Assembly: GCF_964355755.1 (NCBI RefSeq)
Contig: NC_092673.1
Location: 13,337,001 to 13,401,000, forward strand
Length of the DNA: 64,000 bases
Direction: 5' to 3'
From: Antedon mediterranea
Lineage: Eukaryota > Echinodermata > Crinoidea > Comatulida > Antedonidae
Part shown: positions 1-64,000 of the stretch, in pieces
How the letters are laid out: the number at the start of each line of letters is the position of its first letter
Position numbering within the stretch: position 1 is the stretch's first letter
Notes under the pieces: generated by a model
What the model was told of the DNA's origin: nothing
What the model saw: the letters and a program-made list of their open reading frames with translations, nothing else
The model's database searches: none
Made by a program: the position numbers and the translations under genes

Positions 1-2
1 AG

Positions 3-741
3 GATAAGTCAAGAGGGCTGCCAGTATTTCATGCATTTACTGGGTCCGATACTACATCCCAGTTCTTCGGAAAAGCAAAACACTCCGCATGGGAGACGTG
101 GAACTCATTTCCAGCAGTTACAGAAGCCTTTCTTTTCATGGCACATCACCCTTTCAAATCTCTAGGAGTCAACTCATCTCAATTCCAGTTGCTAGAGGAG
201 TTTACATGTCATCTATACGACAAGACAAGTACTTTAAGAAGTGTTACTAAGCTAAGACAAGATCTTTTTTCAAGAAAGGCACGGACAATGGACAACATTC
301 CTCCTACACAGGTAAGGGGAGCTTCCATATAATTGTCAATTGTCGTTTAATAATTTATTATCAGGTTCATGTTTTTCTTTCATTAAAAGGTAACACCAAT
401 CTTTAAATTGTTTATTGCAGGATGCACTTTTACAGCATTCCAACAGATCCATATACCAAGCAAGCATTTGGACCACCAGTCTACAGCCACAGCAGAATGC
501 TCCATCACCAGAAGACTTTGGTTTGACTAAAACTGGCAGTACATGGACACCAGTCTGGACCATACTACCTGAAGCATCCAAGGCATGTAGGGAATTGCTA
601 AAGTGTGGCTGCAAAAAGTTGCCTTTTTGTTCAGGGAACTGCAAGTGCTGTTCAGCAGTGCACTGGTCTTGTTACCCATGCCGTGGAACTTGTTCGTCAT
701 CTAGCAACTCTGTACCTAAGTGTTTGTTTCCAGATAAATAA
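3..741 (+). CDS. C-terminal part of a FEN/PIN-like protein with cysteine-rich tail (two last exons)
   Basis: Two exons, 3-311 and 421-741, join in phase 0 across a 109-bp GT-AG intron (312-420) and read about 208 residues to a stop; the 5' part lies before the window. The start contains LPVFHAFTGSDTTSQFFGK. This is the hallmark of a large unnamed invertebrate family usually written FHAFTGCDT; its G-C/S-D-T core resembles the helix-hairpin region of XPG/FEN nucleases, so a PIN/FEN-like fold is inferred. Exon 2 ends in a cysteine cluster (CGCKK, CSGNCKCC, CYPC) like the CXC tail of the same family. The second cysteine of the GCDT motif is serine here. Both exons are open, so this may be a live gene or a recent copy. 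Activity is not shown. Confidence 0.6.
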
Positions 742-2005
742 TTTCATAAAAGTAAAGTTGATTATCACCTCCATGTATTGTTATGGATGCTAACGCCATA
801 ATTGTCAGTCAAATAGTCTTTTGTCGGTTTACTAATAGTCCAGTGGTTATTGAGCCCAAGTTTGATACAGTATATGTTTTATATACTTTTTTTCAGTGGT
901 TCCTAATATTATTTTAAAGGAAAGTAACTGGTACAGGATAAATATATATTCGTACTATTACAAAAATGAATGTTGTTGTTCTTATAACTACAATGTTCAT
1001 AACATAGCACAATATTGGCACGTTTTGATTGAAATACCCTTCAATATGACAGAAAATTACATTATTTGACCTATATATTCCGTCTGAAGAGAAATCATAT
1101 ATTTTTTATGTGTGTATTGCAATGTACATGTCATGAGTTTTAATTTGATACCAAACTTGGTATGTATATACGAAGATTTAAGTTTTCATCTAATTACGTA
1201 ATACTAAAAAAAGGGCGTGGTCCAAATGACGTCGTTAAATTGTTCCGATTTTTGGGCACCCCTTCTAGGATTGTTAGATATACCCTAAAGAAGGTTTGTG
1301 CCAAATTTGGTGCTTTTGTCACAAAGTGCACAAAAAAAGTGCTAAGTTACCCTGCTATAAAACTAGATAATAAATAAAATAGTGACCATCAACAGTTTCT
1401 GGTTTTTTGGTTTTTAAAATAGTAATAACAAATATCTCTTGTAATTACTTACAGTGTACAAATTGGTTTTGTATAATGGAATAATTATAATAGTATTAGT
1501 ATCAGTAAACCTATTGCTTGAGCTTTCCATCTCTTGTAATTGCAGTGTACATATGTGATAATGTGAGATGAATGTTAAATAAGGATTGAATGTTATATAA
1601 ATTTTGTTTGAAAATACAAATCAATCTGTTTACTTTTATTGAATTATCAAAATTGTACTTTTTTTTCAGGTAATGCTGTTCATTATAAGATACATACATG
1701 CATGATCAAAACAGTTCCTTGACCATGGTTTCAGTGAACTATTGGCAAGTTATTTAGTTTATTATGGTGATGTAGTGTTGACTGTACATACTTTATTGTA
1801 AAGTGTATAAATAATTAATGTTTATGAATTGAATGAATATTTCAGAATGATTGACTTATATTTAACAGGGCAGAGAGTCAAATAGAAAATAGTAAATCTT
1901 TAAATGAATGAAATATTCTCTCCACTTTATGAAAAAATACATTCATTATTATTAAACATTTATTCAATATATGTCTAATTATTGTACTTATTATTTGAGC
2001 TTCCC
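742..2005. other. AT-rich non-coding stretch
   Basis: I see no supported gene. The sequence is AT-rich with scattered stop codons. An ORF at 1162-1377 looks fortuitous. The part around 1215-1350 has the look of an old dispersed repeat, but there is no second copy in the window to prove it. Confidence 0.4.
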
Positions 2006-2550
2006 ATCACCGATATTTATAACGGCGACAAGACGGGTCTATTTTGGCAAATGCTTCCAGAAAAATCATTGCGATTTATTGTGAAAGAAAATCACTGAGG
2101 AAATCAAGCTAAAACTTGAATAACTGTCCTTGTTGCTGCTAATATGGATGGCTCCGACAAGCTGCCATTATTTGTAAACAGTAAGAGTAAAAACCTGAGA
2201 GCCTTCAAAAACATTAAAAAGTTACCCGTGGAATATGCAAATAACAAAAAAGCGTGGATGACGGGTGTGCTTCTTGAGAATTGGCTAAATAAATTGAACA
2301 ATAAAATGAGAAGGGACAGTCGAAAGATTGTCATGGTAGTGGACAATTGTACGGCACACCAAAAATCGATCTAACCCTCGTAGAGCTGGTGTTTTTACTG
2401 CCAAACACAAATAGCATTACGCAACCTATGGACGGCGGCATAATAAGAAACCTTAAACATCTTGGCTACTCGCAGGTTGGCTGAAGATGAGTTCAAGTGG
2501 ACGTTTTTAGTGCTTGGCAAAATGTCCCCCTACAAACTGTAAACAGATGT
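2006..2550 (+). pseudogene. Tigger/pogo-like DDE transposase, left part, interrupted by the 10.85-kb element
   Basis: Reading on the plus strand gives the central part of a Tigger-type (DDE_1) transposase: NGDKTGLFWQMLPEK (normally NADETGL), then MDGSDKLPLF, an open piece from 2144 to 2374 with KKLPVEYANNKKAWM and the second aspartate motif VVDNCTAH. After a frameshift come LLPNTNSITQPMDGG and VDVFSAWQNVPLQTVNRC, ending near 2550. In-frame TGA codons near 2096 and 2126 and the frameshift mark it as dead. The matching C-terminus lies at 13586-14160 on the same strand, so the two are read as one gene split by insertion. Confidence 0.85.
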
Positions 2551-2691
2551 GATATTTCTAACCACAGTATCCTGTGTATAACCACAATGAATATTACTAA
2601 TCATTTTATACTAGTAGATTAGAATACTTTTTGTTTAGTTACTTTCACTTGTACATTGAATATCGAACAATAAAGATCATATTAGTATTAG

Positions 2692-2723
2692 CATGGAGGA
2701 AAAAATAAAAGGAGATCTCTCAA
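2692..2723 (+). repeat. Left terminal inverted repeat of the 10.85-kb element
   Basis: A 32-bp stretch from CATGGAGGAAAAAATAAAA to the CTCAA at 2719-2723. Its reverse complement is at 13509-13540 without mismatch. Confidence 0.8.
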
Positions 2724-2840
2724 ACCTCTGATCAAACACTTATGTGAGATACCGCGCTAGAAACATAAACTATCTTATCTTTCTGGAATAAACAAGCAGA
2801 TCGTATTAATCCCTTGTTTGCGCATGTTCATACGATACAG

Positions 2841-2848
2841 TGACGTCA
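2841..2848. promoter_or_regulatory. CRE-like palindrome TGACGTCA upstream of gene A
   Basis: A full CRE palindrome lies about 100 bp before the gene A ATG and within 160 bp of the element's end. It is a plausible promoter site for CREB/ATF-type factors. Function is inferred from position only. Confidence 0.4.
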
Positions 2849-2946
2849 TATTTACTTCTCGACACTCGCTCGAGTTCGTTTTGTTATTTACCCGGTTTTT
2901 TTTAAATGCTGTCTATCGGTGATCTGAACGACGCGTTACGAAGTTA

Positions 2947-4432
2947 TGGCGAGAGTTAGCGAAGAAGAAGAGATAGAGAATGATTTTTTTTTGTTTTTTT
3001 AAAGAAGAATTTGATGTTGATGATTTGCCAGAAGTTATTTTTGATTTCGAAGAGGAGGAAGATCATAATATAAGCGATGAAAATACAAGACCTGGTGCTG
3101 CTAAGCTAGGCCAACAAAGTAGCCTTCCACCGCCATCAACGTTAACGCCTACAAAAACAAACAAAGTTCGGTCGGCGCCAAGGAGTGGTGGTATGTTATT
3201 TATAATTGCTGATCAGCCCCAATCAATAGTATATCACAAAGATAATTTAATTTTTTTCTGGGCTGTTTTAAAATTACAAAAAGTTATTTAGATATAATTA
3301 CTAGCCTACTACTACTACTAGCCTAGGCCTAAATATCTACTATAATAGGCCTATATGGGCCAGGCGGATTTCCCGGCTAGCTAGGCTAACTACCTAGCTA
3401 GTAGGCCTAGTAGACTAGGCTAGTAGTATAGTAAGTAGTATTTTTTCCTCCATGGTACTATTAGTATATTATTCAGTGATGGTACCTAGATTTGGCTGAA
3501 TTAGGGGACAAAGACAAAACAGTCCCAAAACAATTAAGCAACAATTATTATTGTGGTTGAACCAATGGATTTTAAAAAAAATTCTTTTCTACAGGTTGCT
3601 CCAAAATTGTGAAAACGAAATCTTCTAAGAAAAAGACTGAAAAGGAAACACAACAAAAACAAGGTAAGGCATTTTAAATGTCTTTTTAAAATTAAATGTT
3701 ATTGGAATGTATTTATTATTATAACAGTACAAAGAGTAATAATTATTGCTTTGCTTTCAGCGGTTGTTCGACCAAAGGTGATATTTGACAAGGATGCAGC
3801 AGTTGGTAAAGCTACATCTTTTGAATCTGCGCTGAGAGAACTAATTCACCATCCTACTGTATGTACAACAGTGGATTTCCAATGGCGTTGGCTGCTCTTG
3901 AACTGGCAAAGTCATTACTTGATGATATTGATTCCGAATTGGTTAAAAGTTTTTCAAAGAAGCTACTGGTTGACATTTGGGCTATTGTCATCGCAGGCGA
4001 TAAAAAAAAATTAAAGCCAGAAGCATATGAAATGGTTTACATTCAATTTCACAAATACATTATTTCTGCCTCTGCCAAACAGCAATGGATAGATCTTGTC
4101 AACTTTGTTAACATTGGAAACCCAAATAATCATGCCCATCACTTTTTGTTAAGGAAAATTTAAAAGATGTAATGAGTGAAAGAAACAAAGTGGATTTACC
4201 GGAAAAGGAGGAAGAAGACAGCAGCCCTGTAAATAAACATTTGGAAGAAGTACTTCGCTATACTGCTGGATATGTGCCTTTTGCCCTCCACAAGAGTTAT
4301 AGCAAATTAAAGCCCCATTCCCTACGTTTTTTGAGATCTAATTTAAGATCACAAACTATATTTAATGTAAAAATAATACTATATGGTCATATTGCGATAA
4401 CTTTTTTCGTCTTTAAACGGTTAAAAATGTGA
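2947..4432 (+). pseudogene. Gene A of the composite element: unknown protein with RYTAGYVPF motif
   Basis: The ATG at 2947 opens MARVSEEEEIEND, then a poly-T tract breaks the frame, which resumes at about 3001 as an acidic segment (EEFDVDDLPEVIFDFEEEED). Exons 2947-3190, 3595-3663 (lysine-rich, KTKSSKKKTEKE) and from 3761 join in phase 1. The third exon holds a helical region (ALAALELAKSLLDDIDSELV) and near its end LRYTAGYVPFALHKSY, a motif of the RYVAGYV type found near the ends of several transposon proteins. Further frameshifts near 3880 and 4147 are needed to read through. The reading ends abruptly before the gene B promoter, so the C-terminus may be lost. I do not recognise the family. 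It may be an accessory protein of the transposon. Confidence 0.55.
3300..3440. repeat. Cluster of TAGGCCTA / CTAG palindromic motifs
   Basis: Dense overlapping AGGCCT, CTAG and GCTAGC palindromes and a (CTA)n run. The same vocabulary recurs at 4830-5160, 11075-11170, 13010-13300, 16900-16965, 19190-19265, 22045-22270, 26410-26590 and 63560-63790. Non-coding, low-complexity sequence. Confidence 0.6.
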
Positions 4433-4466
4433 AAAATAAGTCGATTTTAATAATTATAGCGGCCCG

Positions 4467-4493
4467 CTATAAATCCCAAAATGCTTTGCGCGC
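4467..4493 (+). promoter_or_regulatory. ZNF143/Staf-like promoter motif before gene B
   Basis: The stretch TATAAATCCCAAAATGC followed by TTTGCGCGCG resembles the long Staf/ZNF143 site (consensus around TACAAITCCCAGMATGC, then WTTGCG). It lies about 120 bp before the gene B ATG in the only GC-rich patch of that intergenic region. THAP-type proteins share part of this site in vertebrates. The match is by eye and binding is an inference. Confidence 0.4.
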
Positions 4494-4610
4494 GGATTGA
4501 TATTTCGTTTTGGTAACTGTGATACGCCACATGAGATTGGAATTCCCATCTGGAAAAACGTAGCGATGATGAGAATGATCGGCGATTCGCGATGAGAAGA
4601 GAACACAACA

Positions 4611-7600
4611 ATGGAAGCGTCAACACCTTCAACATCTAAATCGGGTCGTCCCCGCTTAGTTTTGACGGATTCTACGAAAAAAAGAAAGATACATGAACGC
4701 CGCGACAACACGAGGGTATCCTTATTATCCTCGTTTGACCGATGGAAAGAGTTACAAAAATCACTTGGGCTAGCAGGCAAAGGCAGTGACGCTATGTTGG
4801 CCGAGACGCTGATGGATTTCTGGTAAGTAGCCTAGTTTAGGCCTAGAGTAGAGGCTAGGCTAACTGATTATGATGTTTCACGATCGGTACAAATTTAGTT
4901 TTTTCCCCCATTAAAATGATAGATAAAGTAATTAATAAATTTCTTGACTTTTGATATATCGGTGTCTCTTGATTGACTTTATACCAATTTACGACTAATT
5001 TCCATATAAAACGAAGCCTACACAGTGTCGGTAGGCCTAGGCTAGAGCTACTAGCTAGAGCATAGCCCTATATAAGAATTAATAGAAACACATTAAACTC
5101 CAGCCTTTGGCTATGGTTGGCCTAGCTAGGTCTGCTATAAGTAGTAATCTAGGTCATTTAAATTGTAATTAGGTATCCTGTTGTGAATTGTTTACACAAA
5201 CACTAACAGTGTCCTTGTAACATAAATCTGCTTCATAGACTGCTATACACTTTACAGTTTCTAGATGGCCTTGTATTTTTGTACCACTGGACACCAGTGG
5301 TTAAGAGGTCATAAATAATCAGAATTGATGATTAAGAGCCTTTTTTGTAATATAACACCTGAATGAGGCTCTCAAGGGGATTGTACACATAATGAATAGG
5401 AGGTACTGTATAAAATTAGACCTCCATGCATAATGTTTGAAGGCCCATGATCTAACACCAGGGCATATTCTATCTAACTAGTAGGCTAGACCTAGTAGTA
5501 ATTTAGCTATCTGATAAAATGATATTAATATTAATTGGCTCTATAATTGAATTCCTTTCATCAACAGGCTCAAACATCATCAATCTATATCAAAATTGGA
5601 ATGCCAACAGGAAACTGTGTCTACACCATTAAAATCAAAGGAAATTGATATGCTTCCCCGTTTTGCCGATTCAGATGGATCTTCATTGTCCTCCATTTCC
5701 GTAGCACAGTCATTGGAAAGGTATTTTGTCACTGTCTAAGAATGTATATTTTATAAAGTAATTCATGACAATGATGTGTTTGTACTGTAAATTTTCATAT
5801 TTTTAGCAATCAACAACACATGATAGTTGGTTGTGAAGAGCAAGATAGCTCAACAACTGCGGATTGTTCGCAAGATGTATCTGGTGTTAAGGAAATAACT
5901 GTAGACATAACTAACTCCTGTGATGCATCATGGGTGCCTGGAGAAGATGACCTTGATGAATTTCGAGTTGACATGTCTCTGAGGTAAATTGTTTTATATC
6001 TTTACTTTATGAACAACAACAACTAGTTTTTCTTTAATAGAAAGCAAATAATATAAATGTTTTTATGTACAGAAATTCTGGACCTCTGGATGTTGAGGAC
6101 TTATTCACCCTGCATGAAATAAATATTCAAGAGATGGGAAAAGATGAAGATACTGAAGATAAGGAAACAAGCCCCCATCGAAGAAACCTAACTTGTTTTG
6201 AAGATACAAAACACCTAACAGCGGGAATTGTCTATGACACATGTCTGTCAGACCTTGTAAATATCAAGGTACCTGCGACTTGTCCCAAATGTGATGCAGA
6301 CCAAATACAGGCACACTTTGAAAAAGTTGGCACAGCAATAAATGTAAAATGGGTAAGTTTAAATAAGCACATATATAGCACTTACTGAGTCATGTATGCA
6401 CACGTTCCATGAAAACCAAAATGGATGAACGAGCAATTTTTTAATGAGAGGAGAGTTTGTCATGCAATGATCGAGATTGCATCCGATTTTACTTTGTTTG
6501 TTTTTTAAACAAATACATCCACAGATATGTCCACAACAACATGTTGTTCAGCGATGGTATTCTCAACCAAGATTCCGAAACATGAATTACGGAGACTTCA
6601 TTTTAAGTATGAATATTCTACTCAGTGGCAACAATTTCACTAAAGTGGAACAACTGCTAAAATTTTGTAGATGGGGTTCAGTCTCCAAGAGCACCCACTA
6701 CAGGATACAACTGTTATATGGCTGCCCATCTATTGAAAACTGTTGGACAGAAACAAACAACAACATCATCCAGAAGAACCTTTCCAAAGAAACAGTTGTA
6801 ATTGGTAATGTTTGTATATTCATAATTTGTAATAAGACCTTAAATGTATAATGAAAACGTATACATTTCATTGTGTGAACATGTCAAGGATTAATATTAA
6901 AACTAGGCTTATATATTATTTTTGAATAATGAAGTATTTTTGTCATTCAGGAGATGGCAGAAATGACTCGCCAGGTCACAGTGCTCAATACCTGACCTAC
7001 ACATTAATGGACCATGACTCGCATGACATTCTGGCACAACATATTGTGGACAAAAGAGAAGCAGACTTAAAGAGTCCAAACATGGAATTGCTTGGGTTAA
7101 TTAAGTGCCTGTCATCATTGCATGACAAAAATGTCAATGTCTGTGAACTTGTCACAGATGCTCACATCCAGATAGCTGCATATATGCGTGAGTTTTTATT
7201 ATACGATACGAGAAAAGTTTATTGCAATCTCAAATAAAACATTTAAAATTGAAGTTTCAGAAAAATAATTATGAAAATATGCCATGATTGTTGTAATTGA
7301 AGGTATTTCTGTACACTTTAATAACATTACAAATCTAATGTCTATAATTGTAATTACAGGACGACATTATAGTACGGGTGAAAGGGCCATTAAACACCAG
7401 TTTGATGTCTGGCATGGTAGTAAGAACTTAGTGAAGAAGTTGTCTGAGGTATGTTGCATTGTCAATTGTACATACTGTATTGGTTTTTACATCATAACAG
7501 ACATTAAAAATAAACATCTGAAATCACTGGAATTTTGAATTGTCCAATAACAAGCGCCATTCCTAGTTTGCTTGTTTACTTTGAATTGTGCATTAATGAA

Positions 7601-9028
7601 ATCTTTTATACTATAATATATTTCAGTTAAACATTAATTTCATTAATTATTATTACCAAAAACAGGCAGCAGAACATAAAGACAATAAGTCATTAATACC
7701 ATGGATACAGCCACTGGTTAACCATTTCTGGTACTCGTGTCAAGTGGCAAAAGGTGACATCCAAGTGCTACAGGTCTTTTTCTTTCAATATCTTATGCAT
7801 GAACTACTGCATGTAAACAAATTCAGAAGGAGATGAGGTAAATGAGATTGATAGGCTGACGAATCAACTCATATTATTCCAAAGATGTGCTATAACTATA
7901 ACTCTAATATCAGTGTTTGTGATTACAGAAAACCCTTTATTCATCACTTCATCATGTTGCTGGGGAGCATGTATGGGCAACTGGGAACTGTAGTCACATC
8001 AGCATAGAAAATGTTGATGGAAGGGAAACAATCCGGGACAATGAAGAGCCGAACAGTGACAGACCCTATTTAACAAGAGGATCATCGGCAGCTATAGCTC
8101 TTGACCGTGTGTTGTACAACTCCCGCTTTGTCAACAATTTACCAAAATATGTAAACTTCAGGTAAGCTAAAGTAAATAATTGGAAAAACCTTATTGCATT
8201 TCTACTTTTATTTCAATTCTGAAAAAAAAAATATTCTTTTGTTCATAAAAATTTGTTGCAAATATACTGACATTATAATTTACACAATTTGCAGACATAC
8301 CATAATATAATCCTAGCCTATGCATCTAAACGACAGAGTTTTCAGTAAGTTTATCATGGTTTTGTATTACAAAATAATTACCATTTAATATAAAAATACA
8401 TACAGGTATATACAATGCCAATAAATTAACTACAATATTTTATACATATTTTAGATACACAGCTTTCAGGGCAAGAAATCGTTTAGCTGCATTAGATTTC
8501 CAAATGCACAAAGACAGAATACAGAAGTGTGGTGCAGATGGAAACCCATTGTAAGAATATTTATTTATCTTTATTCTAGGTAGTTTGAACACGACAATTG
8601 CATGAAATATGTAATACAACAAATATACCAAAAAAAATACAATTTTAATAATAAACAAATATTTAATCTGTTCTTTTTAAATACAAAACCTGAACATTAT
8701 CATTAAGTTTTTCATTTCCAACCAATACTGTATTACATTTACTATCAGATATGAAATAATAATTTTCTTTGTCAGATGGCACAAGCACTACAACAAGAAG
8801 TCAAACAGTTGGTCTGCAGAGAAGGTGTTAGTTGAGAAGGACTTTGCATACATACAACAAATACAGGAAAAAATCATAGAGGCAAGACTTCAAGACAATG
8901 AGAGTATTTACAGAAATACGGAAAGGGAATCAGGCGATCCACGACAATTGAGGCAGACAATTACCAAAGTCCTACCACCATCTACAACAGATTTAGTGAA
9001 GCAACATAAATCTAGATTCGATAAGTGA
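4611..9028 (+). pseudogene. Gene B: multi-exon DDE transposase (ISL3-like fold), catalytic-Glu segment deleted
   Basis: Twelve exons join with GT-AG borders: 4611-4822, 5568-5720, 5807-5983, 6073-6352, 6525-6804, 6951-7187, 7360-7448, 7666-7773, 7929-8161, 8295-8344, 8455-8550 and 8776-9028, about 720 codons. The N-terminus (KSGRPRLVLT, then a basic DRWKEL helix) looks DNA-binding. Exon 4 has a CPKC pair and exon 5 WYSQPRF. The catalytic core reads GDGRNDSPGHSAQY (first Asp, 6953-6967), VTDAH (second Asp, 7157) and HQFDVWHGSKNL. The third acidic motif HTGxLExxH, intact in the copy at 59 kb, is broken here: exon 10 reads RHT, then after a deletion and frameshift HNIILAYASKRQSF. So the enzyme is probably dead, though nearly all splice sites and the C-terminus survive. 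The family is common in fish and invertebrates as unnamed proteins; the ISL3 link is inferred. Confidence 0.8.
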
Positions 9029-9034
9029 GATAGT

Positions 9035-10986
9035 TTACATTTGTACATTCGGTTGGAAACCTCTATAAACACCTGTAGGTGATGGGAATTCATTCCGGAT
9101 TCGCCAAACACAACAAGATGGTATGATTCGTCTGTCGCCTTTCATCAGGCGTTGATGCCGCCAATATACAAACAGTCTGTATGCATGATGCCGGTTAGAT
9201 TTGTTGGCTTCCTCTGGTTCCAAATCTGTTAATTGTCTGAAGTCTCTCAGCATAGCTCTTGAGAATGCCAACTGCATCTCATCTAATACATACAGTGCCA
9301 TTGTCTAATAAGATTTTACAAATAAAAATTTGTTTCAAATATAACTCTTTTTTTTTTTATAACTTGCATGGATGCAAGTGGATGGATGAGATAGAACCAA
9401 ATTATTATATTTTAAACTTTAAATAATTTTGTACAGGCCATTATTTACCTCTTCTTTTGATAAGCAGTATTCAGGTCGTAAATTGCAACACATCTTTTCT
9501 AGGTCAGATGGCATTTCCCGGCAATTCTTACAAATGCACCATTCTGGGGCCTCATGTAGTGCTTTTGGGATATCGTCGTTTGATTTGTCTGATTTATCTG
9601 ATAATTTTTGTAAAACATCAATGACCATAGCTTGATTATGCTGCAGACATTCAAACATCAGGTCTTTCAAGTCATTCAGTTCTAACTCATCAATCATTTT
9701 CTGAAAAATTAATCATTATTTTACAAGTTTGAATATTTTGATATATTCAATATGTATCATTTTAAAGGTTGATAAAAGTTAACTCACTTTATATTTTTCC
9801 ATTCTTGTTCGCCGAATTAACTGCACTCTGTCGACATCTTCGGATGAAATGCGAACCCCAAGTATAACTTTGTCTTTCTTTTGTTTGTCTGATATACAAA
9901 ATTAATTATCTACAGTACTACAAAATTGATTATTTATTGTACTTTATTATGTATGCTATTGGGACATATGTAATACAAAATAAAAACATAGTTTTTTTCC
10001 TTATATTTTGGTAAATCAAACATTGTATTCAATTTGGAATACAGCAGTTGTAATGTATATATTATATGTACTTAATTTACCTTTTTTGTGTGTTTTCAGC
10101 TTGGGCACAGCTTTCTTTTTGGGCACAGCTTTCTTTTTTGGCACATCTTTCTTTTTAGGCACAGCTTTCTTTCTAGGCACATCTTCAGTCACTGAAATTA
10201 AAATTTAATATAATTTTTAATAATGTACGAACTTACCTTTTGGTGGTGCTTTTGGCTGGGACAAAGCTTGCTTTTTGGAAGCACCTTCAGCCACTGAAAT
10301 TGTAATTTATTAAAATGACTGAACATTTTAAATTGTTGTTAATTACGTTTAAATTTGATATTGCTTCTAGTGAGGGCCCCAGTTGTTGTTGTTGTCATAT
10401 AATTATAAGTAACTGAATAAATGTGTATATATTTACAGTTGGCATAGATCATGTACTGTATAGCTCTGTAATTACAATACTAAAAAATACCTTTTTATCG
10501 TGCTTTCGACTTTGCAGCTTCTCCTTTCTTTTTGGACGCATCTTTAGTTACTGAAATTTAATAAAATGTGTCAGTCAATCAATAACTATGTCAACTAACT
10601 TGACATATACCATGTTTGATAATTATTGGCCTATTAATATTATTTGGTTGACATTTAAAACAAACCATGACAGAAAAAGTAAGGCAAGCCATTACGATTC
10701 TATATTTCGATTTAAATGTCTGGATTCAGTTTTATATTATTTATATTATTGTTAGAATTTATAATTTAGATTTGATAATTTGAAACTTTGTTCCATTTTT
10801 AGAAGTATTCTTGTACTGCATTTTATGTTATAAATTGTTGGTATCCCACCAACTGTAAGCTCATTGAAATGTGTGGACAAAAACAAATTCTTGTATGACT
10901 GTAATGTTACCTTTAGTAGGTGTTTCACCCATTTCAAAATCATCAAAGTACGATGGACTTTTTGGTTTTCTTTTTCTATGATCCAT
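9035..10986 (-). CDS. Gene C: lysine-rich protein with P2X7 C-terminal (ballast)-like zinc domain
   Basis: Seven minus-strand exons: 10986-10911 (ATG, MDHRKRKPKSPSYFDDF), 10550-10491, 10293-10237, 10191-10081, 9888-9788, 9700-9449 and 9304-9035. All join in phase and total 309 codons. Exons 2-4 are lysine-rich linkers (KKAVPKKKDVPKKKAVP) with phase 1-1 borders. The last two exons hold the P2RX7 intracellular domain signature: WCICKNCREMP, CCNLRPEYC, AYRLFVYWRHQRL, DRRIIPSCCVWRIRNEFP and GVYRGF. In mammalian P2X7 this domain binds zinc and nucleotide; here it stands alone without an ion channel. One TAA lies in exon 10550-10491, whose length is a multiple of three, so skipping it restores the frame. 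This is the best preserved gene of the element. A DNA-binding or regulatory role is a guess from the basic linker. Confidence 0.8.
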
Positions 10987-13508
10987 CTAATAAAAAAGAT
11001 AGTAGCCCTAATTAAAATGAATTGTTGTATAATAATAAATATAGACATTAACAAATGTACCTTGTGAAATAAAAAGGTACTAGGTCCTAGGCCTACTAGT
11101 TCTACTCTAATAGGCCTAGATTCCTAGCTAGCTACAGTAGTAGTAGTAGTAGTACTAGTAGCCTAGGCCAATTTCTGACGCATCATGAAGAAAATGAATA
11201 ATAAATTAGCCCCTATTTTAGTTATTATGTATATGATTTTACTAAAAAAATTAAGCAAATCTGGGATAAATGTTAATGGTATACATCCACTTGGGCACTT
11301 AGTTATCCCTACCGCTATGCCGTCAAGGCCGTTGACCACTACTATTCGCCGATGAGTATAGCCTAGCCTAATACTGTACTACTCTAAAGACTAGGCTATG
11401 CTCTAGTCCTACGACCGGCCACGGGACAAACGTAACAGGAATTAGCCTACAATACATGATCAACGATGGTTGAAAACTATGCAATTTACACAGCTCCTCA
11501 GATTTGTTTTAACAAGTTAGAAGTAGAGCTTATATGTACAAATAATATAATTCAATACGTACATTTATCAGGCTAGGCCTAGGCTGTGTACACCACGTAC
11601 AATCAGGTCGCGTCCACGGTCGGCTTCTCGTCGCTTGTTGAAAATGTTTATGCTGCGTCGCGTTGTGTCACACACACCACCACTAGCACACACACACACA
11701 TGTAGCATTTGAACGGATGCGATTGTTCGACGAGTAACGGTTTGTTGAGAAAATTCATTCACGGACTACATTTTCGGGTGCAAGTTTTTCTCATTTTTTC
11801 ACAATTAACCATAAAACGTACATTTAAGACGCGAAATGGCATGGTTTAATGTTTTTAAAGTGATATATATGTATTATTTTCCAAAAAACGTCCAAAATTG
11901 CAGGGAAAGGGTCTTTAAAAGGAGAGACTGCTAAGCGTACTGCTGTGTACTAAGTTCTTGGAAAGTAAATACTAGCAACGGAAACCCACAAACATTTTTG
12001 GAATACACAAATGGTTGGATCCGAAAACAAAGTCGAGGTGGACTATTTCATGTCAAAGATAATGTTTACCTTTTTTTTTTTAAAACACTTGAACTTGAAA
12101 CTAAAAAACATAACAAAGATGAATGCAATGATAAACAAAAATATTAAATCTCGATTTACATACGTTTCGTATATGTTTCGTATAGGAAGTCCACTTTGTA
12201 TACGAAATGTATACGTCAATTCAGAAGTTCCAGCCCCCATAATAAACATATACGAACCGTATACGATCATTTATAAACAATTTCCTAATTATACGATCCG
12301 TATACCAGGGAGTTACAACTCTCTGCATATACGACGACAAACTGCATCGCATTACCAAGCGAAAAGGGACTGTCCCTCTTTTTACAAGACAACGATAGCA
12401 TACGTTTACGATGGCAGGAGCATCTTGACTTCAATAATTAGTGTACAATTTGTTTGTTTTTTTCAGTCGGTATATGTACATTAAATTCCCTATGATGAAT
12501 ATACCTTACCTTGACCTTTAGTTCATAGTTTTCGCAAATGAAAAAAATTGGTGCTGTATTTTACGAGAGGTTGTTTTTCTAGCAAGCATAAAAACCCACC
12601 CAGGCTGTTCTGCCTTGTTTATCCCCTCTGCTATTTCTTTACCTTTTGTATGTTCCATTAATAAGTGAATCACACAAAATGTGCTGTCATTAATTTGAAA
12701 GTGCTATAAATAATATTAATGTACTTGGAAATAAATAAATAAATATTAAATTGGGCCCGCAGTATATTAAATTTAAAACGAGTAAGTAAAATCCATAAAT
12801 TACGATTTAATAAAAATGTAGAATACATGTGGCTCCCTATTATTTATATACATGGAATGATCCAAATAAATTCGCCCAAAACGTGCCTGTGTGTGTGCTG
12901 TATGCATGCATGCATCACATGGATGGATCAGATTTCATTCATTTTCAATCATCATTGTTGATTTTTTGGCTACGGGTTTTAACTCATAATAAAATAAAAA
13001 AATGGGATGTAGGCCTAGTTACAGTAGGCCCAAGTAGATAGTAAATTCGATGACTTCTAGCTAGCTAGGCTATAGGCATATTATAATTGTATAGATCGAA
13101 TATGCAGTAAATAGCTACTGCAGCAGCTCTAGTAAACTAAGAGTAACTAGGCCTGGGAAAAATAGGCTTAGGAAACGAGTCTGTGGTACACTCATTGTGA
13201 AAATAAGCTAGCTAGCTTTACCCCATATATTAGATTTGGTTATATTGTATTATTTTAATAACCTACTCTAGCTAGTAGTATATCAACAACAATATTTCAT
13301 TCTTATTTTCTAGATCAGGTTATACATTTCTTTACTCCACACAAGCAAATTCGTCTATAGAGGTCGGAGATTTTCACAGCGTGTGTCGGTACGTTAGTCT
13401 ATACACAATTGATTCGCGAGTACAAATCGGAGTTACTGGAGCGGAAAACCGTAACGTTGTAGCATAGGGGATAATTGGATTACAATTGTTTATAAACATT
13501 AAACGATC
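10987..13508. other. Right non-coding arm of the 10.85-kb element
   Basis: About 2.5 kb between the gene C start and the right TIR. It holds TAGGCCTA clusters, a CA-rich run near 11670-11702 and a TATACG-rich patch at 12168-12360. The ORF at 12011-12484 runs through poly-T and poly-A sequence and has no domain I recognise. A 5' untranslated exon of gene C may lie near 11060, but I cannot prove it. Confidence 0.45.
12168..12360. repeat. Patch of repeated TATACG/CGTATA motifs, partly inverted
   Basis: Within about 190 bp the words TATACGAA, CGTATAC, CGTATATG and TATACGATC occur at least eight times in both orientations, including TACGTTTCGTATATG facing TATACGAAATGTATACG. They could form imperfect stems or serve as clustered binding sites of the element. 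Confidence 0.45.
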
Positions 13509-13540
13509 TTGAGAGATCTCCTTTTATTTTTTCCTCCATG
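13509..13540 (-). repeat. Right terminal inverted repeat of the 10.85-kb element
   Basis: Exact reverse complement of 2692-2723. It is followed by G and then TATTA, the presumed target duplication. Confidence 0.8.
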
Positions 13541-13585
13541 GTATTACTACAACTACGCCTCGTGTATATTTTATAAACTATAAAA

Positions 13586-14160
13586 ATAAGTTTACACAAA
13601 CCGTTTCCAATGTGTACGACAATACCAATGAAGATCAGGTGGTGGTAAGTTTTTATCACATTGGTCTAATATCGTTATCCCCAATACCGTATTTTTATTT
13701 CCGTTTTCTGTATTCAAATAAAAGTTAAGACTAAACTATTAACACATTTTCTTTATTGTATTGTAGATAGATGTCGTACATGAAGAAAGAGACTTCGGTA
13801 ACATTTGTGAATGACTTGCTGCAACATTTGAGCTTCCCTCACTGGCTGATTACATATCTATAGCCGATAAAGATGCAGGTGTTGCCAAAGAGCTAGAGCA
13901 CAGCGAGACCATCGACCTACTGTAGTGTTAGATGAGGAATCAGACTCAGAAGAAAAAGAGGTGGACGCACAGCCAAGACAGACAATTTTACAACTTTACA
14001 GGAGATGTTTTCTATTGTGGACACAATAAGACGCTACAATCGATCGATTGTGAATCTGCCTGATGAAATTTCCATTATAGCCGACCGATATGAAGCCTTT
14101 TTAATGAAGGAATCGCATAAAAAGTTAATGCAGAAATCAATTACTGATTTTTTTAAATAA
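13586..14160 (+). pseudogene. Tigger/pogo-like transposase, right part (C-terminus)
   Basis: A short exon reading DNTNEDQVV ends at a GTAAGT donor near 13646. After an intron to about 13767 the reading is IDVVHEERDFGNIC, then LADYISIADKD, an acidic DEESDSEEKEVDAQ and finally MQKSITDFFK with a stop at 14160. The acidic stretch and terminal SITDFFK are typical of Tigger C-termini. Stops near 13813 and 13923 and frameshifts show decay. It continues the fragment at 2006-2550; together they frame the younger insertion. Confidence 0.75.
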
Positions 14161-15600
14161 AGATTGAAAAGTGTTACGTATACTGTCAAAAATGTATACT
14201 GTGTTGCTCCTTTTTTCGACTTCCATTTTTGTGTGAAATAAAATAAAAATACATACTGTACCTGTATTCAATTCCTTCTGAAAATATATTAGTCGGCGAG
14301 GATTGGACCGAGAAACTTAACGTCATGTGGATTGCGCTTCAAAAGCTGTATTTAACACATCGTTGGCGCCCACTTTGCACTCAGCTTTCTGTACGCTCGA
14401 GTCTACCGGAATTGCGCTAGTAATGGCTATTGTGGGCCGGTCGAACCATAGAGGAATGGGTGAACAGACATCAAATTAATTAAAGAAATTATTGGTACAG
14501 CAATGAGGGTAGATAAACAAAAGGTAAATTATGTGTAATGACATTTGGAAACTATCACGTTTTGTTAAGTCTATTCGTCTACTGCAGGCTAGGCCCTGGC
14601 TGGATTCCAGCAAAGTGGTAGCATAGGCCTACTTTTCTGTTAAAAAAATCATGGATCTCTAAGCCAAAATTTGCACAAGTCAAACCTTTTGATCGGTCCC
14701 ATAAGATTCAACTTAGGCGGAGTTGACTACTTTTATAAATAGAGAAATAGATAAAGTAGGCCTAGTACATAATACAGTATTTCAGGACAGAATAAACAAC
14801 GAACAGAAATATTAATTTATGTCTTTGATTGTTCAGGTACAGTACAGAAAGAAAGTACTGCAAGTTTTAAATTACTAAAAAATAAATAATATTTTTTAAT
14901 CGTCGTGCGTGTTTACCTACTCAACAGCGAATAAAAATATAAATTTCCCCCGAAGTAAACGTAGAGACACAATCCAACACAAGTGAACGTCAACGAACAG
15001 GCCAACTAATAAACATATATAGCGAACGTCCAGTCCATCCAGAAACGATGCCGAGAAAAAAAGATCATGGCAATTCATTCTAAAATATAGTCAGAACGTT
15101 CAATCGGTCGCTCAAAAAAACTGCCGACAGAAGACCGTAATTACAGACCTAGTTTTTTTTTTGTCACATGGCATGAAACGCGATACTCTCTGCTTTACCG
15201 CAATCTTTCACATGTTTTTTTAAACTCAGTATGAGAGGGTGGCTGGATTTTGTGTCACATGACATGAAACATAATACTCTCTCTACCCAAAACTGCTCAC
15301 ATGTTTTTCCCCTCCAAATTCTGGTCGGGCTTTTCTCTTTACACATGTCGTAGGCCTAATCATTTTAAAAGATTTCCGTCAAAATTATTTGAATGTAAAA
15401 GAAATAAAATTACAAACAAATACATGCGTTATTTATTTAATAAACATTTTTGCGAATTTTTATAGTTTTTTGAATTTGGCTAAAGGATTTTCAATTTGGC
15501 TAATGTTTTTCAAAACCTTTCACCATTTTGGCGAACTAAAATTTGACCTCAGCGCGAGCGTAGCGTCATTATTTAATTACTTACTATTCACATGATTCTG
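14161..15600. other. Non-coding, no recognised feature
   Basis: Stretch of 1.4 kb with TAGGCCTA motifs and no credible exon. The ORFs at 15164-15346 and 15389-15595 show no domain and lie in low-complexity AT sequence. Confidence 0.4.
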
Positions 15601-16309
15601 TTATTAAAGATTTGGTAGAAATCGCCAAAACACATAATGTTTCCCACAAAATAAAATATGTGGCTGAAGTGAAAACCACAGCACATGGATTGGTGCTAGA
15701 GGCCCTCCGAGCAGACGAAGAGGTGTACGAGGCAAGATACCTACAATTATGTTCATGTGCCTCAGAATTGTTGCCAGGTGAGGTAGGAGATGTAACAACA
15801 ATAATGCAGGTGGTTGTTGCCCTCATCTCAATAATTCAAACCAAAGGGCTCTCAATTGAAGAAGTAAAAGAAACTATAAGTTTAAAACCATCGCATCTTC
15901 AACTCACAAGAAAATGTGAAGGGTAAACTAAAAGTTGAAACAACTTCACTCACTTATAAAGACATGGAACATTACGTCCAGGCAAGTGGTGGAATGACCA
16001 GGTAGGTTTGTCACCAAGTGACCACCATTGAGAGGCCCACTGTGTTGAAATTCGATATTAAAAAATGTAACTAAAGAGATAATAAGTTATAATTTAATGT
16101 AACAATAAATAATTTACAAATATTTGAGTTTACCAAGTTTCGATCATTATAATTAAACATTTTTATTTAATTGCAGGTTATCCATGCCTATCTTAACCTG
16201 CTAAAGAACGAAAATAGTGACCAGCTCTTTGTCCTGCCTAGCCTTGAAATGGGGAAGCAAACAATATGGAGATTTTATTTATATATTTTTTTTAAATTTT
16301 ATGTCTTTA

Positions 16310-16624
16310 GGCAATGTGGCCAAGGATTACCAATAGTGAATTAATCACTGTCCTATCAGATAGGTGGTAATCCCTCTGATACAGTGGGCTATTTTGTGAA
16401 CCAGTTCACCGGGGTAACCCCCTACTCTTTTCGAATAATGAACTGGGCTCTTTAAAGTGCACACAGGTTATAATTGTGTACACTGGACCTACGGTTTATA
16501 GTTCTTATCCGAGAAGACTTGTTCCACCACCAGAACTAGGAGCGAGTCGGCCTCGAACCCATGCCGATATTGTTGGCTCTTTAGGTACGGTAAACGGCGC
16601 CCCTGTCTTAACCGCTCGGCCATT
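16310..16624 (-). mobile_element. tRNA-derived SINE
   Basis: On the minus strand the head reads GGCCGAGCGGTTAAGACAGG (A box of Ser/Leu tRNAs) and about 60 bp later GGGTTCGAGGCC (B box). A body of over 200 bp follows, with the segment CACTTTAAAGAGCCCAG and a GGGGGTTACCCC hairpin. The acceptor stem is not formed, so this is a SINE and not a tRNA gene. It sits inside the Ulp1 gene, after the exon at 16177. Confidence 0.7.
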
Positions 16625-16719
16625 TGAAAAGGTAACGTTGGTGTTTAACTATTAGCAGTACTGTCGATCATTATTAACTTTACATGTTATATATTTTACA
16701 ATTATTTTTATTATTTTAA

Positions 16720-19156
16720 GGGGCCGTCCAAAAACTAATTTTCCGCGAGTTCCGCGATTTTACCTTCATAGTTCATTGAACCTCGTTTCCGCGGAACGCA
16801 ATTGATGAATATTCATATCAACAATCAAAATGTTGCCGCCCACATATCGCGAGTTCCGCGGGTAGCCTAATAAATAGATGAGATCATAGTACAGAATAGC
16901 ACGTTTTAGGCCTAGCTAGGTTGGCCGACTACGACTACAGTAGGCTAGTACTACTAGGCCTAGTGTCCTACTTAAACTACTCTGATAGAACGGAGAAAAT
17001 GATACCAAAAAAACAATTTGTTTGTAGGCCCTACAACTATTCATACACAGGGTTTCAACCACGGTAAAATTCAAGCCAATGACATTATGTAGTAGAATAT
17101 AAATTATTTATATTCCGAGTTTCGATTTCTAAAGCTTTTTTTTACCGTATTTTCCGGAGTATAGGTCGAGACTTTGTGGGAAAATTTTAATTGCAAAATC
17201 GGGGGGTCGACTTATACTCCGACCATGCGATTTTTGAAAAAAATCAGGCCGAAAAAATATGTTCAAAAGCCGTCAGCTGTCAAGGCCCAGCAAGGTCAGT
17301 GGCCTATCATCAATCATTCACAAAAGTTTTCAATTTAATACCTACATTGTACAAAATAATACAACTCCAACAAGTACTGGTCAATAAAATATTAATATAT
17401 CACAATGACTCATTTTGATGTTAATATTACGCTTTTAAGATAATTAAGAATAAATAGTTTTCTTTATGCTTCTTATTCACTCTCGCGAAAACATCGTAAC
17501 ACACACCACAGACGTCGGAATGTTCATGCAGCATGTTTGTTATTGCGCGATATTTTCATCTATACACATGCGCAGTTTGTTTGTTTGTTCGTAATTACAA
17601 TTACTGCGCATGTCTATTCATAAAATAAATTCTCCTTAGTCGGGCGCGTGTACATTTACAGATAACGCGATTTACAACTACTCGCCTGTACAATTAATAA
17701 GCATCCTAACGCAAAACTCGTTTTAATTTATTCGAGTGACGCGAAAAACATCGCTGATGGCAAGTAACGCTACATCGCTGTCATTTATTATAGGCTGGTG
17801 AAGACGGCGGCGAAGTCGTCGTCATTACGTCCGTCCGATATTGATTAGGCCTACACTTTAATAATATAAACAAATAACCACATTTCATACATTTCTAGCC
17901 CTCTTTGAACTTTAAAGTAAGTTGTGTTATTAGCCGATTTTGGGGGTCGACTTATATTCAGGTCATACCAAAATCAACGATATTCTAGGCCAAAGTTGGG
18001 GGTCGACTTATACTTGGGGTCGACCTATACTCCGGAAAATACGGTAATATAAAATTCAAAACACGGACGGACGCCGACCCCTCTCTCTCTCTGTTAGTTT
18101 AGAATTAATTCTGCACATGTATTGTGGACTATACCATTTCTTTGAGGTCGGTAAAAACGCGTTCGTTAATTTAGTGTACGACGTTGTTAAACACGATTTT
18201 TCGATGATCTGTCGGCTGGATTATTGAGGTGGGTGCGATAAAATATAAATATAATATACTTCCAACGATCTTCGGATTGAGGTGCGTGTTTAACTTTGTT
18301 ACTAAAAGTGGACACCCCTAATTTTAGACGTATAATGGACTGCACCATGTAGGAACGCACATGGTATTTTCTTATCAGAGGGTGCGTGTACGTCAAAAGG
18401 AATTGTTTTTCCAACGATCCTTCTAGATCTTTCGTGCGTGGAGGATGTATGTACACGACGCCGTGTGAAATTTCTTATCAGAGGGTGCGTGTGCGTCAAA
18501 TGGAATTGTTTTCCCAATGAATTGAATTGCATGTGTTCTCGATCGGATCGGCGGTGGGAGGATAGGCTAGGAGAGCGCGTGTAATCTGGGCCTACCTAGA
18601 GCGGCGTGGCAATGTGGCGACACAAATGGAGGCCTCTGCAAGCAAGGGAAATCCCCTTGCAACGAAGTCTGGCGATGTTTGCGTCTCGTCCGAGTCGTTG
18701 TGTAAACAAATCTTCTTAACATTATTTTCTATCTACTTCAGTGGTTTTTATTGTGGTAAAACTCGGGAAGGGCACTCACATTTCATTTATTATTATCTAT
18801 ATATTTATTATTTATTAATAACAAAAACAAGATCAGACACACGAATGGATATAATAATTGTAAACAATATTGAAATATAATTTGTTCTTCTGTAAAAATC
18901 AATTACCGTAATACCTGGCTGGCAAAGCGTTATTAATACAAACGAGCACTATATTCTCTAGTATCGGCAATACTGCCGCGAGTTCCGCGATATTGTAAGG
19001 CTTCCGCGAGTCTCGCGATATTAATTAATATTCATGAGTTCCGTGAGAAAATCAAGCTTGAATGATTTTGCCTCATTACCGCAAGAGACGTTCACTTTCA
19101 TGGTTGAGTAAGTAATAGTGTTTGTTATCGCGGAACTCGCGGAAAATTAGTTTTTG
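16720..19156. mobile_element. Harbinger-like non-autonomous element, copy A (right end truncated)
   Basis: Starts GGGGCCGTCCAAAAAC after TAA, like the complete copy at 54804-56520, and runs collinear with it. The right end stops at TTAGTTTTTG near 19156, so the terminal GGACGGCCCC is lost. No transposase is seen inside. It contains internal repeats (TTATCAGAGGGTGCGTGT near 18374 and 18476) and a 900-bp MITE at 17145-18044 that copy B lacks. Confidence 0.8.
17145..18044. mobile_element. TA-flanked mariner-type MITE, copy M1
   Basis: Ends CCGTATTTTCCGGAGTATAG and its inverted match (CTATACTCCGGAAAATACGG), flanked on both sides by TA. The empty site is preserved in the related element at about 55262, where the TIR ends are absent and a single TA remains. 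Related copies are at 24555-25450 and 41452-42336. TA duplication points to the Tc1/mariner group. No protein is coded; ORFs here are shadows. Confidence 0.85.
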
Positions 19157-20439
19157 ATGATGCAATTATGTCTGTGATTGAAAATACTATTACTAGGCCT
19201 AGGAGGCCTAGTTTAGTATGGTAGGCTTACTACCGGGAGTACAGTACTACTATTCTAGGCCTAGTTTGCTTTCAGGGTTTGTTTATATATATTTTTAAGT
19301 CATATTTATTAAGTATTTGAGAAAACTCATTAAAAAAAACAAGGTAGAAAAGACAATATCTTTCAAAACATGATCGTCGCTGGTGGTACGCACCACGTTG
19401 TAGAGTTCATCCATTGAGTACACACAGTTTGCTAGGCCAAATAATAACATAAAGGTTTTACCATTCCCCGTCGGGGAGGAAAACATTTATATAGTATTAC
19501 AACACCAGTATTGACATGCATGTATTTAGCGCGGTAACTAATGTACACCCCTGTTACGGACTGGACCATTAATCGCTGAAAAAAACCACGTTGGAGCGAT
19601 CCTCCGCACACAGCCAGAGCGAGAGAGAAGCGAGGTCGAATAAATACAAGTTTTTACCATTTCCCGTCCAGGGGAAATCAGTTCTCTTATAATTACAGCC
19701 CTGATACCGTGCGCATATGTTTACGTTGATATTATTTAATTGCACACCTAATTTTGGACTGTACCATTTTCGGAACCTTGTTTTGTTTTCATTATAAACA
19801 TGGGCTGATGTCAGACAAATATCTGTTTCAAACGTCAATTTAGCAACTTATTAAGTCGTTTCATAAGCAGAGAATTTATAAAGCAAGTATACAATGCAGA
19901 CTAGACATGTTAGATAGAAATATACTAAAAGTTATTTAATAAGAAGAACGTAATAATTTGACTTTCTACACCGAGCGGCGGAAAACCCATTCACAGTCAC
20001 AGTTATTTGAGCGAATACTGTACTTGGCCTAAAACACTCCTAGCTCTGTATTTTAATACGACGTGAACTCTAAACAAAAACCCGATGAAAAACAATTTAC
20101 ATGAATTCTATAAACTTTCTTATTTATTGTTTGCCTAACAATAGCGAAAAAATAAACTTTGTTACATACAGTAACGGGCGGGTTCAGATTACATATATGA
20201 TGGTAGGCCTAAACAATAGAAACAAAACAAACTGATACCCACGTGTGTGTTGTCGCGGGCGTCGTACCGGGAGTTCCATATTTTACCAGTAAAAAGCTAC
20301 AAAGTGATGACGTCATGGTCCACACGGCAAATACAGGCACGCGGCAATTACACATATATTACACGCGCGACAAACGCGGGTTATGGTACATGATTTGTAG
20401 TCAGTACTGTAAATCACTGAGAATCTGTTAGAATGAGAA
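19157..20439. other. Repeat-derived non-coding region
   Basis: No gene supported. Two related stretches, 19450-19490 (TTTTACCATTCCCCGTCGGG) and 19650-19690 (TTTTTACCATTTCCCGTCC), together with phrases such as GGACTGTACCATT, recall the internal repeats of the Harbinger-like element and look like degraded tandem units. Confidence 0.4.
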
Positions 20440-20522
20440 GAAGTCTTCCCAATCAGAATTCAGACCCGGAACCTTCTGCTTCATATGTAGATGTCTTAAT
20501 CATTAGACCACTGGGGCTTTCA
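20440..20522 (-). mobile_element. tRNA-like SINE head
   Basis: Minus strand reads CCCCAGTGGTCTAATGATTA (A box) and GGTTCCGGGTCTGAATTC (B-box-like) about 45 bp later. Only the head is clear; it lies just upstream of the Ulp1 catalytic exon. Confidence 0.45.
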
Positions 20523-21289
20523 CAGTATTGTTCAAATTTGATTGGATAGCGACACTTTAACACAGCACTAGTCCCTCTTTCCGCCTCTCCCCTCCCCACC
20601 CCCTCTCTCTCTATATATATTTTTGAAACCTTATACAGTATGATTTTTTTATCATTATATTATCACAGAAGATTCCTAAGAGCAAGGTCAAAGTTGACAG
20701 GGTCTGAGCATCAGACGTACACACCAATAAAGTATAATTCGGGTATGCAAACGGATGGCAGCAGTTGCGGTATTTTCATACTTATGGTAAAGTCAATACA
20801 ATGTTCCTAATTTAGATATAATTAACATCAATAAAAATACAATACATACATGGCATCTGTACGACCAAGGGTTCTGCGACAGCACCATTGTCCTGCCTAC
20901 AGGATTTACATAAAAGAATGGCTCATGCAGAATTCAACAACAAACAAACATGAAATGTGCGACTTGCCATTTTGTACTAGACCTTTAGGTAGCAACGTAA
21001 AATGGGTGCAGTGTGACAATTGCCAACGATGGATGCATTTTGATTGCTGTAAGGTAACATCCGTAAAGGATGATTATGTATGTGTCATGTGCAGTGAAAA
21101 TGTGTAATTGCATTTGCACTGACAATTAATATAAATCTGTTTACTTAATTCAGAGGTTTTTTTTTTATTTTACCATAACAAAATTAAACGTTATAAAAAA
21201 CATGTTGGAAAGGGTTTGCCTGAGAGATGAAAGAAAAAGATTTGTAATACCAGATTACAGTAGTACAGTATGAAAATAAGTAACACTAA

Positions 21290-21766
21290 CAAATGAAATC
21301 GCAGAAATGCTAAACAAGGAATCTGTGAAGTTAAACAACAAACAAAACGATGCATTTTGCACTATTCTCGATGAGTCTAATGTTCGTTGAACTTTCCAGA
21401 CGCATCTCCAGAAAACTACTTTTTGAACAACAACTGCAGGCAGTAGCGTTACAAAACAAGAAAGGAATAAGATGGCACCCAGCTATAATGCACTTATGCA
21501 TGGCCCTACACACCAAATCTTCTGCCGCTTACCAATTGTTAAAGAAGTCTGAGATGCTTGTTACCACACATAAATACTAGCAGGTACAAGCACTTTACAG
21601 ATGCTGTACCTGGTATAAATCTAGATATTTTAAAGCACGTGGCAGCAGAGATGAAGATTCATTCTCAAAAAGATTATGAAAAGAATGTTGTTTTTGCTAT
21701 CGATGAAATGAACATCAAGAGCGGGATGTTTTATAATAACAAAACCGGAAAAATCAAATAATTTTA
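21290..21766 (+). pseudogene. P-element/THAP9-like transposase fragment
   Basis: Reading at 21350-21580 gives GIRWHPAIMHLCMALHTKS followed by AAYQLLKKSEM, the conserved IKWHPxxIRWCLxLxxKSxxAY block of THAP9/P-type transposases. After a frameshift near 21580 the frame at 21558-21761 gives YKHFTDAVPGINLDI and VVFAIDEMNIKSGMFYNNK, the DEM catalytic block followed by a tG-K turn. It stops at 21761. No THAP zinc finger is seen upstream. It lies less than 300 bp after the Ulp1-PHD relic, so both may be remnants of one larger transposon. Confidence 0.75.
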
Positions 21767-21905
21767 CACTTGTATCGTAGGCCTAAAAAAACACGTCTTT
21801 ATTAAACCCATTTATCCATCATGATTGTCTGGAGAAATTAATAACATAAAAACACAGTAAAACCGTATAAATATAATTCATTCGGTGCAATATAAAATAA
21901 TAAAT

Positions 21906-23128
21906 CAGGGATGTCACCAGCTTTTTGGAGTGCTGGGGGGGGGAGGGTGAGATACACCCCGGGGGTATACCCCCCGGGGGTATACCCCCCGGGGGTATTC
22001 GTTATTTTAGCGAAACATAAAGAATTATGAAAATAAATAACAACAAATTGCGTCAGGTCTAGGCCTAACCTTGTACCACCGGGGAGTCGCCGTTAATATT
22101 CGCGAAAACAAAAAAACGCATACGAAATGAATAGCAATAGATCGCGTCAGGCTTAGGCCTAGCCTTGGTAGACACTACGACCACTACTAGGCCTAGCCAA
22201 GGCTTAGATAGATGGCCCAAAATCTGAATTCCACAAAAACAGGCGCTTCCTTATTTAGGCCTAATCCCTAATCAAATACTGTAGATAAATTATTAGCCTA
22301 GACCTTAATACTACTTGTTGCTCGATATAATGTTCGTGTTCTTTTGCGCGAGAGTTTTTTAGCGTATTCGCGAATTCCGGACTTTTTGTTTCACAACTGT
22401 GCGGCAAGCATGTAGTGCATGGCCGGCAAGCATGTAGTGCATGGCCGGCAAGAACAGACACGTGTTTATGGGTTAACTGAAGTTCAGCAACCTGAAGTTA
22501 TCCAGGGACGTGTAATTATTGTACCACGAACGAACGGGAATCCGAACGAACTTGCCCGGTCTCACTGAACCATGCGCATGTTTTTTTATTTTTTTTAATA
22601 GTTCGTAGAGTACAAAAATGTAAAACTAGTAACATAATATAATTAAAGAAGGGTGACAAAACATTCAGCAATTAAAAATTATTTTGTTTGGGTCTATGTA
22701 GTTGTACATTTTTAATTACTGCGTACTTGTTTGTATTTTTAATCTGTGCAAAATAAAACGCTTGAATGGTCGCTATGTGAACTTTAAACTTGTACACTGT
22801 GCTGTGTAGCACGTTGTTCGCCATGACTCACAAGCTGTAACAATGAATACCAGGGCAGGGTAGGCCTGGTATTGTGTTACAAATAAAATAACGTACGTAA
22901 CCACGGAAACATTTGCTGTAGTCTTTTGTCTTATCTATATGAGGCTAGCTTGTCTGTTATTAACGATGTGCTAGGTAAAATGTTTTAGTACGAATTTTAG
23001 TTAGGCCTAGGCCTAATATAAATATCGTAATGATTAATATAATAATAATAGTGGTGGTCGGCAGCCTGTAAATCCTGGTCGGAAATGTTGAGTGCTGGTC
23101 GGGGCCGACCAGCGTGGTGACATCCCTG
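21906..23128. mobile_element. hAT-like DNA element with CAGGGATGTCACCA ends
   Basis: The ends CAGGGATGTCACCA and TGGTGACATCCCTG are inverted repeats of 14 bp. ATAAAT flanks both sides, shorter than the usual 8-bp hAT duplication. CAGGG ends suit the hAT group. Inside, 21956-22000 has three copies of a palindromic CCCCCGGGGGTATA unit, and 22402-22450 has two tandem copies of a GGCAAGCATGTAGTGCATGG unit. No transposase is seen, so it is non-autonomous. Confidence 0.65.
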
Positions 23129-24554
23129 ATAAATTTTTCCAGTAGAATAGCGCTGCATATAAAATACAAGTTCAGTCTAGTACACACAGTATAGTACAAC
23201 TTTCACGCTTGAACACAAATCGCCTACATTGGCGGATCTAGGGAAGGGGGTGAAGGGGGTGAATAGGGTGGCTAGCCACCCCCCACCCCCTTCAATTCTC
23301 AAAAAAAAAAAAAAAAATGCAACCTAGCCACGATTGACCGTCGCGGATTAATCTTTTAATTAAGAAAAGTAGGGTTAGCATTAATAGTTGTGTAAATAGG
23401 CCTAGACCTACACAGTGAAAGAGCTAAGAGTTTAATTACAATTATGAATTCAAGAGTTTAAAAAGAAAATGTGATTTAATTTCTTCGGAAAATACCCACA
23501 ACTGAGTTATTTTCAAAACACATGCACTCCTAAAACTACCAGCGTCACGTTGTCAAGCTCGCTCCCCTCGTGTGAATGCTGACGTCATCACTCTCCAAAA
23601 ACACACCATTTTCCATTGCAGTTAATTTCCACCCCCCTGGTTCGTATGTGCAAGCGTTAGCGTGGTATATTTACACCCCTGAGTGGATTGTAATATCGGG
23701 AACTTTTTTCTCGCGCATGAAGGTTTTTTGTATAATATTATGGTATGCAGTATAAACGATAAAAATAAACGAGAAACATGGTGTTCTTTTATTATTTTAT
23801 AGGCATAAAATAAACATGAAATGTCAATTGTATGTACACGGGACGGCCGAAAAAAGTATGTGGCGTATTTGGCGTTTTTTGATTTGTGTTATAGACACGG
23901 CGATTACTGCAATCATTGTATATACCAAATTACATTGAGTTATTCACCCGGCTGTAGGGTATAACTATATCGAGGCATTTTCGGAGTACCGCATTACCAA
24001 ATGTCCATTTTGTTTGAAGGTTTTTCAATCAAAGTTTATTATTAGTTCGTCGAAAAAGATCCGTACAGTATTTAGGAAGGATTTATTTAAATCTACATTA
24101 TGTAATATTTGTTATTAAGTGTGATGGAAACAGTTTCTCTAGCCTATTAAACAGTGTGTAAGCATCTATTTTTTCAACAATTTTCAGAGCCTCGGGAGGG
24201 GACACCCCCTCCTAAACCCTCCTCCGCTCGGTGCTACGCACCTCGTTTGCCACTTTCGTGGCCACCCGCCTCGCTTGACATACGAACTATTGCCTACATG
24301 ATTTTAAAATTATGTGATTATTGACATAGAGATGTAATAAAATAAACCACCGTGATCAAGGGAAATAGTTATTGTGTAATTAAAATGTGACACCACCGTA
24401 ATTAATGGACTCTTCCATAAATGTTTTGTGCTGTGATGCTGCATGCTGCTAGAGCCTAGAATATACACCCGTGAGTTCCGAGAGTACTTGGCCTGGGTAG
24501 AATATCTCATGCAAGTACTGTAAATATTAATTAATACCGTCGAGGATGACCTTA
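23129..24554. other. Non-coding; poly-A tract and G/C-rich palindrome
   Basis: A GGGGGTGGCTAGCCACCCCC-type palindrome near 23260-23295 is followed by an A17 run at 23300, which looks like the tail of a retrotransposed repeat. The rest shows no supported gene. Confidence 0.4.
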
Positions 24555-25450
24555 CCGTATTTTCCGGATTATAGGTCGAGACTTTGTGGGAAAATTTTAA
24601 TTGCAAAATCAAGGGGGGGGGGGGTCGACATGCAATTTTTTTTTTTAAATCAGGCTGAAAAAATGTGTTCAAAAGCCGTCAGCTGTCAAGACCTAGCAAG
24701 GTCAGTGGCCTAGAATCATCAATCACTCACAGAAGTTTTCAATACCTACATTGTACAAAATAATACTCCAACAAGTACTGGTCAATAAAATATTAATATA
24801 TCACAAGACTAATTTGGATGTTAATATTACGCTTTTAAGATAATTAAGAATAAATAGTTTTCGTTTGTGTTTTATATGCTTCTTATTCACTCGCGAAAAC
24901 ATCGTAACACAGTCACACCACAAAACGAACTACACGACGTCGGAATGTCCATGCAGCATGTTTGTTATTGCGCGATATTTTCATCTAAACACATGCGCGG
25001 TTTGTTATATTCATAAAATAATTATTTGGCCGCGTGTACATTTACAGATAACGTGATTTACTCGCCTCGCCTGTACAATTGAATAAGCCTCCTAACGGAA
25101 AACTCGTTTTAATTTATTCGAGTGACACGAAAAAACATCGCTGATGGCAAGTAACGCTACATCGCTGTCATTTGTTATAGGTTGGCGAAGATGGCGGCGA
25201 AGTCGTTGTGGTTTACATAAATAATAATAATAATAGATTGTCTTATAAATATTATTGATTACACTTTAATAATATAAACAAAGTCACATTTCATACATTT
25301 CTAGCCCGCTTTGAACTTTAAAGTAATTTGTGTTATTAGCTGATTTTGGGGGTCGACTTATATTCAGGTCATACCAAAATCAACGATATTCTAGGGAAAA
25401 GTTAGGGGTCGACTTATACTTGGGGTCGATCTATACTCCGGAAAATATGG
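24555..25450. mobile_element. TA-flanked mariner-type MITE, copy M2
   Basis: Starts CCGTATTTTCCGGATTATAG after TA and ends CTCCGGAAAATATGG before TA. It is collinear with M1 but more diverged, with several small indels, a G-run at 24612 and a T-run at 24638. Confidence 0.8.
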
Positions 25451-25612
25451 TAATTAAAAATTCAATAAACTTGTTACCACAATGTGGTGATCAACCGCGA
25501 TTAGACAGGACTTCAGTAGCTACAGTAGGTCTAGTACACTATTTTTTAGGCTAGGTAGGCCTCCTACTAGCTAGTTATTACTGTACACTGTTAACTACAG
25601 TAGCTTTTTAAG

Positions 25613-25706
25613 GGTGCGTGAGGAAGTTACCTGTGTATAAGATGCAACCAAATTTAGAGGTCAAATTTGCATGTCAAAAGTGCGTCTTATACACCGAAAT
25701 ATACGG
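25613..25706. mobile_element. End fragment of another TA-flanked MITE
   Basis: Ends GTCTTATACACCGAAATATA followed by CGG and TA. The left end is missing. An internal GTGTATAAGATGCAACC mirrors the terminal block. Confidence 0.5.
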
Positions 25707-25910
25707 TAATTGGGTTACGTAATGGCAGTGTTTATCACCTATTAAATACTCATTACAAGCATAGCCTTAAGGAAGTGGTAAATACGGTGAACTGACTAAA
25801 CTATTCACGTTGTGTCTCCTCTTATTCTTTACTCCATGTTGTTGCATACAACAAAATAACCAATTATGGTAATATAGGTTGAAACGTGCTAAAAATAAAG
25901 TTTAAAAATT

Positions 25911-26394
25911 AAAGATGTATTGTCCCTTGAAACACAAAAAATGAAGGTCAAAATATTTTTAATTTAAATTGGCCATGTCAAAGTAATATTAAAGTTATTC
26001 TCTTTAAGTCTAAAATTTGAGCCAAAAACAAGTTTACGTAATTAACAGGTAAATTAATTTGATTACATTTCATCTGGAAAATAAACAAAGATTTCAAACC
26101 ACGAGTATGCATTATGATGCTAATTAGGATTGTTTACAACTCATCACGGTTGACAAGGTTTTTTCACACAGATCGTTATGCTTATGCATACAGAGTAGCC
26201 AAACAAGCGCGTCGATTATGAGATATGTTTTGATTGAAAACTTTGACTTTTTAACAAAAAAACGTCCGAATTTCAGTTAAAAATTAAATGATTTTTTTTT
26301 CGAAAAATTTTTGGTGAGTGAAAGTTTATAACTATTATGATACTTCAAAATGACTCACTTTTTTTGGGAATTAGTCAAAGGGACAATACATCTT
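25911..26394 (+). mobile_element. MITE with AAAGATGTATTGTCCC ends, first copy
   Basis: Begins AAAGATGTATTGTCCCTT and ends AAAGGGACAATACATCTT, so it has its own terminal inverted repeats. It matches the element at 27693-28233 in reverse orientation over its whole length, including the CATTATGATGCTAATTAGG and GTAGCCAAACAAGCGC blocks. TTA at both sides fits a 3-bp duplication of the Harbinger type, but this is not certain. Non-coding. Confidence 0.75.
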
Positions 26395-27692
26395 TTAAAA
26401 AGTAAATAAATAGACCTAGGCCTAGGCCTAGATTAGGAGCGGTTTTATATCCTCTAGCACCACACCATATCCATCCATTTGCTGAAACCTCTCCCGCCGT
26501 GTAGGCCCCTATATGCCTATGGAGCCTAGGCCTGGGCCTACGCTAGGCCTATTCAATCAGTTTCTTAAAAAAATATAAATTATTAGGCCTAGCCTTTCTG
26601 CTAAAAATTTCTCGTATCTAAAATCGCTCTGATAAATTTGATAAACTATGCCCTACCTTCCTTAATCCAACCCAGAAAGTAGTAGTTAAAAGTCACAAAG
26701 TCAGTGGGTCACATTTTCCACATGGGTTCTGTTGGTTGGACTTGTGCACACACACGCTGCTTTGCTATCCTTCCGTCCGTTGTTGCAAGTGTGGTATGTG
26801 ACAGGCTGTTAGGTTGTGTCGTCTATGGGAGGCTATTTGAACCATAATAGCAAAGAATTTAAAACACAATAATTTAAAATAAAAGTATTTGAGGTAACTT
26901 TTTTTTTTTACTACTAGGCCTACTATCACAGCACATAGTTTGAATTACAACAATCGTCCGTCTTCGTCCATACTCACGTATAGCCACATTTTTGTTTGGT
27001 GGAGGAGGCGGGGATCTTTCAAGGATCATCTACGAATAAAATGTTACCTTCTATTTTCAGATCAATCCACCATTCAGCAATACTGTTTAATGGGCAAATA
27101 ACATATAAGTGATATGTTTACTGTAGATAAGATTATCACAGGCACTCCACACTTCTCATTTATCGGGTTTATTAGTAATCATATTTGGTCAGTCACATTA
27201 GGCTAAAATCAAAACTAAAGGTCTTTCCATTCAAGAGTTTACCCCACTTTTGTTTAGCTATAAGCCTACAGTGAAAATCGTATTTTGTTTGGTTTTAACC
27301 AGGGAGATGTAACATCAACATAGGTAAATGTATTGGTTTTGTAGTTTTGTATGCCTACTTATTACTTGACCCAACAAAATTTAGTTTTAATTGCATAAAT
27401 TCCATAGTATTGAAGTAAATTATTTCTTTTCACCTTAGAGTTGTTATCTGAGATTAAATCAATGAACCTTATGAACTACATAACATACATACTACATAGG
27501 CTAAATATACTACATATTCATTGCATCCAACAAATCTTAACTGCTTTTATGGAACTGAAGATATCAATCATGTTAATTCCACCATCCTAATTAGCTTATT
27601 CTTCTGATTTTTTTTCTTTTCTTTCCAAATAACATCAACATTTGGCAACATTGTATTTCGGTTTCGATAATATTAAGGATTCTAACACAGTT
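26395..27692. other. Non-coding spacer between the inverted MITEs
   Basis: Contains a TAGGCCTA cluster at 26410-26590 and otherwise AT-rich sequence. No exon could be supported. Confidence 0.4.
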
Positions 27693-28233
27693 AAAGATGT
27701 ATTGTCCCTTTGACTAATTCCAAAAAAAAAATAAAAAATAAAAGATTTCGAAAAAAGTGGGTCATTTTGAAGTATCATAATAGTTATTAACTTTCACCAA
27801 AAATTATTCGAAAATTATTTAACTGAAATACAGACTTTTTTTTTGTTCAAAAATAACTATGACTTCCACCCAAAGTTTTCGATCAAAACATATCTATAAT
27901 GCAATGCGCTTGTTTGGCTACTCTGTATGGATAATCATAAAACTACCTCGCGATCTGTGTGAAAACACCTTCTCAACCGTGACGAGTTGTAAACAATCTT
28001 AATTAGCATAATGCATACTCGTGGTTTGAAATCTTTTACTTTCTTTCGCGACGATTTTCCAGACGAAATGTAATCAAATTAATTTACCTGTTAATTACGT
28101 AAACTTGTTGTTTTTGACTCGAATTTTCGACTTAAAGTGAATAACTTTAGGCCTAATTTTACTTTGATATGGCCAATTTAAATTTAGAATATTTTTACCT
28201 CTTTTTTTGTGTTTCAAGGGACAATACATCTTT
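27693..28233 (-). mobile_element. MITE with AAAGATGTATTGTCCC ends, second copy (inverted)
   Basis: Same family as 25911-26394, read in reverse. It is about 55 bp longer, with small insertions including GGCCTA near 28150. The pair forms a diverged inverted repeat around a 1.3-kb spacer. Confidence 0.75.
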
Positions 28234-29006
28234 AATCTTTCAAACACAGTAATACTTCTTTATTTGTTCTAAACATATTGATTGTAGACCTAATGTTAAC
28301 CGTAATCTCTTCAATATTATTTTAGCCATTTTTTCTCGAGAACTTTTTTAATCCAATCAATTCTTCTTTGGACAGACTAATTGATATGGTTACAATTTAC
28401 TGCACAAACACTGGTGTTGATGGTGACTATGGTGTATGGAAAGATCTTGTTGAATTCATCAACAATTCGAAGTGATAATCACGGAAATAATCATCCCTAT
28501 TATTTACATTTATTCGTTCCTAAGGCCAAATAAAATACAAAAACACGTACATTACTGATTATATCAATATTGAAGAAGACAGTCGAACAAATTGGGCTAT
28601 CAGGCCTAAAACACAATAGGCATAAAAATTGATTTTTGTAAAATTAGGTAATAAAGTAATAACGTTATTCATTCAAGCGTATTTCAGTTCTAGTAATAAC
28701 GATTTGGTTAAAGAATTTCTTTTGGCATATTTTTAGGTAACACAGTATAAAAAGGGGCCTCTAATTAAACATCAAAATGACCAAAGATAAATAAGATACA
28801 ACATTAAAATATTAAAGCTCAGGTACAGACATGAATTTTAAATATAATATTTGGTTAGGGCCTAATTGTACATAAATCAAATATTTGTAACAGAAATCAA
28901 GACGAAAAAATATTAATTTCTCTTGATATGGTCAAATACACAATTTAGCAAAATTCTTCCATAAAAACCAGGAAGACTTTTTTTTAGTAGTTAGGTAGTT
29001 AACCTA
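28234..29006. other. Non-coding; one weak 3'-exon candidate
   Basis: At about 28367-28474 (+) an open stretch reads LIDMVTIYCTNTGVDGDYGV and on to a TGA. It has coding-like composition but no splice partner or family that I recognise. Nothing else is supported. Confidence 0.25.
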
Positions 29007-29186
29007 ATAAAGGGTGTGGTAAAAAATGTTATCAGATAACTAAATATAGGTAATATAACTTGAATATTACATTTCTGATATCTGTAAATAAAAATCTGAA
29101 GTTGAATAAAAATATCAGAAATGTAATATTCAAGTTATGTTACCTATATTAGTCATCTGATAACATTTTTTACCACACCGTTTATT
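29007..29186. repeat. 180-bp foldback element (long hairpin)
   Basis: Left arm from GGGTGTGGTAAAAAATG (29011) to ACATTTCTGATAT (about 29082), right arm from ATATCAGAAATGTAATATTC (about 29112) to CATTTTTTACCACACC (29179). The arms are about 72 nt with few mismatches and a loop of about 30 nt. AT-rich MITE-like palindrome; a transcript would form a long hairpin. Confidence 0.8.
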
Positions 29187-30255
29187 TTTCATAGCTTTTT
29201 AAAATGCCTCTTTATTTACAAGAATAGAGATTTTACTGTGTAATTTGAACTATTCCCCCCGTGATAAGAAAGTACTTATTTTCAACAAGCTCGTGTAACA
29301 CAAATAAAATCTCAAAAATTATGAAACATAGGGGAAACTATAGCCTAATAGGTCGATAATTATTGGAATGATCAATAGATATTTTTTGCCCGCACGTGGC
29401 CTTTAAAGTCGTAACTTACATTAGAATAAGGAAGAAAATATATCAAACAAATTTTATTTTTTGTTGTACTGCTGTAATAATTACAATGAATTGGCTAAAT
29501 CTATGGTTTTATTTACGAGTTAAATAAATTTGAATCAGCAGCCAATAAACGAAATAAATCAAAATACAGTAGTCGTTTTCTCTACATGTTCTCGAAATCC
29601 TTATTGAGAAATGTTGGCAACAATTAAGAAGAGATAAAAAAAATGTGAAGAGCACGTAAGTTCAAGAAAAGGCATAAACAGTGTTTTAAGAAAGTTTTGA
29701 AGAAGAGAACATAATTACTTAATGCTGCAAGCATTAAGTAGGTATAACGTTGTTATATTTAAGATTAAGCTTAATGCTGTTTAGCCTAAAGCATGTTTCA
29801 TCAAGCTATACTTGAGCTAATACTCAAATTTCAGGATGAAAAGAAATGAAGAGTTACAGTGTTCAAATACCATGGATAACAGATGAAAACGCAATTTAAG
29901 TCACACTTGCGGGAAATTTAGCTTCTAGATAATCGACTACCATTTCTATCGTTTTTATGAACCAAAAACAATATTAGCAGATCACTAATGACACTATATT
30001 TGAAAATTACATCATATTGCCTGAAATGTATGTGTAAGTTATTGATAGTGGCGATGATTCGCTGTTGGATGGGAATAAAATAAATAAACGTAGTTCAGTA
30101 CTATGCATACCATAAAACCTAAAAAAGAAGCCATCGGAAAATCAATCTCACTGGACTTTTTTTTTATTTATTTTTTTTTTCATACGCATCCAACAAGATA
30201 GATAAACTATTTTAAAATTTATCGTGCTTATAAACTAAGTCTAATTTGAGGCTTA
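29187..30255. other. Non-coding, no recognised feature
   Basis: AT-rich, stop-dense on both strands. I see no gene and no repeat with a partner in the window. Confidence 0.35.
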
Positions 30256-30360
30256 GGGTATGGAGTTGAAAGAGTCGTGAGTTACAACCCTGATCAGGAT
30301 GAAACTCTTGACATTTGGATTGGAAGGCAAGCACGTTAACCACCAAGCTGCTCCACTCCA
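30256..30360 (-). mobile_element. tRNA-derived SINE head
   Basis: Minus strand gives GAGCAGCTTGGTGGTTAACG (A box) and GGGTTGTAACTC (B-box-like) about 60 bp later, a typical tRNA-like promoter. The body beyond it is not defined. Confidence 0.5.
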
Positions 30361-30659
30361 AAGGAGTTTTCAAGATAGTATTGGCTTCTTGTCGAAATAG
30401 GCTGTTTGAATCCCCAACAATTACAGCATTCTTTTAGAAAAAAGCCCCATTTTTAGTTTACAATGGTGTAATCTCAAAAAGAGGCCCATCTTTAAAAGAA
30501 GTCACCAGAAAGTACTAAACAAAGGCTTCGTTTTCACGGTTTTACGTTCTAGTCGTCTTCAGTTACTGTAACTGAATCCTTTTGTTTCCACAGGCTACAT
30601 CTGTGTTCATGATTTGTGTGGACAAAATAATATTTCATTGTAATTATAGTTGATTCAAT

Positions 30660-31162
30660 TTTAAAAACGAATAAAAAAAACAACATAAAAACACACACAT
30701 ATCGATATTTCCATTTAGGTTTTTGCAAAAAGATATGGTATCGCTTGGTGCATATTCCTCAACCGTTAATATGACTCCACGGAAATAGAAACCTCCGAAA
30801 TAGAACCGACTTTTTATCTTCTCGAATGTTCCGCAGACATGAAACGTATAATTATTTTTGCCTTCCTGAATCGTCAATAAATCATAATAACCCTCACACC
30901 TGATTGTAGTGATCACTTTTGTTTCAAGATCGCCCCTTGATATACTAATTATTAATCTTTATTTGTGGAATTGACCACGTACATCTTTTGAAAAATTAAT
31001 TGTGGTTAGCTGCCATATGTCATTTCTTTTACAGTTTGTACTACATTTGCCTTTAGCTCTTCTTGAATTGTGTTTATTTTGGTTCTTATTTCTGAATCCA
31101 TCAATATATATAAAGATTGATTTTTGTATTTTTCTGTGATTTGTGAGAAATCTTTCATTCAA
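30660..31162 (-). other. Unrecognised coding-like stretch (possible exons)
   Basis: The frame from about 30927 down to 30690 reads IRCEGYYDLLTIQEGKNNY, then FHVCGTFEKIKSRFYFGG and VILTVEEYAPSDTISFC, with a beta-rich, secreted-protein look and paired cysteines. Just upstream (about 31105-31020) another frame reads EIRTKINTIQEELKANVV, a coiled-coil-like helix that ends at a stop. I do not recognise the family. A short coil before a beta domain recalls small secreted lectin or C1q-like proteins, but no key residues support that. Confidence 0.35.
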
Positions 31163-31799
31163 CTATATAAAAAAGATCGGTAAATTTGTGATTTATTGAC
31201 CATAGATAGACATAAGAAATTTCAAAGATGCGATGTGATTGAAACAAACTTTATTTTTCATGCTCTTGCATTAGTAGGCCTATTGCATGATTATGATGGT
31301 TATGCCTGTGTTAAAAAGTCAGTTCCGTACCAGAGGATTCTGTTTTGTGGCATTCATTTCTGTGATGCAATACTTCCTCACTATCAACAACACTATCGAG
31401 TCTACCACCATGCAAACCATGCTTAACATAAATTTGTCATATGTCAAGACAGATACGTAGTTGGTTGATATTGTACTTATACAAGAAACACACCTTACAC
31501 CTGAATTATTTCAAAAATTTAAATTAGTTTGGAACAGTACTTGATACTCCTTTTTCTTTTTAACCATAAGACATTTTGTTTCATGTGAGAACCATGGCTT
31601 ACAATTAGGATACATTTTTGCCTTCTTTTCGGGTATGATGGATATGATTACGAACAAACAGCAACTCCATCATTTATAGTTTAAAGAAACGAACAAACAG
31701 TTGTCTTCAAAGCAACCATTTAACATATCAATAGCCCCAGTGCTCCATATTTTCCCAAATGCTTCTGTCTTTTTAAAAGTGGCTTATAGATTTGTCATG
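31163..31799. other. Non-coding, no recognised feature
   Basis: The ORF at 31196-31426 (+) has no start context, splice signal or domain I recognise. AT-rich sequence otherwise. Confidence 0.3.
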
Positions 31800-33310
31800 T
31801 CTTTTTTTAAAACATTTTCAGCAATTTCGGTTGGTTGGTCGGTTTGTAAACACTAACTCATATTTATATGTTTTGGTTATTTTGACAATGGATATTAATA
31901 TAAATGTTATTAAACATTTGGCTTAGAGATTTGTCTTGTCTTTTTTCAACATTTTCAGCAATTCCGGTTGGAATTTTTTCGTTATTTTGAGACTAGATAT
32001 TAATACCTGGAGGCAAATATAATGTTTTAAAAAATTGTTCAACATTTTCAAACATTTTCAGGAATTTCGGTTGTTCGGTCGATCGGTAAACACTAACTCA
32101 TATTCATATTTTTGTCGTTATTTTGACAGTGAATATTAATACCTGGAGGCAAATACAAATGTTTTTAAACACGGCCATACATGGCTGCAGTCGCGTGCTC
32201 AAGTCAGTGTTTACCGACCAACCGACCGTCATAGTGAGAGACAGAGTCGCATTGCACGCGACAAAAAATGTTCAACATTTTTAACATTTTCAGCAATTTC
32301 GGTCGGTTGATCAGTCGGTCGGTAAACACTAACTGATATTCAAATGTTTTCGTTATGTTGACACTGGATATTAATACTTGCAGGCAAATCCAAGGGTATT
32401 AAAAAAATGTTCAACATTTTAAACATTTTTAGCAATTTCGATTGGTCATGGTCGGTCGGTCAGTAAACACTAACTCATATTCAAATTTTTTCGTTATGTT
32501 GACACTGGACATTAATACTTGGAGGCAAATCCAAGGGTATTAAAAAAAATGTTCAACATTTTAAACATTTTTAGCATTTTCGATTGGTCATGGTCGGTGG
32601 GTAAACACTAACTCATATTCAAATTTTTTTCGTTATGTTGACACTGGATATTAATACTTGGAGGCAAATCCAAGGGTATTCAACAAATGTTCAACATTTT
32701 AAACATTTTTAGCAATTTCGATTGGTCATGGTCGGTGGGTAAACACTAACTCATATTCAAATGTGTTCGTTATGTTGACACTGGATATTAATACTTGGAG
32801 GCAAATCCAAGGGTATTCAACAAATGTTCAACATTTTAAACATTTTTAGCAATTTCGATTGGTCATGGTCGGTCGGTCGGTAAAACTAACTCATATTCAA
32901 ATGTGTTCGTTATGTTGACACTGGATATTAATACTTGGAGGCAAATCCAAGGGTATTCAACAAATGTTCAACATTTTTAGCAATTTCGATTGGTCATGGT
33001 CGGTCGGTCGGTAAACACTAACTCATATTCAAATGTGTTCGTTATGTTGACACTGGATATTAATACTTGGAGGCAAATACAAATGTTTTTTAAAATGTTC
33101 AAAATGTTTTAACATTTTCAGCAATTTCGATTGGTCGGTTGGCCGTCGGTCGGTAAACATTAACGCTATTCAAATGTTTTCGTTGTTTTGACAGTTGATA
33201 TTAATACTTGGAAGCGGCAAACATAAATGTTTTTAAATATTTTTAACAGTTTTAGAAATTTCGGTTGGTCGGTTGGTCAGTAAACACTAACTCAAATTTG
33301 CGCACGCGAT
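31800..33310. repeat. Minisatellite, about 138-bp unit, about 11 units
   Basis: Unit landmarks are ACATTTTTAGCAATTTCG, GGTCGGTCGGTAAACAC, AACTCATATTCAAATGTG and GACACTGGATATTAATAC. The AATTTCG anchor recurs near 31823, 31960, 32057, 32290, 32432, 32708, 32847, 32979, 33120 and 33258. Central units (32400-33060) are nearly identical and outer units more diverged. A one-off insert near 32160-32275 spaces two units. Nested (GGTC)n runs vary in length. Non-coding. Confidence 0.85.
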
Positions 33311-33344
33311 TGCGGCCATGTACATGGCCTTGTTACACGTAAAG

Positions 33345-33770
33345 TTGTTATTAAAAAACTTAATTTAAAAGATGCCTGGAGAAATAAAAACCCAGAGAAC
33401 ATACTAGATGGCGTAGAAAATCAAAGCAAATTTACAGACTGTTTGAATACTGGTTGATTTCTAAACAAATTCTTGATCACGATGACGTAATATCATGTGA
33501 TATAAGACCAGCTATTTTGACAGATCATTAAGCAATTTCAATTAAAATCAGTTTTGATGAGTCCAAAAGAGGCCCAGGCTATACTATTGAAAATGTAATA
33601 ACAACCTATTGCACAATATTGATTACCAAAACTATATTAGAAATGTAATTAAAAAAACCCAAACCAATGAGAATAACCTTAGCTCAGATGTATTATGGGA
33701 AATATTAAAAGCCAAAATTAAAGACGTAAAAAATAAATCAAAAACTAAATAATTTTTTAGTAAATAATGA
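33345..33770 (+). pseudogene. L1/Tx1-like LINE fragment (end of endonuclease domain)
   Basis: Plus-strand frames read DAWRNKNPEN, RWRRKSKQIYRLFEYWLISK (the SRIDYWLIS block of APE endonucleases, here RLFEYW), then a DH near 33527 followed at once by a stop, a GPGY block and finally WEILKAKIKDVKNKSK. Several frameshifts and stops. It starts right after the minisatellite. Confidence 0.65.
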
Positions 33771-34109
33771 TTATAATGCCAATGAGAGCATATCATTCAG
33801 TGGTTTCGGAGGAGTTACGTAAAATTACGCGACAAATTTAGTGTAATATAGATTTTAAAATATAACTGTATAAAACTCCTTACATGGTTAGAATGATAAT
33901 AGGATAGCCTACCATATCTTGTAGGGTTTTTCTGGATAATTTGCATAGGCTTTTTATGCTCATTTGAATATGAAGGCGGTGGATTACAGAGTGTTGATTT
34001 GTTGTATGTTGTCAGGACAACATATAGTAATACATTAATTTAAAACCAAAAAACCTTTGCCTACAATTTTGTCCCAGTTCACCATATTTTTTAACTAGAT
34101 TCAGTAGCC

Positions 34110-35182
34110 AGACGCATTATTGAAGGAGTCCAAGAATCTAAAAGCAGTGATATTTTTTGTAGACTTTAAGCGTGCATTTGACTCGTAATCGTAAAAGAAT
34201 GTTTAAAATTGTTTAAGATGTGGATTCCTAAGCATTGTAAACGCAATCGAAATAATATATAAAAACAAAAACAGAAGTAAAGGTATTACTGCCACCAGAT
34301 GGAGATGAGAGACTGACTTTTTCACAATTATTTCGAATGGAATTCTACAAGGGGACACATTGGCGCCCTATGCTTTTCTAATTCCTCTTGATATGCATTA
34401 ATAATGGCTACTGTGGGCTGCTACGAACACCAGGTTTGACTTGTACGACAGCATAGTAGAAGATATACTGCAAACAAATAACGGTGCTGGCTTTGTTGAC
34501 GATGATTCGGCCTTATTCTCAGACTTGATATGTGATGCTGAAAAGTTTCTCTTCACTTAGGGCCTAAATGGAATTTATGTCATATAATCAATCCGGAAAA
34601 GTTAAAACACAGAATGGTATAGAGATAGACAAGGTGAATTATTTCCAGTATCTGGGAAGCTTTATTAACACGACCAGCAGAGATTCTGAAAAAGAAAAGA
34701 AGAAAAGTATGGGCTGTTAAATCAAATATAGAGGTCAAATATCAGTAAAAACATGAAACTAACTCTACAAGTCAAGAGTAGGCCTACTGTTGAATCAGTA
34801 TTTATGGATCAGAAAGTTGAACCGGCATTACAAAAAAACTTGAGGACAATATTGATGGCAGTCACTCACTACTACTTTGTGCTGCTATGGTAATAAAATG
34901 GCAACAAAGAATCAGCAACAAAGTACTATGGCTCTTTCGCCATACCAAAAAATAACAGAAACAATAAGACTGACATTTGCTGGACACTTTCTTCGCAATA
35001 AAGAAGACATCTCATTGCAGTTGCTGATGTGGCAGACAAAACATGGTCGTGTAAATCAAGGAAGACCAGCACTCACATACATTGATGCACACGAGAAGGA
35101 TACTGGTATGCAGAGAGATGAACTGGTTGTCACAATGGCAGATAGGAAGGTATGGGGGAATCTAGTCATAATTATAAGTTAG
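34110..35182 (+). pseudogene. RTE-like LINE reverse transcriptase fragment
   Basis: Pieces in order: RRIIEGVQESKSSDIF, DFKRAFDS-like remnant at 34167-34183, AIEIIYKNKN, ISNGILQGDTLAPYAFL (block 4 of RTE-type reverse transcriptases), GAGFVDDDSALFSD (the active-site F-A/V-DD box) and, at 34920-35165, IRLTFAGHFLRNKEDI with GRPALTYIDAHEKDTGMQR, the C-terminal block of the RTE clade. Stops and frameshifts throughout. It follows an L1-like piece but belongs to a different clade. Confidence 0.8.
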
Positions 35183-35333
35183 GGTATGTCCCGGACTAAG
35201 TAAGTGATTAAAAAATAATCAGTTATTCTACGTTTAATGATGAATTGTCCATAAAAAATCAAAGCTGAAAACGTTCTACTTGCATATGAAAAACGAAGAA
35301 TAAAAGGGAAAAATTATTGAGATTGACATGAAA

Positions 35334-35496
35334 CTAATTGAACCTCCAGTTGCAGAAGTTACAAGTGACATCTTCGCTATTACCCAGTCTAGCCCATGTC
35401 ATGCCATTGGCGTCAGCAACTAAATGAATTTGCCGAAGCTGTACAATATACCGGTTGTAAAAATCTCCCTTCTCTCCAATCTTAATATCTCTTACA
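35334..35496 (-). other. Candidate 3'-terminal exon, unrecognised
   Basis: After a possible acceptor (TGAAAG at 35497-35502) the minus strand reads VRDIKIGEKGDFYNRYIV, then QIHLVADANGMTWARLG, ending CNFCNWRFN and a stop. Composition is coding-like and beta-rich with a CxxC-type pair, as in secreted domains. No upstream exon could be tied to it with confidence. Confidence 0.35.
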
Positions 35497-35509
35497 CTTT
35501 CATTTAAAA

Positions 35510-37400
35510 AAAACACTATATTTATAATTACGCATTTGCGTTGAGATTACGGTGGAAAACTTTGCAATAAATACATATCCAAATAAATCATAAAAGTGAA
35601 AATAAGACACTATCAATGTTGATTGAATCTAATAAAGTAGGCCTACATTAGAACTTCTAAAGGGACACTTTTGATACCCAACATGTTGTCCTCTCAACAG
35701 GGTTTCTCCAGAAGGGGTGTTTTCCGAATACCGAAATTGACTCCGCGGGAAAAAAAACAAATGTACCAAAATGAACACATAGGGGTGTCCCTGGAAAAGT
35801 AGACTCACTGTGGTTCTACTGTAATCAGATCGTTTGTTCAGATATCAATTTGTAAATAAGTAGGCATATATATTTCTATAGTTTAGACCCAAATTGATTG
35901 TTATAGTATTGAATACAGGTGTGCGGCGTATGTAATATAAAATAAACTAGTAGGCCTAATGTGATCTGATTCAACTTACATCTGTAGGCTAATGTTACAA
36001 TATCCATATTTTCTTAGGCGCTAGCTCTCGCGAGCTATCTGAATCTCTACTTGGTCATTCCATAAACAAAGTCATTAAATCGTGGGCCTCTGTCTTCCTT
36101 CCCAATATTCTTAATAGACTCTATTATTAATAAACATATACATATTATTATTTTTAAATAATTTCATTATTTTTTTGGTTTAAACTCAGTCTAGGCCTAG
36201 TTGTAAAAATATAATACTGAAATAATGTTATGGCCCTAATAGCCTCCCATAGACCAAAGCCTCTTCGGCTAGCTCTCTTTACACATGTGTTGGCGAACTG
36301 GAACAACTCCCTGCTCATATCAAGTAAGGAAGGAGGAGGAGGAGGACTCGGATATAAAAACAGGCGGTGAAGTTAAACAATATACAGTAGGCCTAGGCCT
36401 AGCTAAGTCTCTATTTAAATTTGTTTTCATCTGTTGGCCTACATAAGAGGCCTAGCCCATGCCTTATCATTTATGAATGATTCATGAATCAGGGTATAAA
36501 AATAATAATTTGTATACCTCTCTCCCTGCATGATTTGCAGATTTTCAACTACAATACAATTTGGTAGGTATGCCTACTACTGCGCTGCTAGTTACTAGTA
36601 TAGCCTGGACCTTCCCCCAGCATGGTTAGACTACCGGTATAGGGATAGAATGAGGCCTACCGGACGTACCTGATTATTTTATGATTGGAAAAGAGAGAGG
36701 AAAAGCTGGACCACATTATAGACCTGGCTAGCTTAAAACAGACAATGAATGAACGTCTAAATTAAATGACTCGTCAATGCCGGGCACACAGTGGATTGAG
36801 CATGCAAAAAGACAAGGTAAGACTAGAAACAGTCCCCAAAACGGTGCTGTGTTTGAAATAATTAATAGTTTTAAATTTTATATAAAACCTAAAATCCATC
36901 CATGCCTTCGACTTTTTAACCCATTGACCCCTAAGTTTTTTTTGCTCCCCTGCGACCTAAAAAAGCATATGTCACAAAACCATTACTTTTTTTCTCAACT
37001 CAAAAAAAACCAAAAAAATAATGCCAAGGGCATTTTCTTTTCAAATATGTTATCAAATTTGTGTTAGCCTACAACTTGTTTTGGCGGAGTATGGATTATG
37101 CAAATTTCAGAAAATATTTACAAAAATTATTCAAAATTTTTAATTTACCAAATGCATAAAATTGCTAAATAATTCATGAATAAAACTATATCTTTTCATC
37201 AAAACCTATTTCTTTTCTTCAAAATAAGACCAAAGTTGACCATTATCAATGACCGGTTTAGAAATTTTGAATAAATTAGTAGATGGACTCATCCGACGAT
37301 GACCATATAGAGCCTAGGCCTATCGGGAGCCGCTTCGGGAGTGTCGTTGCCGTTGCTTGTTCGCTGCAGATCAAAGGTAAACAAAATAGGGCGGCCCTTG
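35510..37400. other. Mostly unrecognised non-coding sequence
   Basis: Contains TAGGCCTA motifs, a GGAGGAGGA run near 36330 and a stretch (36900-37100) that looks like an old repeat. The ORF at 36777-37067 is low-complexity. No gene supported. Confidence 0.35.
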
Positions 37401-37531
37401 GAGGGCTTTTTTTTTTACATGGAAATAAAACAATTTAGACACCACAACCGACCGTATTCTAACAACCGGTTGTAATCTAAAATTGTTTTAAACAATTTTC
37501 CTAAATAATAATAAAGGGACAAAATGCTTAC

Positions 37532-37627
37532 CTCACATTTGAATCTGTCATTTGTTTTGACCTTAAGGCACTTGTCGTCTGACCAACTTCCATTTACTCG
37601 GATTCTACATACTTTGTCACCGGATTG
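37532..37627 (-). other. Candidate internal exon, unrecognised
   Basis: Minus strand reads SGDKVCRIRVNGSWSDDKC, then LKVKTNDRFKCE and a GTAAGC donor. Three cysteines and coding-like composition suggest a short extracellular or nucleic-acid-binding module. The start and partners are unknown. Confidence 0.3.
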
Positions 37628-37753
37628 CAAGTAAACTTTTTAAGTTAGGGAAATGCTCTTTATTGATATTAACTCCTTGTCTAGTTAATAGGCAGCTTTC
37701 GAAAAACACACAACACTGCGATTATCGAAATGCAATAGGCCGTGAAATCCTAC

Positions 37754-37840
37754 TGCGCATGTAAGAGCAAAGCCATTTTGTTCGGCCTACTTATCGCGAG
37801 ACAGGATTCACCTCAGAAAATGGACCCAACAATTACTTCT
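37754..37840 (+). promoter_or_regulatory. CpG-type promoter signals with possible first exon
   Basis: Clustered within 50 bp are TGCGCATG (NRF1-like core, 37754), GCCATTTTG (YY1-like, 37772) and TCGCGAGA (37794, the BANP-type motif). They are followed by an ATG at 37820 that opens a seven-codon exon (MDPTITS) ending at a GTGAGT donor at 37841. These are typical housekeeping promoter elements. The downstream exons could not be found within the window, so the gene is unproven. Confidence 0.4.
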
Positions 37841-38198
37841 GTGAGTGTTTTTACAGTTTCTAATAGTACAGACAATCTGTACTGATTGTATTTTATTTAG
37901 AAAGATATAAAGCTCGTAACTGTTGTGTGATGACAATATGTTAAATTAGGCCTAAGCCCTAGTAGGGAAATGCTATCATCATCATGAATCATGGTGGTGA
38001 GGATAGTGATGGCAGGTACTTTGGTAACCTGTGCTTTCACCCTTTCTATGGTCTATTATTACTACTGCTCTTAGAATTACCGTTAAGTGGAAGCATAATA
38101 TAGAGAAATCTCTATCTATATGGGTAGTATAATATGGTCTACATAGTTTGGAAAATCAATGTACATTAATAAACAACAAATTATAAAATGACCTCTAA

Positions 38199-38403
38199 AG
38201 CCTGTTTTCCTGTCGATGTTATTTAACGCTATCGTCGTTGATTGTTAACAGTTCAACGACGATCGTTTGAAAATGATCAAGTTGAAATGATAACGATATC
38301 GAGTATCTTTTCCTGTAAATCGGTAATATTTCAATGTTTACGTAGAAGATCGCCGATTATTGTTAAGGATAGCGTTTGAATAACGTCGACAGGAAAACAG
38401 GCT
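38199..38403. mobile_element. 205-bp MITE with TAA duplication (Harbinger-type)
   Basis: Ends AGCCTGTTTTCCTGTCGA and TCGACAGGAAAACAGGCT are exact inverted repeats with TAA on both sides. Non-coding. Confidence 0.75.
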
Positions 38404-38559
38404 TAACATATCAAGCCAAGCTAAATAATGATCAAGATTGACCAAGTCCTTGGTTGGTGTAAACATATGGCTATATGCCTTCCCAAATATTTTATAAAGC
38501 TCTAATCGGCCTTTCCGAGCATTGTGTGCATCCAACTTTTTGTCGTTTTACAAACTCTA

Positions 38560-38900
38560 GCATGTTTGTGCATCGTACACAATGTTCCAACAAAAACAAT
38601 ATTCATCTCGCAATGACGAAAGCGGGGGTGGGCTTCAATTATCTCTTTTATTAAATTGGTCAATGAGTTCTTTGGCTGAGTGTTCCTTTTTCGCACGGTA
38701 CCTTAACTGGTTTTACGTCATACGCATCGTGATTTAAACACCAGTGGTAATCATTTTTCAATGGCATTGTCGTCCGTTTATTTAAAGTTACTCCTACATG
38801 TTGTAGTAGGCCGCCTCTCTTGCGCTTCAAAACCATGCATCTCCAGAAAAGCATTCGTCATTTCGGTTAACATAGGGAATTGTTTGTGCTTTGCTGGTTT
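38560..38900 (-). other. Coding-like relic, unrecognised
   Basis: Three frames on the minus strand alternate coding-like pieces: MTNAFLEMHGFEAQERRPTT, RTTMPLKNDYHWCLNHDAYD and IIEAHPRFRHCEMNIVFVGT. The frame changes suggest a decayed gene. I do not recognise it. Confidence 0.3.
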
Positions 38901-39479
38901 CCCAACCTTACCTGTTTTCTCTTTGTTTTGGCGACTTGCTCTGTTATAGCGAAAATGCTTGATATCAAATTATCATTACTAGATGGTGCCCACAGATGGT
39001 TCTCGAATACACAGTAATTTCAGGGTAAACAATCTGGCGATTTTAAATGCACGTACCGCAGGACTATAATACATTGCCGTTTACAGAAACGAATAAGTAG
39101 ACACAATGATTTATGTAGTCAACCAAAATTAGCACCCTGGGAATTACTTCCGAAAGAGAAACTTACCACAAAATGAGTCCAAATTGTTTATTCATTTTAA
39201 GAAACCCAATTAGGGTTAAGGGATGGGAAAGAGGATAGGTACAAAGAGGAACAATTTTTAAATATATTCTTTATCCACGTCAGTAACGAAATATTGTTTT
39301 CATTTTTTATAGGCCTATAAATAATATACCACTAACGGTGACTAAATATAGTAAAACATTTGCGATTTAATACTTTGTTAAAACTGTCACTGTCATAGTC
39401 GATTGAAATAGTGAAGTACATGTAACGATACACCACTACGACGTTTATATTTTTTGTAATTATTAATTAATGCAAACGT

Positions 39480-39655
39480 TGAGAAGTAATAAAGTTTATT
39501 TGTATATTACGTGTTTATATATCTAACAGTAGAGTCTACCCATAATCACAGTAATAAAGTTTATTTGTATATATTTTTTTACATCTAACAGTATTCACAG
39601 TAAGAAATGTTTGTATATATTTTTTTACATCTAACAGTATTCACAGTAAGAAATG
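39480..39655. repeat. Short AT-rich tandem repeat
   Basis: Three to four units of about 50 bp with TTTGTATATATTTTTTTACA and TCTAACAGTATTCACAGTAA. The last two units are nearly identical. Confidence 0.7.
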
Positions 39656-39960
39656 TTCGATTCAAATGACGACCAAAAATGGTTAATAGGTATTTGCAGT
39701 ACTGTATTGTCAAAGTATTGCAAGTTTATTCTCCAAGGGCTCATAAATTTACCTACTTGTGTTAAACCAAACTGGCAGACTGAGAGATTGGAATGTTCCA
39801 TTCATCGCAAATCAATACATTTGTAAAAACGTAAATTAAATCTATCAAAATAGTATTTTTTTAAGAAAATCGGCCTGTCTTCAACATTATGATGCTGTAC
39901 TCGGGCAGTTCAACCGGTTTTCAGCTATTAAAAACAATTATCGTAGGAGGAGATAGGAAA

Positions 39961-40068
39961 ATGCGAAGCGTCCTAGTATTATTGTGTGCGGGTATTTTTC
40001 AAGTTGGACATCCATTAGACAGTGTATACCACGATCGGAAAACACCCCTATTTGGGGCAAATCGTTGA
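39961..40068 (+). CDS. Possible short secreted peptide (35 aa) or first exon
   Basis: ATG at 39961 opens MRSVLVLLCAGIFQVGHPLD, a short basic start followed by a hydrophobic core that resembles a signal peptide, then about 15 further residues with basic pairs and a TGA at 40066. It is too short to judge by codon use and no homologous copy is seen. It could be chance in non-coding DNA. Confidence 0.25.
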   Translation: MRSVLVLLCAGIFQVGHPLDSVYHDRKTPLFGANR

Positions 40069-40849
40069 ACCTAAATTCGTTTTAATCGTCAATAACTAAT
40101 TATCTAACTCAATTTAATTAGTAAACAGGGTTACATCAGGTGGTTAAAATCAGTACCGAAAGTACGAACCAACTTTATATACCATCGAGTAAAAATTCTA
40201 GAAATAAACCGTGATTTATCGAATTTTGCCCTTACGTAAATTTATATATAGATACTCCTTGTTGCACACTATGTCGTGGATGACTGGGTAAAAAAATGTA
40301 GTTGACTGCAGACAATAATAAGAAAAGATAGATAAAAAAATAAAACTGGTTCAATGTCGTGGACAAGCGGAAGTTGATTATTACAGGGGTAAATTATTGT
40401 CAGGATGCAACATTGCGTCTTCCTCCAAACTGTGGAACAAATCTTTAAATTATATCATGAATGATTCCACTAAATGAGTTAAAATAACTATAGTGAGACA
40501 TTTAATGAATAGGCAAACTGCTTTAAAATGTGACATGTTTTGAGAAACTATTCTCATCATCCTCTTGGAGGGATAAGGCCTATGTCGGTTCATCCAGGTA
40601 AGCTATCATTTATAGACTACCAACATCACTATATAGGTTTGTGTAGTTTTTATGCTCGTCTTACTTGTCAGAAATTGTATATAATATCTTTTGCAATTTA
40701 AATTTAAACAACCGCATCGAAATTGGCAGATAAACTTTCGCCTTGTAGTGAAAACATTTTCCTTTTACCATATCTATCCTCATCATTTTTTTTCTACTTT
40801 ACTTTTTTCCCATACACTTGCCTCTATGGGACTGAGGTGAAGCTTTAAA

Positions 40850-41150
40850 CCTCTTTAAAATAAAGTCACTTTTGGTATATGCGAAAAAAAAATGGCAGGT
40901 GGTTGGACCATGTAACATTAAGGTATGCTTTAAACGAGTTGACAGTAGAACATGAAACATCCATAGACATTCCTTAGGGCATTCCATAACAGAATTACTC
41001 TTGGAAAATGTGTCCTTCCTTATATTAAGATGTGAACGTTTGAACTTAAGTTTAGATGGATGTCCCCAGGTACACGAGTCTGGATGAAATTTTAAAAACG
41101 TATCGCTCAAAATACAATCACAAACTTTAACAATTCTAAAAACTTGAATA
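40850..41150 (-). pseudogene. LINE 3'-end coding tail (minus strand)
   Basis: Minus strand reads FLKFHPDSCTWGHPSKLKFK, then RSHLNIRKDTFS, WNAL in a second frame and STVNSFKAYLNVTW in a third. This order (RGH-KL, FS-RVV-WN-LP, TVN-FK-LD) is the C-terminal tail of many non-LTR retrotransposon ORF2 proteins. The frameshifts show it is dead. Most of it is included in the 301-bp tandem duplication. Confidence 0.6.
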
Positions 41151-41542
41151 CCGTATTTTCCGGAGTATAGGTCGAGACTTTGTGGGAAAATTTTAATTGC
41201 AAAATCGGGGGGTCGACTTATACTCCGACCATGCGATTTTTGACAGTAGAACATGAAACATCCATAGACATTCCTTAGGGCATTCCATAACAGAATTACT
41301 CTTGGAAAATGTGTCCTTCCTTATATTAAGATGTGAACGTTTGAACTTAAGTTTAGATGGATGTCCCCAGGTACACGAGTCTGGATGAAATTTTAAAAAC
41401 GTATCGCTCAAAATACAATCACAAACTTTAACAATTCTAAAAACTTGAATACCGTATTTTCCGGAGTATAGGTCGAGACTTTGTGGGAAAATTTTAATTG
41501 CAAAATCGGGGGGTCGACTTATACTCCGACCATGCGATTTTT
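40941..41542. repeat. Identical 301-bp tandem duplication across a MITE edge
   Basis: Units 40941-41241 and 41242-41542 appear identical. Each runs from GACAGTAGAACATGAAAC, through LINE-tail sequence, into the first ~90 bp of the mariner-type MITE ending at ATGCGATTTTTG. So the duplication arose after the MITE inserted. Confidence 0.85.
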
Positions 41543-42336
41543 GAAAAAAATCAGGCCGAAAAAATATGTTCAAAAGCCGTCAGCTGTCAAGGCCCAGCAA
41601 GGTCAGTGGCCTATCATCAATCATTCACAGAAGTTTTCAATTTAGTACCTACATTGTACAAAATAATACAACTCCAACAAGTACTGGTCAATAAAATATT
41701 AATATATCACAATGACTCATTTTGATGTTAATATTACGCTTTTAAGATAATTAAGAATAAATAGTTTTCTTTATGCTTCTTATTCACTCTCGCGAAAACA
41801 TCGTAACACACAGAGGTCGGAATGTCCATGCAGCATGTTTGTTATTGCGCGATATTTTCATCTATACACATGCGCAGTTTGTTTGTTTGTTCGTAATTAC
41901 AATTACTGCGCATGTCTATTCATAAAATAAATTCTCCTTAGTCGGGCGCGTGTACATTTACAGATAACGCGATTTACAACTACTCGCCTGTACAATAATA
42001 AGCTTCCTAACGGAAAATTTATTCGAGTGACGCGAAAAACATCGCTGATGGCAAGTAACGCTACATCGCTGTCATTTATTATAGGCTGGTGAAGACGGCG
42101 GCGAAGTCGTCGTCATTACGTCCGTCCGATATTGATTAGGCCTACACTTTAATAATATAAAAAAATAACCACATTTCATACATTTCTAGCCCTCTTTGAA
42201 CTTGAAAGTAAGTTGTGTTATTAGCCGATTTTGGGGGTCGACTTATATTCAGGTCATACCAAAATCAACGATATTCTAGGCCAAAAGTTGGGGGTCGACT
42301 TATACTTGGGGTCGACCTATACTCCAGAAAATACGG
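41452..42336. mobile_element. TA-flanked mariner-type MITE, copy M3
   Basis: Full-length copy from CCGTATTTTCCGGAGTATAG to CTCCAGAAAATACGG, very close to M1 (17145-18044) with a few substitutions and deletions. A partial extra left end lies at 41151-41241 because of the tandem duplication. Confidence 0.85.
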
Positions 42337-42691
42337 TAATGTCCGCTCTCAGAGTGAAGAATAAATCACTTTCTATAAAAAATTGTCAGTCTGCTTAGTC
42401 ACTTCACACCTTGTGTAAGAGAGATAACATAGATGGAAGCGAATAAACACATCTATGTATACTCTCACAGGGCATCATTTATAAGGAGCGCCTGCGCGAC
42501 CGCGCTCCTCCGCGCTCCTCAACAGGCTTCGAGGAGAGCAATTTATCGCGCTCCTTAATTTTCAAAATAGAGCCTAGCTTTTGACAGTGTTGATTTTTCT
42601 GTCAAGAGGCCTAAAAACATGTGGATTTTTAAAAGTTAAAAATGTGAAAAACGCTTACAATGACAGGCCTAGACATCTAGGTCTAGGCATG

Positions 42692-43280
42692 CAGGGCTGA
42701 AAATTAACGGTCGCCAATGGCGACCTTTATTTGGTAATAAGGGCGAGTATTAATTTTGTGATGGTCGACCCGTCTGGCGACTTCTAGAAACTGCATCCAC
42801 CTACCTTTTATAACCAATCTAGGCCTAGGCTAATAATATATAAGCTAAGTTATAAAGCTACAAGCCTAATGGCAGTCCCTCGTTTTTAAGGATCGCGAGC
42901 GCGATCGCAATCAACAACCTTCGATAAGGAGAGCAATTAATCGCGCTCCATCTCACAGTGCGAGGTACCAACAAAGGGAATTCCCCTGCCTGCGCGCATT
43001 CAAGGGCGAGTTTACTTCATCGCCTCATAGTGCAACCAGTACGGTGTCATAGAAACACCTCCTTTACAGGAAGATCATGTCCCAACCAATAATTTTTCTC
43101 TTTATGCTTACTACATGTTTTTATGGAACGAGTTAATAAAATATATCCCCACCCCTGTCGGGCAAAAAAAATTTGTACAAAAAATTAATAAGGGCCAGCC
43201 ATTTTTAATAAGGGCGACCATCCTTCAACTTCAACTGGCCCTGCTGGCCACTATGGTTTAAAGGTTAATTTTCAGCCCTG
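42692..43280. mobile_element. hAT-like element with CAGGGCTGAAAATTAAC ends
   Basis: Ends CAGGGCTGAAAATTAAC and GTTAATTTTCAGCCCTG are 17-bp inverted repeats with one shift at the inner edge. CAGGG ends recall hAT elements. It carries GGTCGCCAATGGCGACC and GGGCGACCATCC blocks and no transposase. A GC-rich palindromic pair (AAGGAGCGC near 42484, AAGGATCGCGAGCGCGATCG near 42890) lies just outside and inside its left end. Confidence 0.6.
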
Positions 43281-43379
43281 ATTTACTAAAATGCGTTTTG
43301 CTCAAATTGACCGCAGTCATATATAGGACGACGCCCTCAATATTTCGCTACCATGCAAAAAAGATTTTTACTGGCTTAC

Positions 43380-45143
43380 AAAAACAAATAGCTGTGTATG
43401 ACGTATCCGTTTTCGTTATCGTAGCGTTGCAAAACCTCTCTAATATCAAATTAGTAATTACCTTTTTCACTTCCTGTTTACAAAGTCTTATTATAAGTTG
43501 AAACAAATAATCCCCTTCTGACATTTTCGTTCTCTTTTGAAAAGTCAATAACGTTACCACTTCTTCTCTTCAAAGCCCAAAAGACAATTAGAACAGAAAT
43601 GATTTAAAGTTACACAACATTGACCATTGTCTACAGTAAAGTTTATGTCTTTTTTATCGCTTTCTAATGCTATTTGTCTCCATTTATCTTGAAAGCATTC
43701 TTTAAAAAGTAATGTAAATTTCCAAAACTTTTCATTTACAGCACTGTGTCGAAAAGACAGTAAACAGGGCTTGTGGAAGACGGTGCCTTCTGGTCCACAT
43801 TTAACAATAGGTGATATTATTGATTCATGAGGATGAAGTACAGGCATGTCTATTTCCTCCAAAATATTTTCTAGTGATATGTTAACTGCCTTTCCTTCTT
43901 CTATTGCTCCAGGTGGTATTACCAACTTTATGTCTTCATCCTTGAGGTGAAGAGTTCCACCTTCAGAGCTCACATTTAATACCATACGTTGATCTGCAGT
44001 AATCAAAAAGTAAAAAAAAAATCAAAAGTTATATTGTTTCAATCCCTACAATTCTTTTTCAAAATATCTTTATAGGAACTTATGGGCCTCCGTAGTGAAT
44101 ACTGTATACTAGATTTTGTTAAAATCATGGTTACTGCTTACTAATACTCTTGAAGTTGACCATTTATTTAAATTTGTTTTGCACTGTTTTGTATTTTATT
44201 TTTTATTTTCAAATAAAATAAAATATAACTTTTGTCTCTCATATTTTACCTACCTTCAGGTAGCTTCTTGTAATGTGAAACGTTTGTCTTGTGAGTTTGA
44301 TACTTGGTCACTTTATCATGTAGAAACCAGATAATTCCAACAAGAAGTAGCCAAATACCTATGGCAATTCTTGTTGGTAATACACAGATTGAGATTGCAA
44401 AGACTGCAACTAAAAAGCTACAGAAGATCCACCAGTGCTCTGAAAGAGAAATTGTTTCTACTTTTTATAGATTTCAAAGATTATACCTTGATGAGACATT
44501 TGTGGCTGTGTCTGTCTGTCCCTCCATATGAAATTATTTATTTTGTGCAATTGTGTAATTCTCTAGAATTTTGACAACCTTTACACATATTTTGTGCTTA
44601 TATATAACTAGCAAGTAGCCTACTGTATACCCTAGTGTAGTTTAAAACCTTCCCAGTTACAATTCCCATCATTTGATACAGGTACCTAATTACGCCAAGC
44701 ACCAGTATCTAATACGCATTTAAGACATTACATTTGATCCAAGATGGCAGATAATATTCAAACTAAAATAAATATTGATATAAATTATAAACATTCCCCG
44801 TACAATTTAGGTACCCCATGTGTATGAATGCGTGCAGTATGCAACGTTTATAACAAACAAGCATACAAACTCGCTTTCTTATAATATAGATAATAATATA
44901 GATTCCTTATTCGTACTGCTTTATTTTCATTTATATGCCTATAATATGTGATTTCACATCTTATCTTCACATAATGAACACATTTCTTATTTTTTTATTT
45001 CTAATTATATTATACATTTTTAAACAGAAACAAAGCTTGACTTGACAATGACATATTCAAATTAAATTTTTAATTCTTAAAACTGAATTGTAAAAAATAG
45101 AAAGGCTTACTTACCATTACAAAAATTCTGTACCCATTTCAGG
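43380..45143 (-). pseudogene. Membrane-anchored ZU5-domain gene segment, copy 1 (frameshifted)
   Basis: Minus-strand exons: 45143-45115 (LKWVQNFCN), 44439-44254 and 43993 to about 43380, joining in phase. The second exon codes two hydrophobic helices (WWIFCSFLVAVFAISICVLP and IAIGIWLLLVGIIWF) and a short basic tail. The third codes a ZU5 domain: SSEGGTLHLKDEDIKLVIPP, GAIEEGKAVNISLE, SPIVKCGPEGTVF and KPCLLSFRHSA. ZU5 domains occur in UNC5, ankyrin, ZO-1 and PIDD proteins, often with UPA and death domains. Copy 1 ends FEEKKW and a stop at 43554 because of a one-base change relative to copy 2. The frame after it (LTFQKRTKMSEGDYLFQLI) is still readable down to a GTAAGC donor near 43379. The exact family is unknown. 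Confidence 0.7.
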
Positions 45144-47577
45144 CTAAAAAAAATATGTAAAATTCAAATGAGTATGTGTTTGTGTTATAAATAAATCTAA
45201 CTATTTAAAGATATGGTGACATACAGCAGGTATTATAATCATTTAAAAAATCATATCGGTGAAATAATTATGACAAGGATGATTTTTTTAAATCTTCCAA
45301 CCCGTTATATACTGTCATAGTGGAATATAAATGTACAGTTTCATAAACATACTTTTGAAGCCTGTTATAAAACATATACAATTACGTAAATTCCAAAATG
45401 ACAATATAAAGTTGTGTTCTATCTGTGCTTATATGACCAATTTACACACAAAATAATAAACCTAAACAAATACTAATAAAAAAGCTGTGTATGACGTATC
45501 CGTTTTCGTTATCGTAGCGTTGCAAAACCTCTCTAATATCAAATTAGTAATTACCTTTTTCACTTCCTGTTTACAAAGTCTTATTATAAGTTGAAACAAA
45601 TAATCCCCTTCTGACATTTTCGTTCTCTTTTGAAAAGTCAATAACGTTAAACACTTCTTCTCTTCAAAGCCCAAAAGACAATTAGAACAGAAATGATTTA
45701 AAGTTACACAACATTGACCATTGTCTACAGTAAAGTTTATGTCTTTTTTATCGCTTTCTAATGCTATTTGTCTCCATTTATCTTGAAAGCATTCTTTAAA
45801 AAGTAATGTAAATTTCCAAAACTCTTCATTTACAGCACTGTGTCGAAAAGACAGTAAACAGGGCTTGTGGAAGACGGTGCCTTCTTGTCCACATTTAACA
45901 ATAGGTGATATTATTGATTCATGAGGATGAAGTACAGGCATGTCTATTTCCTCCAAAATATTTTCTAGTGATATGTTAACTGCCTTTCCTTCTTCTATTG
46001 CTCCAGGTGGTATTACCAACTTTATGTCTTCATCCTTGAGGTGAAGAGTTCCACCTTCAGAGCTCACATTTAATACCATACGTTGATCTGCAGTAATCAA
46101 AAAGTAAAAAAAAAATCAAAAGTTATATTGTTTCAATCCCTACAATTCTTTTTCAAAATATCTTTATAGGAACTTATGGGCCTCCGTAGTGAATACTGTA
46201 TACTAGATTTTGTTAAAATCATGGTTACTGCTTACTAATACTCTTGAAGTTGACCATTTATTTAAATTTGTTTTGCACTGTTTTGTATTTTATTTTTTAT
46301 TTTCAAATAAAATAAAATATAACTTTTGTCTCTCATATTTTACCTACCTTCAGGTAGCTTCTTGTAATGTGAAACGTTTGTCTTGTGAGTTTGATACTTG
46401 GTCACTTTATCATGTAGAAACCAGATAATTCCAACAAGAAGTAGCCAAATACCTATGGCAATTCTTGTTGGTAATACACAGATTGAGATTGCAAAGACTG
46501 CAACTAAAAAGCTACAGAAGATCCACCAGTGCTCTGAAAGAGAAATTGTTTCTACTTTTTATAGATTTCAAAGATTATACCTTGATGAGACATTTGTGGC
46601 TGTGTCTGTCTGTCCCTCCATATGAAATTATTTATTTTGTGCAATTGTGTAATTCTCTAGAATTTTGACAACCTTTACACATATTTTGTGCTTATATATA
46701 ACTAGCAAGTAGCCTACTGTATACCCTAGTGTAGTTTAAAACCTTCCCAGTTACAATTCCCATCATTTGATACAGGTACCTAATTACGCCAAGCACCAGT
46801 ATCTAATACGCATTTAAGACATTACATTTGATCCAAGATGGCAGATAATATTCAAACTAAAATAAATATTGATATAAATTATAAACATTCCCCGTACAAT
46901 TTAGGTACCCCATGTGTATGAATGCGTGCAGTATGCAACGTTTATAACAAACAAGCATACAAACTCGCTTTCTTATAATATAGATAATAATATAGATTCC
47001 TTATTCGTACTGCTTTATTTTCATTTATATGCCTATAATATGTGATTTCACATCTTATCTTCACATAATGAACACATTTCTTATTTTTTTATTTCTAATT
47101 ATATTATACATTTTTAAACAGAAACAAAGCTTGACTTGACAATGACATATTCAAATTAAATTTTTAATTCTTAAAACTGAATTGTAAAAAATAGAAAGGC
47201 TTACTTACCATTACAAAAATTCTGTACCCATTTCAGGCTAAAAAAAATATGTAAAATTCAAATGAGTATGTGTTTGTGTTATAAATAAATCTAACTATTT
47301 AAAGATATGGTGACATACAGCAGGTATTATAATCATTTAAAAAATCATATCGGTGAAATAATTATGACAAGGATGATTTTTTTAAATCTTCCAACCCGTT
47401 ATATACTGTCATAGTGGAATATAAATGTACAGTTTCATAAACATACTTTTGAAGCCTGTTATAAAACATATACAATTACGTAAATTCCAAAATGACAATA
47501 TAAAGTTGTGTTCTATCTGTGCTTATATGACCAATTTACACACAAAATAATAAACCTAAACAAATACTAATAAAAAA
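43391..47577. repeat. Tandem duplication, about 2.09-kb units
   Basis: 43391-45483 and 45484-47577 are near-identical direct copies, offset 2093-2094 bp, including introns. Differences seen include AACGTTACCACTTC versus AACGTTAAACACTTC and single substitutions. The junction reads AATAAAAAA then GCTGTGTATG. It duplicates three exons of the ZU5 gene. Confidence 0.95.
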
Positions 47578-47630
47578 GTTCAGAAATACTTACATCCATG
47601 AGACATGAGTCTGTGGTTTATGGTTCAAAT
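45462..47630 (-). CDS. Membrane-anchored ZU5-domain gene segment, copy 2
   Basis: Minus-strand exons 47630-47594 (LNHKPQTHVSW, outside the duplication), 47237-47209, 46533-46348 (two transmembrane helices) and from 46087 down join in phase. The ZU5 domain is intact and continues as CLTLLTFQKRTKMSEGDYLF and FQLIIRLCKQEVKKVI, which resembles the start of a UPA-type region. The reading runs into the duplication junction after KTDTSYTA and ends with five foreign residues at 45462, so unless it splices to exons of copy 1 its C-terminus is replaced. Its upstream exons beyond 47631 are not identified. A role in membrane-proximal signalling is inferred only from the ZU5 domain. Confidence 0.7.
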
Positions 47631-49026
47631 CTGAAATAAGAATGAACATCAATATAAACAAATGTTACTAACTCACTTTGGACAAATTTGCACAAAAGCA
47701 ACAGGCATGCATGTTAAAATGAGTGCAGCAAATTGATTATACCATTCTTATGACATGAAGTAAATATGTTCACAGTGCTGGAATGTGTTATTTTGTGTCA
47801 TCATACAGTAGTAATCTATATACAGTATTTGCAGGATACATTGTATACAGTGTAGCATAGAGGAAATTACAGGACCCACTTATTCTAAATATTAACATGA
47901 TGAAGTCATCAAAATGAAACAAGAAAATAGAAATTTTGGAAGATAATTGTGTCAAACCGCAAATAAATAATGCAAACCACAAAAATCAACAATAACACCT
48001 TAAGAAATCAACACAATTTTGTAAAATATTTGTTACAAAATATTCTTCAAATATCCGCAAATTGTGGAAAAAAAACTCAAACTGTAAAAGCAGCAAAAAC
48101 TAGTAAATGTTTTTCATGGTGATGATTATCAATTTAATTAAAATAGTTCCCTGGTTCTAAAGTATAGACCAATCAAGATTGGTTAATCAAAGTCTAATGG
48201 CTGAAAAAAAAGCAAGTTTCCAATATAGAAATATACAGTATATATATTTAAAAAAATGTGGCCAAACAGGAAACAACCATGTGCCAATGGCCTAACAGAT
48301 ATTTGGGAACCTCTTGGGATAATTAATAAGCATAAGTTAGTTATTGTAACTATTGTTAATGTTAATCATATTGTTTTAAGATTATGAATATACTGTACAT
48401 TTGTGAAACATTATAACAACTTTCTATAATCAGCATTAAAAACAACTATAGTACAACAAAACTACCCACTTCCTTTATTTTATTTTTTTTTGTAATTTTA
48501 AAATTTTTTTTTAATACAGTATGCCATTTCAATGTTTTGTTACATATTATTAGTTATCCACCTTGACAAAAATTGTCATTGGATCTAAAAATTGATTTAC
48601 CTGAAAAAAAAAGTTTGGGGGACAATACATCTATAAAATATGATACTAATTATTAATGTTGAAATAATATCATTCTCATTAACATCATCTTGTTCATAAT
48701 ATCTTTATAAGATTGCTATAGACTAAATTATATAAGTACATACATTTATTCAATATTCAACAGTTTACATAGTTTATGGGTTAAGATACACAGAAGCCAA
48801 AGTGGCTTGTCTTTGTAGTCCTAAGCATAAACATAAAACATATACGGACGCATTACATTAACAAAAAAATGACATTTTAAGACAGAAAAAAACAAAACAA
48901 AGTGAGATTAAGCAAAATATTTACAGCTCCAATTTTGCAGTAGCAATAGTAGCTAGCAATATGTTTCAAATATCATCTTTTTAATATTGTACTTTAGGAT
49001 AGGGAGCGAGGTCATGTGATTGTAAG
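47631..49026. other. Intron or intergenic sequence with one dispersed repeat
   Basis: No further exon of the ZU5 gene could be found. The stretch 47785-47960 (GTTATTTTGTGTCAT, ACAGTGTAGCATAGAGGAAA) matches 53087-53250 in the same orientation, a diverged dispersed repeat. A fragment GGGACAATACATCTATA near 48620 resembles the ends of the 25.9-kb MITE family. Confidence 0.45.
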
Positions 49027-50060
49027 TCAATCAATCAATCAATAAATTTATTTCTCAAATAAAAACAAAATACAGTTATATTTTCTAGAAATAATAGATA
49101 ATAAATGAGAAAAAGGGTACCCCACTGGAAGCTTAAGCTTTAAAATGTGGGGTCCAGGCAACATATTTAAAAATAAGGTACAGTAAGGTAAGAAATATAT
49201 ATAATTATATGATAATGAACAAAAAAAAGACATTTAACTTAACAAATGCAGTTATAATTTAACTTAAGACAGATATATATTAGCTTAAACAATAATAGTA
49301 GAAATAAGGTATTCATGTAATTTGAACTTAAATGAAGATATAAAATTAATAATTTTGAGTTCTTCAGGTAAAGAATTCCATATTTTTGGTCCTTGAAAAG
49401 TTATATCATGCTTGCCAACCTCCGTATTAAAACAATCATAAGCATAATCTAATTTATTTCTGGTATTATAATTATGAACTGAACTAAAAGTTTGAAAATA
49501 ATAAGTATCAACAATTCTGGGCAGTTGATTATGTTTGAATTTAAACATAAATAAAGCAACATTTTTTGTAAGTAAGTCGTAAATATTAAGTGTATTAGAT
49601 AAGACAAAAAGAGGAGCAGAATGGTGGAGGTAATGTACATTATAAACTGATCTTAAAGCTCTTTTTAACAAAATATAAATACGGTTTAAATTAGTAAAAA
49701 CCCCAAACGGTTATACCATAAATTAAATGTGGCAAAAAAAGTGATTTATAAATTAATAGTAATACGGAAGAAGGCAAGGCATGTTTAAGTTTATTGAGGA
49801 CACCGACCACTCTTGATAGTTTTAATGAAATTGTATTAATATGAGAACTAAAAGATAAGTATTCGTCAATAAAAATGCCAAGAAATGTTGTTGCTTTTGT
49901 TCTTTCAATTTCTCTGATGCCGTAATATAATTTAGGACTGTTGGGGGGGATTAGTTTATTTACTGAACGAAAAATAATAAATTTGTTTTTTTTAAATATT
50001 TAACGAAAGCTTATTAGATTAAACCAGTTTGCAATTTTAGTAAGTTCAAGTAAATGCTTA
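49027..50060 (-). pseudogene. CR1/L2-type LINE 3' portion
   Basis: Minus strand reads REIERTKATTFLGIFIDEYL, KLSRVVGVLNKLKHALPSSV, PHLIYGITVWG and, after a frameshift at 49700, an open ORF (49671-49285) with LKRALRSVYN, PLFVLSNTLNIYDLL, YNTRNKLDY and QGPKIWNSLPEELK. This is the connection and C-terminal part of CR1/L2-like reverse transcriptase ORFs. The 3' end carries (TTGA)n repeats at 49027-49045, the usual tail of this clade. It is 5'-truncated. Confidence 0.8.
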
Positions 50061-50149
50061 AATGAGTAATAATTGGTCACAAGTGTATACAGGCAGATTT
50101 ATACAAATTAAAACGTAAAGGAATCTGTCCTGGCCAGGTTATCAAACAG

Positions 50150-51995
50150 AACACATAGCTTTCCTAGATCAAATAGAAAGGTTTGGCGGCCGATACGATT
50201 ATGCCCTACCCCAACACGTTTGATTTTCCATTAGCCAATTTCCTTCCACAAAATTTCATTAGGATATACGTGACTGGTAGTACCAAAACGGTACCATCTG
50301 TGGCATCCGATAGTCTGTCGATAAGGGCAGTAGCGGAGACCGCATTGGTAGAGTACTGTAGTAGGAAAGGAGATGGAATAGAAGACTGTTATTAAAACCT
50401 AATAATAATAACCACCGGTTTATTCTAGTATTATTTTATTGCTCTCTACCATAATTGGCGACGAGTATCATTAACGAACCCAGATAACACTTGCTCAGGG
50501 GTTAAACTCTAAGCCAAAATTTAAAAAATACCCGGAAAGGCCTGATGATAGTTATACCAACACTAAGAGATGTTACAGGTGTGGATCTATGGTACTAAAC
50601 ATTTAGCAAACTCTACAGACTGTGAGGCTAAGCATTATGGTCTGAGAGGGCATTTTGCTAGTGTATACCGTGGACGAAATTCATCAGTTAAAAAACTAGA
50701 GTTTGCAAGTACAAACTGCAATAAAGTGATTCAGAAAATGATGTTTTGTGTACAATGGCTACCTCAAGGAAGAAGTCTGTTATGGTGTCTTTCAAAATAA
50801 ACTCTATTGATATGCAACTTATGTTTGATACAGCATCACATCCTTACTGTCTCTTAAATTATTTGATAAACATTTTGCTAGAAACAAATTAGGCAAATGC
50901 GTAACTCAAATTAAAAGTTACACAACACATAAGATAAATACGGGTAGGCTGTTTTAATGCTAAGGTTAAATTCAATACAGAATGTGCTACACTTTATGTG
51001 ATTGAAAAAGGCAATATTTTAACAGGTAAAGACTTAATTCAAGCCCTTGGTATCAATATTGAAGGCAGCACACTTTCATGTTATGAGACTACTTTTAATG
51101 ATGTACAATCACAGTTTCCATGTTTAGGTAAAGTTTTAAAGTTTTACACATAAGGTCAAAGTTTGTCCTGATATAAAACCTGTGAAACAAAAACTACGTA
51201 AACTTCCATTTACGGTGCGGCAAGCAGTTTCTGAAGAATTACAGTGGTTTCTGAAGGCATCATTGAAAAAGTTGATTCTTCTGAGTGGGTGTCGCCTATA
51301 GTAGTAGCGTGGAAAAAAACAGTAACATCAGAATATGTGTCGATTTATGGAAACCGAATGAAGCTATAGTGGAAGAGCTAATAAGTGAGACCCAAGGGGC
51401 AACTCATTTTTCTAAATTAGTCTGCTTACCACCAGCTCGAGTTGGATTCTGATAGTTGGGACCTTACAGCATTCATAACACATGATGGTGTTTTTCGTTT
51501 TTGTACAGTTTATTTTGGCTCATCATCAGCTCCGTCTTGTTTTCAAAAGATGATGTCAACACACCCAAGTAATGAGTTAAAGGTGTTGTCACAATCAATA
51601 CCAGTGGCTATGGCCTTAGTGCGGTATTTACCCAAAAAACATGCGATGGTAAACAAGTTACAGTTGCATGTGCATCTAGAACATTAACGGGTCCTGAATG
51701 TAATTATTTGGTAGGGAACGCGAAGCACTTGCCTATGTGTGGGTGGTAAAAAAATGGTATACTTACCTGTAGGGGAGACACTTTTACTCTACGCACACAC
51801 CACCAGCCGTTAGTAACTCTATTTCTTCGAAAGGTACAGGTTGTACACCAATGCGTATTGCGTGATGGAATGCACGTTTGCTTCATTATAAATATAATGT
51901 GGAATACAAACCGGGTGCACAAAATAAAATTGCAGACTCCCTTTCGCGATTACCAATACAAATTTCCGATTCGGCTATAAATAAGGATGATGAAG
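50150..51995 (+). pseudogene. Ty3/gypsy LTR retrotransposon relic (gag knuckle, protease, RT, RNase H)
   Basis: Pieces in order: a gag-like zinc knuckle at about 50570-50690 (RCYRCGS, HLANSTDCEAK, GHFASV); a protease-like LMFDTAS (about 50824); RT with EGIIEKVDSSEWVSPIVV, YHQLELDSDSWDLTAFITHD, then GVFRFCTVYFGSSSAPSCF and QKMM (51430-51560); RNase H relics (CASRTLTGPECNY, about 51665); and YKPGAQNKIADSLSRLPI at about 51907. There are many stops and frameshifts and large internal losses. No LTRs were found on either side. Not able to move. Confidence 0.8.
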
Positions 51996-52144
51996 ATGCG
52001 GTTTGTGACATTAGCCACTACGCAAACAGAATTTAGGATGAGTTAGCTACTCACAATGGGATTATATTTAGGGGTCAGCGTGTCGTTGTACCTTCAATAC
52101 TTGCATTAAAATATATGAGGAAATGGAATACGTATAACCGATAT

Positions 52145-52320
52145 GCGCTCTATTTAATGTAATGAACAACAGCGAAACAGTCAAAAATCCAATATTTTAC
52201 ATTCGTGTGGCCATACGATGACGTCATAACATCCGAGGGGTAAAGATTATGCATGAATTCATATCTACAACATATCTGCTTACATATTAAATTTAAAAAA
52301 TTGGGGGTAACGGTTGATCC
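52145..52320 (+). repeat. Dispersed repeat with TGGCCATACGATGACGTCAT core, copy 1
   Basis: Shares GCTCTATTTAATGT, ATCCAATATTTTACATTCG and TGGCCATACGATGACGTCAT with the inverted copy at 63850-63990, and the core with a diverged direct copy at 53330-53440. The core includes a CRE palindrome TGACGTCA. No coding potential. Confidence 0.65.
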
Positions 52321-53329
52321 TGAGGAGCTATAATAGATTCAAAGTAGGCATAATTTTGACAATATTTTGTCACTTTTGCAACTAAAACGCACGCAAATTG
52401 TCTAAATCAACGTGTTCGTATGACGTCATTTTAATTTGAAATGATGTCAATCTTATTTGAAATGACTAGCAAAGGCTGGAAAATTACAATTCAAGAGAAA
52501 AAAACATGATTTTCGTACTCCGTGCGCACCATACGCGTCAATTTTTTCGAACGCGCGGGAATTTTTGACATGCTTAAAATGTCATGATCAGCGTAGAAAG
52601 TTGATTAGAAATTAATTTTGCGCATTTTGAAACTTCAAATGCGCGTGCGCGCGTAACTTTCTGTAAAACATGCCATTTTTAATCAATAGAAAGTTTGCCC
52701 TTGATATGACTTACATTTTCACCAAGTGTCAATACAAAATGACTTTCGGTTTATAATCTATGATCAATCAATAAAATTCATAAAATTGCGCGTAACTTAC
52801 GCTACGCGACTCTAACGTCATATAACGAAGTTTCTTGCACATCTACAGCTACAGGTCACTCTTATGACAAAGTTATACAATCTTATGTTGATCAGAATGA
52901 GAGATATGCCTGCAACAAAATTCGTGGAAAGAAAGAAGAACTAGACATGAAACTCATCACTTTGACGAGTTAGTTATCCGCTCGACAAACGCCACGTGCA
53001 CGTCATACGTTACAATATTGCACACAGAAAAATATTAAGGCATTATGACCTAAACTGAAGAATATGATATGTTGTTATTTCTGAATTCTGTTATTTTGTG
53101 TCATATAGTATACACAGTACAATCTGTATATCACAAACAGTGTAAAATAGGTGAAATTACGGGACCCGTATTTTATTGTAATTTTTAACATCTTGACGGT
53201 TTCAAAATAAAATGCAAAATTAGAAATTTCTGAATGAAATTATCTCAGCAACAACATATTAACGTGTAGAAGAAATTTGAATACGTGAAATATTGATGCG
53301 CGCTCTTTTAAAAGTAATGAAATATAATG
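52321..53329. other. Non-coding repeat-rich sequence
   Basis: No gene seen. It includes the 53087-53250 copy of the repeat at 47785-47960 and several GCGCGTGCGCG-type patches near 52550 and 52640. Confidence 0.35.
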
Positions 53330-53440
53330 CAAAAGATGAAAATACGACTTTTTTTTATTTAACTGGCCATATGATGACGTCACAACATTCGATTGGCACA
53401 ATTTACACATGATTTTGTATCTACAATACAATAGCTTCCT
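53330..53440 (+). repeat. Dispersed repeat with CATATGATGACGTCAC core, copy 2
   Basis: Diverged direct copy of 52145-52320: TGGCCATATGATGACGTCAC, then ACACATGATTTTGTATCTAC in place of GCATGAATTCATATCTAC. Confidence 0.55.
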
Positions 53441-53805
53441 GAAAACGTTTTAATCGTGATTATCACATTTTATTCTTACGAGGTATAACAGATTAAAATT
53501 TACTGTAAAGATGAAATTAATGACCAACGTAATTTAAATTTTTAGGCATGATGACGTTAAAAAAAATAAAAAATTTGTTGTCTTCTGGAAAAAACATTTT
53601 TAAATGTGGAACGAATCAATCGTTGAACCATTTTTTAAAAACAAAAATATCCACTCATGCAATATGTTGGCTGTATTAGTGGACTGGTAGCTGATTTGTG
53701 AATGAAGGCAAGTGGCACTTTACATGTTTCGCTTGTGTTTGCCCAACTGAGAACCGTAACTCGATCTTTGGCTGTCTTAAAGTTCTTTGCCGATGTTTCA
53801 CCATT

Positions 53806-54476
53806 AGGTAAACATGCCCCGTTTACCTAATGTGTTGCAGCGCTCGCGCTCTTCTTCAGTTAAGAAATATTCCACCAGACACCTGCCAACCTTTCGACAG
53901 TCAACGTGATGAGTCAGTAGCTTTGTAATTATAACATGCGTATTTCGTCTTGTATTTGTTGTTGCTGTGGCATTATTGTTGTATTAGTTGAGTTTGTGGT
54001 GGTAGTACATGTGGTGACCTAGTAAGTTCAAGTGTTGCCAGGCGCTGGTGGAAAGATCGCAATTCTTGTTCTTGTCTTGCAATAGTGTTCTCTTGTACCT
54101 CTACCTTCTCTTCCAGCTTTCGCAATAATAATCGCACACAATTAAATAAAATTGTTTTACTGTAGGGCTTACTTAAGTAGGCTAGATTTCCGTTAATTCA
54201 TACATTTTCTTATCTATCAATCATTATGCAGTATGCGAGTCTATTGGAGTTAAGTTGCGTACAATACATGGGTCCTAACTTACTGGTTTCTCTACGGAGA
54301 GTTTTTGGTCTTTCGTTGGTTGGTTGAGATCGTTTCTGTGCTGCTAGTTGTTGGGGCACAGCAGCGTCTTCCACTGGAACATCTCCCTCTTCCTCCGCAG
54401 CTTCTTCTTCTACTACATCGTCCTCTCTAGCTTCTTGTAAATCAGATACTATGCTCGTATCTAACTCGTAATCCTA
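53806..54476 (-). pseudogene. Acidic/coiled-coil gene relic with BEN-like end
   Basis: Minus-strand exon 54476-54287 reads DYELDTSIVSDLQEARED, an acidic run and QQLAAQKRSQPTNERPKT, ending at a GTAAGT donor. A second piece from about 54118 reads LEEKVEVQENTIARQEQELR (coiled coil) and ends in a CAA-repeat stop. A shifted frame then gives HHVDCRKVGRCLVEYFLTEE followed by ERERCNTLGKRG. The last part recalls the first helices of BEN domains (ARxLxxxLFTxEELxxxSLxGKRG), but the match is partial. The frame breaks at a perfect 10-bp-arm palindrome (53812-53838). Confidence 0.4.
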
Positions 54477-54803
54477 TGGTTGATACAATCCGAAAAACAA
54501 AGATAACGCAAATTAGTAACGGATACCTGATGCTATTTGGGATTAGCTCAAACACTTTAAGCAATGATACATATTTAGCGGAACCAATGGGCCTAGAGTC
54601 TTCAAAAATATATATTGTATACATGCTAATTATATTTAAAATGGAGGACACTTTCGTATCAATTAAAATTACCAATCATATTTTGTCCAAAAATAAAAAT
54701 ACGTATAAAACAAAAAACTATAAATTTAAAATAAAATGTTTAAATACTACTATATTATTATGAGTATTTGTTTTCCTTATCTCACACAGGAACGGGTAAT
54801 TAA

Positions 54804-56520
54804 GGGGCCGTCCAAAAACTAATTTTCCGCGAGTTCCGCGATTTTACCTTCATAGTTCATTGAACCTCGTTTCCGCGGAACGTGCGATACAAAAATATTC
54901 ATTCGGAATGCTCGCGGAACGCAATTGATGAATATTCATATCAACAATCAAAATGTTGCCGCCCACATATCGCGAGTTCCGCGGGTAGCGGCCTAATAAA
55001 TAGATGAGATCATAGTACAGAATAGCACGTTTTAGGCCTAGCTAGGTTGGCCGACTACGACTACAGTAGTAGGCTAGTACTAGGCCTAGTCCTACTTAAA
55101 CTACTCTGATAGAACGGAGAAAATGATACCAAAACAATTTGTTTGTAGGCCTACAACTATTCATACACAGGGTTTCAACCACGGTAAAATTCAAGCCAAT
55201 AACATTATGTAGTAGAATATAAATTATAGTTATTTTCCGAGTTTCGATTTCTAAAGCTTTTTTTAATATAAAATTCAAAACACGGACGGACGCCGACCCC
55301 TCTCTCTCTGTTAGTTTAGAATTAATTCTGCACATGTATTGTGGACTATACCATTTCTTTGAGGTCGGTAAAAACGCGTTCGTTAATTTAGTGTACGACG
55401 TTGTTAAACAAGATTTTTCGATGATCTGTCGGCTGGATTATTGAGGTGGGTGCGATAAAATATAAATATAATATACTTCCAACGATCTTCGGATTGAGGT
55501 GTGTGTTTAACTTTGTTACTAAAAGTGGACACCCCTAATTTTAGACGTATAATGGACTGCACCATGCAGGAACGCACATGGTATTTTCTTATCAGAGGGT
55601 GCGTGTACGTCAAAAGGAATTGTTTTTCCAACGATCCTTCTAGATCTTTCGTGCGTGGAGGAGGATGTATGTAGGCCTACACGACACGACGCCGTGTGAA
55701 ATTTCTTATCAGAGGGTGCGTGTGCGTCAAATGGAATTGTTTTCCCAATGAATTGAATTGCATGTGTTCTCGATCGGATCGGCGGTGGGAGGATAGGCTA
55801 GGAGTGCGTGTAATGCGTGCGTCGTAATGGTGATTTATTATTTTCTTTCTGTACTGTACACAGGGGACTATCATTGTTTAACAAGCAAGCATTTTATAAT
55901 AAATCTAGGCCTACCTTGGTAGTTGTTTTTACCAGGCTAGCGGCGTGGCAATGTGGCGACAACGTTAAAAAATGTAAACGCAAGAAGGAGGCCTCTGCAA
56001 GCAAGGGAAATCCCCTTGCATCGAAGTCAGGCGATGTTTGCGTCTTGTCCGAGTCGTTGTGTAAACAAATCTTCTTGACATTAGTTTCTATCTACTTCAG
56101 TGGTTTTTATTGTGGTAAAACTCGGGAAGGGCACTCACATTTCATTTATTATTATCTATATATTTATTAATAACAAAAACAAGATCAGACGCACGAATGG
56201 ATATAATAATTGTAAACAATATTGAAATATAATAATGTGTTCTTCTGTAAAAATCAATTACCGTAATACCTGGCTGGCAAAGCGTTATTAATACAAACGA
56301 GCACTATATTCTCTAGTATCGGCAATGCTGCCGCGAGTTCCGCGATATTGTAAGGCTTCCGCGAGTCTCGCGATATTAATTAATATTCATGAGTTCCGCA
56401 AGAAAATCAAGCTTGAATGATTTTGCCTCATTACCGCAAGAGACGTTCACTTTCATGGTTGAGTAAGTAATAGGGGTTGTTATCGCGGAACTCGCGGAAA
56501 ATTAGTTTTTGGACGGCCCC
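54804..56520. mobile_element. Harbinger-like non-autonomous element, copy B (complete)
   Basis: Perfect ends GGGGCCGTCCAAAAACTAAT and its reverse complement, TIR about 38 bp, with TAA directly on both sides (54801-54803 and 56521-56523). 3-bp TWA duplication and GGG-starting TIRs fit PIF/Harbinger. Its interior carries the same GGTGCGTGTACGTC and TTATCAGAGG repeats as copy A at 16720-19156. No transposase coded. It preserves the empty site of MITE M1. Confidence 0.9.
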
Positions 56521-56929
56521 TAACGTCCATTTCCATTGAACGGGACAACTGCCACTTATCCCTTCTTTGCATTTGCCGATATGCTTCCATCACCTAAACG
56601 CCGGAGCTCTGGTACTCAGATATTGTCCTTGTGCTAATCTGCTCTTATTGAACTTCAAGGATGCAAGTAACGGCCGAACGATCAGAGGATACCCCTAAAA
56701 AATAATTTAGTGCATAGATATAAATAAAACTACACTCACCCACTGCATTAATTTCTATGCCTATTGTGGCACATATTTTATTAGTAGACCTACTTGCATT
56801 TATGTATATTCGTCTTATTGTTTTTTTTATTACGTTTAATAACATTGCATTTTTAGTAGACAGGCCTATGCTGTAGGCATTTAGGCTTCATCATACTTAT
56901 CAATCTCTTTTGTTCAAATTTTAGCCCTG

Positions 56930-57780
56930 AAAAGGGCTGTTTGGTTTGAGAAGTTTATGGTCTAATATCCACTTTACCCGGCGATGTATAACAGCTTAAA
57001 TAACCTTTCCGAAGATGACTTCAAAATTCAGCCGCCATAATTTCTGTCCAGAAAGTTTTTATTCTTTCGATAAGATGTCTTTGTGTGAGGCTTGTGAGTG
57101 TTTTGGATATACTCCTTTAGCTGATGTCATACCAATTCAATTGGGTTGAGGTCAGAACTTTCCGCTGGTATCTTCCACCAGTTGATGTTGTTTGCAGTCA
57201 TAAATTCTTTGGTTACTTTTGCAGTGTGTTTAAGATCATTGTCCTGCATAAAGCGGTAGAAGTTGAATTGAGTATAGCGTCTATGTAAAACTGGGTATGC
57301 ATGATACCATCAAATATTACTATGGGCACAGCTTCTTTCATAGATATGCTAGACCAAACATGTACCTTCAATGGGTGTTTTGGTTGGTATATTTTGCGAT
57401 TTACCATTGTGATTCAATTTGATAGTGCTTTCATGTTTAAAAATCACATCTTTAAACTGTTGTTCGTTGTTTCTGAAGCAACGAAGCGCAAATTTGAATT
57501 AATGGACTTTGTTTGGCCCTCTGATAAGTTGGCAATACCTACTTCCATTGCAACGCCGTCAAGTTTTCTAAATTGACAATAGTTTGCTCTTAGATGATTT
57601 CTTTAAGCTTTCTAGTCGTCAATTAGTCATTGGCCTCCATCTCGCTATCGATGATATTAAGACGTTCGGCGATAACTAACTTCGATCGGCCAGAACGTGG
57701 AAGGTCAGATATCGTCTTCATGTCTCGAGACTTCTTTAGTATTCTGTATACACAGTGCTTCGGTGTATAGAAATACCCTC
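56930..57780 (-). pseudogene. Tc1/mariner transposase pseudogene
   Basis: Minus strand, in order: VYRILKKSRDM, ISDLPRSGRSKLV (helix-turn-helix linker with the GRPR-like hook), LNIIDSEMEAND, LTTRKLKEII, FKDVIFKHEST (the first catalytic Asp is replaced by His), PLKVHVWSSISMKEA, MQDNDLKHTAKVTKEFM (second Asp) and IPAESSDLNPIELV (third acidic residue), then VWH-LK remnants. Frames change several times and stops are present. A dead copy of a Tc1-like element; no TIRs located. Confidence 0.85.
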
Positions 57781-58576
57781 CATCTTAAATGTATTTATTA
57801 TTTTAATAATGCTAAAAAAAATCAATGGCGTTATAGCGGACTATTCATCAAGAAATATGAGCATAACATCTCCGTACATCAGATCACATGTAATGGCCAG
57901 GTAGTGTAAGAAAAGAGAAATGACGTATGTATGTATGACATCTTTGTACAGAATATTTTTCTGTAGGAAAAGAAAAAAAATATTAAGACATTCAATTGTG
58001 AAACATGAGGTAAGACACCGACGTACGTCAGGTAAGGTACACAATTTGTATAAACTATCAATTACGCATAAACTTTAAATCACTATTTGGCACGCGACCT
58101 TGATCTACAGTAGTTCTACCAGTGTAGGTCGATTCCGCGCCAGTGAGAAAAGATTCCGTATGGTGGGAAATAATTAATATGCCATGTGACCAACCTGCGA
58201 TCAAACAACGTTTCACTATTATTAATATTTTTAAGTTCAAGTTGTGTTGAACTGGTGGCACTTGTGCCTCATCGTGGAAATTTTATTTTCACCGGCCATA
58301 TTTCTTGATACACAACACAAAAAGCCAGCCTACCTATATTATTGTATTTTAACCTAAAAATCCTCAAAATATTGTAGGCCTACATGTGATGTGATACATG
58401 CTGTATCATAATGAGTGTTTTATTTCAGTTGAATAACATTTCATGGTGGCATTGCTCATTGATCATCAACAATGAATCGGTATGCGTTAACAATAGTTTG
58501 TAAATGAACAATACGCCCAACTTCCTGATGATTCATTTGCATATCTTGCTGATAATATGATGGTTATGTACTGTAC
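57781..58576. other. Non-coding, no recognised feature
   Basis: The ORFs here overlap each other on the same sequence and have no domain. Probably old repeat sequence. Confidence 0.3.
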
Positions 58577-61500
58577 CATGGAGGAAATATACAATAAATA
58601 TATAGATAAACTGTACCAGTTATGACTAATAGGTATAGAATAAATAAATAGGTATATTTTTGCACATACTTGCATTAAATTACCTACTTAGCACACATGC
58701 ACGTGCGTCATTATTTTGCAAATAAAGTAATATTATATTATATTTATCATTTAATTTGTGAGATGTGGCTTGCTATGGCTTCTTCAGTTGTTGGTTTTGG
58801 TCCTCGTTTTTCAACCTTATGCTCCTCTCTTGCTCTAGTCGTGTCAGGATGAACAAGTGAAGATCTATTCTTGATACCTATATTTAAAACACAATGTGAA
58901 TAAAAAGAAAATCATAATTACTGTATCCTAATAGTAATGCATAAACTGCTTATATTATCACCGTATATTGTAGAAATATTGAAGACTATTAACCTTGAAT
59001 AGCTTGTTCAAATACGCCCTTCATTAAATCGGTCCTGAACACATAATCTTTTGGCTTCCTGACACGTTTCACCACATATCTCTTTGAACGTTTTGACCCA
59101 TTCGACCGAATACTTGTGGTCTATTTCAGCGTCTCGGCAAGTATGCAAGTTATGGTCTAATACTGCTAAACAGCCTCTTGCTACCATACACTCATGGCTG
59201 AAGTGACTTCGCTTGGGCATATACTTCAGTAGCATGTTATGGAATACCTCAAGATTTCCTGTATGGCAAAACTGAACAGCCTGAAAATTTAAACGTTATA
59301 TAATTTTAGTATATAGTATATTGTACAAAAACAGTACATTACAATAATAATAATGTTATTGATTATTACACCAATTACATTATGTAATTCTAATTACTTT
59401 AAACTTACATGTTGCATGTCTTTAAGGAACTTTGGCTCAACCACTACTGCTCGCAATGCTTGATGTGCTTCACTTCCTGCCTGAAGCCATGGCTTGGTGG
59501 TGCTCACATTTGTGGAATTCCTCAAAACACACCCACTTATGTTTGTCCACAATGTGATTGAGGATTGACATCCACCGTTCCTGTAGTAATATAAAATAAA
59601 TTTAATAAGAAATTAAACTGTGACAACATGTGCACATTAACTTACACCAATGTTAATTGTTATTAAAACTGTCTCTCCCTCAATTACCTTGAACTGTGTG
59701 CAGCTACCTTCACACGTTTCTGCTGACCACCAAAAATGATTTGAAATCGCCTTTTGCCATTGTCGCAGCTCCTGGTGTTTTTGGAAAATCTTTGTTAACT
59801 TTTTGCCTAAACTTTTGGCCATATGCCAGATGTCGAATTCATGCCGTATATTCGGGTGTTGTTCTCGCATCGTTTTTGCAATTGTTGCATGCCTGTCAGT
59901 CACAAGTGTATCGATAGCAATTTTTTGATCCTGAAAAGGCATAAAGAAAGATCAACTATTTTGCAAACCATTTAAACAATTTATCCAACCAGTTTACAGA
60001 CACAACAAAACCAACCTTTAGCTCATCAATGCATCTAATTAGCCCTTCGTTTTCAAGCCAATAGGAGTTCTTTACATTGTGTTCTCCCACAGCAACTGTT
60101 TTTGAACACAGAATAATGTCTGTTTTAGTATCCATTAACGAATACAGGCCAAACTCTGCATTGTGGCCAGGTGAGTCATGCCTGGCATCCCCTGCAACCA
60201 CTAGCTCACTTTGTACATTTTCATAACCTTTGAAACAAAAACATAAAATATTTAATTGTTTTGATATTCTGTAACCTTAGTAAAGTACATAAAACATTTT
60301 TGTAGTATTTAAACAGCCTATACTTATTACTAAATTTTGGTTAGTTTTGTTGATGATGCAATCACTTCATTTAGAGTTCATAATCCCAGATGTTTGCTTA
60401 CGTACCTTTGTGAATGTCTTCCATGTGAACTTTATACATTTCTTGTATGTTTGGCAGCAATATCTCTCTTTGAATGTCATAAAATGATGACTTCTTGATG
60501 CATGCTAAATTCAATGTCGTGCAGATCTCATCGAGTGTTGTAAAGGTATTCCCGCTAAATAGTGTTGCGGCTGCAAGGCTAACATTGCCAGCAGGCCTAC
60601 TGGTTGCACTACTGCATCTTGGTTGAGAACACCATTTAAAATTATGGCCACATAGACATATCCCAGTTACCACTAGCATACTACCAACAAGGCTTTTTTC
60701 AATATCAACTATTGGCTTTTTGCAGTTTTTGTAGGTTCGAATCCAACCCGAGAAGTGTTCACAAAGTACCGATCATTCATTACAATATATCAGAGTTTTG
60801 CAACACCTGATCAATTTGAATAATACAAATATTGATATGGCATTTGGTAGAATTCACAGCTTAAACTACCAGACACAATAGTACAATGGTAGTTATATTT
60901 GATCTTAACTGCTTATGGAGGTATTTCAATTTATTACTGTTGTGATCTGTACGTAAACGGATTATACTGTTTAATTGGACAATTATACCATTGATGAATA
61001 ATTTAGACATCCATGGTTATACCTAAGGACACGGCAAACTATTCCGGATTGTAATGTTTTAACGTTCGAGATCCGAATAGTATCAGGGCCCACTCTTAAA
61101 AAGTATAGCCTGGAAGCAACATTTGATAAACCACACCAATATAAACTATTTGTATTTGTTAAAATGTGTTTATTGTATACTGTGTGTATTTGTGTAAGTA
61201 TTTTACATTTTGGTAAAGTAAATTTGTGTTCTAGATTACCTTTAAAATACAATATGAGTAAATATCAGAAATTAGTATACTCAAAATACTATTCTATGAG
61301 GTCGTCTTTGTAAACGCAATTTTCAAATTTTCGGAGATTGTAATGTAATAAATTTCAAATTCTGTCCCTAAGACTTGGATAGTCGGCTTTTGATTTGTTT
61401 TATTGTACTACTACAAGTTTATAAAACATACATTTAATTAAATCACTATTTACATATGAAGTTATCACGTGATCTTTGTTCGGTCGATAATTTAAATAAA

Positions 61501-61879
61501 TAATCTACAACGTCCACTTATAATTTATTTTGATAAAAATGATACAATTTTTTTCACTTTCAGTAGTATTTTGTTAATAAAATAAATCACGTCAGACGAC
61601 AATACTAAGCAAGTATTTCTTTTCACGTGTCGTTGTTTTGAAAGCTTTGTCTACATTCCAATGTAGCTTGATCAAATTGATACATCCTAAATAATCGCAG
61701 TATACACATAAATTGGTATCATTAGTAATTCTGCAATAGCAATTATGTCAACTATATCGAAAAGAATGGAAAACTGAAGAAAATTGTTCATGACGACGAC
61801 GGATAATCTAGGCCTAACGCAGCTCTCAAACTCAAAGGCAAGGTAAGCCTAATAGGTACAGCAGGTTATAGCATACATA

Positions 61880-62444
61880 AACATAGTAGTGCCGTCAAAG
61901 AACTTATAACACAAGAATTTATTGTCAAAAGCACAAAAACTCATTTTATTATAGACAACTTATCAATAATATTTCAATTGCCCCATCTTGTGAATCGAAA
62001 TGGGAAACACTTTTTAGAAATGTAAACCTCGATTGGAAAGAAATAAAACATGTTACGAAATTAGCACAATTTAATTTTAAGCTGATACACTGTATACTTG
62101 CATGTAAAAAACGTATGAAGGTATGGAAGCTATCTGCTACAGAGTTATGCGACTACTGTCGAACTGAACCAGAAACAGACAAACACATGCTATTAAAGTG
62201 TAAAAGTGTTCAACTTGCATGGAATAATTTTAATTCCATGATTCAAGACTGCTATACACTTAACGAAACAGTTAATAATTGGATAGATATAGTTACAGGA
62301 ACAAAAAGTAAAAATGTAAATGAATTAATCTCATTGTTAACCTTCTGTATTTATAAATCTAAATGTATCAAATCAGAAAAATATACAAAAAGATCAACAA
62401 TGATTTGGAGCTTGTTCCGTATAGAACTCAGAACTATTAACTAA
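61880..62444 (+). pseudogene. L1/Tx1-like LINE ORF2 C-terminal fragment
   Basis: Reads ISIAPSCESKWETLFRNVNL in one frame, then KLAQFNFKLIHCILACKKRM and an open stretch 62115-62444 with CDYCRTEPETDKHMLLKC, the zinc-knuckle-like C..C......H....C box at the end of L1-type ORF2 proteins, and W. It sits in reverse orientation inside an intron of the second transposase. Confidence 0.7.
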
Positions 62445-63255
62445 CCTATATGCTTGTAATGTAAATAAAGCTCACATTAAATGGGCTAAAGTAAAAGATA
62501 AATTAATGAATCACATTTTATAAAATCGAAATGAATACTCGTTTTTTTTTCTTTTCTCTTTCCTTCTTTTTCTTTCTTCTATATTGAGGAAAATTAAAAA
62601 GAATACAAAGTAATTTTTGCAGTGCAGTTGGAACAGCTGTTCCTCAAACACAATGCATTTCTTGGATTCCACCAAATTCTTGACAATCTAAGCAAAAAGT
62701 ATAGATTAAGATAACATCAGTATTGTAATTGTTTATTTTGGGACCTTCTGAACACCGTATACATATAATATAATAGTAAAACTCCCCTAAACAAGGCATA
62801 TATGCAGGATTATTGTAGAGCATTGTGCGGCAGCATGTGGTATATAGTTGGCCCTACTATTTAACATTATGCAGTAAAAATATTATAACTTTACAGCACT
62901 TAATTTCCCCATGGTAATAAAACCAAACCTGGTGTAGCATAACCTAGCCCATGGACCTATAAATTATCTAATTTATAGGTCCATGCCTAGCCTATTAAGT
63001 TTTAAAACAGTAGTCTCTTGTATCTTATCTTGTTACTACCAGCAGGTATCCTTTGTCATTGTTAATATAAAAAGTAGTGCATAATAAACTACAGCTGTAA
63101 TACGATATGCTTAATCTTTAATAAATACATTCATTTTAAAGTTCTGTATTTAGAATTGAATGAATTTACAAATGTCATTATTATTAATATTTTTGAAATG
63201 ATTACTTTATGATGTACAGTAATTTATAAATTTTAATTGTTAAAAGTACAATTAC
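62445..63255. other. Intron sequence; perfect palindrome at 62950-62985
   Basis: No gene. The 36-bp palindrome has 17-bp perfect arms (CATGGACCTATAAATTA and its reverse complement) around TC. A TC-rich run lies near 62545-62580. Confidence 0.6.
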
Positions 63256-63559
63256 CTCATTGGAATCTGAATCGCTTGAACTGGAACTGGAACTTTGCAC
63301 ATAATCCTTGTCCTTTTTCTTCAATGGTGAATCCGAAAACAAATCATCATATCTTGCTCTTTTTTCTGGACTTGATGAGCAGCTAGGCATACTATTAATA
63401 TCATCATTATTGTCATCAGCTTCTCTAGATGTTGAAGGCTGAAAAGGAAATTATTTACATATTTATAATTAATTAATGAGGATAAACGAAGACGGTTGGT
63501 AGGTTTATTATTAGGGACGGTTTAGGGTTAGGTTATTTCCGTCTTTTTTAATCTTTAGC

Positions 63560-63790
63560 TTAGTCGAAGCCCCTCTAGCTAGTAGTAGTAGCCCCTACTT
63601 ATTATACTTACGTAGTATAGTAGTTTATTTATAGAGTATTTATAGGCCTACTACTACTAGGCTAAACCTTATACTATTACAGTAGCCTACTACTATGATG
63701 AGTGTAACTGTAAGTTTACTATTCTAGGCTAGGCCTAGTAGTAGTAGGTAGGCAAGAATGTAGGCCTACCTGGTCCTAGCTAGGTAGACA
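63560..63790. repeat. TAGGCCTA / CTACTACTA cluster
   Basis: Repeats of TAGGCCTACTACTACTAGG, CTAGCTAG and AGGCCTAG, like the cluster at 3300-3440. Confidence 0.6.
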
Positions 63791-63849
63791 GTCGTAGTTT
63801 CTAAACGAAACGGTAACAGTTATTTTTATTACATATTCTGGAAGTTGAT

Positions 63850-63990
63850 GAGTTGTAGATATGGAATCATGCATTAATATGGCTAACCGGACATTGTAAC
63901 GTCATCGTATGGCCACGCGAATATAAAATATAGGATTTTTGTATCTTTTGTCATAGCGCATCACATTTAATAGACCGCATCTCCACTTAT
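63850..63990 (-). repeat. Dispersed repeat with TGGCCATACGATGACGT core, copy 3 (inverted)
   Basis: Reverse complement shares CTATTAAATGT, CTATATTTTATATTCG, TGGCCATACGATGACGTTAC and ATATCTACAACTCATC with the copy at 52145-52320. Confidence 0.65.
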
Positions 63991-64000
63991 CTGTTTTCCA

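Follow-up and report, generated by a model that had tools for sequence, protein, structure and literature searches.

Two transposons had been read as one in the window (the whole stretch of 64,000 nucleotides of Antedon mediterranea DNA that was analysed), and their two sets of ends, each with its own kind of target duplication, now allow them to be told apart. A transposase gene (gene B) and a gene for a P2X7 ballast protein (gene C) very probably form an autonomous-looking Kol0-type Kolobok transposon of 7604 bp (4311-11914), which lies nested in an exon of a third gene (gene A) inside an older element bounded by 32-bp terminal inverted repeats (TIRs). The preliminary description had taken these TIRs to be the ends of a single transposon carrying genes B and C; that assignment falls, since the two genes have TTAA-flanked ends of their own, which lie within gene A at 4311 and 11914.

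The ends of the inner element were placed on different grounds on the two sides. On the left, a TTAA duplication (4307-4310) precedes the terminal sequence AGCCCCATTCCCTACG (4311-4326, plus strand), and all five left-end relatives that were fetched start precisely at TTAA|AGCCCCATTCCCTACG, have unrelated flanks and are 97.6% identical over 206 bp. Past about 206 bp these relatives diverge from the inner Kolobok, and we therefore regard them as another family. On the right, the edge rests on the inverted-repeat match and on the resumption of gene A: the terminal sequence (11899-11914, minus strand) matches the left end in inverted orientation at 12 of 16 positions, the best score among 649 TTAA-flanked candidates in the window (runner-up 9 of 16), and is followed by the second TTAA (11915-11918). 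The two copies of TTAA are the target duplication expected of a Kolobok, and the AG...CT termini fit the 5'-RR...YY-3' of this superfamily. The modest likeness of the two ends, 12 of 16, is a point against the nesting. An alternative pair of ends at the TTAA of 4421 and 11805 was rejected, its match being A-rich and 4421 lying within the repeat common to the left-end relatives. Self-BLAST of 2501-13740 against the window gave no direct repeat.

Gene A is interrupted exactly at these ends. Its 5' part (2947-4310, plus strand) contains frameshifts and belongs to no Pfam family; immediately after the right TTAA its coding sequence is taken up again (VLSSWK...RGGLFHVKDNVYLFF, 11919-12100, plus strand). 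The exon is continuous at the point of insertion in two paralogues (L078 and L079), and the two halves adjoin in four of the five other gene A loci. A Kolobok with genes B and C would thus have jumped into a TTAA within a gene A exon. Broken gene A most likely belongs to the outer element, between whose TIRs it sits.

The outer TIRs themselves, at 2692-2723 (plus strand; copies occur in loci L003 and L005) and 13509-13540 (minus strand), are a perfect 32-bp inverted repeat, as first described; in 100 sequences of equal length generated by a first-order Markov model, the longest perfect inverted match reached 20 bp. The TATTA flank noted on both sides is likewise real, but it is part of a longer, 7-bp duplication, GTATTAG on the left (2685-2691) and GTATTAC on the right (13541-13547), which agree at 6 of 7 positions. 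Duplications of 7 bp recur in other insertions: among five insertions with these TIRs, two have exact 7-bp duplications and three have duplications matching at 6 of 7 positions. Perfect TIRs and a 7-bp duplication that surround everything are what a single transposon carrying genes A, B and C would present. We nevertheless consider such a transposon very improbable, given the TTAA-flanked ends immediately outside genes B and C, the splitting of gene A at exactly those points while its paralogues are continuous, and the TTAA ends of the other ballast transposons of this genome whose ends were seen. The preliminary description had also named, as evidence against its claim, other copies with the same TIRs but without gene C. 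Of the other copies, one from L003, one from L004 and two from L005 were examined; all four lack gene C, although each of these is shorter than about 170 bp. In view of the nesting, we reject the idea that the element with the 32-bp TIRs carries genes B and C. Two further features lie within the outer element: a truncated fragment (12152-13290) of a repeat present in at least 30 other places, and an additional exact copy of the outermost 16 bases of the TIR (3439-3454, minus strand). This copy was considered as a possible right-hand terminus of a small transposon nested there, but no matching duplication was seen.

The class of the outer element is less clear. Its ends start with CATG and, we presume, resemble the end of the Drosophila P element, and the duplications follow the pattern GTNNNAC in the two exact cases; membership of the P superfamily is on these grounds a possible though doubtful assignment. 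P elements are described as having TIRs of 31 bp and duplications of 8 bp, and the ends of zebrafish Pdre2 as starting with CATA (PMC7776569, PMC10983969), so that CAT at the ends, a TIR of about 31-32 bp and short duplications are shared with the outer element. Against the assignment, the duplications here are of 7 bp rather than the expected 8 bp, and a P-type transposase was not recognised: the gene A pieces and a 240-residue paralogue gave no P-element, THAP or other match in Pfam, and pieces of gene A paralogues gave no credible chain match in the PDB. Since no intact outer element was found, its real transposase may have escaped view.

Within the inner Kolobok, the DDE-type transposase gene reported earlier is present. 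Gene B (4611-9028, plus strand) encodes 705 residues in 11 exons, and in the hand-made gene model all ten introns are bounded by GT and AG. We read DVWH in its product as the C/DxxH motif of Kolobok DDD/E transposases. The match to the Pfam Mutator family is weak (22.1 bits, under the cut-off of 26.5), no THAP domain was found with Pfam, and a search of the PDB led nowhere; a THAP domain is present in the transposase of another family of this genome, K1. Among the 39 of 1917 candidates that were scored, one other copy of gene B was seen at the DNA level; it is decayed and ends at the gene B stop codon, with no ballast gene within 35 kb. The complete inner element was not seen a second time among these candidates, which counts against the explanation given here.

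Gene C (9035-10986, minus strand) lies tail-to-tail with gene B, with 6 bp between the stop codons. Its product, whose N-terminal part is rich in lysine, matches Pfam P2RX7_C (E 9.4e-30) and the P2X7 chain 6u9v (E 2e-19), with eight cysteines aligned. The earlier reading of a P2X7-domain gene on the opposite strand therefore holds, while its intact appearance is conditional: a putative small exon (10551-10498) runs into TAA before its donor and has to be skipped for the frame to stay open. KolX, the second protein of Kol0 Kolobok transposons, is reported to have the P2X7 ballast fold (Kojima and Bao 2022, PMC9587614), and gene C supplies this second protein here.

Counted across the genome, ballast genes move along with Kolobok transposases, and the pair has a constant tail-to-tail orientation. 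A Kolobok-type transposase lies within 5 kb of 30 of the 46 ballast loci, where about 0.06 would be expected by chance (copies within one ballast family are not independent), and the orientation is tail-to-tail in 30 of 30. Families were grouped by eye, and six or more of them keep this arrangement. In the K1 family, five copies that are 99.8-100% alike occupy five chromosomes, which suggests recent movement. TTAA was found at 9 of 9 left ends examined in K1 and its relatives; the single K1-group copy that was read along its whole length has it on both sides, and in a further family all 4 ends examined carry it. In another family, of 31% identity, one end was read from a single copy (L080) and led nowhere. 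Sixteen of the 46 ballast loci have no transposase match within 5 kb, although one of them (L065) has one by tblastn; this counts against the explanation preferred here. These loci, like the gene B copy that lacks gene C, are what one would expect if gene C were an ordinary host gene standing beside a transposase by chance. The linkage contradicts a lone host gene, and with the near-identical copies on five chromosomes and the prior publication of KolX (PMC9587614) we regard such a gene as extremely improbable. According to the preliminary description, a DNA transposon spreads the ballast domain along with its own transposase, and gene C homologues never linked to that transposase would be evidence to the contrary; the linkage bears the proposal out. 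The route that such spread offers for capture by P2X also stands, and the transposon origin of the domain is prior knowledge: Kojima and Bao state that P2X7 arose by fusion with KolX (2022, PMC9587614). Our count supports this published origin.

In the Kolobok proposed here, gene B would be the transposase that cuts and pastes the TTAA ends, and gene C a putative accessory KolX that may assist or control transposition; as published, a KolX exon would have been captured by a P2X4-like gene to give P2X7. We hypothesize, while considering it somewhat unlikely, that the ballast protein binds guanine nucleotides and works as a subunit of the machinery for Kolobok transposition, being retained next to the transposase across animals. 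If so, the 'ancestral synteny' reported for ballast genes and two markers, from sponge to sea urchin (PMC7016195), would reflect linkage within the transposon itself rather than a conserved order of genes, and control of transposition would be the function from which the GDP site of the P2X7 ballast was exapted. That KolX is instead a passenger, persisting in the element with no contribution to transposition, is unlikely: it accords with the decayed gene B copy that has no gene C nearby, but not with the ballast gene being kept beside the transposase in those six or more families, nor with the conservation of KolX across the Kol0 lineage (PMC9587614). The loci provide material for testing what KolX does for its transposon.

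Among known systems, the inner element is most readily set beside the Kol0 Kolobok transposons, with which it shares a transposase accompanied by KolX with the P2X7 ballast fold, TTAA duplications, RR...YY ends and the D/CxxH motif (PMC9587614); it differs in being nested in another element, in ends alike at 12 of 16 positions and in a transposase without a Pfam THAP domain. KolobokP likewise pairs a Kolobok transposase with an accessory gene that lies downstream in the opposite orientation, but is described as carrying a His-Me nuclease together with long terminal direct repeats (PMC9587614), whereas the accessory here is a ballast protein (P2RX7_C) and self-BLAST gave no such repeat. With the C-terminal ballast of P2X7 and with Nanor, gene C shares the zinc-binding P2RX7_C domain and the eight cysteines aligned to P2X7 (PMC7016195, PMC9587614); unlike P2X7, it is unfused to a channel, encoded by a transposon and preceded by a lysine-rich N-terminal part.

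Gene B (+, 4611-9028) and gene C (-, 10986-9035) lie in a 354-Mb assembly, in which the window was placed at G000:C4:13337001-13401000. In our hand-made model, gene B encodes an open Kolobok-type transposase of 705 aa with 11 exons and GT-AG joins. Gene C, the ballast (KolX) gene, matches Pfam P2RX7_C (E 9.4e-30) and the P2X7 structures (2e-19, eight cysteines aligned), and 6 bp separate the two stop codons. A putative small exon of gene C (10551-10498) meets TAA, and the frame is open only if it is skipped; the gene C protein query contained its 18 residues.

The preliminary description assigned both genes to a transposon bounded by the inverted repeat CATGGAGGAAAAAATAAAAGGAGATCTCTCAA, which is perfect between 2692-2723 and 13509-13540; in 100 Markov sequences no perfect inverted match exceeded 20, against these 32 bp. 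Searching the genome with a 28-base pattern (up to 2 mismatches), we found five places, two being the window element's own ends; the remaining three (L003, L004 and L005) contain four short insertions. L003 has one, in which 131 bp match the right end at 94.7% and the target duplication is GTCAGAC twice, exactly; L005 has two, one of which carries a left end about 90% alike (GTTGAAC/GTTGAAG; GTGAAAC twice); and L004 is a remnant (GTTTATT/GTTTATA). With the window element (GTATTAG/GTATTAC), all five insertions have 7-bp duplications, two exact and three matching at 6/7. Gene C is absent from all four other insertions. We assign the 32-bp repeats to a different transposon from the one carrying genes B and C. 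Gene A, the broken gene around this pair, would be part of the outer element; genome searches showed no other gene A copy with the 32-bp repeats. The outer 16 bases of the repeat recur exactly at 3439-3454 (-), in an apparent gene A intron, with no matching duplication.

Used as a DNA query, 2680-4600 matched at least 39 other places and one short fragment, every match falling within 4295-4529 (41 matches listed including the window itself; best 40 of 1698 candidates scored). All five relatives fetched begin TTAA followed directly by AGCCCCATTCCCTACG, share 206 bp at 97.6% and have unrelated flanks, so that 4307-4310 is a transposon edge. Among the 649 TTAA sites in the window, that at 11915 is the best inverted match to this left end (12/16; the runner-up scores 9), and gene A coding restarts immediately 3' of it (VLSSWKV...FLEYTNGWIRKQSRGGLFHVKDNVYLFF). 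Two gene A paralogues, L078 (C11) and L079 (C5), are unbroken between the AGYIP and RGGLF motifs, with 32 and 28 residues, respectively, from AGY to WK; by our own count the joined window flanks give about 33, across a frameshift. The gene A halves are adjacent in four of the five other gene A loci, the fifth having the second half only. From the edge, the terminal match, the resumption of gene A and the paralogues, we therefore place the inner element at 4311-11914; it is flanked by TTAA duplications and its ends read AG...CT, the right end being set from the window copy by the terminal match and the resumption of gene A. Against this reading, a decayed gene B copy sits at C4:14.01 Mb, with no gene C within 35 kb. 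Further copies of the inner element may exist; a whole-element DNA query (best 39 of 1917 candidates scored) was swamped by a truncated repeat fragment at 12152-13290. This repeat occurs in at least 30 other genome places, 78-95% alike among the matches listed, and its other copies extend past both sides.

The gene C protein search gave 55 matches at 46 loci (91/91 candidates scored), and that with gene B at least 70 matches at no fewer than 48 loci, a lower bound with the best 63 of 174 candidates scored. With loci merged across gaps of 6 kb, a transposase lies within 5 kb of 30 ballast loci, the window pair included, against about 0.06 expected from random placement, loci within one family not being independent. 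In each of the 30 pairs the two genes lie on opposite strands, their 3' ends facing each other, and the pairs fall into at least six ballast families, grouped by eye from scores and DNA identity. Among the 16 loci lacking such a match is L065, at which a direct tblastn did find a transposase in the tail-to-tail layout. Three ballast-domain pieces with internal stops (L062, L063 and L067) form a local array of about 16 kb at C8:3538937-3555382, with no transposase match within 5 kb in the gene B search.

Five ballast loci on five contigs (L045-L049) share about 2.3 kb at 99.8-100% identity, with relatives at about 96-97% (L068-L070) and about 84-86% (L066); the near-identity of the five suggests recent movement. 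All nine start exactly at TTAA followed by AGGAATGCAGT, with unrelated flanks. The single copy read further (L045+L072) terminates in ...GGATTCCT before TTAA, its ends 23/24 alike, and codes for KolX (P2RX7_C 1.3e-18) tail-to-tail with a transposase bearing a THAP domain (3.5e-17). In another family (L052-L055), 4/4 loci terminate in ...CTCCACT before TTAA; one member, L053 (C4:13333039-13333182), lies 3.8 kb ahead of the window start and ends at TTAA.

Elsewhere in the window, a second, distant Kolobok-type transposase piece (59415-60222, -) is 25-41% identical to gene B (E 1.5e-22), with no credible ballast gene nearby by tblastn of gene C. Two near-identical ORFs with a ZU5 domain (43557-44021 and 45465-46115, both -; E 2.3e-21 and 4.9e-20) are a local duplication, and an ORF at 61890-62444 (+), probably a retroelement remnant, matches zf-RVT weakly, at 23.4 bits against a cut-off of 27.5.

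The window thus holds a nested TTAA transposon that carries a transposase and a ballast gene. Kojima and Bao 2022 (PMC9587614) give a prior account of KolX as the Kolobok protein with the ballast fold, and describe the transposase as of DDD/E type, inserting at TTAA; among the open-licence papers searched, we found no other tying KolX or the ballast to Kolobok or transposons. Gene B would accordingly insert the element at TTAA, and KolX may aid or regulate transposition. In animals ranging from sponge to sea urchin, PMC7016195 reports linkage of ballast genes with two markers; these markers might be the transposon's own genes. It also describes a GDP-binding region in the P2X7 ballast, from which we would guess at a guanine-nucleotide role for KolX. 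That KolX is a guanine-nucleotide-binding subunit of the Kolobok machinery, the reported synteny self-linkage and the P2X7 GDP site an exaptation, we offer as a speculative and rather improbable reading. Strand transfer by the P-element family, which is separate from Kolobok, needs GTP (PMC7776569), and its likeness to the putative nucleotide role of KolX is one of analogy only.
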